Below, in pieces: positions 1-64,000 of a stretch of 64,000 nt of DNA. The notes below the pieces were generated by a model. It worked only from the letters and a program-made list of their open reading frames with translations, did not search any database and was not told the origin of the DNA. The stretch comes from Cladorhizidae sp. MBARI D1340-BT2 (lineage: Eukaryota > Porifera > Demospongiae > Poecilosclerida > Cladorhizidae), in assembly GCA_028752905.1 (NCBI GenBank), contig JAQNBH010000014.1:21919990-21983989 (forward strand), given 5' to 3'. The translations under genes and the position numbers were made by a program. Every line of letters starts with the position of its first letter. Position 1 is the stretch's first letter.

Positions 1-337
1 AACTCTTAGCTTCATTCTTGTTGATCTGTATCATTCTGCGAGTCCAGCACAAGTGGCTCCTTCGGATATCTTGCCAAGAATAGCTAACTACGGCTCAATA
101 GGAAAAACTACACTCTTCCTTTTGCTCGCCCTAGATAACTGATTAGGCCTTCACATGCAAATCCAAAGCCTGCCCCACCCAACTAAAATGCATGTTGACG
201 ACCATTACCATGTTAACCGAGTTAGGATAATTCAAGCGTTCTGATAATGGAGGTTCAGATATGCGAGGGTCAACTGTACAATGCACATGTGCACAACATG
301 CATGCACATGTCTAGGACACATGGGGGAGACTTCACA
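1..337. other. no gene seen
   Basis: AT/GC-mixed non-coding sequence. I see no splice-bounded exon, RNA gene or recognisable transposon end. It runs into the first copy of a tandem duplication at about 338. Confidence 0.5.
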
Positions 338-632
338 AGTAACCGAAGACTAATGAAGTCACACCTCCCCCCCCCCCATCCATATCTCTCGTACATTCCT
401 CTGTTTTCTCTTCTCCCTCTCTCCCACATCCTCCCTCAGTCACAACCCTAGCATAACAACATCGTGGTGACATCTTCAAAGGAGTAACCGAAGACTAATG
501 AAGTCACACCTCCCCCCCCCCCCCCCATCCATATCTCTCGTACATTCCTCTGTTTTCTCTTCTCTCTCTCTCCCACATCCTCCCTCAGTCACAACCCTAG
601 CATCACAACATCGTGGTGACATCTTCAAAGGG
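338..632. repeat. tandem duplication, two ~147-bp copies with poly-C
   Basis: Two head-to-tail copies begin at 338 and 483, each starting AGTAACCGAAGACTAATGAA and ending CATCTTCAAAGG. They differ mainly in the length of an internal C run (about 12 versus 17) and in a few single bases. The C tract is the obvious slippage point. No coding potential. Confidence 0.85.
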
Positions 633-659
633 TTGATTAGGGCTGGCTAATGGCTGGCA

Positions 660-1000
660 AAGGCTGTGACCAGGGCTATGACTAGGGCTGTGACTAGGGC
701 TGTGACTAGGGCTGTGACTTGGGCTGTGACTAGGGCTGTGACTAGGGCTGTGACTAGGGCTATGACTAGTGCTATGACTAGGGCTATGACTAGGGCTATG
801 ACTAGGGCTGTGACTAGGGCTGTGACTAGGGCTATGACTAGTGCTATGACTAGGGCTGTGACTAGGGCTGTGACTAGGGCTGTGACTAGGGCTATGACTA
901 GGGCTGTGACTAGGGCTGTGACTAGGGCTGTGACTAGGGCTGTGACTAGGGCTATGACTTGGGCTATGACTTGGGTTATGACTAGGGCAATGGATAGGGC
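660..1000. repeat. 12-bp minisatellite (GGGCTRTGACTA)n
   Basis: About 28 copies of a 12-base unit alternating GGGCTGTGACTA and GGGCTATGACTA. Because 12 is a multiple of three and the unit lacks stops, frames on both strands stay open for over 100 codons; these are repeat artefacts, not genes. The array decays rightward into telomere-like GTTAGGGTTAGG at about 1044. Confidence 0.93.
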
Positions 1001-1449
1001 AGTTTCAGAGCAAGGATTTAAGGCTAGGTGGTAGTCACAAGAGTTAGGGTTAGGAGGCAGTGGCAAAGGATACTGCAGATCATCCAGGGGGGGGGGGGGG
1101 AGGGGAGTGAAACCGCCCACTCAGGATCTGTGGGGGAGATATCCCGCCCCCCCCTAACCACTAATTTTAACTGATACAAAAGTTCAAATGCAAGTTTAAC
1201 TGTGTGGAATTTCTATTTTATAGCCGTGGACATAAACAGTATCAGGGTGAGATCTGATTAACACTGTTCCACTAGCCTGGGACTAGTGTGAATAACCAAG
1301 GACTAGTAGTGCAGCGTTATTGTAACTAGTTCCATTTATATAGAGAAAAGACAAATGGCTGGTTACACAGTAAGTTTACAGCAACACAGTAACAACAGTT
1401 ATTGTTAACTCGTTCACCGCAATGAACACTGTGATAAGTGAATTGTTAA
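1001..1449. other. no gene; G-tract and C-tract spacer
   Basis: Degenerate edge of the 12-bp array, a short TTAGGG-like stretch, a G run near 1089-1100 and a C run near 1146-1153, then AT-rich sequence. The two tracts could be remains of a transposon terminus, but I cannot pair them. No coding sequence seen. Confidence 0.5.
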
Positions 1450-3837
1450 TTACAAAAGCAGTCTCCTTGGCTTCACAGCCATCCACAAAGCCAGCACAGC
1501 ATCCAAGTCCACTTCAGGGAGTGATGACACTTCGATGGCTATGGTCATCAGCTTGGACAGTGATGCTGGAAGCAGTGGATTACGAAGTCGATCCTTGATC
1601 TGCTTCATGTCACTATAGGAGCGCTCAACAGTTGCGGTGGACACAGGAAGTACCATGGTTATGGAGAGCAGAATCTTGATGTTGGGAAAGGTCGCACACT
1701 TAGCCTCACTTCTCAGGAACAGTTTTACAAGTTTCTTCAATGACAAACCCTTCATCTCCTCAAAGATGACCAATTTGAAAGCTTTCCACTATAGTCTTGT
1801 CTCCGGCTTATAAGCATCTGCCGGAGTTGAGAAGACTTCTCCTTCACACTCAATCTCTGTTGTCACACCTTAGAATTCTAGGAGCTTCTCCAATTCTGCA
1901 GTGCCATATTGGTGTAGTTGCTGGACATCTGTTGGGCATTTCTGTGGGTCAAAGATGCTGAAAGAAGTCAAGAGGCCCAAGGCGTCTTTGAAATGACAGC
2001 TGATTTACCTGCTGACCTCTGCCAGGTATGGCTGCAGCACACTCTTATTGGAATTCTCTCTTGCTGCCTCCAGATCTAGAACACCAATTGCAAGGTCTGC
2101 TACTGTGTCATGGACTGTGGACAGGTACTCCTGATCATTGGGATGTTCCTTGATCTGCTGTAGGTAGTGCTGGACATGGTCAGCTGGCTGGCTACAAGAG
2201 TGAAGTTTGCTTTCTTGGCCTGCAAGGCTCTATCAAGACAAGTCAATACAGGAAAGGCATCACTTAGCATCATCAGGGCTGCCACAAAGTTGTATGTCTT
2301 CAGCATTCCAAGTGCTTCTGGCTCTCCAATATCCTCGTGGATGTGCTCAAGCGTATCTATCAGTGGCCTCAAGGAGCACCTGATTGCTCTTACAGATCTG
2401 TTACGTGCCAGCCAGCGGATATCACTTGGCTTGATCATCTTTAGTTGAGGGTGGTTGTTGAGTGCTGCATCTCCTTCAGGGCAGAAAACTTCTTTGGATA
2501 GTAGTGCAACATCTTCCAAACAGACATCAGTGTTGCAAAGACTTTCTTCAGACTTGGCAGGCATCTACATAGCAGCTGAAACACAGCAAAGCTGCAGAAC
2601 ATGTGCCCTCAGTCCACTAACAATGCTCGTGGTGCCAGTGTGCAGATACACATTTAGACTTCATTCTTCATGCCTGAGAAGGTAGCAGCCCCGTCATATC
2701 CCTGTCCTCTCAGTTTCCCAGCTTCAATGCCACCGTCTGCCAGGAAAGCTTTCAGTGCAGTAAATATTGAAGCAGCATCACATGCAGAAAGGCTAACAAG
2801 TCCCAGGAAATATTCCACTTGTGAACCAGAACTGTCAACCCCATCTGAAGCAAGTTGAAAGCTCCTCAGTTGTTTCTATATATGTCGACTCATCAGTCAG
2901 TATTGAACAGAATGCAGCTTCTTTTTAAGAGATTTGAGGATACCTTGTTAGATCCACAGGCTGATGGCATCAAGATAGTCACTTAGAACAACATGAGAGT
3001 AGTAGTCGGCATTTCTTGAAGATGTATCTAAATGTTTCCTCACTTCATCATCACCGAAGCGCATCATCAAAATTGGCTATTTTCTGTTTACTAAAAAATA
3101 CATGATCTTCAACCACTTCTTGATCAGTACACGCATGCTTGTGTTGCTTCGCCTGTTCATCGTACATGTACCTCTCTCTCCCCTGCTAAGCTGAAAGATT
3201 ACAGCTCCTTCAGCTTGGGTTTGTTTCTCTGCCTCTACTTTGGCTTTTGCTACTTTGTGACATGCTGGCATGTGCTTTCATTTATCCAGTGCCTTTTTCC
3301 AGTTGGACACTGGCGACAAATCCAAGTTCCCTCTCTATGCTTCAGTACTTCCCTATCCTCCTTGTAAATATCAGAACAGTACTGACACAACATCCCATTG
3401 GTCACAGAGTTGAAACTTATTCAAGAGTATTTCTCTTGCCAGTGTGACTGGAACTTCAGCTTCAGCTTCTTTATAACAGCACCTTCGCTGCCAGAAACGT
3501 GACTAGCTTCTGTTTCTTCTAACAGTGAAATTGATGCAACTGAAGAAGTGGACTGCTGTGTGGCATTTTCCTCAGATGCATCATTATGCTCTGACCTACC
3601 ATTGCCAACATCCTTGGTCTCCTGGCTGTTCTTAAGCTTGGCTACTTTACTGACAGCAGTAGAAACTGAGTGATGAGAGTCAATAGAGTCCGGCAGTGTA
3701 CGTTTCTTCAGAAATCTTCTGCTATCCATGATGATGAATGATGACTTGTACAGTATGTATGATGACTGGAAGTGCAGTGGCAGGCTCTGGTTAAAGCTGA
3801 CCTGACTATGGGGAATCCCCACGGCTAGAATTTCCAA
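1450..3837 (-). pseudogene. decayed hAT transposase, ZNF862/TTF-type family
   Basis: Three minus-strand blocks, in protein order, fit one hAT-superfamily transposase. 3837-3421 is a Ser/Glu-rich N-terminus ending KLKFQSHWQEKYS, which precedes the zinc finger in ZNF862-like proteins. 2564-2100 is a central block with SDIRWLARNRSVRAIR and LTCLDRALQAKKANF. 1773-1450 is the C-terminal hAT dimerisation region, with PVSTATVERSYSDMKQIKDR followed by an LRNPL motif. The blocks lie in different frames separated by stops, so the gene is dead. Terminal inverted repeats and target duplications were not found. The family call rests on the dimerisation motif and the N-terminal motif; the exact subfamily is inference. 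Confidence 0.8.
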
Positions 3838-4015
3838 ATGGCTTCCAGGCTCGGGTTGTTTTTAGAAACTGACTTTCCAGTCAGTCCTGGCATAATCCCC
3901 CCCCCCCCCCCTTCACTCATGAAATGTGGGTGGCTGCACAGTAGCAGTGACTAATCAATATGCATACCAGTCCTGCTGAACCCTCCACAGTTGAAAAATC
4001 CTGGATGAAACCCTG

Positions 4016-4215
4016 ATAGGGATGGGGCAGTAGCAAGGGTTAGGGCTAGGACGCAGTGCAAGGGATATGGCTTGGGCAGTGGCAAGGTTAGGGCAATGCC
4101 TATGGAGAGTGGTAAAGGTGCTAGAGCTAGGGCTAGGGCACTAGGGCTGAGGCAGTGGCAAGGAATAGGGCTAGGCTGTGGCTTGGAGTAGGGCTAGGGC
4201 AGTGGCTAGAGTAAT
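4016..4215. repeat. degenerate telomere-like GGGCTAGGGC repeats
   Basis: Irregular AGGGTTAGGGCTAGG / GGGCTAGGGCAGTGGC words recur for about 200 bases. They resemble the TTAGGG metazoan telomere repeat with CTAGGG variants, interspersed with GCAGTGGCAAGG. Not a clean array; probably an old interstitial or subterminal-type satellite. Confidence 0.55.
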
Positions 4216-4553
4216 GCAATGTCATCATGGATTTGTCCCTCTCCTCACCATCAAGTCCACTCCTCTCAACACTACCAACCCCCCCCCCCCCCCAAACCTG
4301 TGTCTCATCTTCCCCACACCCAATAATAATCCACCCTCCTTTTCTCCACCGTCCAGTAGTAATCCATACATGCCCAGCACTGCCACACCTTACGTATAGG
4401 ACATCCCAGGCCAGGACACTTGGGACTCTCCCAGGATGTGCCTAGTGAGGTAACCAAATATAGAGCATGGATCCTGGAATCAGTGCCACTGTACATACAG
4501 TGTAGAGCTATGGATATTCTATGGCTAAGGGCTAGGGGATCGCTAGGGTTGTC

Positions 4554-4790
4554 TATGGCAACGGCTGCCTACGGCAAGGGCTGCCTACGGCAAGGGCTGC
4601 CTATGGCAAGGGGTGCCTACGGCAAGGGCTGCCTATGGCAAGAGCTATCTATGGCAAGGGCTGCCTACGGCAAGGGCTGCCTATGGCAAGAGCTACCTAT
4701 GGCAAGGGCTACATACCTATGGCAAGGGCTATCTATGGCAAGGGCTATGGCAAGGGCTGTCTATGACAAGGGCTACATGGTAAGGGGTAT
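4554..4790. repeat. 16-bp minisatellite (GGCTGCCTAYGGCAAG)n
   Basis: Thirteen or so copies of a 16-base unit, GGCTGCCTACGGCAAG with C/T and GGGT/AGCT variants. It degrades rightward into GGGCTATGGCAAG and GGGCTAGG words. The long plus-strand frame over it (4420-4833) is a repeat artefact. Confidence 0.85.
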
Positions 4791-4929
4791 TCTATGTCTA
4801 GGGCTAGGTATACTAGGGCTAGGGACATCATGATAGTCCCTGGATATCCTAGGACAGGTGTGGCAACACTGGATATCCCTACTGTAATTCCCGCCCTGCC
4901 ATGCCCCTCCATGCCCCGCCTCTCCTAAC

Positions 4930-5186
4930 CTCATCCAGTGTCATAGCACTCTCTCTCTGACTCTTGGCACTGATTGGATCAAAACTGGTTTGCTTCCGAC
5001 TGGATAGACGTCTCCTGGTAGGGGTTGGATTATCAAACTCTATTGCGGTGGCACGAGAGGGAGACAGGTCCATGATTTCCTGGCTCCTCCCTGCAGATGA
5101 GCCCTCGTCCGAGGACTTGTGAGGACTCAGGATGCTCATGGCAGGTGGGCGGGACCCGGAGAGGGTACGTCCAAAGTTTCCACTTC
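4930..5186 (-). CDS. PIKFYVE: PIKfyve-like gene, exon after the FYVE region
   Basis: Minus-strand exon with an acceptor at ATATAG before 5186 and a donor GATGAG|GTTAGG after 4930. It encodes a Ser/Arg-rich, low-complexity stretch (LSPHKSSDEGSSAGRSQEIM, then TRRRLSSRK and DPISAKSQRES). In animal PIKfyve proteins a comparable disordered, phosphorylatable linker lies between the FYVE finger and the DEP domain. Assignment depends on its position immediately downstream of the FYVE exons rather than on sequence identity. No further downstream exons (DEP, TCP1-like chaperonin, kinase) were recognised before the window edge. Symbol is by family. Confidence 0.6.
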
Positions 5187-5252
5187 CTATATGTATACAC
5201 CGAGTAAATAAAAAAGCTAGCAAACACACAACAGGAGGCACTCCTTATTACC

Positions 5253-5418
5253 ATGGAGAGGTTGAGGAGATTCAACAACCAATCTTGGATGAATGCCACG
5301 ATGACGGTGTGTGGTCTATTGTTATGGAGTCGCTAGGTTGGACTGATTTATCCTTCATCTTGGACAAGAGGAACTCATTGAACACTTTGCAGCAATCTTT
5401 ACATGTCCTGAGAATTCC
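5253..5418 (-). CDS. PIKFYVE: PIKfyve-like gene, exon carrying the last FYVE cysteines
   Basis: Acceptor TTGCTTTAG just before 5418. The exon opens GILRTCKDCCKVFNE, which matches the final Cys-x2-Cys pair of the PIKfyve FYVE finger (LRxCxxC) and so completes the finger begun in the exon at 5783-5600. The frame meets a stop at 5272-5274 (TGA). Either the exon ends earlier at a weak donor, or there is an indel before the good donor CCATG|GTAATA at about 5253. The protein binds PtdIns3P on endosomes in known family members. The 3' limit is therefore uncertain. Confidence 0.65.
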
Positions 5419-5599
5419 CTAAAGCAATAAACAAGAACAACAACAAGTTACTGCATAGCCAGAGGAACTGGGCTACAGGAAATAGGGGGAGGAGGGGAGG
5501 GTAGACCTCACTAATATTTCAGGTGAGAGGAGAGAATAACAAACAAGCAAACACATGATGTTCACATGTGATCCTAATAGAGACTTCATCCACACCCAC

Positions 5600-5783
5600 C
5601 TGCAAGTCCGGTCTGAGTAAGGCCCCGGGGATAGTGATGGGGAGCAAAAGGTGTGGCAGATGCTGCGGCCACAGATTCGGCAATGATGACGACGAACAAA
5701 AATGCTGAACTTCACATTGCAGTTGGAGCACTCCTTGCATGGTTTGTCAGGCATCCAATACTTTTTGAAGTCTGTAGTCATGT
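5600..5783 (-). CDS. PIKFYVE: PIKfyve-like gene, FYVE zinc-finger exon
   Basis: A 184-bp minus-strand exon with acceptor CATCTTGCAAG and donor TTGCAG|GTGGGT. It encodes YWMPDKPCKECSNCNVKF followed by RRHHCRICGR. YWMPD-x3-CKEC and the basic RRHHCRxCG motif are signatures of the PIKfyve FYVE finger, which binds PtdIns3P and places the 5-kinase on endosomes. After the third Cys pair the frame slips: the reading that matches the family (an IPG motif then LRPDLQ, running in phase into the next exon's GILRTC) is offset by one base from the upstream frame. So the exon carries an apparent single-base frameshift near 5650-5660. This may be an assembly error, given the adjacent purine tract, or a genuine lesion. 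Upstream exons were not recognised. Confidence 0.82.
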
Positions 5784-5863
5784 CTTGCAAGATGAGAGCA
5801 AGCAAGTAGTGTAGAGGGAAGAGAGAGAAAGGGAGGAAGTGGAGGAGAAGGAGGAAGTGTACA

Positions 5864-6660
5864 ATGAGGAGGGGAGGGAGGGGGAGAGGGAGGGGGAGAG
5901 GGAGGTGGAGAGGGAGGGGGAGAGGGAGTAGGAGTGGGAGAGGGAGAGGGAGGGGGAGAGGGGGGGGAGAGGGAGGGGGAGAGGGAGGGGAAAGAGGGAG
6001 GGGAGAGGGAGAGGGAGAGGGAGGGGGAGTGGGAGAGGGAGAGGGAGGGGAGAGGGGGGGAGAGGGAGGTGGAAGGGGGAGAGGGAGGGGGCGAGGCGAG
6101 GAGGGGAAAGAGGGAGAGAGAGAGGGAGAGGGAGGGGAGAGAAGGAGAGGGAGGGGAGAGGGAGGGGAGAGGGAGGGGGAGAGAGGGGGGAGAGAGGGGA
6201 GAGGGAGGGGGAGGGGGAGGGGGGGGAGGGGAGGGGGAGGGGGAGGGGGGGAGAGGGGGGGAGGGAGAGGGAGGGGGAGGGGGGGGGGGAGAGGGAGGGG
6301 AGAGGGAGGGAGAGGGAGGGGAGAGAGAGGGGAGAGGGAGGAGGGAAGGGAGAGGGAGGGAGGGGGAGAGAGAGGGGAGAGAGGGGGAGTGGGAGGGGGA
6401 GGGGGGTGGGGAGGGGGAGAGGGAGGGGGAGAGGGAGGGGGAGAGTGAGGGGGAGAGGGAGGGGGAGAGGGAGGGGGAGAGGGAGGGGTAGAGGGAGGGG
6501 AGAGGGAGGGGGAGAGGGAGGAGGAGGAGAGGGAGGAGGAGGAGAGGGAGGAGAGAGAGGAGGAGAGGAGAGGGAGCAGATGGACAGGGAGGAACAGGAG
6601 GAAGAGAAGGCAGAGGAAGAGAAGGAGATAAGAAGGATGAGAGGGAGAAGATAGGAGGAG
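5864..6660. repeat. ~800-bp pure purine (GGGAGA)n tract
   Basis: Almost unbroken G/A on the plus strand, built of GGGAGAGGGAGG-type words, with only scattered T or C. It lies in the intron upstream of the FYVE exon, so on that gene's sense strand it is a polypyrimidine tract. Long open frames on both strands (up to 487 codons) are low-complexity artefacts. Such mirror-rich tracts can form triplex (H-) DNA in general. Confidence 0.95.
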
Positions 6661-7689
6661 AAGGAGAAAGAGAAGCAGTAAGGAAGAGAAAGAAACACTG
6701 CAGAAAGAATTTAACAGGCAGGGGAGAAAAATAACAAAACAACAAAACCCTCCACACCAGACAAGGATGAGCACCTGCTCAATAAGCATACAAAAGTTTC
6801 CCTGCACATAACAAAAGTGTCGGCTACAACCATCCACTCCAAGGTTGTGTCCACAAATGGAAGTGAGAGGGGCACACACAAACACACACACACACACAAG
6901 GTGATGTCCATTACACATACCACTGGCCATCACCAATTGTAGACCGCTACTCTAGCAGGAGTCAAGAACAAGAAGAACAACCAAGCTCCATCTCACACAC
7001 ACCTCAAGCATGTGATGATTGTGTGCTAAATCTTGTGTCAGTGTCTTTAAGTCGACATGTTCCAACAGAGATGTGAACATCTTCAATTTCCATGGCACTT
7101 CCCTTTTCCACAGTATTCCAGGCTACCTACCCCAACAATGCCATACTCCATACATGAATGTAACTTGCAGCAATAGTCCATTGGAAACTGATAAAGCCAC
7201 ATCCAGCACAATCCAGTCAATAGCCTGCAACAACACTATACTCGGTGTAGCTATTAGTTTAGTGATTACACTTGTCCTGGTGTTAGTAGACATAATTATT
7301 TGAATTGTGAAACAAATGATGCCAAATAGAGTGTCTTTTCAGAGTGAATATCATTGCACAAGAGTCGGACATGCCGTCATGACAAATACTCTCATGGCAG
7401 CACTCAAGCCACATAACAAAACTACATAATGATAATAACAGAGTCTGGAGAGTGTCTCACGAGTGCAAAGCGTAACTCAAGGTAGCAAAGATACATTGGG
7501 TGGCAAATAGCCACAGTGGAGTCCGAGAGATTCATGAGCCATTTGCAGCTACATGTACCAGTTCAAAACATTCATTTGTTGGCCGGGTTCCTTTGCAGCA
7601 TCACATGAGTCTGGCTAAGCAAGAATAGAGCACACCATGCATAGGTGTGTTTGACCCCAACGCTCCATATTTACTAAGGAGAGTTGATG
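6661..7689. other. no confident gene; intronic or intergenic
   Basis: Tail of the purine tract, a short (CA)n run near 6878-6899, then ordinary sequence. A 94-codon plus-strand frame at 7019-7303 ends in a hydrophobic, membrane-like segment (ILGVAISLVITLVLVLVDII), but it has no family resemblance and no splice or codon support. PIKfyve 5' exons would be expected somewhere to the right on the minus strand; I could not identify them. Confidence 0.4.
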
Positions 7690-8282
7690 GTATTATTTTT
7701 TTTTACTTGTGGTTACAACTTTAGAGCTCCGTAGATTCTGCAAACTTCATGGTATGGACTTGATATATAGCTCAAAAGATAGGTCTCTCTGTGTGCTCTC
7801 TTTTGATACTAAAATATGTTTCATAGGTATAACTATAGGCAAGTTGTTAGACCCTAAAGTGGGGGGACCTCAAAAACCTGCATCACAAAAACCTCATCCA
7901 GAATAACTACAGATTGCTACATGAAAAATTTAAATTGGTACGAGTGGCTAGAGGAAGCCCTAGAGCATGGGTGCCCATACTTTTTCAGCTTGCGAGCTAC
8001 TTTTAAAATGACCAGGTCAAAATGATCTACCTGTATTAAAATATTAAAAAATGCTAAATATATTTATTTATATATGTACTGAGTATACTTTATATATATA
8101 ATATATGTTGGCGTATCTTGAATCACTGCATGAACCCTTATGGCACAATACAATTGAATACATTTATGGTCACTACCTTACTCTGACCGAATGGAGTCAG
8201 CCAGGGTTGCATAGTCCGGACAGTAACTGCTGGTAGCCAGCCTCAAGCAGGCTTACAAATGATCATCAGTCATGGTGGAACG

Positions 8283-9932
8283 TTACTTGGACTTAATAAT
8301 CTTCAAGTGGGAAAAGGCTGACTCACATAAATAAGTAGAGCCAAATAATGCAGTCAAGGAGGTAGCACACTTCCTCATGTTCGGGTACTTTTCCTCTGTG
8401 GGTAAGTTCCAAAACTGTCCATGAGCCCTGGACTTCAGCTGAATGTCAGCCTGTAGTGTCAACATCTCATCCTCCACTGCAGATGAAACAGTGTGGCAAT
8501 TTTTGATGCGAGTCAATCAACCTCAATATCTTCCCTAAATGGGTAGCACATAAATGTAGCAATTGGCTCGAGCAAAGCAAAGTCTTGAAACCGTTTGTCA
8601 AACTCTGACAGACAATTTTCAATCTGCTCTGTGTAGCATGCACTGTGAAATTGCGTACACGCCTTCCCTTGGGTCTCCAGCTCTGATGCAAGGTTTTGAA
8701 AGTTTCCCAAATCATGGCGCAGCAGCTTTGAGGACAGAAGTTGCATTTTTGGTTTGAAAGCATTAACTGAGATGATCATGTTGACCACGGTTTTGTCTTT
8801 TCCTTGCAGCTCTAAATTAAGCTCATTCAACATGTTGGTCAGATCGGTTAAAAATGCCAAGTCGAGCAGCCATTGATCATCACTGGTATTCTGCATGTTT
8901 AATGACAAGGAGAAACTCCCTTATCTCCGGACAGAGCTCTCGAAATCTCTGCAGGAATTTCCCCCTACTAAGCCATCTCACGTCAGTGTGTAGCAAGAGG
9001 TCACAGTAGTTGCAGTCAGCCTCCTCCAGATGTGCACGGAACAGCTGTCTTTGAAGAGATCTCGCTCGAATAGAACAGGCGATTTTCATTGCCACATCCA
9101 TTTTCTCTTTCATGTTTAGCATTTTTGCACATAATGCCTGTTGGCAGTGGTAATTAAGGAAATTGGGGAAAGCATCGTCCTCCCTGCACTTGGTAATAAA
9201 TCCATTCAAGCAGCCCACCATTGCGGGCGCACCATCCGTGGTGATTCACATCAATTTATACACTGGGAGCTGGGTTTTCTCGATAAAGTGTTTGAAAGAC
9301 TGAAAAATGTCCTCTCCCCGCGCGTGTTCTTTCATTGGCAATAGTGTTAACAGCTCCTCTTTTGCAGTCATATCTGTAAACACCATCCGAATAAAAATGC
9401 ACAATTAGGCTGTATCACTTATGTCCGTAGACTCGTCTAATTGCAATGAGAAACACTCGCAGTCCGCAATGTCCTTCCAAAGCTGCTGTGTCAAATCATC
9501 GGCCATTACTTCACAGTGCCGTGTAACTGATAGCTGAAGAGCTTTGATCGAAGATAATATTTCTGGTTTTTTTTAAAAAGTCCCGAAACAACGAGTCAGC
9601 TGCCTCAACGAAGACCTCTTTTATCATCTCTGCATCTTGGAAGGACTTCTTACGCTTAATGATGGAGTGACTCGGAACGATGCTTCGGTGGCTGCCTTTG
9701 CTTTTGAATTCAACTGTGTGAAAAATGATTGCTCTCCGATTAACTGCGATTTTAGTTCCCTTACCTTTGTCTTTCTCAGCTCGCTTTTCAGAGGGAAGTC
9801 AGTGTCATAGTTTTTATGAACAGTTCGAAAGTGCCTCTCCACATTTACCATTTTTGGAATAGCAACGACAGATTGACAGATCAGACAAACGGACTTCGAA
9901 TATGACATGGTGAAAAAAAGTCCTCCTCCCAT
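8283..9932 (-). pseudogene. decayed hAT transposase, GTF2IRD2/SCAND3-like
   Basis: Minus-strand blocks in order. The N-terminal BED-like finger is CLICQSVVAIPKMVNVERHF, then RTVHKNY (9932-9624). A middle block has NYCDLLLHTDVRWLSRGKFL and RELCPEIREFL (9221-8880). Another has WLLDLAFLTDLTNMLNELNL and LQGKDKTVVNMI (8908-8513). The C-terminal dimerisation region is CATSLTALFGSTYLCESAFS (8516-8283). The order and motifs match the transposase-derived half of GTF2IRD2/SCAND3-type proteins. Frameshifts and stops between the blocks make it non-functional. Confidence 0.85.
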
Positions 9933-10196
9933 TCCGCACGGAAGTGGTAAGTTTTTGGTTTCTTACTTGGTCCGGCTCTTCCACTCATTTTTTATATCCC
10001 TTCTTTAGTAGATATAAATTGGCAGGCTAACTAGGTCACTAGCTCGTTGTAGATTTGCAATGGCTCGCGGATTTTCTACGTGTTGCCCGAGTGTTGTTAA
10101 GTAACAGCAGACTAGCCGCCCTGTGCGTCAATCAAGTGGAAACTGCCAAAGGAGGAGAGATGATAGTCTAGCATCTAAAACCAAATTGAATGGCAC

Positions 10197-10409
10197 GCGA
10201 TCTACCCGCACTACATTTGCGACCGGTCGATCGCGATCGACCTATTGGGCACCCATGGGCTAGCATTAATAATAAAATTTTTAAAAAAATTAAATAAAAA
10301 AATTTAAAAAAATTTAAAAAAATTTAAAAAAATGGGGGATGGCAGCGATCTACCCGTACTAAATGCGCGATCTACCGGTCGATCGCGATCGACCAATTGG
10401 GCACCCCTG
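10197..10409. repeat. duplicated hAT 3' terminus around an A-rich spacer
   Basis: The hAT right end occurs twice. One copy, 10197-10262, contains GATCTACCCGCACTA and CGATCGACCTATTGGGCACC. The other, 10351-10409, contains GATCTACCCGTACTA and CGATCGACCAATTGGGCACC. They are separated by an ~80-bp block of T/A with repeated AAAAAAATTTAA words. The 8-bp target duplication adjoins only the outer copy. The inner copy could be an older terminus or part of a nested short derivative. Confidence 0.75.
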
Positions 10410-10894
10410 CCCTAGAGCATGCAATCACCTTTTTCATTAGGTGTAAAAAATTTAGTACGTGGTCAAGTACGTGGTCAAGTGCGTGGGTGGAAAATTATTT
10501 TTAACGATTAAAAAAAAAAATCGTAATCAATTTTCCACCCGTGCGCTTGACCATGTACTAAAATTTTAACGCCTAATGAAAAAGGTGATTGCATGCTCTA
10601 GGGCTTCCTCTAGCCACTCGTATCAATTTTGCACTTAGCAATCTGGAGTTATTCTGGATGAGGTTTTTGGGATGCAGGGTTTTGAGGTCCCTCCACTTTA
10701 GGGTCTAGTAACTTGCCTATAGTTTTATACCTATGAAACATATTTTAGCATCAAAAGAGAGCACACAGAGATACCTATCTTTTGAGCTATATATCAAGTC
10801 CACACCATGAAGTTTGCAGAATCTACGGAGCTCTAAAGTTGTAACCACAAAAAAAAAATTAAGTAAAAAATGCAAATCGTCCCCCAAAAATCCT

Positions 10895-11515
10895 GCCCTG
10901 TGTATATTACCTGTACTAAACAACCCCTACACTGTATATATTACACTGTATATATTACATGTACTATACTACCTCTGCCCTGTGTATATTTCATGTACTA
11001 TACTACCTCTGCCCTGTATATATTACATGTACTATACAACCACTGCCCTGTATATATTACATGTACATGTACTATACTACCTCTGCCCTGTATATATTAC
11101 ATGTACTATACTCCTCTGCCCTGTGTATATTACATGTACTATACTACCTCTGCCCTGTATATATTACATGGACTGTACTACCTCTGCCCTGTATATATTA
11201 CATGTACTATACTACCTCTGCCCTGTATATATTACATGTACTATACTACCTCTGCCCTGTATATATTACATGTACTATACTACCTCTGCCCTGTATATAT
11301 TACATGTACTATACTATCTCTGCCCTGTATATATTACATGTACTATACTACCTCTGCCCTGTATATATTACATGTACTATACTACCTCTGCCCTGTATAT
11401 ATTACATGTACTATACTACCTCTGCCCTGTATATATTACATGTACTATACTATCTCTGCCCTGTATATATTACATGTACTATACTACCTCTGCCCTGTGT
11501 ATATTACCTGCACTA
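10895..11515. repeat. 34-bp minisatellite
   Basis: About 18 copies of a 34-base unit that starts TACCTCTGCCCTGTATATAT and ends in TACATGTACTATAC, with occasional deletions and T/C variants. As 34 is not a multiple of three and no unit frame has a stop, all three plus frames stay open. The apparent 185-263-residue proteins are artefacts. Confidence 0.93.
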
Positions 11516-12250
11516 GCAAACCGCTTCAGTATCTCAGTCTTATTAACAGTTCCACCCCCTCCTCCGCCTCCATCTTCCTTGCCACTTCTACAAGAGCCCT
11601 CTTGACCATTCTCTGGTGGGCATTTGAATAAGAGGGCATTTGAATAAGAGGCAAGAGAAATTATATATTCTCTCTCACGCTTCGTTCCACGATTACACCT
11701 ACTCCCAAAATACTACGCCATCCACCACAAGAAGCATATTGCTGCTGCTGATAGAAGAGCTGGGACTGAATCTTCCATAGTGAAGGTTGCCTTCTGGGAG
11801 GCAAAGATTGACATCGACCTCCAAATTACTTGGTTTGTTAATTTGGCTCCTCACAATGGATAACTGGCTGGGGAAGGGGTAGAAATGGGTGAATAAGATG
11901 AACTGCTTCCTCCAGAACTGCTCACAGCTGCTATGAGCTTTCTGAATAGGACTTTGGCATTTCCAGCAGACTGAGTCCGGGAATGCTATCTCTCTACTCT
12001 TTGCCCCCAGGTCACTGTCGGCTTCCGAGCTTCGTTGGAAGAGAGCGGGGGCTCTGGACGTTGCTGAATGTGCTATTCGCTTCGAAAGGAGCGAAGAGAG
12101 TTATTTGTTCCTCTTCACTCCGAGCAGTGTTGTAGTGTGAGGAGGTGATATTGGAGTCCGACACATTGTCCATAGCTGGCTTGACTTTAGCATGCTAGCT
12201 GAGGTTTGTGTAGCTCTGCTGTAGATGGGTCACTGACGGTCAGCATATCT
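11516..12250. other. no gene seen between minisatellite and MULE-type segment
   Basis: Unique sequence with a CTCCTCCGCCTCC-rich patch and a short direct duplication of GGGCATTTGAATAAGAGG at 11618-11651. No recognisable exon or transposon terminus. It is the left flank of the inverted-repeat-bounded segment that starts at about 12260. Confidence 0.45.
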
Positions 12251-12259
12251 GGGCTATAG

Positions 12260-12425
12260 GCGACCCTTTTCCTTTCAGAGTGAAAAACACTCTGGCGTGC
12301 GCGACCTTTTATTACGAATTTTGTTATGTAGCGAGATGACAAATGAACTCTGACCTTTTCAAGCGCCGTGTCCTCGTTAGCGCATGCGCACAATATGTGC
12401 ACTTTGACCTTTTCAGAAACTTTTG
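12260..12425. repeat. left terminal inverted repeat of the MULE-type segment
   Basis: Contains TTATGTAGCGAGATGACAAA, then the GCGCCGTGTCCTCGTTAG stretch and the palindrome GCGCATGCGC at 12380-12389. The same run in reverse complement lies at 22740-22833. The outer part (12260-12322) is poorly conserved between the two ends. Confidence 0.8.
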
Positions 12426-12881
12426 AACTTCGAATGGACGGATGAACCATAGATCTTGGAGGTATAAGATCTATGGATGAACATAATCCTTTGTCCCATT
12501 GATGCAAGTGTCTTGCTGCTAGCAAGGTAATTTAAACACATGACTAGATACACCTCCCTTTTAACCATTATAGTGACTAGCTAGATACTTTGCTCCTCCC
12601 TAGCCAGGATATATTGTATGACTAGATGCTTCAGCTTTACTCTTACCCCAAGGAATCTGCTGGCCAAATTCTTCTCTATAATAGCTGTATGTGTAATAGC
12701 TGTATGTGAGTTATTCATTGAGACAAGAAAATGTGTTTGTTCAATTTTTCTCCTATAAAGAATTTTTTTTTATTGTTCATAACTGTAAAACCAAAAACAT
12801 GTAAAAAAATCACATTAAATAATAAATCTCCTCCAGATATCTGGTATTAGCTACAGTTCCCATCACGCTTGCAGCATTGCC
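12426..12881. other. spacer between left inverted repeat and RT gene stop
   Basis: AT-rich sequence that would hold the 3' UTR of the reverse transcriptase gene. On the minus strand an AACAATAAAAAAAAATTC stretch near 12758-12775 is a candidate 3' A-rich tail of a non-LTR insertion. A short duplication of TAATAGCTGTATGTG lies at 12680-12710. Insertion junctions could not be fixed. Confidence 0.4.
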
Positions 12882-15800
12882 TCATTGCACAGCAACACTT
12901 ATCGACTGGAGCAAGTACTGGGTCCCTCTCTGCTCTCCGGTTTCCGCAGCGATCCTTCGGCCAATTTCCTGGACTAACTTCAGTCCTCCCGGTCCCCATG
13001 GTCCAAGGGTCTCCACGCAGACTGGTTCGAGGATGTAGTCTCGCTGAAGGTTGGCGTACTTCATCAACTTGGCCTTCTCTGCATTTTCAGCGACTTTACA
13101 GGGGGCAATTGATGAGGTAGCAATATGACTAGGCGCCAGGGTGTCAGAGCAAGTGTAGTCCCAAATCATGATCCGTCCATTTTTCCAAGGAAAAATCGTC
13201 ATGCCGTCTGGTCTCTTCCCATCGGTTCGACTAACACCACTGGGCTCAAGGACTGAAGGAATGTGAGCAGTTGACAGAGCTCGCTTGATGAGGTCGTTGA
13301 TTTGAGCGTGTCTGGCAAATCTCCCTGCGCTCTTCTTGCAACTCAAACCATGTGTTCCATTTGACTCCACCTTAGTGCCGCATATACAATCATGAGGATG
13401 GCACAGGGGTGAACCAAGACGAAGAGCGCTAGCGATCCTGAGCTGATTCTGGTCCATTTTCAAACCGAGTGACGGAATAGGAATCGCATTCAACCAATCA
13501 GACGCGTGAGGAGAAGAGACGGCCAGGATCCTTGCTTTTTCCATGTCTGATTGTGTATCTTCAAGTAGATTTTTTAGTTTCAGTTGACATAAGGGAGTGT
13601 CCCAGGCAGACTGGACAGGTAATTGCAATGGGGGCTCTGCGGTGTTCATCAACTCCTTCCACCGAGAGATGGCAGTGTCTAGTTCAGGGTACTCTCCTCT
13701 TCGGAAGGAGTCAGGAAGAGCATCAAGAACTCGAGGTTGAGAGGCATAGACTGAGGAAATAAAGGCTGGCAGGGATAAGTCAACAGCAGATCTGATTCCC
13801 ATCCCGCCCAAGCCAGCAGGGAGCGAACATTGGTTCCAAATCTGAGGTGTAATCAGAATGTTGAGAATATTTTCGAGTGAGGATTTGATGTTTTCATCGT
13901 ATAGTTTCAAAATAGATGACTCAAAGCAGGGTGAAGATCTCAGGAAGTAAGACAATTTCGGGATCGCAAAACAGTTTTTCAACAAGAATAGTGCATCATG
14001 GGCATCAATCTCCACTAGCCTAGAGAGCATTCTGTTGAGGTCATCTAGTTTGTGTTGGAGTACATGATCTGTTGCTGAAGACAATATTGGGGCTCCAAGG
14101 AGAGTGAGGTCTTGTTCGTCCACGATCTTAATCTGAGGCGCCAACTCTTGGAATTTGCGCGCAGTCAGTGCGACGTCTTCGCCACCGATGATCACCAGTT
14201 CGCACTTTGCAGGGTTCACAATGACTCCATGTGAGTCTCCAGCCTCAATGATCTTTTTAAAATCCGAGAGAACAGTGTCAGCCTCTCCACTCAGAGTACC
14301 GTCATCCAAGTACCAAATATTCAGCTCACTTTGGCAGTCTTCAACAATATCCTGGATTGCAAGTGAGAATAAGAATGGGCCTAATGGGTCTCCTTGCTGC
14401 ACGCCCTCTTTTGACAACAAAGTCTCGCTCCCAAAGTAAAGATTTGAAGGTTTAAAATAGGATTGCCAAACAAAAGGATAAACGGACTTGTTTTTGTCCA
14501 GGACTTTCTGTAGCACAACGTCTCTCCGCACAGAATTGAAAGCATTTTTGAAATCAATCTTGAGTAGAACTTTCCTTTTGGAGTCTTCATTAGTGAGGAA
14601 TCGTCTGCAGGCATGTGTCGCTACTTCAGCGCCTGAAGGCATCCCTACTCCCATTTGATGAGGTCTGAAAGATGAAGAGCATGAATCATTGAGTTTTCTC
14701 ATGGTGGCCTTCACAGCGAGGCGTCTCAAAGTATTACCCATCGCAATCGGCCTCACGCCTCCATCCTTCTTTGAGAGGGCAACCAGAGTAGCCCCATAGA
14801 ATATAGGACAAACAGAAACAGGTACTTTTCCACAGAGCACAATACCATTCAGGAACTTTAGTAAAGCTTCAAGCAGTTTCTTTGACACATCTCCCAGAGC
14901 ATCGGAGGTAAGGTCTTTTAAATGTTGTGGGAGCAACCCATCTGGCCCTCCTCCTATTCCATTTTTGAAAGAGCTTAAACTTTTCTTCACATCATCCATT
15001 GAGAGAATCATCGAATCAGAACAATCTTCAACAGTAGGAGGTTCTGGCAAATCAGAATGGACATGTGGTTCGGGGTGTTTTTGTTTGAGTTGCTCAATAA
15101 TTTCAGGTGTGCTTTCTAGTAAGGAACAATCAGAAGAAAGAATTCTCACAGCTCCCCGGACATCCCCCGCAGCGAGCTTGACAGAAACTAGTGAGGACAG
15201 TGATTTTGATGATTTTTTAGGATTTTTGGCAGGCAAGTCAGCAGGAGTTTGTAAGTGAAGGTTTTCGGAGAAATCTTTTATTTGATGGTTGATAAGAGTT
15301 GCTAGAGATTTTGATTTCTTTCCGCAGCGAACTCTGTTAGGGTTCAAGAAACATATTCTGGCGAAGTTGAGGAGGTTTTCCCATGCAGGTATACTGTTTT
15401 CTAGCACGACCCTATTGAGGATATCTGTCAACAACTTAGCGGCTTGGAACCTTGAGGCTTTAGGAACCCTTCTAAGTACAGTCCCAACACGTGAAAATCT
15501 GAAAATGGTAGGCGCAGGAGTCTGTGTAGGGGCACCTTCACCAGCAACAACATTATTTTGACTAGCAATTGCAGTAGCAGCATTTACAGCATGTTGAATA
15601 TCAGAAGCTTGGGGATGAGTATGGGGGGCAGGGCGACAACGGGGGCAGATCCATTCATTCAGAACATCAGCTTGTCTCTTTGTCAATTTTACACATGTCT
15701 GGTGATACCAAACACTACACAAATCACACAAAATCCAGTTCCGTTTGCCCTGTTCACCACATTTGCCACAGAGATCTAGAACTGATCTGATGGAAGCCAC

Positions 15801-16046
15801 TAAAGGTATTTCCTTCTCCAACACTGCACTTTGCGGTGGGCACTTCAAAGCTGCATGACCGTCCGCTGAGGCTGAAGCTAGAGTGTGTGCAGTAGACAAA
15901 AAATCAGCCAAACACCTCTGCTGCAGAGGTGAACTACCAGTAGAGCTGCCAGTAGTTCCTGAACTCGGGGGTGCGCATGAAATAGAGTTAGGATTCTCTG
16001 TGGAGAGTAATTCTTCCGTTTTAGATTTGAAAGTCAGCGGTTCCAT
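12882..16046 (-). CDS. PHD-finger reverse transcriptase with REL-type C-terminus (non-LTR element)
   Basis: A single uninterrupted 1054-residue frame. Residues ~90-137 are a C4HC3 PHD finger (CGKCGEQGKRNWILCDLC, then WYHQTC and EWICPRC). Residues ~380-660 are a reverse transcriptase: LKIDFKNAFNSV (motif A Asp), GVQQGDPLGPFLFSLAI (motif B) and WYLDDGT (motif C, LDD in place of ADD). Near residue 885 comes a Cys/His cluster (CICG...GTHGLSC). It is followed by RPDG, then MIWDYT and KAKLMKY, a D...D...K arrangement like the restriction-like endonuclease of R2/NeSL-type retrotransposons. No apurinic endonuclease and no LTRs are seen. One ORF with RT then zinc cluster then endonuclease is the architecture of the REL-type non-LTR group, but an N-terminal PHD finger is unusual there. 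All catalytic residues look intact, unlike most neighbours, implying recent activity. Clade assignment is inference. Confidence 0.85.
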   Translation of the reverse strand: MEPLTFKSKTEELLSTENPNSISCAPPSSGTTGSSTGSSPLQQRCLADFLSTAHTLASASADGHAALKCPPQSAVLEKEIPLVASIRSVLDLCGKCGEQGKRNWILCDLCSVWYHQTCVKLTKRQADVLNEWICPRCRPAPHTHPQASDIQHAVNAATAIASQNNVVAGEGAPTQTPAPTIFRFSRVGTVLRRVPKASRFQAAKLLTDILNRVVLENSIPAWENLLNFARICFLNPNRVRCGKKSKSLATLINHQIKDFSENLHLQTPADLPAKNPKKSSKSLSSLVSVKLAAGDVRGAVRILSSDCSLLESTPEIIEQLKQKHPEPHVHSDLPEPPTVEDCSDSMILSMDDVKKSLSSFKNGIGGGPDGLLPQHLKDLTSDALGDVSKKLLEALLKFLNGIVLCGKVPVSVCPIFYGATLVALSKKDGGVRPIAMGNTLRRLAVKATMRKLNDSCSSSFRPHQMGVGMPSGAEVATHACRRFLTNEDSKRKVLLKIDFKNAFNSVRRDVVLQKVLDKNKSVYPFVWQSYFKPSNLYFGSETLLSKEGVQQGDPLGPFLFSLAIQDIVEDCQSELNIWYLDDGTLSGEADTVLSDFKKIIEAGDSHGVIVNPAKCELVIIGGEDVALTARKFQELAPQIKIVDEQDLTLLGAPILSSATDHVLQHKLDDLNRMLSRLVEIDAHDALFLLKNCFAIPKLSYFLRSSPCFESSILKLYDENIKSSLENILNILITPQIWNQCSLPAGLGGMGIRSAVDLSLPAFISSVYASQPRVLDALPDSFRRGEYPELDTAISRWKELMNTAEPPLQLPVQSAWDTPLCQLKLKNLLEDTQSDMEKARILAVSSPHASDWLNAIPIPSLGLKMDQNQLRIASALRLGSPLCHPHDCICGTKVESNGTHGLSCKKSAGRFARHAQINDLIKRALSTAHIPSVLEPSGVSRTDGKRPDGMTIFPWKNGRIMIWDYTCSDTLAPSHIATSSIAPCKVAENAEKAKLMKYANLQRDYILEPVCVETLGPWGPGGLKLVQEIGRRIAAETGEQRGTQYLLQSISVAVQ

Positions 16047-16389
16047 TGAGAATTATAGCTTCCACATTTGCTGAGGTATATAGAGTTCAAGTGCAAACTA
16101 ATTAATAAACGCAACAAGTCTCTTGTAAATATAGCTAGCTAGCTTCGTCAAGAGACGGCTATACCGTAAACTTGCACTTCAATACATGGATTTGTTCAGT
16201 TTAATTTCTCTAAAAAATCAGAATCAGATGTTCGTACCCAAGGCATTTAGTAGTTTGCGTAGCCAGACCCTTTACCTTCTCACTCACAACACTCGAAACA
16301 CGGATTTGGCAGGCCCACACAAGCGGATCCTGAGACATTGTTATTATTAAATACAGCAATTTTAATTCATATGTTTGCAGGTCATTTAG
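16047..16389. other. junction between RT gene and MULE-type gene
   Basis: About 340 bases separating the RT start codon (16046) from the MULE-type gene stop (16390), both on the minus strand. It would contain the RT element's 5' UTR and the transposase gene's 3' UTR. GCTAGCTAGC palindromic words lie near 16134-16146. No exon seen. Confidence 0.5.
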
Positions 16390-17150
16390 TTATAAATCAA
16401 TTCTTTTGGGATCATCTTTACCAGTAAGTTGAGGTGGTACTTCACAAACTTGGTCACTCTCCATTGATATAATTGCTTCATAGTGACTTCGATGATGGTA
16501 CATTTCAATGTGACTGATATCTTTCTTTTGTTTCAGATCTTCATCTACAATCACAGGAAATGTCAAGTTGTTTGGTGTGATAGGATGAAAGACACTCCAA
16601 GTGAAGGAACTACTTTGTTCTGACCAGATACAAAAGTAGATGGGTAGCTGGAAAAGCGTAGCAGCTGCTTTGATTTCAAGGTGAGTCCCCCAAACATATG
16701 GGTGGTTCATGTGTTGGACTTGTTCCTCGATGGTTGGTCGATTAACTGGCATCAAATACTGGGAGAATACTCCAGAATTAAGGTTTATAAGCCTGACAAT
16801 GTGGCTTCTAATGGGAAAGTGATGATCTTCAGTGTTTAGAAAAGCATATGATATTGTGCGAAATAAGCAGTTCCCATCTCCCAGTATAGGATGAAGTTTT
16901 CGTCCACTGATTTGGAGAAAATTATCGATGGAATTGTTGCTGGAAGTAGACTGGCTTGACATTATTGGTTTGGTAGGAATTACTGATGTTTTAGTATCCT
17001 TGCTAGTTAAGAGCTGGCATATTTTCAGCTCACAACACTTCTTTCGCTTCCCTGGCCCTCCAAACTTGGGCTTGTCTTTGCAGAATACACAAACTCCACA
17101 ATCCAATCGTTTGCACCTCTCACAAGATCCACATCTTTTCCTCTTCACTC
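16390..17150 (-). CDS. C-terminal exon: CXXC zinc finger plus OTU-type cysteine protease
   Basis: The acceptor TTGTTCCAG lies before 17150. The exon opens GVKRKRCGSCERCKRLDCG, followed by CVFC and KFGGPGKRKKCCELKIC. The CGxCxxC...CGxCxxC spacing and the KFGG motif are diagnostic of CXXC fingers (CFP1/KMT2A/TET-type). After a Ser-rich linker comes an OTU fold: GDGNCLFRTISYAF (catalytic Asp and Cys), then HLEIKAAATLFQLPIYFCIW and HYEAI (catalytic His). All three OTU catalytic positions are present. The usual role is cleaving ubiquitin-like conjugates; the substrate here is unknown. The exon ends at TAA 16390. Confidence 0.88.
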
Positions 17151-20100
17151 CTGGAACAATCACATATAATTACTATATGTGTAGACACTTTCTAAATACA
17201 ATCTTACCAGATTTAGCCGTGTTTGAACTTGATGTTGAAGCGGTTGTTCTTTGTGAATACTGTAATGGTACAGTATGCATACACCAATGCTTTGAATCAG
17301 TGGTGGTATCTTTATAATTACATATATGGTACTTTTTTTACAAGTATTACAGATTACCTCATTGTGTTTATCTGTTGTTGATGATCCACTTTTCCTCTTC
17401 ACTCCTGGCACAACTATGTGATTTTTTGAATTTGAGGTTGAAGCCTTATCTGTTTGCTTGTTCTGTAATGGTACAATTTTCATAGCACCGATATCCATCG
17501 TGCATGGTTGTCTTATGAAAACTCTAGAATTAATAATAAATTACCTCATTTTGGTTATCTGTTGATAGCTCTTGAGTAGTTGATAGCTCTTGTGTGGCTG
17601 TGTTTATTGTTGTCTGGGTATAGGAATAATAAGTAGCTAGCTGAAGTATTAGTGTTGTGTGTTTCCTTACATTATCCTCTGTTTCCAATTCAACCAGAAT
17701 ATCTCTCCTTTCATCGCTATTGGCATGTCTTCAAATTTTTGCATAGCTTCATAAATAATGTCTATATATGTATTATGATATAAATGATACTAACCTGAGT
17801 ACCAGTCCTTTTTTCTTTCTACCTGGTGCCTTGCTTGTTATCTGGAATCGCCATTGATGTTCCAACTTTTTGTTTGGTGCTATTTTTTCACTTTTGAACT
17901 GCTCTGCACATGACGTCTCAGAAGACATTGCAGCTGTGCAAGTTAGTACAGCGTTGTGTAGCAGAGAATTGATGTGAGGGAGAAAAGAATGTACTGGGGT
18001 GTTCTCAAGAGTAACTGCCTTTTCCAATTCTTTCATGTATGACTGAAAAGTCATTAGTTGAAATGTCGGGTCTATAATAATCAAAATTATGGTATATCTG
18101 CATACAATGAATCATAGTTGTGCATACCTGTGGATGGATTCCTCACACTCTCAGCAAATTCAAGGGGGTCATCAATATCAGAATCACTGTCCGCTCCACT
18201 ATCATTGGGATAGGAACACTCAAAAGCACAATGGTTATTGGGCTCTTGTAATTTCAACCACATAGAGTGAGCTCTGTGTATGTGTTTACACAAGTTTCCA
18301 TTTGTGTAGTCATAGCAATACTTTCCACAAGTGTACATGTGGTAACAAAGCAGCTTGCATTCCCTTTGGGTGCACATCGTTGCTGATTCTTCAGTAGTAC
18401 TGCTACATTCAGTGCAAGATTCTTTTATCTGCTTAACTAAGTAGCCATCGGGAGTTCTAGCTGACATGCTAGGAATACGCCAAGTGCTACAATCAATAAC
18501 CTGTATTTGAGTGATATACAAATAGTATAAACGGCAAAATGGCATAGTATATGTTATAACTTTGCAAACCTCTACATTCCCTGCAGGAATAGCAATGGCA
18601 CGCAGGTGACTTGAATCTCTGGCTACGATTGGAAGCTGCCATTTTCTTCTATAGTTGAAGAAATTATCTTCCTCAATGCGGAATAACACGCTAAGTAAGA
18701 AATCCACTCTTCTGTTTACTTTCCCTTTTAGGTAGGTAGTTTTCAGTTTGTTGTGAAAGCTGCATGTAATGTACATACATACTCTAATAATGTTCATAGT
18801 GCAGTGCAAAGTGTATGACCAAGTGATAAGTACGTGCGTACCTCTCCAAGTACATGTTGGTGTCTGTATCAGCATGTGGAAAATGCCTGTGACACTTGGC
18901 CCATTTTTCTATTTAATCATTACCAAAAAAACAACTGAAGGGCAATATTCTGTTTGCTTATATACCAGGACGGCTTTGATACTGTTGTTTGAAGTAGTTG
19001 ATAAAATCGTGTTCTTTGCTGATCCAGTGTAGAATGAATTGATCCAATACAGTGTTGAACTTGCTCAAATTGTGTTCGTCAATCAGAATGCACAATGTTT
19101 GGTAAATTTTGACCTGATTGTCAGGTGTGCAACTCCTTAGGTGGTTCTTCCATGATCTGAATACTAGCATGTCATTTTATATACCAGTTAAAATTGTTCT
19201 GTACCTGTGAACATGCCAGTGGCAGAGTAAGTGCCTAAGTGTTGGTCCAAATACATGAGTTGCTGCATTCCAGGCAGTATTATCTGCAATTGAAATAAAA
19301 TATGCTGTTATGGTGAGTGAGCTGGAATTGAAGTAAAATATTTATACCATCATCAGTCATCAGTATAGAGACTGTTGATAGTGGTGACCGTTCTTGATGC
19401 TCTGTAGAAACAATTCCACTACTTCTGTGGTTTCTTGGTCAGATATGCACCAGGCTATTGGCTGTCCTAAATCATTATCACAGATCATGTATATTTATTA
19501 TTTTTATAACTGTATATATTATAGGTACCTTGGCCAAACTTGTCTGGAACAACACAGGTGATCAGCTTAAAGCGGTAAGCATTAGTACAGTGTGTACTAT
19601 CAATGCAAACTATTTTACTGCAAAATTGTCTGTAAAGTTTCATTTGAAATTCTGTTTGCACCGCTAGAACAAATGAATCTTTCACAAGTGTGGGGTGGTC
19701 TTCCAGAGTCATTCCTTGTGGTTTATAAATTAGAATTGGATCAAAAGGCTCTTGCTGGATTTCTCGCACAAGAATGCTGACAGACATTGCATCATTTTCA
19801 TGCCTTTTTATGTCTGTCCAGAACAGACACTCGGATGTTTCGAACATCTTGATTTGATAGGAAATGTTTTCGTGATGCAGCTTGGGAAAAATCTTGCCGT
19901 TTTGCACGATGGCCAACTTTCTCTCTAACATCTGAAATGTTATACATGCATGGTGTCATCTAATTTGAAGTTTGCCAATCGAAACCATACCTTCAAGTAT
20001 TCTTTCAGCAGGAATACCCTTGCTAACTTTCAGAGCCACTTCTCCTCGTATGCTTTTAGGCAGTGGAAGATGTGGTAGTTCTGCAACCCCTAGCTGGTGG

Positions 20101-22712
20101 TTGCTATGAGCCGTAATATACTGGACTTTCACATGATGGTCGAAATATTCATCCACATACATTCTAGATAGGCAGACATCATTTATCTTGCGGGTAGATT
20201 TTTGATGGAGTCTCTTTTGATCTGTTCTTCTCTCTGAGGAATTGTAATGATACTCACCATCGCGACAGCAAGAATAGTAGTAGGTGACCTTTATTGCTGT
20301 TTATGCAAATTACATTTAAAATAATAAATATGATTCTAATATGGTTACATTTACCATCAGTAGCTTTTGGCTGATAGGAAGTTTGTCGCTGTATGTATGT
20401 GGTGTATGTTGTTTCCTCCTCCAATCCTTTCCACTTGTGAAACTCTTCAATTGAATCAAATTTGAGGTTCGTTGTTCCTGCATTTGTAAGTGGAACCCAT
20501 TGAAACCAGTATTTGTTTTGTCCTTAACCGATTATTGATGATAGACGCAGATCTGTCTACGCATGCCCAACGCTATGCGCTGCTTTATTAAAATAGAATC
20601 AAACCTACATCCGGTTAGGGTATTTGGAAAGCAAAATTGAAGACCGCCGAAATTTTGAAGCTTCTCCAAAGTCTTTGGGTTTGGATCTTTACTCCAGTTT
20701 CTGGAAGCTCTTTTGTATCCAATATATATACTACATGTGTCTCTATTTAGCCATGGGTATACAACAGGTATAGACATTATATATACTACATGTGTCTCTA
20801 TTTAGCCATGGAGTACAACAAGTATAGATATATTATATATACTACATCTAGCACACTCCTGACCTAGATACATCTAGCACACTCCTGACCTAGATACATC
20901 TAGCACACTCCTGACCTAGATACATCTAGCTACACCTAGCACACTCCTGACCTAGATACATCTAGCACACTCCTAACCTAGATACATCTAGCACACTCCT
21001 GACCTAGATACATCTAGCACACTCCTGACCTAGATACATCTAGCACACTCCTGACCTAGATACACCTAGCACACTCCTGACCTAGATACATCTAGCACAC
21101 TCCTGACCTAGATACATCTAGCACACTCCTGACCTAGATACACCTAGCACACTCCTGACCTATATACACCTAGCACACTCCTGACCTAGATACACCTAGC
21201 ACACTCCTGACCTAGATACATCTAGCACACTCCTGACCTAGATACACCTAGCACAGCTCAGGTCTTTACTATCAAATTGTCGACTTCCCTACACCATCTA
21301 CACCATCATAGTTCTCTTGCAAATGTCACGTTTCTGCTGGATGGAGAGCACCTTCTTTTTCTTTTTACCTCGAAACTCCATCATGTTGTTGGTGGCTACA
21401 AGTAAACTGGCCGCACATGATCGACGTTCAAATTATTCCCTTTTTTTCTCGTTCGGATAATTGACAGTTTGGTTGATTGACGTTCGGATAATCGAGGTTC
21501 CACTGTAGTTCACTATTTAAAGGATCACTATCATGGGTTCCATACTCATCCATATGCATTTAGTTTGAATAGTAGTTCTAGCTTCTAATAATAACTTCAG
21601 AGTGCACATTATTTGGATAGCTTGTAATTATAACTTCAATGCCTAGTCTACTAAATAATCCTTCAATGCATCTCAGTTCAAGCACATTGCATTGGATTTA
21701 ACAAAAAAGAATTCAGGTTGTACTAGGCAAGCTGCTGAGTCTATGCTAGTGATCCTTACCATGTTTGATGCTAATAATAACTAGAGCTGACAAAATTATA
21801 GTATACCTACGGTTATATTTACCCAGTGAATCGTCGTGTGATGACTGACAATGACCCAACAAGAGTTTCATGGTACGGAATGGAGACAAGTCACACTTGA
21901 ATGGGCAGAAGAAGCGGCTAGCTTGTTTCTTGGTGTTCATTTCAAACCGATGTTCTTGTTCCAGGTGTGAGGACAGTCGATCTCTCCGTGAAAAGAATTT
22001 TCCACATGCTATACAGGAAAACTTCTCTTGCAATGCTTATGTGTGTATGTGTTAGTTTAATAATACAAGTATATATTCATGGATTAACATTTTTAATTTT
22101 GTTACCGTTGTCATGGTCACTTCTTGTATTGAGATCTAGATATTGTAGATAATCAATAATTATGGATTATACGTATGTTTTTGGTATTTACCATTGTCTG
22201 GGGCGTTTCGTGCCATAAGATCTAGACAATCATATATACGGATGTAGCATATATAAGTAAGAATTATGCACAATCTTGGAATTCTTGTTACCATTGTCTG
22301 GGACACTTCCTGCCTCTAGAGGCTCTGCCTTGACCAAGAGATATCCTGGGGAAAAAAGAATTGTTTTTGGCCTTCATGGGTTTACAAGGACAAGGGGGTG
22401 GTGCTTGGGGATGTCCCCTACAATTTCTGGGGAAACCAAATGAATGCAAATTAAGCTATAATGCTCAAACTTAGTAATTAACACCCCTTAAAATTAACAC
22501 CCCTGTCTATGGCCTTGTTCAGTTATAATAAATTTGTTACCAATGTCTGGGGCACTTCCTGCCCTGAAGATCTAAATAATCATAATCATCATTGGACACA
22601 TATTCTTGTAATTCCTGTTACCATTATCTGGGTCACTTCCTGCTTCAAGATCTAAAGATTCTGCACCAGCTACTAAGGGAAGCCCTGGGTCTTCAGCTGT
22701 TCTGGAAGCCAT
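16390..22712 (-). CDS. multi-exon MULE transposase: C2H2 - MULE - SWIM - CXXC - OTU
   Basis: About 19 short exons with good GT/AG sites read as one gene from ATG 22712 to stop 16390. In protein order: an acidic N-terminus; two C2H2 fingers (22026-21823); a block ending KWKGLEEETTYTTYIQRQ (to 20355); 20296-19991 with YYYSCCRDGEYHYN; a MULE core (19931-18842); a SWIM finger (18500-18127); linkers; a CXXC finger plus OTU protease (17150-16390). MULE landmarks are VCIDSTHCTN (first Asp), a MTDDDNTAW region (second Asp) and HLLCHWHVHRSWKNHL. Two apparent single-base frameshifts (about 19803 and about 19403) break the core, so this copy may be inactive unless they are sequencing errors. In known MULEs the transposase acts in the nucleus. 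The CXXC finger (binds unmethylated CpG in known proteins) and OTU deubiquitinase-like domain are unusual additions. Expression would start inside the right inverted repeat. Confidence 0.78.
17208..17707 (-). CDS. linker exons with tandemly duplicated exon modules
   Basis: Short exons at 17707-17671, 17613-17545, 17462-17358 and 17259-17208 join the SWIM region to the CXXC finger. Two are internal duplicates. Two introns end in the same TGTACCATTACAG acceptor. The exons after them encode STSNSKN- and STSSSNT-like stretches. A VVPGVKRKSGSS segment precedes the real CXXC exon's GVKRKRCGSC. The donors share a QNE/HNE|GTAATxT context. These look like tandem exon-intron duplication that produced a spare, cysteine-less CXXC lead-in. 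Confidence 0.6.
17795..18500 (-). CDS. SWIM-type zinc-finger exon and following linker exon
   Basis: Exon 18500-18127 is bounded by AATACAG and CACAG|GTATGC. It encodes VIDCSTWRIPSMSARTPDGY, then CTQRECKLLCYHMYTCGKY and NGNLCKHIHRAHSMWLKL. The CxC...CxH-like pattern with a GNLCKHIH signature is the SWIM finger typical of the C-terminal half of MULE transposases. An acidic SGADSDSDIDDPLEFAE tail follows, then exon 18071-17795, which begins PTFQLMTFQSYMKELEKAV and has a basic KAPGRKKKG end. Splice phases are compatible. Confidence 0.75.
18570..19931 (-). CDS. MULE transposase core exons
   Basis: Exons 19931-19529, 19466-19348, 19283-19205, 19156-18966, 18908-18842 and 18759-18570 form the catalytic region. 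Read in order they give DVREKVG, RKHFLSNQDVRNI, then after a slip KRHENDAMSVS, PFDPILIYKPQG, VCIDSTHCTNAYRFKLITCV, PDKFGQ, QPIAWCISDQETTEVVELFL, SPLSTVSILMTDDDNTAWNA, FGPTLRHLLCHWHVHRSWKN, LDQFILHWIS and LERSFHNKLK. This is the usual order for a DDE MULE transposase. Frame slips occur at an A run near 19803 and at AAGAACGG near 19403; flanking exons remain in phase. Confidence 0.8.
19991..20520 (-). CDS. exons N-terminal to the MULE core
   Basis: The exon ending at 20355 (donor GATG|GTAAAT) encodes KYWFQWVPLTNAGTTNLKFD then EEFHKWKGLEEETTYTTY. The next exon, 20296-19991 (acceptor TAAACAG), encodes VTYYYSCCRDGEYHYNSSER, then VQYITAHSNHQLGVAELPHL and KGIPAERILE. The F-x2-W-K-G-x-E-E and YYxxCxRxG pattern is the pre-core region seen in animal MULE-like proteins with an N-terminal C2H2 finger. 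The 5' limit of the first exon is uncertain (about 20520). Confidence 0.7.
20726..20840. repeat. short tandem duplication (~55 bp)
   Basis: TATATACTACATGTGTCTCT plus ATTTAGCCATGG and ACAACARGTATAGA occur twice, at about 20726 and 20781. They lead directly into the 26-bp array. Lies in the intron between the zinc-finger exon and the next exon of the MULE-type gene. Confidence 0.75.
20845..21256. repeat. 26-bp minisatellite
   Basis: About 15 copies of a 26-base unit CCTAGATACATCTAGCACAC followed by TCCTGA, with C/T variation (CATCTAG/CACCTAG) and one partial unit. It sits in an intron of the MULE-type gene and expands it to ~1.3 kb, where neighbouring introns are mostly 60-120 bp. There are no unique spacers, so it is not a CRISPR-like array. 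Confidence 0.93.
21451..21505. repeat. solitary pogo/Tigger-like terminal repeat
   Basis: The minus strand reads CAGTGGAACCTCGATTATCC from 21505, the common end of pogo/Tigger elements, followed by GAACGTCAATC. A nearby TTCGGATAATTGACAG word is a related internal repeat. No partner end or transposase was found nearby, so it is a fragment. It lies in the same intron as the 26-bp array. Confidence 0.6.
21823..22026 (-). CDS. C2H2 zinc-finger exon of the MULE-type gene
   Basis: Acceptor GCATTGCAAG and donor CACTGG|GTAAAT. It encodes FSCIACGKFFSRRDRLSSHL-EQEH (C-x2-C-x12-H-x4-H) and FFCPFKCDLSPFRTM followed by GHCQSSH, a second finger with C-x3-C spacing. Tandem C2H2 fingers at the N-terminus are plausible DNA-binding modules for terminal-repeat recognition. 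Attribution to the MULE-type gene rests on strand, splice phase 1 at the donor, and location. Confidence 0.72.
22040..22712 (-). CDS. first exon and repeated mini-exon modules of the MULE-type gene
   Basis: ATG at 22712 opens MASRTAEDPGLPLVAG...DLEAGSDPDN and reaches donor GATAATG|GTAACA after 22622. Four more copies of the exon end plus donor (consensus GATCTNNAGGCAGGAAGTG, then CCCAGACAATG|GTAACA) follow at about 22545, 22295, 22190 and 22105. They are each preceded by an AG and spaced by introns of 50-200 bases. They look like tandem duplication of a ~30-bp mini-exon with its splice donor. Not all preserve phase, so which are spliced in is unclear. Confidence 0.55.
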
Positions 22713-22734
22713 GCTACACTCCCGCCAGTTGAGC

Positions 22735-22874
22735 GGTTTCTGAAAAGGTCAACGTGCAAATGTTATGCGCATGCGCTAACGAGGACACGGCGCTTAAAAA
22801 GGTTAGAGTTCATTTGTCATCTCGCTACATAACGGGACTCCTTTATTACCTGCGCGCAGAGGTGGCTCACCTAC
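22735..22874. repeat. right terminal inverted repeat and likely promoter region
   Basis: Inverted copy of the left repeat; conserved from 22740 to 22833. It lies 23 bases upstream of the MULE-type gene ATG (22712), so transcription of that gene must start within or beside it. It contains GCGCATGCGC at 22767-22776. Confidence 0.8.
22767..22776. promoter_or_regulatory. NRF-1-like palindrome in the right terminal repeat
   Basis: TGCGCATGCGC equals the known metazoan NRF-1 (alpha-pal) half-site palindrome. It occurs at both ends of the element (also 12380-12389), 54 bases before the ATG here. A promoter role is inference from position and motif. Confidence 0.45.
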
Positions 22875-22939
22875 GGGCTATAGATGTGTTAGGTAAACAA
22901 AGTCAGCCTCCTTTCTCTAGAAAATGACAAAGGACTTAA

Positions 22940-23737
22940 ACAAGGCAGCAACGTTCAAGATTAAAAATTAAAAATGGCTTCCAGGAGCGCTCTGAAATTC
23001 AAAAAGTTGCAAGCAGTTTAAAGGCGGGTTTGATGATCATGCAGCGTCCTATATTTGTCCAATATGCATAGTTTATGCCAGACAAGAATAACGGGTATGA
23101 CGCGATTGAATGCGAGTTGCACAGAAGATGTGCAGGCCTCGCATTCCATCTCGCGAAGGCCGACCCTGCACACTTGAAGTGCCCTCATTGCAGAGGCTAG
23201 ACGAGCAAGAGTCTGAGATTGATGAGCTTACGAAATCGGTTCTTGAAGACGAGTGTGAAGAGCTTAGTCAGAAGAGAATCTTTGTAATGAAAATGAGTCT
23301 TCCCCTACTCCTATATACATCCTACCTAAAGAGAGTGCTTGCCATAAGTTTGTTCCTGTTGCTAAAATTACTTCTTCTCCTCGTCAATGGTTTAGTTAAT
23401 TAAGAAATCAGACTTTATTAGCACCCTTTGTCGGCATCAAAAATGTAAACCCACCATTCATCAAGAGTCCAAGCTACTTTCTATTGAGTCAGCAGTTCAT
23501 ACAATCAGCTAAACAAGAACATGAATGTAACTTAGTTTCTGCCTTCCACGCTAACTCTGGCAAATTACAGATAACTTGTCATATCCAAAGAGCTCATTGT
23601 ACCCTATTATACATGAATCAGCTGTGGTCAAATATCCACTCAAAAAAGCCAGACACCTCAACTTGTTCTTTAACTCTGTTTTTAACACAAGTGATCTTGT
23701 TCTCCCTTCTCTTGAAGACCTTCCATTCCCCACAGAC
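22940..23737 (+). pseudogene. CR1-like LINE relic, 5' part
   Basis: The plus-strand 23090-23200 region encodes a PHD-like fragment: YDAIECELHRRCAGLA, then CPHCRG, like the ORF1 finger of the fuller LINE at 28337. Downstream, ARHLNLFFNSVFNTSDLVLP and SLEDLPFPTDQ fit the pre-RT part of CR1 ORF2 and run straight into the hAT insertion. Stops and frame changes throughout. The 97-codon frame at 23110-23403 is not a separate gene. Confidence 0.6.
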
Positions 23738-24823
23738 CAGGGGGGTAATTTCTGGGGGGGCTGGGGGGGCCATGGCCCCCCCAACTTTTGGCCAAAACAA
23801 GTTTTCTAAGGGAGTTTTCGCAAGCTGTTGAAGGTGTTCACTAACAAGTTATAGCACATTCATATTTGTAATTGGTGTGAAATATGCTAGATAGAAGAAC
23901 ACCATAGAACAGCACCATAATAATTATTGGTAAAAACAACAACTTTGTTCCCTAATCGGTTCAATACATGTGACCAGTTAGTGTATGTCAGGAATAACAG
24001 CCTGACAACTCAACCACCAAACAAGCTTCAGACCATACCATGGAACTAACACTTTAGATGTGAGGATCATTTTAGCTGTTAGGATCATTTTGACATTTAT
24101 ATAGTTCATGTATTTCATTGGTTCATTTTGATTTTGCCATGACAGCAGTGGAGTGCCTAAATAAGTAAGCTCTCCACTGCCTTATGTTGAGTTCTGCTAT
24201 AAACCTAATGTGCTGTTAATCATTATTCGGAATACTAAGCAATATAAGAGTGAACCCTAACAGAGAAATTAGCTAGTGCTGCTGCAGAGTGAATCATGCC
24301 TAAAAGACAAGCCTCCTTGTTAAGTTTTAGTCAAAGTCCAACTAAGAGACAAAGTGAGTCTGAGGAGAAGGCTGATGATCAAGCCCAAGGATCTGATAGC
24401 CAAGATGTACAGGTTGAAGAAAACCCAGAAGAATCTGTACAGGTACGTCTTGTCATAATCCATCACATGATAAAAACATTAAGCCTCTCAATTTTTCAGA
24501 GGCTGAGCCTCAAGCAAGTGACAAATGACTTTGTGGATAGAGTAGAGAGGCGCTCATCCATCTTCGGCCACTTTTCCATTTCTTAGTAGATGTGAATGAT
24601 AGTCTCTTTCTCTCTCTTAGATGTTAGTGCTAGTATACTGTTTGTCATCTGGTTATGTTATGTGTTCGGGTGATTACTAAATTGAAAATATTTTCAACAC
24701 TAATTTACCCCAAAGTCTATAGTTCTAATTACTCCTATTTTTCAAAATATCCTGGATGAGTATCTAGAGACTCCCCTAGAGACCCCCCTAGAGTAAGCAG
24801 CTTTAATAGAAATTACCCCCCTG
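23738..24823 (+). mobile_element. short hAT element inserted in the LINE
   Basis: Terminal repeats CAGGGGGGTAATTTCT (left) and AGAAATTACCCCCCTG (right) are perfect inverted copies. The target words CAGACCA (23733-23739) and CAGACCA (24824-24830) flank or overlap them, giving a 7-8-bp duplication if one terminal base is shared. Outside, the LINE reading frame continues across the join (PFPTDQ / DISINQPDVFKAL). It keeps only an N-terminal transposase fragment, so it is non-autonomous. Confidence 0.85.
24296..24443 (+). pseudogene. N-terminal fragment of a hAT transposase
   Basis: MPKRQASLLSFSQSPTKRQS followed by an acidic stretch (ESEEKADDQAQGSDSQDVQ). This is the style of N-terminus that precedes the TTF/BED finger in ZMYM/ZNF862-type hAT transposases. 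A donor-like GTACAG|GTACGT ends it near 24443. The remaining transposase is absent, deleted from this 1.1-kb element. Confidence 0.55.
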
Positions 24824-26330
24824 CAGACCAATCACACGACATATCCATCAACCAACCTGATGTTTTCAAGGCTCTTAAGACCCTTGAACCTGATAAATCT
24901 CCTGGAATTGACAATGTGAGCCCTGTTATTCTGAAGCTATGTGCCCACTCATTGTTGTCTCCCATCACTCATCTCCTCATATCTTGCATTGATTCATGTA
25001 CAATCCCAGACGAATGGAAGATTCACAAAATTATCCCTATCCCTAAAAGTGGTGATCACTCAACAGTGCAAAACTACTGACCTGTTTCCCTGCTATGTGT
25101 CTTGTATCAAAACTCTAGGAGTCTGTTATTTACTCTAAACTTATTGATTTTATTTGGCGCCACTTTTCTAATAATCAACATGACTTTTTGAAGAAACGTT
25201 CATGTCTATCCCAGTTACTGTCCTCCTGTTCTGTGACGATGAAAGCAATTGAGAACAGGGCAGCATTTGATGTTTATCTGGACATCAAAAAAGTCATTCC
25301 TCTTCCTGAACTACATTATAAGCTTTGGCTAGTTGGTATAACTGGACCCTGTGGTGCTGGTTCAAGGCTTATCTCATGGATCATACACACCTTGTGTCGG
25401 TTGAAGGAGCTTCATCTGATCTATTTCCAGTAAGATTATGTGTTCCACAGGGAAATGTTCTTGGTCCTTTGTTGTTCCTCATAATATATAAATGATACCC
25501 CAAGTTCCATGTCATTTTGCTCGATTTATTTATTCACTGGTGATACAAAGATCCTAAAAGAGATTTTAAAAACATGGACAGTCAGATTCATTTGCAGCGA
25601 TACCTGGAGGCCTTGTTCTTTGTGGTGCTCAACATGGAAGTTATAGGTCAACTCAACCAAATGTGCTGCAATGCGATACACTTTATCTACTCAAACCCCA
25701 ACTACCTACTTCATCAACAGACAACCTTTCATATGTGCAGAGGAGCATGGAGACCTGGGGATCACTGTTACCAGCAATCTTACCTGGTCAATCAACAGAA
25801 TATGTGCACCTGCCTGTAGATCACTCCATTTAATCAAAAGAATGATCTTCTTAAAAAGCAAGATCCTGAAACCACGACTCTAGTTCGTAACAGATTATGT
25901 TTCTGTTCACAGTTGTGGAGACTGCATCTGGTGAAGGACATCTTGTGTCCTGAAAAAGTTCAGAGACAAGCTACAAAGTTTATACTTGATGACTTCACTC
26001 AAGATTATAAATGCAGAGACGAGCTACAAAGTTTATACTTGATGTCTTCACTTCAGATTATAAATGCAGAGACGAGCTACAAAGTTTATACTTGATGACT
26101 TCACTTCAGATTATAAATGCAGAGATGAGCTATATACAAAGTTTATACTGGATGACTCCACTTCAGATTAAAGTCGAGTCTAATTTCACTTCAGCTGCTT
26201 CCTCTAAGATATTGGTTTGAACTTTAAGATGTCATGTTCTACCGCAAACATCCATTTGTCCTCATCCTTCCTCCGCTATCCAATATCCTTACAGTAACCC
26301 TGTTCAGTAATCCTGTTCATTTAATTTTAG
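24824..26330 (+). pseudogene. CR1-like LINE relic, reverse transcriptase part
   Basis: Begins VFKALKTLEPDKSPGIDNVS, PVILKLCAHSLLSPITHLL and DEWKIHKIIPIPKSGDHS, standard CR1/L2 RT motifs before the NYxPVSLL motif, which here has a TGA at the Arg position. Later come a decayed motif B (PQGNVLGPLLFL-like near 25447) and a C-terminal VQRQATKFI motif. The latter is followed by three tandem copies of a ~58-bp segment (25970-26160) encoding YKCRDELQSLYLM. Many stops. Same family as the LINE at 28.2-32.2 kb. Confidence 0.75.
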
Positions 26331-27119
26331 TTACACAGGTTACATCAAAGCTGGTGTTTGTCCTTCAGTGATTACTATTGTCACTATCTACTCTAATTTT
26401 TGTGCTTCAGCCTGATGTTGTAAAGGTCATAATAATAATAACAACACCTACACACACAAAGTCCATCAAACATTACAATCATGTGTGAAAGCTACCAGGA
26501 TACTAGAAATGCATTGTGTGGAGAGTAAGTATTTGAAAGTTGGATAACATTGCTACAAGTATTGTCCTACTCCAACCATAACCATAACTGCAGGCATAAC
26601 AATATACAGTCATCATCAGATTGGATTGTAATATGGAGAAGTATCTAAGAGTAGTATATTCCTTTTAGTAATGCTGACCATTTCCACCTTAGATTAAAAA
26701 ATCGTTGTCCGTGACAATCATTTTCATTTAAGCAAACGCGTTGATCGTAAGTGTGTTGATGATTTAAGTCAGAGTGAAACTTCACCCAATCTTTCTTCAT
26801 AATAGGATACTGTGCTTCTCACACGCCTTTTTCTATCACTCCGTATTTTTTTAAATTTAAGTTTTTTATTTTACTACAGGTTCATGTGTTGGATGCGTGT
26901 GCCTGTTCACGTGCTGGACACATGTGCCGGTAGCAGGTGTTGGATATAAATTATAGCTACCGGTAAGTTAATGCGAGTCTTAGCTTCTGATTCTCTGATG
27001 AAGGCTAGAGCCCAAAACATCGAGAGAATACAATTTCAAGTTGATTATTGAGAAGGTTGATTATTGAGAAGGTTATTTTAAAAAACTTTGTGGCTTCCAG
27101 AAACTAATACAAAGCAACT
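26331..27119. other. no gene; LINE-tail-like sequence
   Basis: AT-rich sequence. At 26997-27050 it contains CTGATGAAGGCTAGAGC followed by CGAGAGAAT, repeated in variant form at 27947-28000. Two tandem GTTGATTATTGAGAAG words lie at 27039-27073. No coding exon seen. Confidence 0.5.
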
Positions 27120-27124
27120 GAAAA

Positions 27125-27890
27125 AGATGCCGCCATGATCGACATTGCTGAGCTCAAGGCCTACTTGAACTCGCAGGATTCTGACTGGATCTTGAATCTA
27201 GCCCATGCCTCACACTTTGGAGATGTTTGGGAGAGGAAGATTGGTTCAGTTAGATGAGTTCACAAAGGAACACTCTGAATGGTTGGTCGGTGTTGCTTGA
27301 CAAGAGATGGGCTTCACAGGTGAAGTGTCTGCCATTGTGAATTCTACGCCACTTTGGGAAATCTCTTCAGATCCAGAAGCTCCACAGCCACTCTACCCTG
27401 CCATGATACTCACTCTGCGTGACAGTATTGCCTCACCCTACTCCTCCTGGAGAGTTCAATGCTGACAATTTGGCAGATGGCAAGAGAATGTTGATAGAGC
27501 TCAGTTTCTGGCATATCAGTTCTGGACCACATGACAAAAGGAATACATTCAAGAGCTCTAGTCAAGATACAAATGGATACAGCCTGAGAGGTCGATCTCC
27601 ATTGATGACATCATCCAACTTCGTGATAAACAACCACCAAGAAGCCATTGGCCACTTGGTAAAATCTTTTGGCCAATCCAGACCAGATAGTCATGTCAAA
27701 GTTGTCATTGTTGAGATCTCTAAACAGAAGAACTCAGACAATTATGACAAGCACGAGTCTGCTCTCCTCATTCTGCAGGACATCAATGTTCCATGTGGTG
27801 TCAGAAGAAACCAAGTGGGGAGTGTACTGACCCTAGCATCGACACAGTCAATAGTGTTGTCAGTCATTTGAATTTTGTGTCTATTTTGTG
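27125..27890 (+). pseudogene. BEL/Pao integrase relic
   Basis: Broken plus-strand frames carry, in order: DSDWILNLAHASHFGDVWER (the Trp-Glu-Arg segment containing the catalytic Glu region), KIGSVR, an EVSSDPEAPQPLSPAMI-like target-loop segment and FWHISSG/YQFWTTWQKEYI-type text. The end reads VPCGVRRNQ. These are the C-terminal integrase motifs of Pao/BEL polyproteins. At least six stops and several frame changes. It is flanked by direct ~55-bp repeats at 26997 and 27947 that may be LTR remnants. Confidence 0.7.
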
Positions 27891-28336
27891 TGTCAGCTTA
27901 CCATCACTCGACATCAGCAGACTTCTGTTTTCACAACACTTATTCCTGATGAAGGCTAGAGCATCCTGTCGAAACATTGAGAGAATCCTAATTGAAGTTG
28001 ATTAAGTTATTCCATTCTCTTATATTCTGTTCTGAATCTTACCAAAGTCCCTCATAGATTTTAGTATGTCTGAATTGTGTTCATTTTGTTGCACCCTTCA
28101 GTGATATGTTCACTTTGCGAGTTGTAACACTTAGTAAAGTAAACTTCAGCTACTCCAGGGGCAGTATGGTCATATATATATAAAAATATAAAAAATGGCG
28201 GATAACTTTTGACTTGATTGTGAGTTTGTAAGATTTGAATTCTTGACTTGATTTAGTCAGTATTTACAATCTAGCTAGCTCTCTAGTTTGTCTCTATCTA
28301 GTTAGTAAATTACTGCCCTAAGTTTTCCATGCTATT

Positions 28337-29332
28337 ATGCCACCGAAGAAAATGCCTCCAAAGAAAAGGAATGCAGTCATATGTGGAACATGTGAGGAAA
28401 TCATTGAAGATGCTTCGAGCACAGAGAAAGGCCAAGAATCTATACAGTATGATGGAGAATGCAAACTATGGCTTCACAGACGTTGTGCTGGTGCAGTGTC
28501 AAAATCAAGTGCTCCCTTCATTTGCCCTTTATGTCGCCTTGACAGGCATGAAAAGGAGATCGCCATTTTGAAAGATGCCTTGTTTGCTTTTGGAGCAAAA
28601 CTAGAGTCTATTGCACCCGAACTATCTCAAGCCAAGCAAACTCAGATTGCTACTGTCCAATCTGGAAAGTCATTTGCTGGAATTACCTCTGGGAACAAGT
28701 TGAAGCACAGTGAGCCGCACTTACAAAATGAGCCTGCTCCAACAGTGAAGTCAACCAACCCAAGAATATTCCCTCCTGCCTCTGGTAGGAAATTCAATGT
28801 AGTTTTATTTGGTATTGAAGAAAGCCAAAAGGGAACACCCAGACATAGTTATCAAGCATCTGATATGGAAAAGGCAACTTCCATTTTATCATCATTGGAC
28901 AAATCTGTCCAGTCTCAATCTATAAAGGATCTTTTCAGACTTGGGAAATATAACCATGAAGGAAGGTATCCAAGGCCAGTCATGGTGAAATTTATAAGAT
29001 CAGCCGATGCCTTTAGTATCCTGTCAAAGAAAAGTTCATTGTTGTACCCACTCTCCATTAAACAACATATGACAAAATATGAGTGTGCCAAACAGTCAGT
29101 CCTGATGAAGGAGAGGTGGTCCTTGATTCAGTCTGCTTTTGATCGCAAAGACATAAAGGTGCGTAATGATGGCATTTACATTAAGAACAGGAAGCATGGT
29201 ACACTAGACTTTGACAACAACTATCATGTCAAGAGTCAAGAGTTAGCTAAATTGCCCAATCTGTTCCAGAGGCTTTTGAAGCTTCTAAGGTCAAAACCAA
29301 CAATAGAGGTACTTCCTCTGCTCAATCTCTAG
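28337..29332 (+). CDS. CR1-type ORF1 protein with PHD-like finger
   Basis: Open 331-residue frame. Residues ~14-68: CGTCEEIIEDA, KLWLHRRCAGA and FICPLCRLDRHE, a Cys/His PHD-like finger. A coiled-coil-prone segment (EKEIAILKDALFAFGAKLES) follows. Residues ~145-260: RKFNVVLFGIEESQKGT and SIKDLFRLGKYN, resembling the RNA-binding-like central domain of LINE ORF1 proteins (NVVLFGIxE motif). The family role is binding element RNA. The frame is intact while ORF2 is broken, so ORF1 alone would be expressible. The start is taken at the MPPKK methionine. Confidence 0.75.
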   Translation: MPPKKMPPKKRNAVICGTCEEIIEDASSTEKGQESIQYDGECKLWLHRRCAGAVSKSSAPFICPLCRLDRHEKEIAILKDALFAFGAKLESIAPELSQAKQTQIATVQSGKSFAGITSGNKLKHSEPHLQNEPAPTVKSTNPRIFPPASGRKFNVVLFGIEESQKGTPRHSYQASDMEKATSILSSLDKSVQSQSIKDLFRLGKYNHEGRYPRPVMVKFIRSADAFSILSKKSSLLYPLSIKQHMTKYECAKQSVLMKERWSLIQSAFDRKDIKVRNDGIYIKNRKHGTLDFDNNYHVKSQELAKLPNLFQRLLKLLRSKPTIEVLPLLNL

Positions 29333-29439
29333 CATCTGCTCTGCCATCCATAAAATCATCTACTCCCACCTCCTTCTTAGTCCTGTCTCTTGAGTTGAAT
29401 ACTCCATCTCAATCTCAGCCACCTAAGCTAGATGCAAAC

Positions 29440-32198
29440 TTCCCTGACTCCGAATGACTAGGCACTCCACTTCAATTCCCGCAGCCTTGTAGATAAATTT
29501 CAATCATTTGTGTTATCGTCAGTACTACACATAATAGCAGTAACAGAAACATGGCTATCTACAAATAATGAGATCATCCCAGCAGGCTTCAACATTTACA
29601 GAAAAGACAGAGACACTCGTGGTGGGGGTGTTTTACTAGCCGTTGATCAATCGATACCATTGTCTACTCCAGATGAACTTGAGGTGGTTACAGTACAGGT
29701 GAAATGTCCATGTTCCATAATTATTTGTGTTGTGTACTGCCCACCTGGTGCTTACGACTCATACTTCATGACACTTCTGGAGTATCTACACGACCTACTG
29801 GATAGTGAGCGTACAATCATAATGGGTGACTTTAATAGACCTGATATTAACTGGCAAACCCTATCAGCCTCCACTGAAGTCTCGAACATCTTCTGTGACT
29901 TTATATATGATCATGGCCTATCGCAATTAATCAAGGAGCCCACGCATAACAAAGGCAACACTCTTGACCTAGTCTTATCAAGTATTCCAGAGCAAATACA
30001 GGGATGTTAGAGTCAACAAACTATGTACCCCTATTGCAACTGATCACTTTCCAATATATTTCTCTGTAGGTGACCCCATGCATGCAGTTTTAAAAGAGAC
30101 TTGTGGCGAGACATATGACTACTCGAAAACAGACTTACACTGCCTCGAGGAATACTTGATGGATTATGGTTTCAGTAGCTGTCTTGGTGCGGAGGATATG
30201 GAGGTCGTATGGCAATCTCTGTGAAGAAAGTAATTACAGAAGCAGTTCACCAATTTACCCCTAAGGTAAAACTTAGATCTCACCCATCACCAAAGTGGTT
30301 TACTTCGTCTATTAGACACAGTCTACACCTCATCCACTCAATGCGTAAGAAAGCCAGAACAAATCCTTCGCCTAAGAATATCAGCTCATGAATCAAAGCT
30401 TCGTGAACAAATGGAGCCAGCCCAAAGAAACTATGAAAACAACTTAGTTAAGAATTTTTGTGGGAATAAATCCAAGTTATACAAGTACATAGAGACCTTA
30501 TTGAAAATGGGTCCTCCCATTATGTACCACAATACAACCTCTGCTACTTCTAAAATAGAAAAGGCATCACTATTCAACACATACTTCAAATCGGTATTTC
30601 CTTCACCCTACCCCAGATGGAAGAGACATCCACTCCTGCTGAGGTCTTCAGTGATATTACTTTGAAGGATGAAGAGGTGTATTAGGCCCTTGTACGCCTG
30701 AACCCTAACAAAGCTATGGGAATCGCCCAAAAATATTAAAATCGTGTGCTTTATCTCTTCATCAGCCTGTTCGCCACCTCTTTTCCCTATGTCTTGCTCA
30801 GCACCAACTACCTGACGAATGGAAAATACATAAAATAACACCGATTTTCAAGTCTGGAGAGAAGGTGCCAGTGAACAACTATTGACCAGTATCACTCCTT
30901 TGTTCGATCAGCAAAGTTCTCGAACGATTGATCTACGACAAAATATGTGACTTTATCTTCAAAGCAATTTGGATTCCTTCCAAATCACTCATGTCTGCAG
31001 CAGTTGCTGCTATTCATTGGATCAATATTGAATAGTCAGGAGAGAAAAATGCAGCATGACGTGATATACTTGGACATAAGAAAGGCCTTTGATAGTGTTC
31101 CACATGCTGAACTCCTTTTGAAGCTTCGTAAAGCAGGCATAGTGTGAAACCTCTAGAGTTTCTTCAAAGATTATCCGTCTTCATGAGTTCAGTGTGCCAT
31201 AGACAAAGAGGTGTCTAGTCTCACAACAGTAATGTCGGGAGTGCTCCAGGGCAGCATTCTGGGTCCCCTTCTTTTTATTCTATATATCAACGAAGTTCCT
31301 CTCTGCATCCCAACTCTGCAAACTTATATGTTTGCCGACGACACCAAGTTGACTAAGGAGGTGACCTACACTGATGACTGCTCTGATCTCCAGCAGGGTC
31401 TATCTGCCATCGCAGAATGGAGCTTGCAATGGAAACTTCCATTCAATCTCTCCAAATGCATCCTGTTACGGTTTAATTCCACCAAACACAGCATTGACTT
31501 CAACTACACCTTCAAGGACATGCCATTACCAGCCAAGGATTCTCATAAGGATTTAGGAGTTGTCATCTCGACAGACCTATCTTGGTCCTAACAATATGGT
31601 GCGATCACTGCGAAAGCATATCAGCAACTGGGAATATTGAAACGTACATTTGGCAGAATGTCATCGAGAGAAACACTGAGAACACTCTATCTTACTCTGG
31701 TCAGGTCAAAGCTAACATACTGTTCACAAGTTTGGAGGCCACGGTTAATTAAAGAGATCACTATGTTGGAAAAGGTCCAGAGGAGGGCAACAAAGTTCAA
31801 TTTGAACAATTCTTTGATGGAATATAGAGACAGGCTGCTAGCCCTGAACATATTACCCTTACGAAATAGCTGACATCATGTTCTACATCAAAGAACTGAA
31901 GAATCCCACAGATAGATTTAACATTAATCATTACATTTCGATCTCCTCCAACAAAACCAGATCGTCATCCAATGCCAAGTTAAGGCACATTAGGTCAAGA
32001 ACTAACCGCATCAGTCATTTCTATTTGAATACACTTCCCAGACTGTGGAACTCACTCCCTCCTCTAAACTTGGATCTGTCACTTACAATACTTCGCTGCC
32101 GGCTGATAAATATATTTTGGGACCACTTCAATCAGCACTTTAGATCTGAGCAACCCTGCACGTATCACTTCTCATGTCCCTGTGCAAGATGCATGTAA
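29440..32198 (+). pseudogene. CR1-type ORF2 (endonuclease-reverse transcriptase), broken
   Basis: Endonuclease: VTETWLSTNNEIIPAGFNIY, DTRGGGVLLAV, VVYCPPGA and IIMGDFNRPDINW (catalytic Glu, Asp, Asn residues visible). Reverse transcriptase: VIYLDIRKAFDSVPHAELLL (motif A), GVLQGSILGPLLFILYINEV (motif B), YMFADDTKL (motif C, FADD). C-terminus: EKVQRRATKFNLN and RLWNSLPPLNLDLS. Stops include TGA at about 30884 in the NNY-PVSLL motif and TGA/TAG near 31147-31157. There are also frame changes near 30008 and 30390. Catalytic residues otherwise survive, so inactivation is moderately recent. Confidence 0.85.
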
Positions 32199-32373
32199 TC
32201 ACCCCTACACTAATCTCGCTAGATAATTATAAGTACTTTTAATTACAAAATGGGTGCCTATAGGACTTACAGGCATACCATCAGCATTTGTTTTCACATT
32301 CCTAAACACACTCAATGTATCTTCCACACTTACGTGTCTTGCTGTAAAATCATATGTTATTATATATATTATA

Positions 32374-33541
32374 CAGTGCACTTCTGATAATTTGACCACA
32401 TCCGTCCCAAACAAAAGTTGGCCATCAGCTGGCAGACTTTTATATAAATTTTTACTACATGTATAACACATACAGTTATATGTTCAATATTGCACATGAT
32501 GCATGTTTAACGATTAGATCATGAAATTGAGTAGAGTGGTTTGTTTAATGGCTGAGGCTCCCCTAAGATCAACTAAATCAGCACACTTGTCTAGCAAAGA
32601 ATGTGCTGCATGGTCAAATCCCTGTTCAGTAAAATAGCGTTGTAATCAAAGTATGTGAAACTTTGCTTCTGTATGCGTAAGCAGAGGAACAGGATCAATC
32701 TCATTATCGTTGTCATCATTATCATTTTGTTCAAGGCAAGGCCTTTTGGCAATAATACTCTACACAATTTCATCATCTGGAATGATGCTTTCACTGAAAC
32801 AAGGTAGGTAGCTCAGCGTCTATGTTATTGTATTCTTCCCCCTTGTTAATCTCTGGTATGTCAAAACTAAACTTATCATCATTTTCATCTATCATCACTA
32901 GGTAATAAAGTAAAGAAGCCAGCTATTCGAAAAAAGTTGATTCCTTTACTGCCGAACAACTTTTAGCAACAAAACTCACTGCTTGAAGGATTGAAATCTT
33001 AGAGCTGACATCAATTGCAGTGGAGGATGGGTTGAGAATGTTTTCTTCTATGAATGCCAGGGTCATATATATGCACAAGTTCTTTACGATAAAGAGTCTT
33101 CAAGTTCTTTATGATACCCTGATCCATTGGTTGGATAAGTGAAGTGGTATTGGGTGGCAAAAACTCTAGTTGAATGTTCTTTAGTGTGCTTACATGAGGG
33201 TGTGCAGTACAATAGTCAAAAAGCAAAACGATCTTCCGATTAACTTTGGTAAGGTCCGAGTCCCAAGCTGCAAGTCATTCAGTAAAGATTTGAGAGGTCA
33301 TCCAAGCTTTTTTGTTAGCACGATATGTGACAGGTAGATTACATTTTTAGGGGAGTCACAGCCATTAAACAAACCACTCTACTCAATTTCATGAACTAAT
33401 AGTTATACATGCATCATGTGCATTATAACTGTATGTGTTATATACATGTAGTAACAATTTGTATAAAAGTCTGATATATTAGCCAGCTGATGGAACACTT
33501 TTGTTTGGGACGGATGTGGTCCAATTATCAGGAGTGTACTG
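32374..33541 (-). mobile_element. Tigger/pogo element with TA target duplication
   Basis: Terminal inverted repeats over about 200 bp at each end: the left reads CAGTGCACTTCTGATAATTT and the right, reversed, CAGTACACTCCTGATAATTG. Both continue with ACCACATCCGTCCCAAACAA. Flanked by TA at 32372-32373 and 33542-33543. The 1168-bp length with only a fragment of transposase makes it an internally deleted derivative. Confidence 0.92.
33011..33226 (-). pseudogene. Tigger transposase fragment (DDE_1 region)
   Basis: Encodes a segment with CTAHPHVSTLKNIQLEFLPP then NTTSLIQPMDQGIIKNLKTL and YRKEL. The TAHP...FLPPNTTSLIQPMDQGII block is the near-invariant end of the CENP-B/Tigger DDE domain. The rest of the transposase is missing or decayed. 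Confidence 0.9.
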
Positions 33542-33543
33542 TA

Positions 33544-34809
33544 TAATATATTTGAGTGAGAAGATAAAAGTAAATACCACCTGCTATCCCTATCCTAGTG
33601 TATTTGTGTGCTAGGATACTGTGCCAGAACACAGTACACCCTATACTACTGTAAAAACTCCACCAGCTATAGAGAACTAGGCTAGAACCAGTAATGGCAT
33701 TATAGGAAGTTGTTTGGTATATCCTACCACTGTTGGAGGCCATGCTCCCTTACTCCAATTAGAAATAAGAATTCCTAGGGCATATAAATTTGTTTGGTCA
33801 CCACCAGGAGGAAGCCACACACCCTTCACCCGAAATAGAGATGAGAATTCCTACATGTAGGTCATACTGATAAGTGTTTTACAAAGTATAGCTATATACA
33901 CATGATGGATGCTTTCCATGATTTGCTATCCTCAAGCTAAGTGTGTTAAGGTTAGGCACTATAATGTGGGATAGAAAGCAATGCCCACCCACACACCAAG
34001 TTAACTGCCTTTCCCACTGACCAACCCTCATGCAGGCTTTTTAAAGAAGGATCCCCAACTCATCCCAACAGACCTCCACTGATGCAATATGAGGTCCAAC
34101 TATGAGCCTTGCACAGGCTGACACCTAAGGAGAACCTACTCTCCCAGGTTTCTCATTGTTTCCCGATCGATCCAGAAGGCCACCCTTGAGGCTTGAAATG
34201 TTTAAAAGTAAGACCCCGATGGTAAGGAAGAGATGACCTTCTGCACCAAGAAAGTCACGCTGCTGCAGGAAGATGAGAATCTTGCAGCCTTTCTCGAGAC
34301 ACATCCACAACCCTCAGGGAAGAGATAAGTACATGAGGGAGGGGTCAGGATAGAGAGCCAGATGTGTTGTACCTCTGACCTTTAATCATCAATAACTTCC
34401 AAACACAGACATTTTCATAACTCATTTTGAAGAGCAAGGAAAGAGCTCCAAAATGAGTTTGTGATCATTGTACAAAGGCAATGCTATCATTGCTTTTGAC
34501 TAAAAAGTTAGCCTCATGGAAAGATTGTAGTTTAATTTTTCTTCAACGAGACTTCCTCTTTCACTGTTCAGGCTGACATCACTTGTTTCATCAGTTCTTG
34601 ATCTTGACTTGCTTCAGGCGCATGTGTGTCTGTGAGAGAGAGGAAGAAGTCAACAAATATGTACAGCATGGCATGGATATCACCTTGCTCTAAGCACCAT
34701 TCTCATGTAATTGAGTGTTGTGTGTGTGTGTGTGCAGGGATGTATACAGAACGAAAAATTTCCTGGAGGGGGTGGGGTGGGTGGGTAGGGGTGGTATGGT
34801 GGTGTCTTC
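33544..34809. other. no gene seen
   Basis: Non-coding sequence with a short related pair of GGAGGCCATGCTCC / AGGAAGCCACAC passages and a (TG)n run at 34717-34735. No exon, terminal repeat or RNA gene recognised. Confidence 0.5.
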
Positions 34810-34976
34810 TTAAGGCCTGTCCGCACTATACCAACGATCTACATCCGATCGATATAAATCCTGTCCGCACTGCACTCACATTTTTCCGGGTACGATCCGA
34901 TCGCGATCCGACTGGTCCACCCGGCGTAGGTAGATCCGATCGCTATAAGGTCCTATCCGAGTGAAATATATGGTGG

Positions 34977-35663
34977 GTGTGGCATTCTCACGTGACAAAA
35001 ATGCGGCTAGCGATACGAAAGAGTTATGGCAGCTGGTTGGACTTGGAGGAGACGAAGGACTTGGAGGAGACGAAGGCTTTGGTAGGAATCTGGGGGGATG
35101 AGGATGTTCAGGCTCAGTTAGATGGCGTGGCCAGGAACAGGTCGGTGTACCAGCGTATTGCCCAAGCCATGAAAGACCTGGGACACGAGCGGACGTGGCA
35201 ACAATGTGAAACGAAAGTAAAGAACCTCACCCAGAGGTATAAGAATGACCGTATATCTATAAGCATTTTAAGCTTTTGGGTTTTGCTGGCTGGCTGGTTT
35301 AGCTATAAGCTTTTGGGTTTTGCTCGCTGTTTTACAATATTAATGATGAATTTAATTTATTAGGTACCTTGAGTTCTCAGCACAGAAGAGAGGCAGTGAT
35401 GGCTCAAAAGAAAGGTTTGTATTTAGAAGTTTGTACAATACACTGTTTAACTATTCCTTTTAAAAACGCCGGCATGAAGACAGTGGGCTGAGGGAGCTTG
35501 CTGCAATCTTCCAACCGGCAGAGGAGCGTGCAGCTGAGAGGGAGGAGCGTGCTGCAGAGAGGGAAGCAGAACTGCAAGCGAAGGAGCTAGCACTATAGGC
35601 GAAGAGGAGGGAAAGGGAAGAGAAGCACGAGGAACGCATGATGGCCATGTTCAGCAGTATTAT
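34977..35663 (+). pseudogene. Harbinger Myb/SANT-like protein
   Basis: First block, 34977-35245: LVGIWGDEDVQAQLDGVARN, SVYQRIAQAMKDLGHERTW and CETKVKNLTQRYK, the Myb/SANT-like domain that in known Harbingers binds the terminal repeats and escorts the transposase. After an intron-like gap, 35470-35660 encodes HEDSGLRELAAIFQPAEERA followed by an alternating Glu/Ala/Arg coiled coil (AAEREERAAEREAELQAKEL). The coiled coil contains one in-frame TAG at about 35598. So the second exon is damaged, though the DNA-binding domain is open. Confidence 0.7.
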
Positions 35664-35882
35664 CCTCCACCATCCACGTACCCTCCTAATAGTTTCCACA
35701 CTTCTCTTCCCCCCCGCCCACCCTTTCCCCTTGCACCTTTCCCATCTCAACCACCACCACCAACTTATTTTTCATCTCCTAACTTCCCTCACCACTATTC
35801 ACCTTCACCATAGCTTATTATTATTTGTTTTGTTTTCAATTTTATTTATATACTATGATAAACCATTCTGATCTGCTAATTG

Positions 35883-36360
35883 TTAGTACAGTTTGTCTCT
35901 GATGGCTGTAGCTGTGCCACTGCTTGCTGCTGTGGTTGATACACTTCCACTTGCACTGCCTTCCCGATTGAGCCAGTTATCTTGACAATGATCACCATAG
36001 ATCTCACACACGTTGTGCAATACTATGCATGAACTAACAATGCTTGGTACATTGGCCAAGTTCGAGTCTATTCTCTTCAGTAGACATCGCCATCGGCCCT
36101 TTAACCGACCAAAAGCATTCTCCACCACCATCCTTGCCCTGCTTTGCCTATAACTAAAGTTCAGTTGTTCTGGTGTACTGGATGTCTCCAAGTAGGGTTT
36201 CATCAGCCATGGTAGAAGTGGATATGCTGGATCACCCAGAACAACAAGTGGCACTTCAACGTCATTGAAGAGTTTTGTCCAGTTGGGAAACAAAGACCCA
36301 TTGCATGCATTTCTATAAAATGCCGAATTAGCAAAAACACGTACATCATGTACCTGCAAA
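35883..36360 (-). pseudogene. Harbinger transposase, C-terminal half
   Basis: After an acceptor at ATTTGCAG (near 36355) the frame reads VHDVRVFANSAFYRNA, VVLGDPAYPLLPWLMKPY and NFSYRQSRARMVVENAFGRL-KGRWRCL, then CIVLHNVCEIYGD. This is the DDE_Tnp_4/HARBI1 C-terminal core with its second Asp (GDPAYP) and catalytic Glu (ENAFGRLKGRW). About 160 residues remain of an expected ~350; the N-terminal half with the first Asp is missing, deleted from this short copy. Confidence 0.85.
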
Positions 36361-36640
36361 TAGTGAGGGAAGCACAGTGGTGATATAATATAGAAAGAAC
36401 ACACAGAGCCAGGACATATCCATCTTCAAGTACAAGTACACTAGCAGCAGTCATGTGAGTGATACCAGCTGTCATGTCATGTGACACGCAGCTGCTTGGA
36501 GGTGTAAAATGCTTTTAAATGCTTTTAATTGTGGTTGTTAATTTTTGCAGTGCCAGACAGGATTTATCCAGATCAGATCTAGATCCCACTTATCAAGATC
36601 AGATCTAGGTCAATAGTGGTCCCAGTGTGGACATGCCTTA

Positions 36641-37589
36641 ACATTACACTTTTATTTAGTATGTGGTAGAAAAGCCACACGCTACAGTTCACAAATCTGC
36701 AATGGTCTGTTTCCACGCGGAATTTTGTTAATGTGCAATGATTTGGTCCACCTCGATAGTCAACAGAGCAATAATTATAGTAAGTCAAGAGGTTATCCTG
36801 AGAAGGAAGGGCAGACCAAAAAGTTTGGCTGTATATGACCATGACATCAAATGCCTAGAAGCATCCTGTGCAGTGTGCAATGATGACCTTGCAGTGGTTT
36901 TCTTCAGCGTCCTAAGAGGAAAAGTCGACCATACAACAAGCGCTTCAACCAAAGACTTAACCTACTCTCTCAATATTCAATGCTAGCTAATCATCCTTCA
37001 GGTTTCTTCATGCATCTTAAGAATCCCAGAGGCTATGGGATGCTGTGGGGATGAAGGATGCAGTGATGGCAACTTACTTTCACTCCATCTCCACTGATAG
37101 CCATCCTCAACACTACTTGTGCCCTATTGGAGAGATGTCCTGGAGCAAATTTTAGTGCATCCAGGCCAAGTGTGAGACTCCCCTCATACAAGCCTACCAT
37201 AGTACATGTCAAGGAAGTACTCCTGAAGCTCTTCTCGGATGCTTTGATGGTGCAACAAGTTCTTGAAGCTAACCAGAATGAGTCATTCAACAGCCTCACT
37301 GAGACGAATCTCATTTGAACTTGGTAATTCTTGTTGATGTGTGTTTATCCAGTAAAAATTATAAGCTATGTACCTTCATGTATAAATGATATTTTTATCA
37401 TACAGGTATTTTAATCATTATATATAGGCTACAAAGGTACATGATATACTGTGAATATTCAAATACCGTAGGCATCAATGTAGAAATAAGGTTCAAGAGA
37501 CTCTAAAACAAAGCGCCCTATCACAGGATTGAGTGTTTTGAATGTGTCTTCATAATAATGAAAACATAATACTTTACGTCTACAGTGTT
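36641..37589. other. mostly no gene; weak transposase-like trace
   Basis: Unique sequence between the Harbinger and gypsy elements. A plus-strand stretch at 37120-37318 encodes ERCPGANFSASR...FSDALMVQQVLEANQNESFNSL. The ending recalls the TQNxNESxNS motif of a transposase-like protein family common in cnidarians and sponges, but without enough context to assign. No other exon seen. Confidence 0.35.
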
Positions 37590-38024
37590 GTCAGACATTG
37601 ACTCCTATATGTATGACAAAGATTATTACTCCGTGAACGACCAGGAAGCCTTCAGAGTCGAATACGGGAGTACTGATTGGTTGAACAAGTCCGTGCCCGC
37701 GCATGGTAATGAGTAACTATGAGAAACGGAGGAGAGGAGGTTTGAGCGAGCGAACAGAGATAGCGAGTTTTAGACGTATAGCGTAAACTGAGCTAGTTTA
37801 GTTTTGAGACATACATATTGGTCTGAGACTAGTGTATGATTATTTAGCACTATTTATTTATGTTTATATTATTGTTAAAGTATTTAAACCTACTACAGCT
37901 CTTAATTATACTCTTCATGAGTGGGGGACAGCAGGAAAGCTAATTTTGGCTTAGACAGAGTTTTGTTGTTTAGGCGTCGCAGGATACTAGACTACTTAGA
38001 GATAGTAGAAGTATTTGCCTGACA
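37590..38024 (+). repeat. gypsy 5' LTR
   Basis: 435 bp, TG...CA ends. Contains a GACATAxATATTGGT stretch and a TATTTATTTATGTTTATATT A/T-rich block before the final third. The sequence following it (GTGGTGGCCGTGGC) runs straight into integrase codons, so the primer-binding site and gag region seem lost or altered. Confidence 0.9.
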
Positions 38025-39029
38025 GTGGTGGCCGTGGCAAGACATTTTGGCCAGACCAGAACTCTTGAAGCTATCAGGACCAGGATGGATTGGCCAGGTA
38101 TTGCTAAAGATGTAGGAATAATGTGTAAATCATGCCCTGTGTGTCAGAGAGCTGGACCAGCAGTAGCAGGTAGAGCACCATTACATCCCCTACCTATAAT
38201 GGAAGCACCCTTTCAACGCATTGCCATGGACATATTTGGACCTCTTAAAAGAACAACTGCCGGGAATAAATATGTCCTTGTTGTAATGGATTATATGACC
38301 AAGTGGCCAGAGGCTTTTCCTCTACGTAATATGACAGCAGAAACAGTGGTTAACTGTTTAATTGAATTGACCTCTAGACTTGAGGTTCCTCAAGAAATAT
38401 TAACTGACAATGGCACTAACTTTGTGTCAAAGACCGTTAAACAGTTTTGTGAGATGACAGGGATCCATCAGATCAGGACCTCCCCATACCACCCCCAAAC
38501 GGATGGTATGGTGGAGAGGTTTAACTCGACAATGAAGAGGCTTCTGAAGAAACTGACCTCCACTCATGGAAAGGAATGAGACAAATGCCTACCTTTTGTC
38601 TTATGGGCATACAGGGGGACTGTGCACAGCACATCTCCATTCCATCTGCTCTTTGGAAGAGAGATGAGCTTACCTTTGGACGAACTTGCCATATTCTTCC
38701 ATTAAGAGGAGACAAATGATGTGAACATGGTAGAGTACATCACAACCCTAAAGGAGAACATACAACTAGTACAGCAAATAGCTAAAGAAAATGAGACAAA
38801 GGAAAAAGAGAGTCACAAATATTACCACGACAAGAAAGCAACTCATCGAAAATTCGAAGTTGGAGATTTTGTTCTCGTATTCAGACCCAGGAAAGCAGAC
38901 AAATTGAGTAGCGAGTGGCAGGGACCCTACATTGTCACAGAAAAGATTACTCCAGTGACCTATAAAGTAGATTTAGGAACTACAAGGAAGAGGTTCCATG
39001 TTTTCCACATCAATGGTATGAAGTCATGA
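38025..39029 (+). pseudogene. gypsy integrase
   Basis: HHCC-like zinc region VARHFGQTRTLEAIRTRM...CKSCPVCQRAG. Catalytic core with AMDIFGPL (Asp), LTDNGTNF (Asp) and TDGMVERFNSTMKR (Glu), then VLWAYRGTVHSTSPFHLLFG. C-terminal GPY/F-type and chromo-like end: FEVGDFVLVFRPRKADK, EWQGPYIVTEK, RFHVFHINGMKS. In-frame stops interrupt it at 38577-38579 (TGA), about 38703 (TAA) and 39027-39029 (TGA), without frameshift. Confidence 0.9.
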
Positions 39030-39695
39030 GTGTCACCTACTCCAGCTGTGTTTCTTGCATTGGATGATGAATTAGATGATCCCTTCATGGAAGATTCGAA
39101 AGTGGAGAACAAAGAAAAAACCCACCTCTCATTGGAACAGCAGCAACAACTCACACAGTTAAACAAGGAGTATCGGGATGTAATCCAGGATGTTCCTGGG
39201 AGGACGAGCTTTGTGGAACATTGTACTGTTACGGGAGATGCTGTACCCATCCGACTGCCTGCTTTCGGTTCAAGGAAGTTATTATCAAGGGAGCAAAGAT
39301 ATTCTGCTATCGAGAGTGAAGCTCTAGCTATAGTTTCGAGAATTCATAACTTTCGAGTGTACTTAGATGGAACGAAGTTTCTAATCGAAACAGATCACGA
39401 CCCTCTCACCAAACTCACTGGTATGAAAGATAGTCATGGACGTTTAGGACGATGGGCTTTGGCTTTACAACCCTACAATTTCATAGTAAAACACAAAGCA
39501 AGGATAGCCAACAGAAATGCTGATGGGCTTTCTCGAGAACATGGTCCTCAAGTTAAGGAAATGGAGATGTCAGACATTGATACCTATATGTATGACAAAG
39601 ATTATTACTCTGTGAACAACCAGGAAGCCTTCAGAGTCGAATACGGGAGTACTGATTGGTTGAACAAGTCCGTGCCCGCGCATGGTAAAGAGTAA
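39030..39695 (+). CDS. gypsy pre-RT segment fused to RNase H
   Basis: Residues ~1-80: acidic linker, then LSLEQQQQLTQLNKEYRDVI, DVPGRTSFVEHCTVTGDAVP, the segment that normally precedes the RT fingers. At about residue 84 the text jumps to SRKLLSREQRYSAIESEALA, the start of RNase H, continuing to LIETDHDPLTKL and HKARIANRNADGLSRE. About 200 residues of RT are thus missing at a clean in-frame deletion. The frame runs into the 3' LTR, as the coding region ends inside it. The element as a whole cannot reverse-transcribe itself. Confidence 0.88.
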   Translation: MSPTPAVFLALDDELDDPFMEDSKVENKEKTHLSLEQQQQLTQLNKEYRDVIQDVPGRTSFVEHCTVTGDAVPIRLPAFGSRKLLSREQRYSAIESEALAIVSRIHNFRVYLDGTKFLIETDHDPLTKLTGMKDSHGRLGRWALALQPYNFIVKHKARIANRNADGLSREHGPQVKEMEMSDIDTYMYDKDYYSVNNQEAFRVEYGSTDWLNKSVPAHGKE

Positions 39696-39991
39696 CTATG
39701 AGAAACGGAGGAGAGGAGCTTTGAGCGAGCGAACAGAGATAGCGAGTTTTAGACGTATATCGTAAACTTAGCTAGTTTAGTTTTGAGACATAAATATTGG
39801 TTTAAGACTAGTGTATGATTATTTAGCACTATTTATTTATGTTTATATTGTTAAAGTATTTAAAGCTCTTAATTATACTCTTCGTGAGTGAGAGACAGCG
39901 GGAAAGCTTATTTTGGCTTAGACAGAGTTTTGTTGTTTAGGCATCGTAGCATACTAGACTACTTAGAGATAGTAGAAATATTTGCCTGACA
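39568..39991 (+). repeat. gypsy 3' LTR
   Basis: 424 bp. Its first ~128 bases are still in the RNase H reading frame (YMYDKDYYSVNNQEAFRVEY). The same codons are present in the 5' LTR, where they have no upstream frame. Confidence 0.92.
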
Positions 39992-39996
39992 AGTGT

Positions 39997-40397
39997 ATAT
40001 ACCACAATTTGATATTTGATCTGAATTATAGCATTCCAGAAGTGTGAATACATATTATGCATGCTAGCACAATACATGACCATCACAATGAATATGATAT
40101 AACAGAGAAAGAAAATACCATGCAGAAACCAATAATTGCAACAAACAACTTAAAACACAAGGAAACTACAGGGTGAATTCTACCATGGTGTGATGTTTGG
40201 AGGGGGGAAAAAGTCCTTCTTTGTGACACATTTGTGACACAGAAAAAAAAATCGCCCAAATTAACAAGCAGAGCTTCAGGGTCAACACTTGTCTGGCCAA
40301 GGTAAGACGAGATACCATCACCTTCTTGGCGTCATACCAAGATACTGACTGAAGTTCATGATAGTGCCTTTATTATATAGCACTTACTTTATTAGAA
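39997..40397. other. no gene between gypsy and BEL flank
   Basis: AT-rich unique sequence with an A run near 40241-40248. No exon, end repeat or RNA gene seen. Confidence 0.5.
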
Positions 40398-40462
40398 AAA
40401 ATACAATTTTTCTCTTTGGAGGAGGTCTTTAAGGCTTTGGATGCAGATGGGAACTTTGATGA
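40398..40462 (+). pseudogene. piggyBac-type N-terminal exon, left half
   Basis: Reads FFSLEEVFKALDADGNFDD up to the BEL insertion point. The frame resumes beyond the BEL element at 47318 with EPFADGSDEEFEGLQEG. This acidic FSxxEaL...DG..SDEE pattern is the N-terminus seen in the piggyBac-type genes at 49727 and 61066 here. Confidence 0.55.
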
Positions 40463-40998
40463 TGTTCTGGCCTGTTCCCTTCGTGAATGCTGAACAGGCA
40501 GTCAGAGCATGAGCTGTGGTGAACCGACTAACAACTGTTTTGATGAGGGTTGTAAGGCCTCCAATTGTTAGGGATCGGAATGTGGAGTAGCTCTGCGGTG
40601 CTGAGATGCAAAAAGGAGTGTGAGTGTATCTCTCCCCAAGTCAGTGGCTGGCTACTAGGCTCGCTTTGACTGGTCTTACTTAATACCCCAAACAGTGACT
40701 GGTTTCGAGACTCGTTTTGAGTGGTTGTAAATAAGTAATAGCATAAGTTTAAGACTCGGATACATACAGAATTGTGATGTGCGGCTGCTGAGCTTATATA
40801 CTGCAGCAGTCCCGCAAGGTAGCTGTGGGTATAGGATATGAATATGATTACATGTGAATGGTAGGAATAGGTGTCTATAGGTGACGAGGAAAGTTCACAC
40901 ATGCATGGCTGGGTAAGTTTTAGCTAATACAATGTTCAGAATGCATAATAAGAATAAGTTTCATGTTCTCAGCTCTTGTGGACCCTCAGGCGCGTCCA
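40463..40998 (-). repeat. BEL 3' LTR
   Basis: 536 bp (TGGACGCG... to ...CCAGAACA on the minus strand). The end of the integrase frame (to 40961) overlaps its first ~38 bases, a common arrangement when the polyprotein stop lies in the LTR. Confidence 0.93.
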
Positions 40999-42889
40999 TC
41001 CTCCTGGGGCGAGAGAGTTGCTCCTCCTCTGGGATGATAACTGCCAGCTTTACGATTGGACGCTTATGTGTGCCACACAAGGGACCTCGCACAGTCGCTG
41101 CTCGGATGTATCCATCGACTCCAGGGTGTATCTCCACCACTCTAGCTAGTGGCCACTGGTTGATAAATTGAAACTGATCCTTGACCAAAACTACGTCTCC
41201 AACTCTCAGATTCCTCTTTGGTTGCTGCCATTTGTTGAAGCGGTTGAGAGTGGTTACGTAGCTGTCGGTCCATCGTTTCCAGAAATGTTCTGACAGACGC
41301 CTGCAATGGTTCCACTTGGCTCGCTTCGTCTGGGTCCCTAATCCTAGGACATTGGAGATATCCGGTAGAGCAGTCAGTGGTCTTCCAACCAGGAAATGTC
41401 CTGGCGTTAGGGCAAGTTCAGTGTCGATTGGCTGAGCGTTGAGAGGTACTAGTGGTCGACTATTCATAATAGCTTCGGCTTGGCTCAGGAAAGTAGTCAG
41501 ACACTCGAAGTTGAGAGGAGTGGTCCCGGCAATGGATCGGAGCAATGTCTTTGCACTTTTGACATTGCTCTCCCAGAGCCCTCCAAAGTGTGGAGCTAGC
41601 TCTGGAATATGACTCCATGTCACCTTCTGATTGGTTAGGAATCGCTGGATCGGGTCATCAACCTCCTTACTGTTGAGTGCATCGTAGGCCTGTCTCAAAC
41701 TCCTGTCTGCTCCGACGAAGTTGGTCCCGTTGTCCGAATACATTCTTACTGGGAGACCTCGTCTGCTCACGAACCTCTGAAAGGCTGACATGAAGGCTTC
41801 AGTAGATAAGTCTGATACCACTTCGAGGTGTACTACCTTAGTCGCCATACAGATGAACAGACAGACGTATGCCTTCTCTATCCGTGGCTTCCTTGGATTG
41901 CCTGATTTCAATGTCATGGGACCGGCTAGGTCCACGCCCACGTGGCTAAAGGTGGATGACGGGGTAGTTCGCTGCACCGGAAGCTGCCCCATGAGTTGTG
42001 TTGCCTTTCTTGCGTACGATTTTCGACAAGGAATGCACTGGTTGGCCACATGTCTGGCCATTGATCGTGCTCCGGAAATGTGATAGCTCTGGGAGAGTGC
42101 CTCGAGGAGAACGGATGCTCCAGCATGGTGGTGTGTTAGGTGTAGCTGTCGCATGATCAGGTAGGTGAGCTGACTCTTCCTTGGAAGTATCCGAGGGTGT
42201 TTGGTCAGTTCGGGTAGATCAGATCGTTCTAGCCGTCCTCCGACGACTAGTATTCCTTCCTTGCTTAGGATAGGTCTCAAGGGTAGTAGTGCGCTCTTGT
42301 GTGGCAACTCCTCCCTCTGCTGCAGGGCCAGAAGCTCACCAGGGTAGTAGCACTTCTGTACCTCCCTGATCAGCTGTCTCTCGGCCACGTCCAGTTCTTC
42401 GACTGTGATGTGGCTCTTGAGGTTTCTGCCGGCTGGATCCTTCTTCCGGGCATTGCTGACGAATCGCTGCTGCCAGGCTGTGATCCGTAGGAGTTCTCTG
42501 AACGAAGAGCACCGCAGTGGGGGTTCCTTTGGAGTGACCCTCTGCAATATCAGAGCTGTGAACTCTTTCTTGATCTCTTGCAAGAGTACGGTTGCTCCCT
42601 TGGGAGGCTTTAGCCACATCTTGGGGTCTTCTGCCAGCCAAGGTGGCCCGTTCCACCATAGATCATGCTTCACGAGTTCGGCTGGCATTACTCCTCTTGA
42701 GGCAGCATCCGCCGGGTTGCTGTCTGTGGGGACATGTCTCCAATTGCCTGCTGGCACCTTCTGGGTGATGGTGGTGACTCTGTTTGAGATGTACACCTTG
42801 AGTTTGCCCGGTTGCTGATTGATCCAGCCGAGCACAACTGTAGTGTCTGTCCAGGCGAATAAATGTTTCTGTTGGATGTTGAGGGTTCA
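40961..42889 (-). pseudogene. BEL polyprotein 3' part: RNase H end and integrase
   Basis: Begins after the TGA at 42887-42889 with TLNIQQKHLFAWTDTTVVLG and WINQQPGKLKVYISNRV (RNase H end, AASRGVMPAEL). Integrase: zinc region HHAGASVLLEALSQSYHISG...CIPCRKSYA; catalytic GVDLAGPM (Asp), MYSDNGTNFVG (Asp), HFGGLWESNVKSAK (Glu). The C-terminal RNLRVGDVVLVKDQF and WPLARVVEIHPGVDGYIRAA are the typical Pao integrase tail. All integrase catalytic residues are intact. It lacks a start codon of its own and depends on the upstream polyprotein. Confidence 0.92.
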
Positions 42890-43612
42890 TGCCGTATTCA
42901 CCATCAGTCGACTCAACAGGATCGCACCGCACAGCTCGAGCTTGGGGATCGTCATCGGCGTTGTAGGCGCCACTCTGGTCTTGGCAGTGATGAGAGCTGT
43001 GGACACGGTGGTGTCGTCGTACACTGTACGGAGATATATGACACCACCATATGCCTTCTCCGATGCATCGGAGAAGCCGTGGAGCTGGACGAGTCGCCTC
43101 TTCTTGTAGGGAATGAAGTGGCACCTCTGGATCGGGTGCTTGGTGATGAGTGGTAGCTCCTCCGTTCACTGATTCCATCGCATGACGATGTCGTCGGGCA
43201 CCGGGTCATCCCAGTCCATTCCTTGGACCCAGATGTCTTGGAGGATGAGCTTTGCTGTGACCATCGCTGGAGCAAACCAGCCCATAACGTCATATGTTCG
43301 GGCGAGATCAGAGGAGATCTGTCTCTTGCTTGCCTTCCGGTTGCTGCTGAGAGTCGGGGTGGAAACGAACATCTGATCTTGAATGGTATTCCAGTGGATG
43401 CCCAACGTCTTGTGGCATCTGTCTGGTGTAAGTAAGGCGATTTCACCTTCTTCCTCGCATAGTTCAGAGGGAATGGATTGTTGGAGTTCGGAGGAGCTGC
43501 TCCTCCACTTCCGGAGGCTCATCTTAGCCAAGCCGAGTAGTTGGCTGAGCTGCTGCCGGAGGGTTATGGCTTCCTCTAGAGTGGCTGCACCGGTGACACA
43601 GTCATCGACTTA
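42890..43612 (-). pseudogene. BEL polyprotein: RT end and RNase H, between stops
   Basis: Continuous frame joining the two long ORFs. VDDCVTGAATLEEAITLRQQ follows a TAA at 43610-43612 that replaces the first residue of the RT Y-x-DD motif. Then come KTLGIHWNTIQDQMF, DVMGWFAPAMVTAKLILQDI and WDDPVPDDIVMRWNQ, a TGA at 43166-43168, and RNase H start HGFSDASEKAYGGVIYLR with KTRVAPTTPMTIPKLELCGA. No indels. The second and third stops (43166-43168, 42887-42889) are TGA. Confidence 0.88.
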
Positions 43613-46554
43613 GAACTGCGTACGGATGATGTGTGCAGCTGCTGGGTGCTCGGACTCGAAGTCTTTGGCCAACTGTAAGAGTGTCTGTGTGGCGAGGAAG
43701 GGTGATGCTGCTACCCCGAAAGTGACTCGCGTCATCCTCCAGATCTGTGTCTGCTCGTTGTCGTCCTTCCAGATAAACCGGTGTAGGTCTCTGTCTTCCG
43801 TATGTAAGCCGATTTCCCTAAACATCTTCGAGATGTCGGCCGTCATGGCAATGTTATGGCTACGGAACTTGAGCAGGATCTCCGTTGTGAGAGGATATTG
43901 GTTTGGCCCAGCCAGCAACGTGTCGTTAAGAGACAAACCATTGCTCGTCCTGGCTGAGGCATCGAACACAACTCTGAGCTTCGTTGTTGTACTGCTCTCT
44001 TTCGTTACCCCGTGCATGGGTAGATAGAAGCACTGGCTGTCTGGCTTGGTCAAGTCGGAGTCGGGTACTACCTCCGCGTGATGCAGTGAGGCGTACTCGA
44101 TTACGGCTTGCCGGAAGGGCCCCCACTGTCCCTTCTTGACCAAGGCCTTCTGGTTCTGTGTGAACCTTCGCTCTGCCTGTGTCCTTGAATGTCCGAGCTC
44201 TGGGGTCGGGTTCTTCCGGGGCAGACGCACAACGTATCTGCCGTCTTTCATTCTGCTGTGTGTCTCCTCGTAATGGGCCACAGCATCTGCGTCATCCTTG
44301 CTGAGAGAGAGATGGTGGGGCTGGATCTCCTCGCATTCCCAGAACGTAGATGGGTTATGGGAGTCTTCCTGAGCCAGGAACACCTCTGCTTGTTGGGTGC
44401 CTCCTCCTCCTTGCACGATCCACCCGAAGATGGTGTCGGCGGCCAGGTACTTGCCGTCGCTGCTTGCTCTGGCTTCTGTTTGTCCCACGTTCATCATTGT
44501 CGCTGTAGCCTCAGACCCTAGTAGGAGGTCAACCCTCCCGGGGAGAGAAAAGGAAGGATCGGCCAAATCTAGTCCCTTGAGGAATGGGAGTGAATCTGCA
44601 TGTGGGAGTGGTTCGCTTGGGAGATCCATGGCGACTGCTTCTGAGACACGAGCCGTGATAGGGATGGAGGGAGAGAGCTGCTGACGCATGGGTCGGATGG
44701 TCATGGCTGCTACCAGTTCGCACTGCAATCCAGTGACGTTTCCGACAGTGGAGGTGAAGCTGCGCTGTGGCGTAGTAATGGCACCGAGCTGCCGCACGAG
44801 ACGGGAGGTGGCATAGGACGCCGAACTGCAAACATCCAGAATTGCTCTGGCTTGCACAGTGTGACCGTTTGCCTCGACTGTCACGACAGCAGTCGGGAGG
44901 ATACCGACATCCCTGGCTGCATTGGCCAGGTAGGACGAACGGGTCTGGGCGGGTGGGTTCTGGGCGGGAGTGGTGTAAGCTGGCTGAGCTTCGGAGTTTC
45001 CCTCGTGAAGCAAGGAGTGATGCTTGGCTTGGCACTCCCGGCACGTCTTGTTGCTGCGGCACTGCTCCACCGTATGGCTGTAGCCGAGACAGTTGAAACA
45101 CAGCTTCAGCCTCTTGACCACTTCCCTCCGTTGTGGAATGGTGTCTGACTGAAAGGTGGGGCAGAGAAACATAGGATGTCTCTCGACCTGGCAGAGCTTG
45201 CAGGGTGCCTTTGCTCGCTGTTGGTAGGGTGTGTACGGGTTAGCTGCTGCAGACAGGGGCGTAACTTCTGACTGCGCGAGGTACACCGGCTGCTTCCGTG
45301 GCTTGCTGGCGTAGGACTGCTCTGGTGCTGCTGGTTTTGGAGTCTTCTTGTTCCTTTGTCGTATTTCGAGGTCATCCTCGTATTGGGAGGCGACGTTGTT
45401 AAGGAACAATATGAAGTCCTTAATGGCCGGGACCTTCTTGGACTTGTTTGCTGCGGCTTTGGTCCATTGCTTGGCGAGTCGTCCGTCCAGCTTGACCTCC
45501 CCCAACGTGGTGTAAATGTCAGAAGCCGTGTCTTGTCCTGTCGTGGTGGCTTCCCTGTATGCTGCTGACAGAGTTCTAGCCCAGGCTCGGGCGTCGGCTT
45601 CTTCAACGAGCTTGCCAATCACCAGGGACTGCACTGATGTTCGATAGACCAGACGAGGATTGTCATACAGCCCTTTCAGGACCTCCGTGATGATGTCATA
45701 GTCGCCAGGGGCTCCCTGAAGGTACCAGTACTCTGCTATGGCCTCGGGAGTTCGTACTGCTTTCTTTAGGTACAGTATTTTGTCATCCTCCGTCATCAGA
45801 CGGTCCTTCTTGATGACGGCCTGGAATTCCCTCCAGAATGAGGGCCAGTCTAGCTTGTCCCCGGAGAACTTGGGGAAGGATATATCCGGCAGGCGGCTCC
45901 TCAATAGTTCTGCGGCTGTGATGCCGGTGGCTGCCGGCGTCTTTGTAGCTGAGGGTTCGATTCGATCCTGAGTTGCCCGCCATGTGAGGCAGAGCTGCGA
46001 AATGCGTCTATCTTGCACTTCCAGCTGATCCTCGAATTTGTCTTCCTCTGCTTCTGGGAGGTTGCCGCATAGGGATTCTGCTTCCTTGAGCAGTCGCTTG
46101 GCATCGAGGAGTTTTTCTTCTGTGGTATCATCAGGCCTGTCTACCGTCTTTGTCAGTCGATCCAATGCTCGTTCAACCATTTTTGTAGCCTTTCGGGCTT
46201 CCTGGAGACATTTGGCTTGATCGTCTAGTGTTATTGTTAATGCTGTCATGTGTGATGAGCGCTCGGACACTTCGTAGAGTTCCTCGTGCTCCCGATCGAA
46301 GCTAGCAGATGTCTGGGAGTGGTCTGCTTCCATGACTATGATGAGGCGCTCCTGATAGAGCTTAAATTCATTCTGCTGTTCGAGGACGGCAGCCCTGAGC
46401 TGCACTGTTTGAGCAAGGGTGACTTCTGCCAGTGGTCCTTCAGCTAACCTCGTGATTTGCCGATGGATCCTGGTGAGGGCGCCCTTCTTCTGGCCCCTTC
46501 GGTTCCGGAGGACTGCCAGATCTTCCATGTCGTCTATCGTTGATGTGGACATGT
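43613..46554 (-). CDS. BEL gag-protease-RT (N-terminal polyprotein)
   Basis: Gag, with coiled-coil-rich N-terminus (MSTSTIDDMEDLAVLRNRRG), core LPDISFPKFSGDKLDWPSFW and NPRLVYRTSVQSLVIGKLVE, and zinc knuckles CFNCLGYSHTVEQC and CRECQAKHH. Protease, with the active-site region AILDVCSSASYAT, where most family members have D-S/T-G, so the Gly is missing. RT, with KLRVVFDASARTSNGLSLND, GPNQYPLTTEILLKFR, MTADISKMFREIGL (motif A) and MTRVTFGVAASPFLATQTLL (motif B). The frame stops at TAA 43610-43612, inside motif C. I prefer the start at 46554 because it begins the conserved-looking gag; an in-frame upstream methionine exists at 46597. Confidence 0.9.
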
Positions 46555-46781
46555 CTGAAAAACGAGTCGTTGTCAGAGCTGGTGTGGTAAGGAGCACCGT
46601 CGAGTTGTCTTGTTCTGATGCTGATGGGAGTGGACCTCGGTGTAGTGTAGTCCTCGTTCGTCTTGCTGCAAGGGTCCCTGGGGAGCTTCCTTGCTGATGC
46701 TGAGAGTGTAGTCGAACCTCGGTGTAGATACCTCAGTGTAGTGTCGGAATCGGAAAGCGAGATCCGGCTCGAAGGACCAAA

Positions 46782-47317
46782 TGTTCTGGCCTGTTCCCTT
46801 CGTGAATGCTGAACAGGCGGTCAGAGCATGAGCTGTGGTGAACCGACTAACAACTGTTTTGATGAGGGTTGTAAGGCCTCCAATTGTTAGGGCTCGGAAT
46901 GTGGAGTAGCTCTGCGGTGCTGAGATGCAAAAAGGAGTGTGAGTGTATCTCTCCCCAAGTCAGTGGCTGGCTACTAGGCTCGCTTTGACTGGTCTTACTT
47001 AATACCCCAAACAGTGACTGGTTTCGAGACTCGTTTTGAGTGGTTGTAAATAAGTAATAGCATAAGTTTAAGACTCGGATACATACAGAATTGTGATGTG
47101 CGGCTGCTGAGCTTATATACTGCAGCAGTCCCGCAAGGTAGCTGTGGGTATAGGATATGAATATGATTACATGTGAATGGTAGGAATAGGTGTCTATAGG
47201 TGACGAGGAAAGTTCACACATGCATGGCTGGGTAAGTTTTAGCTACTACAATGTTCAGAATGCATAATAAGAATAAGTTTCATGTTCTCAGCTCTTGTGG
47301 ATCCTCAGGCACGTCCA
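46782..47317 (-). repeat. BEL 5' LTR
   Basis: 536 bp, about 99% identical to the other LTR. On the element's sense strand (minus) it is the promoter-bearing copy. The internal sequence that follows (to 46555) holds the primer-binding site region and leader. Confidence 0.94.
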
Positions 47318-47322
47318 GATGA

Positions 47323-47373
47323 GCCATTTGCTGATGGAAGTGATGAAGAATTTGAAGGCCTGCAGGAAGGTAA
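47323..47373 (+). pseudogene. piggyBac-type N-terminal exon, right half
   Basis: Continues the frame interrupted by the BEL insertion: FADGSDEEFEGLQEG up to donor GGAAG|GTAAAG near 47371. Removing the BEL element and one GATGA copy gives a continuous acidic N-terminal exon. No downstream transposase exon could be linked to it. Confidence 0.55.
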
Positions 47374-47639
47374 AGAAATTTTAGTGAACAAATGTTGAAT
47401 AATATATATACAATATTTGAAGAGGAAGATGCTCATTCTTCTGCGATACCTGCTGCATTATACACCTCACCTTTCCCCAACCATCTAGCCAAGTACATTT
47501 GAATGTCGCTTTTACCCTACCCATCTCATTAAAAGACTCCATGGTTGCTTCCACATCAGACTCAGCAAACACTACTACTACCTGCCACGTTTACCATCAT
47601 CGCTATCGACAACACAAACTTCCAAATCCCAGCCTACAT

Positions 47640-49536
47640 CAGTATCGACCCCACCCCACCTTAAACCACATAAGTATCAACCACACCCCAGCCTCAAACC
47701 ACATCAGTATCAAACACACCACACCCTAAACCACATCAGTATCGACCACACCCCAGCCTAAACCACATCAGTATCGGCCCCACCACACCCTAAACCACAT
47801 CAGTATCGACCCCACCACACCCTAAACCACATCAGTATCAACCCCATCCCACCCCAAACCACATCAGTATCGACCACACCACACCCTAAACCACATCAGT
47901 ATCGACCACACCCCAGCCTAAACCACATCAGTATTGGCTCCACCACACCCTAAACCACATCAGTACAGACCCCACCCCACATCAGTATCGACCACACCAC
48001 ACCCTAAACCACATCAGTATCGACCACACCCCAGCCTAAACCACATCAGTATTGGCCCCACCACACCCTAAACCACATCAGTATCAACCCCACCCCACCC
48101 CAAACCACATCAGTATCGACCATACCACACCCTAAACCACACCAGTATTGACCACACCACAGCCTCATACCAGCAGTATAGATCACACCCCTTCCTCAAA
48201 CCACATCAGTGTCGACCACACCCACTCCTCATATCACCTAAGTATTGACCGCACCCCTTCCTAAAACCACATAAGTATTGATCACACCCCAGCCATACCC
48301 CAGCCTCAAACCACATCTGTATCGACCACACCTGCCTCAAACCACTTCAGTATTGACCACACCACTTCTCAAACCAAATTGGTATTGACCACACCCCGGC
48401 CTCAAACCACACCAGTATCGACCACACCCTGCCCCAAACCACATCAGTATTGACCACACCCCATTCTCAAACCGCATTGGTATTGACCAAACCCCAGCCT
48501 CAAACCACACAAGTATCGACCACACCCTGCCTCAAACCACGTCTGTATTACCACACCCCTTCTCAAACTGCATTAGTATTGACCACATCCCAGCCTCAAA
48601 CTGCACCTGCCCCAAACCACATTAGTAATGACCACACCCCATCCTCAAACCACATCAGTATTGACCACACCCCGACCTTAAACCACATTGACCATACCCC
48701 AGCCTCAAACCACATCGGTATCGACCACACTCCAGTCTCAAACTCTCAAACCACATGAGTATTGACCACACCCCATCTTCACACCACATGAGTATTGACC
48801 ACACCCCAGCTTCAAACCGCACCAGTATTGCCCACAACCTGCCCCAAACCACATCAGTATTGACCACACCCCAGCCTCAAACCACATCAGTATTGACCAC
48901 ATCCCTTCCTCAACCCAAATCAGTATTGACCACACCCAGACCTTAAACCACATTGACCACATCCCAGCCTCAAACAACATCAGTATCGACCACACTCCAG
49001 TCTCAAACCAAATGAGTATTGACCACACCCCAGCTTCAAACCACATGAGTATTGACCACACCCCAGCTTCAAACCACATGAGTATTGACTACACCACAGC
49101 CCTTCCTAAACCACACACCAAATCAGTATTCACAACACCCCAGCCTCAAACCACATCAGTATTAACCACATCCCAGCCTCAATCCAGCAGTATATACCAC
49201 ACCCCATCCTAAAACCACATCAGTATTGACCACACCCCTTCCTCAAACCACCGCAGTATTGACCACACCCCTTCCCCAAACCACATCATTATTGACCACA
49301 CCCCAGCCTCAAACCACATCAGTATCGACCACACCCTGCCTCAAACTACACCAGCATTGGCCACACCCATCCCTCAAACCACATTAGTATTGGCCACACC
49401 CCGGCCTCAAACCGCAACAATATCGACCACACCCCACATCAAACCATATCAGTATTGACCACACCCCAGCCTCAAACCACATCAGTGCTGACCACACCCC
49501 TTCCCCAACCCACATCAGTATTGACCACACCTGACC
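47640..49536. repeat. 33-bp minisatellite, left block
   Basis: Roughly 55-60 units of ACCACATCAGTATTGACCAC + ACCCCAGCCTCAA (33 bp, with 30-bp and shorter variants), e.g. CTTCCTCAAACC and ACTCTAAACC subtypes. Stop-free in several frames on both strands, so the Thr/Pro/Gln-rich and Trp/Gly-rich open frames are artefacts. The same array resumes at 51553 after a piggyBac insertion. Confidence 0.93.
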
Positions 49537-49726
49537 TTAACCCACTCAAGTTGTTTATCAAATTTATAAACCATAAAAAATCGATCCTTTCCGTTCACAG
49601 ACACCTTATAGAGGTTACATTCATCCCCTACGATCGTACCGAATATAAAGGCAATAGACATTCGGTAACTAGGGTAGTAATATTGAAAAGTCGGACCCAT
49701 TCAGAATTTCAAATCGTGTTGAAGAT

Positions 49727-51056
49727 GGCCGTTCGACTGTCCTTGGATGAAGTTATTTCTCAGGTATAGGGCGACGATTTTGGACTTTCTGAGGATGAAA
49801 GCAGTAATCAAGAAGGCGATGGCATCTCATCCTATCTTGTCCAGAGCCTTGTTGACCCTGAAGATCTGCTATCGCTTGGCAGAATAGTTGCTGATGACCT
49901 ACCTTCAAGGAAGCGTAGCGCTTTCACTCGAGGTGACGATCTAGATGGAGATGAGAATACCAGCGATGAAGAAGGTATTTACAGTCAGTTTAGCTACAGT
50001 TTAGCTATACGTAGTTGTTAGCAAAGCAGAGCATGGAACTACAATGCTCTTTTAGTTTCCTTGTTGTGGTAGTCGGCGGTAAAATTATTTGATGCCAATT
50101 TCTTTTATCCCCTTCAGGTTTGATGCATGAAGCTATGGATAGGGCAGCTGACAGAGCTTCATCAATTCTGACACAATCTATTGTTGCTAGCCCTCCTATT
50201 GCTGTGATGGCTGCTTCCACCTTCTCCATTGTTCCTACCAGTATCTGCAACTGTAGGTTGTGTAACCTCTGCATCAGGTTCTATCTTATGTGACTTCTGT
50301 AGTCACTCCTATACTATTTCCATCATCATCATTGTCTGTTCCATCGTCATGCCCTCCTTTATTTTTACCTTCACACTCTGTGTCCTCTTCTAGTGAAGTA
50401 TGCACTCCTTCACGACCAGTTGTTCAGCTTACTCATAGCACTAGGAGTGTACGTCATGCTCGAGTTTATCAGAGTAGTGGTAGTGAAATAGCTTCTAGAG
50501 CTTCAAGTTCGGCTCTGCCTTTAGCTAGTCCTCTCTTTCTTTCTGGAACTTCACCTACCAGCATTTCTTTAGCTCGGTCTCTTGTTTCTTCTACTGTTTC
50601 CTCAGCTAGTACCTTTGATAGTCCCTCCTCTAATTCTCCAGAAGAGGGTGTTTGCGTATATGGTTGAGGCATGCATTCTGAACAGCTATGTTCTAGACTC
50701 TCATGTCCGCAGAGCAGATCACCTTGCCAGGGGTTACAGGAAGAGAGATTTTTTTACCTTCCGGTTGGAGCTAGCTAAGGAACTAGTGGTATGCTTCTGC
50801 TCACGTCAGCGTGCTGGCCGCCCTCGCTCAATAACGAACGTCTTGACTGGCTGAACACCACGCTTGGGCTTTGGTCAGCACTAACTGAAAATCAGCAGAG
50901 GTGTGTTGTCTGTGTAGCAGTTGGAAACATGTCTGGAATCTCAAACCGCCATGAGACCACCTATTTGCTGTCACTGCAAAGTACCACTGTGTGTCACAAA
51001 GAGGGACTGTTTTTTCAAGTTACACACCATGGTAGACTTCACCAAGTAGTTTCCTA
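49727..51056 (+). pseudogene. piggyBac transposase, N- and C-terminal pieces only
   Basis: N-terminal exon 49727-49974: MAVRLSLDEVISQV, an in-frame TAG, then GDDFGLSEDESSNQEGDG, ending DENTSDEEG at donor GAAG|GTATTT. A Ser-rich stretch (50290-50660: RPVVQLTHSTRSVRHARVYQ) follows. The C-terminus at 50667-51056 has AYMVEACILNSYVLDSHVRR, FRLELAKELVVCF and a cysteine-rich tail RCVVCVAVGN, ETTYLCCHCKVPLCV-like, the Cys cluster typical of piggyBac ends. The DDD catalytic domain is absent. Several stops and frame changes. Confidence 0.75.
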
Positions 51057-51060
51057 GGTT

Positions 51061-51548
51061 TTGCTTCAGTTTTTTTAAATTTTACTTTCTATGGTATTTC
51101 CATTTTTCTCTCTGTTCTATGTGTGTGCTAGATGGCTGTTGTTTTGTATATGCATGTTTTTGTTGCTATTGTTGTCCTGTTATGGGAAGATGTAATAAAT
51201 AATTGTTCATACAACACCAACATTATAAAAATATCTTCATCAGAAAATAAATATTAAAAAATGAAAAATATATGTTATGCAATAAAATGAGTGTGTGCAT
51301 ATATATATATAATCACATGTTGCATTGTCTAGCATAGTCAGAAGTAAGAGCTTTCATTAGGCTGTAATTACATCATTTGTGGTCATTGCTTGGCAACCTA
51401 AAGCTGACCACAATGTTTGTCGACACCAATGCTATCCCATCAACCATGGTTGCTAGGGAATTTAGTGCATTCCTGATTTAATATATATTTTTATTTGCAC
51501 CCGAGTCCAATTTAAAAAAAATGCTGCCTAAACCCGCCGGTGAATGGG
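51061..51548. other. 3' non-coding part of the piggyBac element
   Basis: AT-rich, with an ATATATATATAT run near 51300 and no exon. Ends in the terminal repeat CCTAAACCCGCCGGTGAATGGG. Confidence 0.6.
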
Positions 51549-51552
51549 TTAA

Positions 51553-51840
51553 ACCACATTGACCACACCCCAGCCTCAAACCATCTCAAACCATATCAGT
51601 ATAAACCACACCTCTTCCTCAAACCACATCAGTATCAGCCACATCCCGCCTCAAACCACATCAGTATCGACCACACCCCTGGCTCAAACCACATCAGTAT
51701 TGACCACACTGACTTCCACACCCCAGCCTCAACCTACAGCAATATTGACCATTCAGTATATCGACCATACCCACTTCCATACCCCAGCCTCAACCAACAT
51801 CAGTACCAACCACACCCACTTACACACCCCAGCCTCAACT
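51553..51840. repeat. 33-bp minisatellite, right block
   Basis: Continuation of the array at 47640-49536: CCACATTGACCACACCCCAG and variants such as ACCCACTTCCATACCCCAGC. Separated from the left block only by the piggyBac insertion. Confidence 0.88.
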
Positions 51841-52889
51841 CAATCTTATAAGGACTCAACAACAATCCAACCATCACCTTCTTTCACTGCTACCTCGTCA
51901 GCCTTGCCATCCACTGTCTCTTCCACACAGACATTGTCTCCAGTTTGGTCCACAAATCTAGTGACCTCTACCATTTATCCATTCACATACTCTGTAGAAC
52001 CTACAGTTCCTATTCCGTAATCACCACTGGAGGTATTTGAACTTTTTTAACACCTAACATAGTGGAAGAGACAGTAGATCAGACAAACAAGTATGCTGAA
52101 GAGGTCACGGGTGCTGAAGATTACAGAGGATGACATTTGAGCATTCAAAGCTTCAGCATTCTAATGGGAATTAATCACCAGCCATCCACAGAAGACTACT
52201 GGAAGAGGATCCCATCCACAACTACAAACCAATAGTCCAAAGAATGTCTAGGGATAGGTACAGGAATTTTTCAAGATTTGTAAATTTTTCTACACTTTCC
52301 ACAAGGTGCTGTGCCAATTATGACAGACTGGGGAAAATCCCAACACTTGTCAGCCCCACACAAGTTTTCATCCCTATATGTACAGCCCGAACTGCGAGAT
52401 AGCAATTGATGAGGCTATAATTAACTTTCAGGGACATTCAACACTGAAACAGTACATGCCCATCAAACCCATCAAAAGAGGTATCAAGGTGTGGGTTTTC
52501 TCTCTCGCAGTTTGAGGTTATATAGGAAAAAAGAAAGGTGCCGTTTAACAGCACTTGGGAACATGAGTGTTAGGGATCCCCAGCGGAATCCCGATGAACA
52601 TCCCTAACAACAATAGTAAATAAGCAAGTGGACTTATAGGAGATAATGTGTGTATGCTTAATTAGACTGAACAGAGTGCAGGCACAAGCCTGCATATGCA
52701 ATAACTAATGAAGTGTTAATTGTGTGGTTAGGTCTCGTGATAGTCCAGCTGGGAGTTTAATTAAGAACCCCAGCTGTGAAGTCGAGAGACAGTTAAGTTG
52801 AGTAGAGTTGTTGTAGTCGTGGCTGTTTTGTATGAGTGTGAAATAATTCTTTAAACTTATATTGTCAACCTGAGGAGGAGTCCTCAACA
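51841..52889. other. no confident gene; 5' part of second piggyBac relic?
   Basis: A Ser/Thr-rich open stretch at 51846-52020 resembles the N-terminal low-complexity region of the piggyBac copy to the left, but is not diagnostic. The left terminus of the second piggyBac should lie here; I could not identify a TTAA-CCC end. Confidence 0.4.
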
Positions 52890-53700
52890 ATGAGTGGTGA
52901 AGGACCTAACTGAGGACCTACAGGGCAAGTGGCACCATGCCAATTTCAACAACTTTTTTATTACCTCCCATAGCCTGTTGGTTGACTTGGAGAGGAGAGG
53001 GATCTATGGATGTGGGACTGCCAGGAAAGACAGGTGTGGTTTCCCTGAGGAGCTGAAGAAAGCCAAATTCAAGAAAAGGTCAAATGTGCATTCTATAAAC
53101 ACAAGTTAGTACAATGTCACAAACATTTTGGGGTTGTATATTAGTTCATACATGTTATTTACCATAAATATGGGATACTCATTATAACATTTTTAGGAGC
53201 CAGTCACTAACCACGTAATCCGGAAAAGTGTGTGCAAACGCATGGCAGGACCAAGAGATCATCATGCCTATGTACACCAACAGCGCCCCCAAGAGTGTCA
53301 CCTCAGTCATTCGGCATACGAGCAATGGCAGCAGAGAGGAAATAAGCTTCCCCCTAGCTATACAATCCTACAATAAATGCATGGGAGGTGTGGACAAAAG
53401 TAATCAGATCAGTGTCACGTGAAAAGCAGAAAGTACTACAAATACATATATTACTTTCTGATCGATGTGGCTATCACAAACGCCTTCATTCTGCACAAAG
53501 AATGGTCAGGAAGAGGCAGTGAATTTACGATCAAGAAGTTCCAAGATTTAGCTGGCCAAGGAGATCATCGGAGGTCATTGTAGCCGACGCAGAGCTGGGT
53601 GTAGTGGCTCCATTATCAAGCAGCTTCACTTCCCGATAAAGAACCCTGCAACATCTAGGAAGCTCAGTCAAGATCATTGCACTTATTGTTACCCACAACT
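52890..53700 (+). pseudogene. piggyBac transposase core and C-terminus, decayed
   Basis: Plus-strand blocks VVKDLTEDLQGKWHHANFNN-FFITSHSLLVDLERRGIYGC then GTARKDRCGFP are the DNFFTS...GTxRxxRxGxP region of the DDD transposase. The Asp before FF is Asn here. Next WQDQEIIMPMYTNSAPKSVT, FPLAIQSYNKCMGGVDKSNQ (the YNKxMGGVDxxDQ motif, its last Asp changed to Asn), and a terminal HCTYC. Stops and frameshifts follow. Changed catalytic-motif residues and stops show it is dead. Confidence 0.85.
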
Positions 53701-54581
53701 TATTATTTTCTTATGTGATCATCCCATTACTCATGTAACTAGGCTGGCTTTAATACTAGCATTTAGTTGCTATTAGCCATTCCTATGCATTTGCCGTATT
53801 TGCATCCATTTATTTGCATCCATTTATAAAAAAACAAAAAAAAAAAAACAAAAAAAAACAGAAGCATCTGACAGCCAATGGTGGTGCCAGTGATGTGGCA
53901 TATGGCTATGCCCGAGTGGAATCACGAGCACTGACTGCTACCTACTGTGGCACAAAAAAAAATTATAGTCCTGTTATTGGACTATAACCTTCTCTCTCCT
54001 ATGTACCAATATACTACATTCTAAAATGTACTTGTGAGAAAGTGGGAAATTAAAGTTGCTTGATAGTCAAGGGGTTAGGGTTTCTTCTTTCAGCTCCACT
54101 GCTCTCTCCTTTTCATGCCCACCGATGGAAGGTTAGTAGGACATTGTATTGAGCTTTGATAGACAAAAAAACCTATGGATGGAGGTACAAAACTCCGTAT
54201 TATTACCTACAGTTCAACTTAGCAAGCTACAGCGTTCCAAATATTAAGAAATATATATTATATAGCTTGCCTTTCTCCAATGCTAGCGCGTGGCGTCATC
54301 TTCTGTCCAGGGTCAGGCTAGTGAGTAGGACAGTCACACGGCTATCGAAGTTTCTGTAGAGTCGAACAACTCCTACCTTTCTGAACGCTCGATTATACTC
54401 TTTGGAACTCGAAATTTGTTATTTAAAAGCGGACACCAAAGCTCGACTAATAATTTTTATTATTTTGTAATCATTTATTTTGTAATCATGTACGTAGCCA
54501 AGGCACCGCTTTTTCACCGGCTATAAAACTCTCAATTCTAAAATCCAGCCGTTTTCTCCAGTACTCACAGTACTGAATGGG
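53701..54581. mobile_element. 3' end of second piggyBac relic
   Basis: Non-coding tail with an A-rich run at 53828-53860. Terminates CAGTACTGAATGGG at 54581, followed by TTAA at 54582-54585, the same terminal bases as the other piggyBac copies. The opposite end was not located. Confidence 0.6.
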
Positions 54582-54593
54582 TTAAAGTTAAGG

Positions 54594-54884
54594 AAGTGGC
54601 TAGAGGAGGCAGCCGGCGACGGTTAAATTTACCGGCAACCGGTTCGGAAACTGGACAAAACCCTATCCCTAGCCCTAGCCCTAGCCCTAGCCACAGCCCT
54701 TAATTTACTCACAAGCTCATCAAATGTCCTAAAGCGTCCACCAACCGAAAAAAAGTTAGTAGACATCTTGAAAGCTAATCAACATTGATAACCACGCCCC
54801 CGTGGGCTCGTTCATTAATATACACTACCGGTTCTCCACCATCGCCGGCTGCCACTCCTCTAGCCACTTCGTAAAGTTAAACGG
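54594..54884. mobile_element. MITE with telomere-like CCCTAG core
   Basis: Inverted termini AAGTGGCTAGAGGAGGCAGC / GCTGCCACTCCTCTAGCCACTT, followed internally by CGGCGA on both sides. The ~290-bp interior holds CCCTATCCCTAGCCCTAGCC. TTAAAGTTAA-like words on both flanks might be a target duplication, but their boundaries do not match exactly. No coding capacity; superfamily unknown. Confidence 0.7.
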
Positions 54885-54991
54885 TAAATAGGTTAAAGTT
54901 AAAAGGGCTGGCCAGAGAAACTTGAGATCCCTTCTGCTACACTCGATTTGGATGACAGGACCCGCTCTCGACTAAATTAAGCTCGCCCGTT

Positions 54992-55452
54992 ATGGAGGCA
55001 GTGAAGAAAAAAATTCAAGATCTGATCAATCAGATCCCAGATGAAAAAAGAAGCGTTCTGAATAAGGGTATTTCGAAACAACACATTGCTAAAGTATCAA
55101 CCCACCTTTCAGAATGGGAAAAGAAATCAGATCTACTAGAGTTAGAAGAAACCGAGGTTCTGGACATACGCAAAAGAACAGATGATCCTGTTCAGCAGAG
55201 GTAAATACAGTATATAGCACACTAGCTGCAGCTAACAGTGCCAAAGTTCAGTGGAATAGAAATGTATTTGTTCAGACTTATAAAATGTATTCCGACAATT
55301 TTTTATGCATGTTTGCATCAACAGAGAAGCAGCTCTCAGAATGTGGATGAAGAAGGCCGTGCAGCCTACCTACGGAAGTCTACTTGAAATCTGTGTAAAA
55401 GGAGGAATGCTGGAGTGTGCTAAGATGATTGTTAAAATTTTAAGTGATAAAG
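54992..55452 (+). CDS. death-domain protein, first two exons
   Basis: ATG 54992 opens exon 1 (to 55200, donor CAGAG|GTAAAT). Exon 2 runs 55325-55452 (acceptor CATCAACAG, donor AAAG|GTTAGT). Joined, the ~112 residues contain ISKQHIAKVSTHLSEWEKKS, LELEETEVLDIRKRT, AALRMWMKKAVQPTYGSLLE and GGMLECAKMIVKIL. The six-helix pattern, with a central W-x4-LxL..EV..I segment and a MWxxK...TYxxLLxxxxxxG.L..A..I ending, fits the death-domain superfamily. Such adaptor domains mediate homotypic assembly in apoptosis and innate signalling, and are expanded in sponges. Downstream exons giving the full architecture were not identified, so partners are unknown. Codon phase across the intron is consistent. Confidence 0.7.
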
Positions 55453-55496
55453 GTTAGTGTCACAGATGTTGCAACTCAAGCCAGGCTTATCTTCTA

Positions 55497-55750
55497 CTTG
55501 CACAGTATATTTCCATCTGTGAAAAGGTGGCTCAATTATGTTTCAGTAAGGCTTACAAAGGTATGGGATATATGTCTCTGTTTTGGCAGTGCACATCATA
55601 CTTCTACGTATCATCCTATTGCACTTGCACAGTATATTTCCATCTGTGAAAAGGTGGCTCAATTATGTTTCAGTAAGGCTTACAAAGGTATGGGATATAT
55701 GTCTCTGTTTTGGCAGTGCACATCATACCTCTACGTATCATCCTATTGCG
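55497..55750. repeat. 127-bp tandem duplication
   Basis: Two nearly identical copies start at 55497 and 55624 (CTTGCACAGTATATTTCCAT), ending TACGTATCATCCTATTGC. They lie just after the second death-domain exon and read YISICEKVAQLCFSKAYKGM in one frame without stops. They may be a duplicated exon, but no clear splice boundaries are present. Confidence 0.85.
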
Positions 55751-56669
55751 GATGTTGCATAGATTTCTTCTAGGCTTAAATTATTGTGGTAGCCTACATA
55801 TTCCCAAATTCTGAGTGAAAATGCTGTGCTTGCTAGCAGGTATAATAACAATAGTCATGATTGAAAGTGCAAAGCCAAGGTGAAGTTCTGGGACAGTGGG
55901 TAAATTTATTAATGCAAAAGTTAAAGACAGAAACTTCATAGAAACATCGGAATGTGTTTACAGGAAACAGATGTAATACAGGCAAAGAAAACTGACCTGA
56001 CTTTAATAATGGCTCTGCATTCCTATATCTACCTACTTCTTATTTATCCACTGTCCCAAACCATTGTCACCTAGGCTTGTACATTCTGTCAAGCTTAGGT
56101 ACCAAACAATTTTACAAAAAAGGCTTGGAATGTTGAGTACATTAAAATGTTTATTCACTATCTTGTCAGTCAGTTATGGTGATTAGCAAAACTAAGAGAG
56201 AAAAAGATAAAGTGAATGCTGAAGGACTGTTTGTGTGTGACTTATTATTACTTCTGGTTTGGGGTATGGCAGTTTTTGGAGCCACCATGCTGTTCCAGAT
56301 GGAACCAGTCCGAGAATAACTGTCCTAATATCCAGCTATATTGTTTGTGCATGTTGTCTGTGCTTTTAGATATGACAGAGTGCATTACTCCAAAGGAAAA
56401 CAGGTTTCTATGTCTAGAAGGTTCACCAACACAGGAAAACCCACAGACACTGGGCCTGCAGCTCTCACCAAAAATCTGGCACACTAGCTGTAGCTGGGAA
56501 CCTAAAGCCTCTATTATGCACCACAAATACCACAGAACCTGTCCAGTGATCTTGGGTGCTGGTTATTGTGATAGTTATACTTATTATATGACACTAACTA
56601 AAAATTGAGCAATGCAGAGTTTCCCCTGACATAGTATACCTTAGAAGACAAAGGGAGGAAGAAAGCTAT
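55751..56669. other. no assignable gene
   Basis: Ordinary AT-rich sequence, probably intronic to the death-domain gene. A plus-strand segment after CTTTTAG near 56369 reads DMTECITPKENRFLCLEGSP but shows no family resemblance. Left unassigned. Confidence 0.4.
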
Positions 56670-57045
56670 TTTGTATACCGAAATTCGCATGTGGGTTGAA
56701 AATCAATTTCATGAAATTAATTTTCACCCGCACACTTGACCATGTACTCACGTTTTAGCACTTAATGAAAACACTCATTTTGTAAATAGGGCTTCCTCCA
56801 GCTACTGGAACATCTAGCACTTTCCAATTAGGAGGTAGAACTGCAGAAAATTGGGGCATGCAGGTTTTGAGGTCCCCAACTTGACTACCTGTAACTGGAG
56901 CATAGTTATACATGTGTAAGAGTTTAATATAAAAAGAGCATACAGAGAGAGCTATCTTTTAAGCTATATATCATTCATAGAGTAAAGTGCACGCAATTTA
57001 TGGATCTCTGAAATTGTAGCCACAGTTATGTAAAAAAATGGTATT
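56670..57045. repeat. diverged arm of the foldback element family
   Basis: Matches the right arm of the 7.7-10.9 kb element. It has the centre palindrome TTGAAAATCAATTTCATGAA and CACTTGACCATGTACTCACG, then TAATGAAAACACTCATTTTG, GGGCTTCCTCCAGC, GCAGGTTTTGAGGTCC and AGCTATCTTTTAAGCTATAT. About 75-80% similar by eye. Only one arm is present, so this copy is truncated. Confidence 0.78.
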
Positions 57046-57335
57046 ATGAAGCTCATGCCCCCTGAGAGTCTGACTGGTATAATTTCTAGCCATTCCATTG
57101 GCGTTACTTGAAGAAGATTTTCCTATAGTTCTACCTAGTGCCTTGCAAGTCAATGGGAGAGAGAGAGTAGCTGGTTAACTATCATCTATAGAGAAGTTGA
57201 AATGTGAATTCTAAAGGATTTGTCTTGGTTGGTTGAATCACATCATATTAGATGATATAAAATTAGCTTCTTCCCAACAAATTACACCTAGCCTCAGCTA
57301 GAATGAATTATGCAAAGTTCTTCATTTTTGTTCAG

Positions 57336-57408
57336 CTACTTTAGAGATCTTGACATATTAGAAGCTGAGCAAGAAGCTGATCATATTCCTCCTGGTAACT
57401 ATGTGATG
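57336..57408 (+). CDS. candidate short exon, unknown gene
   Basis: Splice-bounded (TTTGTTCAG acceptor; ATGTGATG|GTAAGT donor). It encodes FRDLDILEAEQEADHIPPGN with no family recognised. The excellent donor and open phase suggest a real exon, possibly of the death-domain gene upstream on the same strand. Not proven. Confidence 0.35.
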
Positions 57409-57858
57409 GTAAGTTTTCCAGTACATGTACAATGCAAATGCAAGTTAGGCAGATTTTCTATAGGCAAAAAGTCATGCCCAACCTGTCCAAGTGAGATGGA
57501 GAGCTGACTTTGGGCCAGATAGAGGATTGTAATTGGGTGTTAGTGGAGAACTTATATGCTTGGTTTAGAGGCGCATCCGGGAATTTTTCAATAAAATTCT
57601 GACATTTAGTTCCAAACATGTACTTTTGTCACACTAATAATTATTGAGATTTTAGCACTCTTCCGCTCCCTAATCTCTATCCCTGAATTATACATATTCA
57701 TGTAATTTACATGAAAGCAAAACTAGCAATAGACAAAACTGAACAGCTAATAAATGTGCATGAAACCAAGATGCACTTCCTTTTACGATGCTGGAGATAT
57801 CCACAGATGTGAGTCTCAGGCAGGTATCTTTGGATCAGGCAGCTTGACGATCATTGAT

Positions 57859-57966
57859 AAGAACCATGTTACATGTTCGGCTGCACGTAGTGACTACAGG
57901 TTGGGTTATGTGAAGAACCATGTCACATATTTGGCTGCACATAGTGACCACAGGTTGGGTTATGTG
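57859..57966. repeat. 54-bp tandem duplication
   Basis: AAGAACCATGTTACATG...GGTTGGGTTATGTG occurs twice (57859 and 57913) with about six differences. In the plus frame 57754-58095 it gives repeated NHVTxxAAxSDxRLGYV, but there is no other evidence for a gene. Confidence 0.8.
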
Positions 57967-58099
57967 GGATATGATATGATAGGCTTCAGTAGGCCACTTC
58001 ACAGGGCAGTCCAGAATCTATGGTTCCCTTTGGGTGGTCAATGTCTGCCCGTTATGCTAGTTCAGCCATTGTTCCATATTTACTCACAATGTTGAGCAA

Positions 58100-59131
58100 G
58101 TTCTTTTGTCTGGAGTTAATCAAGTACTTACCTAGCTGCACTGACTAGAGATAGCAGAAGCAGTTTATAAGTAAGCAGTTGTCTAGAATATGTTATAGCA
58201 GGTCATCTTTACCCGTACCCACCATGCTTGTGAGGAGCACAGTAATCATATTTTCAGCTGGGTCATAAAGGGTGTCAATAACTAACTATGAAAGCCAATA
58301 AACCATCAAGGCCTTAACTATTCACTTTTATGGTTCGAAATCCACTTTTTGGTTATAGCTTTACACTTTTTGGATTCTAATACGTTGTAGATCCAGAAAA
58401 TTGAAGAGGTGGGTTCTTCCAATAAACTTTACGACTGCCACACTCACTTTATTAAACCACATCCAGTTTTCAAAAGTCATTTAAATAATGAGCATGCTTG
58501 CAGATCAGGGGCGGATCTAGGAATTCTTGGGGGGGGGCCTCTTTTATTAAAATTTTAAATATAGAAATATAGATATAATATTATATCAAATACAGCATAT
58601 ACAAACTGTAGAGAGAAAAATGTTAAGACTAAATTACATTGAATAAACGAACAACAATTCCAAGTTACTCTGATTGGTTATCACAATGATATATATAAAA
58701 ATTGTGAATCTGAATCATGAAGTCCAAGGGTCAATAATTGAAGGGGAAAAAAGATTGGAAGAGAAATACTATTCGGCACTTCCAGTGTGATGTACGTACA
58801 TTCAGACAACAAATTGAGCTGTAGCTAGTTTCAGAAATGGTAACTCTGTATACAATACATATTCATAGCAAAGGCTTGACCTAGGCTAGACATTAGTCAA
58901 AATTATGTTCACTTTCATAATAAAGGGGAGGGGGTAGGCCTCGTTAAAGGGCTGTGACGGATGGACGCAGAAAAATGGGAAATCATAGGGTAGGAATGTT
59001 TAAAGCCCAAACTCTGCGAAGTTACTAGGGATATTGTTCTTGTTTTTATAAATGTTCATACTAAGGCATAGAAGTAATGTTTAATACCCAAAGCCTAACT
59101 GTTGAATATTGTATAATCAAATTAATCCTCA
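58100..59131. other. no gene; possible hAT terminus at 58507
   Basis: Non-coding. CAGGGGCGGATCTAGGAATT at 58507 is a common hAT-type non-autonomous end, followed by a G run. No matching right end was found, although GGCGCATCCGGGAATTTTTC at 57569 resembles an inner portion. The A/T-rich stretch beyond has no coding exon. Confidence 0.45.
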
Positions 59132-59989
59132 TTAAACTTTGTGATGGACGTACACAAAACCCGTGACCGACGTACATGTGTGATTAAGGATAGTATTAGG
59201 AGCATTGCTAGGCACTATTAGACAAAGCAAGTACTTGTAAGCATAACATAAACAGATGCTAAATGTCTTCAAACGCAAACTGTCCTCGATTGCCTGCGAC
59301 ACTTGGTGGGTTAATGATACGTAAAATTTTGTTTTTTGAGTAGAAGATTTTGTCTTCAGGTCTCGGCCACTTCCAAGCATTTGCACTTCGTTTACTTCAA
59401 CATTAGAATCCTCTATACAGGTCACCTCCCCTGGAAACTCTTCAACATCATACTCCATAACAACCCACAATCCAATTGTCAAGTTCAGTGCTGGTAGCTG
59501 AGGCTGGGCATCGTCTTCGATTGGACAATCCTGTTCAATTGTTGAATTGGTCGGAGGAGTGATGTTGCACATTCGACAAACTCGGAAACATTTCTCTATC
59601 TCATTAGAAGTAGCGGCTAGTTTGTCATCATCCGCACCAGAAGCTTGAATACAATGAACTTTATGTGTTTGGGGGACTGCCATCACTCCTTTCCATCTGG
59701 CATCCAGAAATGCAGATTGTTGTTCAATCTCACTCTTGGCAACAAATTCAACATTAATATTTGGGCAAAGCTGTTTGGCGAGTGCTGAATACTCTTGCGG
59801 AGTGGTGATATGACTTCTCTATGAGCGAATGTGTCTCCAAACTGCCCTCTTCACTGTCCCTCCAATCCCGTCTACGACACCTTTTCCATGAGATGTGGCC
59901 AAAAAATTCCATCTGATAGAGATGTCATGGTCTTGCTCCCAGTAGTGGAGATTTGAAAAGAGGAACCTCTGCTTAACCCTTTCACTGGC

Positions 59990-60780
59990 AGATTTACGGA
60001 GGACTTTTTACAAAAATTGACACAATTTCACATTTTTTTAAATAGAGGACCACAAGAAGACAAGTACCCAACAACTATATATCAGGTGATAGCTGATGCA
60101 TGAAGGGACGTTATGTTAAATTTTAGTTGCTTAGCAACAAACCACAGAAATGTGAATATTGTTATAAGAGACAGGAAGTAAAATAAAAGGGTTTATATCG
60201 GGTTTATATCATCTCAATTTCATATTACACATGAAACCAGCAATGTTAGCCAGTCAACTTTTGGTCAACAACAACAACTGTTTGTCAACAACAATTTTTT
60301 GGTTGATTATAACAAACCACAAAGATGTGAATATCATTATGGGTTGAAAAAGGCTATTTCAGCTCGATGAAATCAGCAATGTTAGCTAGTCAACGTTACT
60401 ATTTGTCAACAACATGTTTTGGTCAATTATAACTAACCATAAAGATGTAAAAATCATAACAAAGCGGAAGTAAAGGCTAGGGTCCATAGTACTGAAAAAT
60501 AAATAAAAGTATGTGCAAAGTGTGCTTAACATAATTATAAATAAATATAGATAAAAAATAAAAGGGCAATGCCCTTGGCACTGTGAAGGTCTGCATGTTC
60601 AGCATAACTCAGACAAACATATAGTGCTACATTATAAAATATATATATATATATAAATAATAACCTCTCCTCCAACCCTGTCTTCTCCTCTACTGCTTCC
60701 TATCCTCCTCCAGGTCCATGAGTGAAACTACCTTCCAAGGAGAAATAGTTCTTATTATTATGCTAGTTACTAGGCTTTAC
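59990..60780. other. non-coding interior of the short piggyBac element
   Basis: AT-rich with three related GTCAACAACAA / GTTAGCTAGTCAACGT passages (60240-60430) that form a loose internal repeat, and an ATATATATATAT run near 60640. No exon. Confidence 0.6.
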
Positions 60781-60790
60781 TATACAACTC

Positions 60791-61066
60791 TTATCTATTC
60801 TTACCTTGGGGGAAGTCTTCATGACCATCGCTATCGTCTGAAGCTTCGCTTGGCAGAGTAGGGCGATCTATACTTTGAAAACTTGCTTCGTGGTCAGTGC
60901 CAACAGCTTCTGTTATAGCTGCCATAGCATCACCGTCAACTACGCCACTTCCCAGGTAAGCACAGGCACCTTCTTCCTCCTCTTCACTAATGTCAATCTC
61001 GGACAGGCCGAAGTCATCCTCAAATAGGAAGTCTAACGCTTCGTCTCTACTAAAGCGGGTCGGCAT
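60791..61066 (-). CDS. acidic N-terminal exon of a piggyBac transposase
   Basis: MPTRFSRDEALDFLFEDDFG then LSEIDISEEEEEGA and EASDDSDGHEDFPQG. It aligns with the N-terminus at 49727 (MAVRLSLDEVISQV, then GDDFGLSEDES) and with the split exon at 40398/47323. A donor-like CAAG|GTAAGA near 60806 suggests a real exon. No catalytic exon follows in the remaining element, so it is a retained leader, not a working gene. Confidence 0.7.
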   Translation of the reverse strand: MPTRFSRDEALDFLFEDDFGLSEIDISEEEEEGACAYLGSGVVDGDAMAAITEAVGTDHEASFQSIDRPTLPSEASDDSDGHEDFPQGKNR

Positions 61067-61900
61067 TTCTTCTTCGAGACCGGGAATTAACCGGAAGTGA
61101 TGTTTGCTGGCACGTTTACTTCCCTTTCCTCATTCCGTATTTTCCAGATATTCAGGGGTATATTAGAGGCATGCTTTAGGCATATTCGTGCAATTTTTGA
61201 AGTTAATACCGCGAGAACGGTTAATTTTTTACGAATTTTTTCATCACGGTTAATCTGTTTTCGCGACTTAAGTCGCTTATGCCAGTGAGAGGGTTAAACT
61301 GAGAAGTTGGCCCATAGCTGAAAAGATTGACGGTTTCTATGCTTGGGAATTTCGCTCGGAGACTTCTGAAAATATACTGTGACATGAAAACGAAAATTCT
61401 GTATTTTGTGTGGTCGAGGTCATCTTAAATTACTACCATACTCAAATAGGTGGCCTTGTTGATCCAAGTGTGAGTGGTAAAGATGGTTGCCTGAGCGTGG
61501 TGCCAGTTGGCTACTTGTACTTCTTTCTGTCGTATTTTCAGAAAAATTGACTTGCAAAACAACGGATTTACCATCACAGAGTTCTTCAAGGAGTCAAACG
61601 AAGCTGCTTGCCCTCTCTTCACAAAGGTATGGAGTAGGAAGGTACTCAGCTGTTTCTTCAGCTCATTAAAAACTGCATCCTCTGTATCAGTCATCTACCT
61701 TCTCAATTCGGCTATCCGTAGACTTCCACTGGAGTACTGCAAGGTCCCTGAGCTGCTTTGTGTTGCAAAATCATCAATCAGATCCACACAGGTTGAGCAT
61801 TCTCGTGTCATGCACTTCTTGGAAGTGGCATCACAGGTCACTTGCTCAATGAAGGACGATACAGGAACACACTTCCCAAGGTCTTGCACTCCCCAGCTGC

Positions 61901-62289
61901 TCTAGTAAAGTCTAGCAAAACATTGCTACATCTAACTTCCCCACTCCCCAGCTTCCCTACTAGTGTTTACAGCAGGGATGTAGATTCATATTCACCAGTT
62001 CTTCCCTAAAAGGGATGCCTGTAGCACACAAAAAGGAACCTAGTAAACTACGCACTTCTTAACAGATCTTGTAACTTCCTCAATGCCAGCTGCTAAAATA
62101 GTTTTACTTGCAGGCTAGATAGTGTGTGTATTTGGGGAATGACTATCAGTTTGTAGCTATAACTCAAGCAGCAGCTTTGTTTCTTTACCAGCCTACCTTC
62201 CTGGCTACAGGCTCAGGCAGCTTTGTTTCTTTACCAGCCTACATTCCTGGATACAGGCTTTGTTTGGCAGCTTTGTTTCTTTACACCCT
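61901..62289. other. no gene; short CAGCTTTGTTTCTTTACCAG repeat
   Basis: Three copies of GGCAGCTTTGTTTCTTTACC-type words lie between 62172 and 62285. Otherwise unique sequence with no exon. Confidence 0.5.
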
Positions 62290-62890
62290 AACCTCTAACC
62301 ATAGTAATTGTCCAAGCCATAACCCAGATCATGGTCCAAGCCTAATTCTAGTCATGGTCCAAGCCCTAACCTGTACAAGTCATTGTCCAAGCACTAAGTC
62401 GAGTCATTGTCAAAGCCCTAACCCTGGTCAATGTCCAACCCCTAACCCTACCCTTTGTCAAAGACCTAACCCTGGTTAATGTCCACCACCTAACCCTAGC
62501 CTTTGTCCTAGCCCTAACCCCCTAGCCTTTGTCCTAGCCCTAACCCTGGTCAAGGTCCAACCCCTAATCCTAGCCTTTGTCCTAGCCCTAACCTTGGTCA
62601 ATGTCCAACACCTAACCCTAGCCTTTGTCCAAGCACTATACCTGGTCAATGTCCAAACCCTAACCCTAGCCTTTGTCCAAGCGCTAACCCTGGTCAATGT
62701 CCAACCCCTAACCCTAGACTTTGTTCAAGCCCTAATCCTGAGTATATATCCAAACCCTAACCCTAGTCTTTCTCCAAGCCCAACTCTGGTCAATGTCCAA
62801 CCCCTAAACCTAGCCTTTGTCCAACCCTAACCCTAGTCATGGTCCAAGCACTAAACCTATCCTTTGTCCAAGCCCTAATCTTGTCAACTG
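62290..62890. repeat. 24-bp telomere-like minisatellite
   Basis: Alternating 24-bp units CCCTAACCCTAGCCTTTGTC+CAAG and CCCTAACCCTGGTCAATGTC+CAAC, about 24 units, increasingly degenerate at the left. Each unit contains CCCTAACCCT, two near-perfect copies of the metazoan telomere hexamer. Long frames over it are artefacts. Confidence 0.9.
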
Positions 62891-64000
62891 TATAATGGTG
62901 ACAAGTCTAGTCAGTTTAGAATGTTCTAGAAAATGTAAGTTAGCAAACTATAAATAGAAGATTGAATTAGTGCTGTAGCCATTTTAACTTTTCTGAAGAT
63001 CGAATTGTCAATGGCAGAAAGACAAACAAAGAAAAGGGCAAAGATTAAGACTGTACAATAACAAATTCTACATCTTTTAACAATGTCTAGATGGGAATTT
63101 ATTAAGCTGTGACGTACATACGTGATGTACGTACAAGAACCTTGTATGTACGTCACAGGTTTTTCTGTAAGTCATGGGTGTGTGGTCTTTCCATTAATGG
63201 TGGAAGTTATGCCTAATAGAAAACTAAAAGAGAATATGAAATGGTTTTAGTTAATATCACTGAAATAATTAATAAAGATGCACATATTTGTTACATACAT
63301 ACGGCATCAATTATATCCCGAAACTACAAACCGTAAAATATTATTTAGTGGGTGTAACTATTTAGTGGGTGTAACCAAAAAAATCCATTGAATCTACTTA
63401 AAAATTAAAAAAATTATCCAAATACACTAAATTTGGAGCAAAACACAATTCCCAACTGTAGGAGGTGTCTGATCTAAAACAGAACAAAGCTTCTGTCATA
63501 ATATGTTACTGTGGCAATTACATAAAAACGAGCATATCTCATTACCCGTTTGTCATATTGGGTTAAAAATTTGCAGAATATGAAACTTCATTTATTTAGC
63601 TTCAAAATGGTGTATTACAGCATACTCAAAACTCATTTTGAAATTTTGACCCCTTGTTTGACATTTTTCTGGATTTGCCATTATGAACATACATGTACTT
63701 TAAAGCTATTCTATTACATTTAAGTTTAAATCTATCAACATCAAGATCAACAGGAAAACTATAATGAATATGCATCAATGCAATCTGTCCTGCCCCATAC
63801 TACTACGTAAGAAAGTTTTAAGGTTTTTAAAGGTACTATGGGCCCAATTGTTCTCATATGATGTGACTGGAATAGTACATGCGATGCACAGCAGTACGTA
63901 AAGGTTAGGAAAGTAATCCTTGTCACACTCTTTCAGAGCTGATTGAAGGGTTGATGGCCGCTTGTCAGCATCTTGACTCTGCCACTTTGCCCTGCACTTC
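62891..64000. other. no gene seen
   Basis: AT-rich unique sequence to the window edge. Contains a perfect 15-bp hairpin (63107-63121 / 63144-63158) and a duplicated TATTTAGTGGGTGTAAC at 63340-63376. No exon or transposon end recognised. Confidence 0.5.
63107..63158. repeat. hairpin with 15-bp perfect stem
   Basis: CTGTGACGTACATAC (63107-63121) and its exact reverse complement (63144-63158) enclose a 22-base loop that repeats GTACGTAC-type words. TGACGTAC-like words also occur at 59150-59180. Could be a transposon terminus or a small MITE; function unknown. Confidence 0.7.

Follow-up and report, generated by a model that had tools for sequence, protein, structure and literature searches.

A Mutator-like DNA transposon of a cladorhizid sponge whose split gene probably encodes a transposase ending in a CXXC–OTU exon

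The locus and the limits of the element

The window (i.e., the whole stretch of 64,000 nucleotides that we analysed, from the sponge Cladorhizidae sp. MBARI D1340-BT2) carries a Mutator-like (MULE) element at 12316-22840, the limits of which were set by comparison with other copies. Among the printed left ends of these copies, 26 stop at one base (12316), and the right ends do so in four of four cases (22840). The original prediction had described inverted repeats of about 100 bp at both ends. These repeats are real and extend, in the window, over 12323-12429 and 22727-22833 (107 nt, 91% complementary), but their limits had to be moved, the other copies lengthening both to 12316 and 22840. The left (3′) terminal inverted repeat (TIR) is placed at 12316-12422 on the plus strand and the right (5′) TIR at 22734-22840 on the minus strand, so that the element has the long TIRs of a MULE, with termini common to its copies. 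Such long TIRs are usual in MULEs, albeit not universal.

Directly beside these termini stands a target site duplication, with TTTTATTAC (12307-12315) abutting the left TIR and CTTTATTAC (22841-22849) abutting the right one; the two agree at 8 of 9 positions. In all four other copies read at both ends, the 9-bp duplication is perfect and adjacent, and its length falls within the 8-10 bp characteristic of MULEs. The alignment of genomic copies, which had been proposed as the means of fixing the ends, thus gave both the termini and the duplications. It also removed the 9-bp direct repeat GGGCTATAG, formerly taken as the border: its only occurrences within the window, at 12251 and 22875, fall beyond the termini, by 56 and 34 bases, and we reject it as a coincidence.

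A non-LTR-like retrotransposon, overlooked in the original prediction, is nested in the element (12746-16183, minus strand). It contains an ORF with PHD and RVT_1 domains (12882-16052) and is bordered by the target site duplication TTCAAT, at 12740-12745 and 16178-16183, the second copy being counted inside 12746-16183. This insertion is missing from 29/29 other loci read there, which go straight from 12745 to 16178, and its ORF was thus rejected as a component of the MULE. Without it, the MULE measures about 7.1 kb.

Structure of the gene

On the minus strand, a 17-exon model with GT/AG junctions and consistent phases encodes 1174 aa and unites C2H2, MULE, SWIM-like, CXXC, and OTU parts. As predicted from the sequence of the locus, its junctions are good and its start lies just inside the right repeat, the first ATG being found some 21 bases from the inner edge of the right TIR, at 22712. 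Exon 1 (22622-22712) carries this start codon and exon 2 (21823-22035) the C2H2-like fingers, whose best Pfam match, zf-Di19 (1.4e-4), is below that family's cut-off. Intron 2 contains a 26-bp minisatellite (20840-21260), which the other copies have as well. Exons 3 and 4 (20522-20355 and 20296-19991) encode a C-C-H-H region that is WRKY-GCM1/FAR1-like by eye and has no Pfam match. The transposase core then occupies exon 5 (19529-19931), with the CIDSTH motif and the catalytic D371; exon 6 (19348-19466), with MTDD; exon 7 (19205-19283), where both the MTDDDN motif and the MULE domain end; and, beyond exon 8 (18966-19156), exon 9 (18842-18908), with the catalytic E546. It is followed by exon 10 (18570-18759), by exon 11 (18128-18500), which encodes the SWIM-like finger, and by exon 12 (17795-18071), a post-SWIM region that aligns with animal MULE relatives. 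Exons 13-16 (17728-17671, 17613-17545, 17462-17358, and 17259-17208) form a partly duplicated linker, in which the borders of exon 13 are tentative. Finally, exon 17 (16390-17150) encodes the CXXC finger (about 17151-17017) and the OTU domain (about 16881-16465), and ends with the stop codon at 16390-16392.

In the window copy, exons 5 and 6 have small deletions that break the transposase frame of the model and that the original prediction had not noted; relative to the C6 copy, these exons lack 2 bp and 1 bp, respectively. The model gene is unbroken in 0/5 full copies, which lends no support to present activity.

Transposase core and zinc fingers

The joined protein exceeds the Pfam cut-offs for MULE, ZSWIM1-3_RNaseH-like, CXXC, and OTU, with E-values of 9.8e-14 for MULE (PF10551), 4e-9 for CXXC, and 3e-8 for OTU. 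The MULE/DDE core is supported by this PF10551 match and by its DDE residues: the CIDSTH and MTDDDN motifs, which had been read as transposase motifs, align with D371 and D433, and the third catalytic residue is E546, all three being invariant in 10/10 aligned proteins (the window's plus nine relatives, P0001-P0009). SWIM fingers are frequent in MULEs, and one had been announced here. What we found is a SWIM-like variant, in which C668, C672, C681, and H683 align with invariant residues of the nine relatives, with the spacing C-x3-C-x8-C-x-H instead of the standard CxCx(n)CxH; the Pfam SWIM model is not reached. The proposed search of the joined protein against Pfam therefore recovered MULE, CXXC, and OTU and left SWIM unmatched. 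A FLYWCH N-terminal domain is present in some Phantom members; none is among the five Pfam families reported for the joined protein at E up to 0.1.

The CXXC finger and the OTU domain

Exon 17 was said to hold a textbook CXXC finger and an OTU domain with all three catalytic positions, and both domains are borne out. Taken alone, this exon matches CXXC at 1.1e-10, over positions 3-48 of 48, and OTU at 6.2e-9. The profile recovers the Cys pattern and the KFGG motif of zf-CXXC, and the CFP1 chain is matched at 3.4e-10; in the predicted structure, the CXXC part is poorly folded (pLDDT < 50, residues 1-76). For OTU, the profile, the predicted fold, and the sequence agree. The catalytic positions are Asp98, Cys101, and His229 (numbering of ORF 17169-16390, His229 being counted by eye), and the nearest fold is OTUD3 (E 3e-9, TM 0.84 by target), OTUD1 and DUBA also being near.

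CXXC fingers read unmethylated CpG DNA in other proteins. The likeness to CFP1, MLL, KDM2, and DNMT1 lies in the finger with its KFGG motif; these are, in contrast, host chromatin proteins, and the loops of CFP1, MLL, and MLL2 (KMT2B) have Q where the window element's family has K. That the finger reads CpG is plausible in view of the CpGs kept in the TIRs and of the CpG-richer insertion flanks described below, but the loop has K for the usual Q. Fold and catalytic residues suggest that the OTU domain may deubiquitinate. We consider it rather unlikely that SUMO or another ubiquitin-like protein is the substrate, or just the binding partner, of the OTU domain, and that the CXXC finger has a general DNA-binding or structural zinc role without CpG choice. 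The relatives P0005 and P0008, with an Ulp1-type protease (PF02902) at the C-terminal place, and the replacement of Q by K would fit such roles. However, OTUD3, OTUD1, and DUBA, the nearest folds, are enzymes that act on ubiquitin, and Q is retained in 13/15 aligned sequences that have the CXXC loop.

Probably one gene of one element

The CXXC-OTU exon lies downstream of the MULE exon, on the same strand and at 2.4-5.4 kb, in 37/43 MULE-exon places, and the left TIR arm is present at 27 of 29 exon loci, the window's not being counted. Against a single unit count the six MULE places (6/43) without the CXXC-OTU exon, the 13/50 CXXC-OTU places without a MULE exon upstream (12 of these on contig C7), and the two exon loci L037 and L038, where no left TIR arm was seen. 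Nevertheless, the exons keep together inside the same TIRs in tens of copies, and we reject the possibility that CXXC-OTU and TIRs are separate units. The predicted single gene, in which one MULE-type element combines C2H2, MULE, SWIM-like, CXXC, and OTU parts, is thereby supported, as far as genomic sequence allows.

Alternatively, the CXXC-OTU part could be a separate second gene of the element that has a start of its own; like the additional ORFs known from other MULEs, it would be produced alongside the transposase and would work in trans. This arrangement we hold to be unlikely. Several relatives (P0016, P0017, P0019, and P0020) have an ORF listed with an ATG start at MKRKRCG, and the exons in the interval 17795-17150 are all short and in part duplicated, the borders of one being tentative. 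On the other hand, exons 11 to 17 share the same strand, with open phases and GT/AG junctions; the window copy has no ATG at that place, where it reads GVKRKRCG; and in P0024 the translation upstream of CXXC resembles, by eye, a pyrimidine tract leading up to an acceptor at the corresponding position.

Retention among relatives bears on whether the exon is a passenger, i.e., a captured host fragment without function, in the Pack-MULE style. MULEs do capture host fragments (PMC6446971, in the text available), and the absence of any unbroken gene among the full copies would be in line with it. Yet, CXXC and OTU are both retained in relatives at 45-69% identity. There are 21 protein matches to the exon, 13 of which are listed with both domains. 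In an alignment of 18 members (the window plus 17 of the 21 matches), OTU is matched in 18 and CXXC in 15; Cys101 is found in 18/18 and Asp98 in 17, and 14 have the histidine of HY[ED] or HYDx. Moreover, CXXC followed by OTU recurs in a second, remote MULE lineage of the same genome, which carries CXXC, followed at three places by OTU. A passenger is thus highly improbable.

Eight remote loci carry CXXC or CXXC-OTU (L071-L078); within the 4.1-4.5 kb of upstream sequence covered, tblastn found a MULE, of the second type, at one of them (L074), and a local HMM found no MULE at any of the eight, L074 included. Scans of viral and prokaryote contigs found no relatives. The OTU tree (18 short sequences) does not decide whether the MULE lineages share one capture.

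CpG content of the ends and of the insertion flanks

The TIRs are rich in CpG: the left one has 6 (o/e 1.22) and the right one 9 (o/e 1.55), the o/e being 0.17 and 0.36 in two stretches of the body and 0.43 over the window. On the other hand, stretches of 107 nt with 6 CpGs, as in the left TIR, make up 8% of the window, and those with 9, as in the right TIR, 1.2%. Among 126 CpGs of the left TIR in 21 copies, 2 read TG, 2 CC, and 3 are gaps, other sites being changed in 23/1982; CpG decay is thus not clearly raised in this sample.

The target site consensus, about RTTNNNAAY, is A+T-rich, so any choice of CpG would have to be regional. We compared the left flank of 20 distinct insertions, one per site, with control loci at round coordinates (19 of 20 kept, one with N being dropped), a stricter set that replaced an earlier control of 40 windows, some without a value. 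The flanks are richer in CpG than the 19 controls (p=0.0015, confounded and uncorrected for multiple tests), and their CpG o/e differs as well (p=0.0056, likewise uncorrected). Against CpG targeting, the window overall has 2.0 CpG per 100 nt, similar to the insertion flanks, and MULEs favour genes (PMC6446971, in the text available).

Proposed mode of action

In the scheme that we propose, binding of the TIRs would fall to the N-terminal zinc fingers, and cutting and insertion of the element to the DDE core. The CXXC finger would tether the complex to unmethylated CpG, either in TIRs escaping methylation, in CpG-rich open target DNA, or in both. The OTU enzyme would take ubiquitin off the transposase itself or off chromatin or repair proteins in its vicinity, and this removal would prolong the life of the transposase complex. 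With these roles included, we consider it probable that the element is a DNA transposon of the MULE type, about 7.1 kb long, and that its split gene encodes a transposase ending in the CXXC-OTU exon.

A bolder version starts from KDM2B-type Polycomb complexes, which ubiquitinate histone H2A at unmethylated CpG islands. The element would then be a CpG-island-directed deubiquitinase carrier: CXXC would bring OTU to unmethylated CpG islands, where the loss of ubiquitin would keep the chromatin of the target, as well as the CpG-rich ends of the element itself, accessible for transposition. The CXXC-OTU pair would be a mobile anti-silencing module that arose, or passed between MULE lineages, on more than one occasion. 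We regard this version as very doubtful.

How transposases cope with the methylation of DNA and with protein turnover is little known. In this element, a DDE transposase joins a finger of the CpG-reading type and a domain of the ubiquitin protease type on one conserved exon; the exon also occurs in other sequence collections, and the second MULE lineage has a divergent form of it. If both domains work, DNA transposons could tell unmethylated ends or targets and resist ubiquitin-based control, and the long-standing problem of the MULE preference for open, genic DNA would become testable by domain removal. Excision and reinsertion have been assayed in yeast for Muta1 (PMC5225508).

Comparison with known elements

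MuDR-6_HM of Hydra (Cnidaria) is a MULE described with an "Ovarian Tumour Gene", in group 14 (PMC6446971, Table 1), and thus resembles the window element, by table description, in its OTU. It differs in that Table 1 gives it no zinc finger and no TIR; the comparison is by description, and the word CXXC is absent from the available text of PMC6446971. The suggested link between OTU and Phantom does not appear in that table, where the OTU-bearing MULE is MuDR-6_HM, apart from Phantom (group 20). The Phantom elements are likewise animal MULEs with target site duplications of 8-10 bp, SWIM in some, and a minisatellite in aphid members; they differ, by description, in that Table 1 lists neither OTU nor CXXC for them. 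Ginger1 and some Helitrons also encode an OTU or Ulp1 protease, C-terminal in Ginger1, but have other transposase types, and CXXC is not mentioned in the available text of PMC2836005. Both MULE+OTU (MuDR-6_HM) and MULE+Ulp1 are therefore already in print. A MULE with CXXC was not found in the literature searched, in agreement with the original prediction, which knew of no described MULE with both CXXC and OTU.

The nearest transposases are those of the animal ZSWIM1/3 kind (P0001-P0009), which have in common the MULE core, a SWIM or SWIM-like finger, and the post-SWIM region, with 28-34% identity to the first sequence; several have, by eye, N-terminal C2H2-like fingers, as in the window element. 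They differ in their C-terminal part: neither CXXC nor OTU is among the Pfam domains listed for 12 matches, P0005 and P0008 carry Ulp1 instead, and P0005 ends also in a PHD-like finger (by eye). The sources of P0001-P0009 include Penaeus indicus, Bemisia tabaci, Planococcus citri, and Nesidiocoris tenuis.

Element Limits and Copies

The MULE-type DNA transposon, which we located on contig C5 of the 857-Mb assembly G000, is real and multicopy, and the original prediction was correct in substance. A direct search of the window gave inverted repeats of 107 nt each, 91% complementary. Copy searches of the assembly returned 88 rows with the MULE exon and 147 with the CXXC-OTU exon (i.e., exon 17, minus strand), the best 20 and the best 30 of which, respectively, were examined as loci. 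Of the 29 exon loci that remain when the window's own is set aside, 27 carry the left arm of the terminal inverted repeat (TIR), L037 and L038 being the exceptions. We aligned 26 of these 27 left ends (L058 was left out as the twin of L057), representing 20 distinct sites, the remainder having duplicate flanks. Aligning other copies, as had been proposed, placed the termini at 12316 (left) and 22840 (right), common to the 26 left ends and to all four right ends aligned, and gave a target duplication of 9 bp. The 90 nt beyond the ends are unlike the window in the aligned copies, and the whole-element comparison, where it reaches the left end, stops at most 13 bases from 12316. The duplication is perfect in all four copies with both ends read and matches at 8/9 positions in the window, and the consensus of the 9-mers at the 20 sites is about RTTNNNAAY. 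The repeat originally taken as the 9-bp border, GGGCTATAG, is situated outside these true duplications.

The window copy also carries an insert of 3.4 kb. In all 29 other exon loci, the alignment skips from 12745 to 16178, and the insert (12746-16183, minus strand) contains a single frame of 1056 aa with a PHD finger N-terminal to a reverse transcriptase, and has a 6-bp duplication (TTCAAT) at its borders and a short run of A residues close to the 3′ end. This stretch is a retrotransposon inserted into the window copy; the C6 copy, which is without it, measures 7079 bp.

The CXXC-OTU Exon as a Part of the Element

The CXXC-OTU exon belongs to the MULE element. Counting one place per copy, it lies downstream on the same strand at 37 of 43 MULE places, at a distance of 2448-3107 bp (5443 bp in one case). 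Neither list includes further pieces of a copy already counted or its wrong-frame rows; two MULE places with an identity of 52-56%, and exon rows that were short or remote, were also set aside. Hence, other copies do not present the CXXC-OTU exons as separate units, the outcome that would have spoken against the original prediction. The MULE exon is absent from 13 of 50 CXXC-OTU places, 12 of them on contig C7. Between 19.9 and 24.2 Mb, this contig holds 16 CXXC-OTU places of the main list, 12 without an upstream MULE exon; this cluster, in which some places have identical flanks, is a local duplication of element remnants.

Gene Model and Transposase Domains

Reading by phase and GT/AG junctions gave 17 exons on the minus strand. 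Exons 1-11 of the joined model were taken from the C6 copy, because window exons 5 and 6 are shorter by 2 and 1 bp; the borders of exon 13 are uncertain, one base being missing there in C6 and L041. The joined protein of 1174 aa has four Pfam matches, all of which exceed the curated cut-offs (MULE, 9.8e-14; ZSWIM1-3_RNaseH-like, 1.2e-13; CXXC, 3.6e-9; OTU, 2.7e-8). In alignment with nine relatives, the DDE residues (D371, D433, E546) and four residues of the SWIM-like finger (C668, C672, C681, H683) are invariant, the first Cys pair of this finger containing two residues more in the joined protein than in the relatives. By eye, N-terminal C2H2-like fingers also occur in several relatives (PF00096 is given for the related protein P0012), and this part therefore looks like a family feature.

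At 22083-22650, next to exon 1, LEAGSDPDNG and variants of it form short repeats that resemble exons; every one has a GT-like donor at its end, and they are possible alternative exons. A 26-bp minisatellite lies within intron 2 (20840-21260), in other copies too; the available part of PMC6446971 records minisatellites for aphid Phantom and Rehavkus.

Relatives and Fold of the CXXC-OTU Exon

In a search of 5.8 billion proteins, 21 of 117 candidates were relatives of the exon, 13 of them annotated with both CXXC and OTU, with 50-63% identity. Seventeen were aligned with the window (18 sequences, 45-69% identity). Cys101 (numbered by ORF 17169-16390) is found in 18/18, Asp98 in 17/18, and the catalytic His in 14/18, this residue being missing or past the sequence end in the other four; a rescan gave an OTU match in 18/18 and a CXXC match in 15/18. 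When the exon region was searched within the full protein (candidates of about 645-2054 aa), two proteins were matched: P0013, in which CXXC occurs together with PHD and HMG domains, and P0014, which ends in an OTU and by eye resembles the protein of another transposon. No full-length MULE-CXXC-OTU protein was therefore found among these candidates. P0005, a MULE protein from a eukprot source, has Ulp1 followed by what is, by eye, a PHD-like finger, a further pairing of a ubiquitin-like protease with a chromatin finger at the C-terminal place.

The OTU part of the structure model (block pLDDT 82-95) matches OTUD3 (E 3e-9, TM by target 0.84), and also OTUD1 and DUBA. The CXXC part has a pLDDT below 50, and its predicted fold is assigned from sequence. 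In the loop KFGGPGKRKxCC, Q is found in 13 of 15 sequences and K in two (the window and P0019). Structures solved for CXXC domains show this Q facing the CpG; K in its place calls for caution about a putative CpG choice by the CXXC of the window's family.

Other CXXC and MULE Lineages

Ten places in the assembly match PF10551 above cut-off, the window's own family being absent because its domain is intron-split. In seven, a CXXC match follows on the same strand no more than 7 kb downstream (probability by chance, about 0.0005 for each place); in an eighth, C8:14688230, the CXXC is broken by a frameshift. OTU stretches follow the CXXC in three places, i.e., C8:14688230, which retains DGNC and CHYS, C8:36110401, which has lost DGNC, and C1:11881912 (partial). 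With the window's protein, tblastn aligned only one of seven such second-lineage transposases (C6:5061307, E=0.01), and an HMM of the animal family reaches three at 1e-7 to 4e-9 and others weakly. In a further type (L071, L073, L074, L075), CXXC lies near OTU, with a MULE upstream, by tblastn, in L074 only. The OTU tree is too rough to separate one capture from several. In another repeated CXXC family (18 of 112 CXXC rows; e.g., C3:35940570, C4:11862272, C9:6725472), the open frames are 59 aa long and their scores are the same or similar, with no OTU row nearby by eye.

In the available parts of the literature, MuDR-6_HM is listed with 'Ovarian Tumour Gene' (PMC6446971), and OTU and Ulp1 tails are described for Ginger1 and Ulp1 for Mutator elements, with a suggested role in transposition (PMC2836005). 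The available text contains no use of CXXC in PMC6446971 and none of OTU or CXXC in PMC10027918, and no MULE joined to CXXC appeared in the titles and abstract starts of the literature searched. The MULE with a CXXC-OTU tail would be a known kind of element in a new form, with a putative function.

CpG Content

The CpG observed/expected ratio is 1.22 (6 CpGs) and 1.55 (9 CpGs) in the TIRs, 0.17 and 0.36 in body stretches, and 0.43 in the window, where 8% of 107-nt stretches contain at least 6 CpGs and 1.2% at least 9. This low ratio, together with a TG+CA value of 1.24, suggests a state as in methylated genomes. Insertion flanks have a median of 2.0 CpG per 100 nt vs 1.0 in controls (n=20 and 19, p=0.0015); the mean is 2.8 over the 200 nt next to the insertion and 1.95 over the following 200. 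The window itself holds 1282 CpGs in 64000 nt (2.0 per 100; median tile, 1.5), and therefore gene-rich ground alone may explain the excess.

State of the Copies

None of the five full copies has an unbroken model gene, and the lesion sites differ among them: exons 5-6 in the window copy, exon 10 in C8 (where exon 2 is longer by 3), exons 1 and 11 in C7, exons 2 and 4 in C13, and only the doubtful exon 13 in C6. Among 26 full-length CXXC-OTU exon copies compared by blastn, which include that of the window and some sites that are duplicated, 15 are free of internal stops ahead of the final one; among these 15, the tested catalytic motif is altered in two (L041, L046) and the tested CXXC string in three (L037, L039, L043). 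Opposite-strand MULE exons about 1-1.4 kb apart form two head-to-head pairs on C13 (15.210 and 15.342 Mb), the inverted join being visible in L015 and L027, and one tail-to-tail pair on C15 (1.472 Mb).
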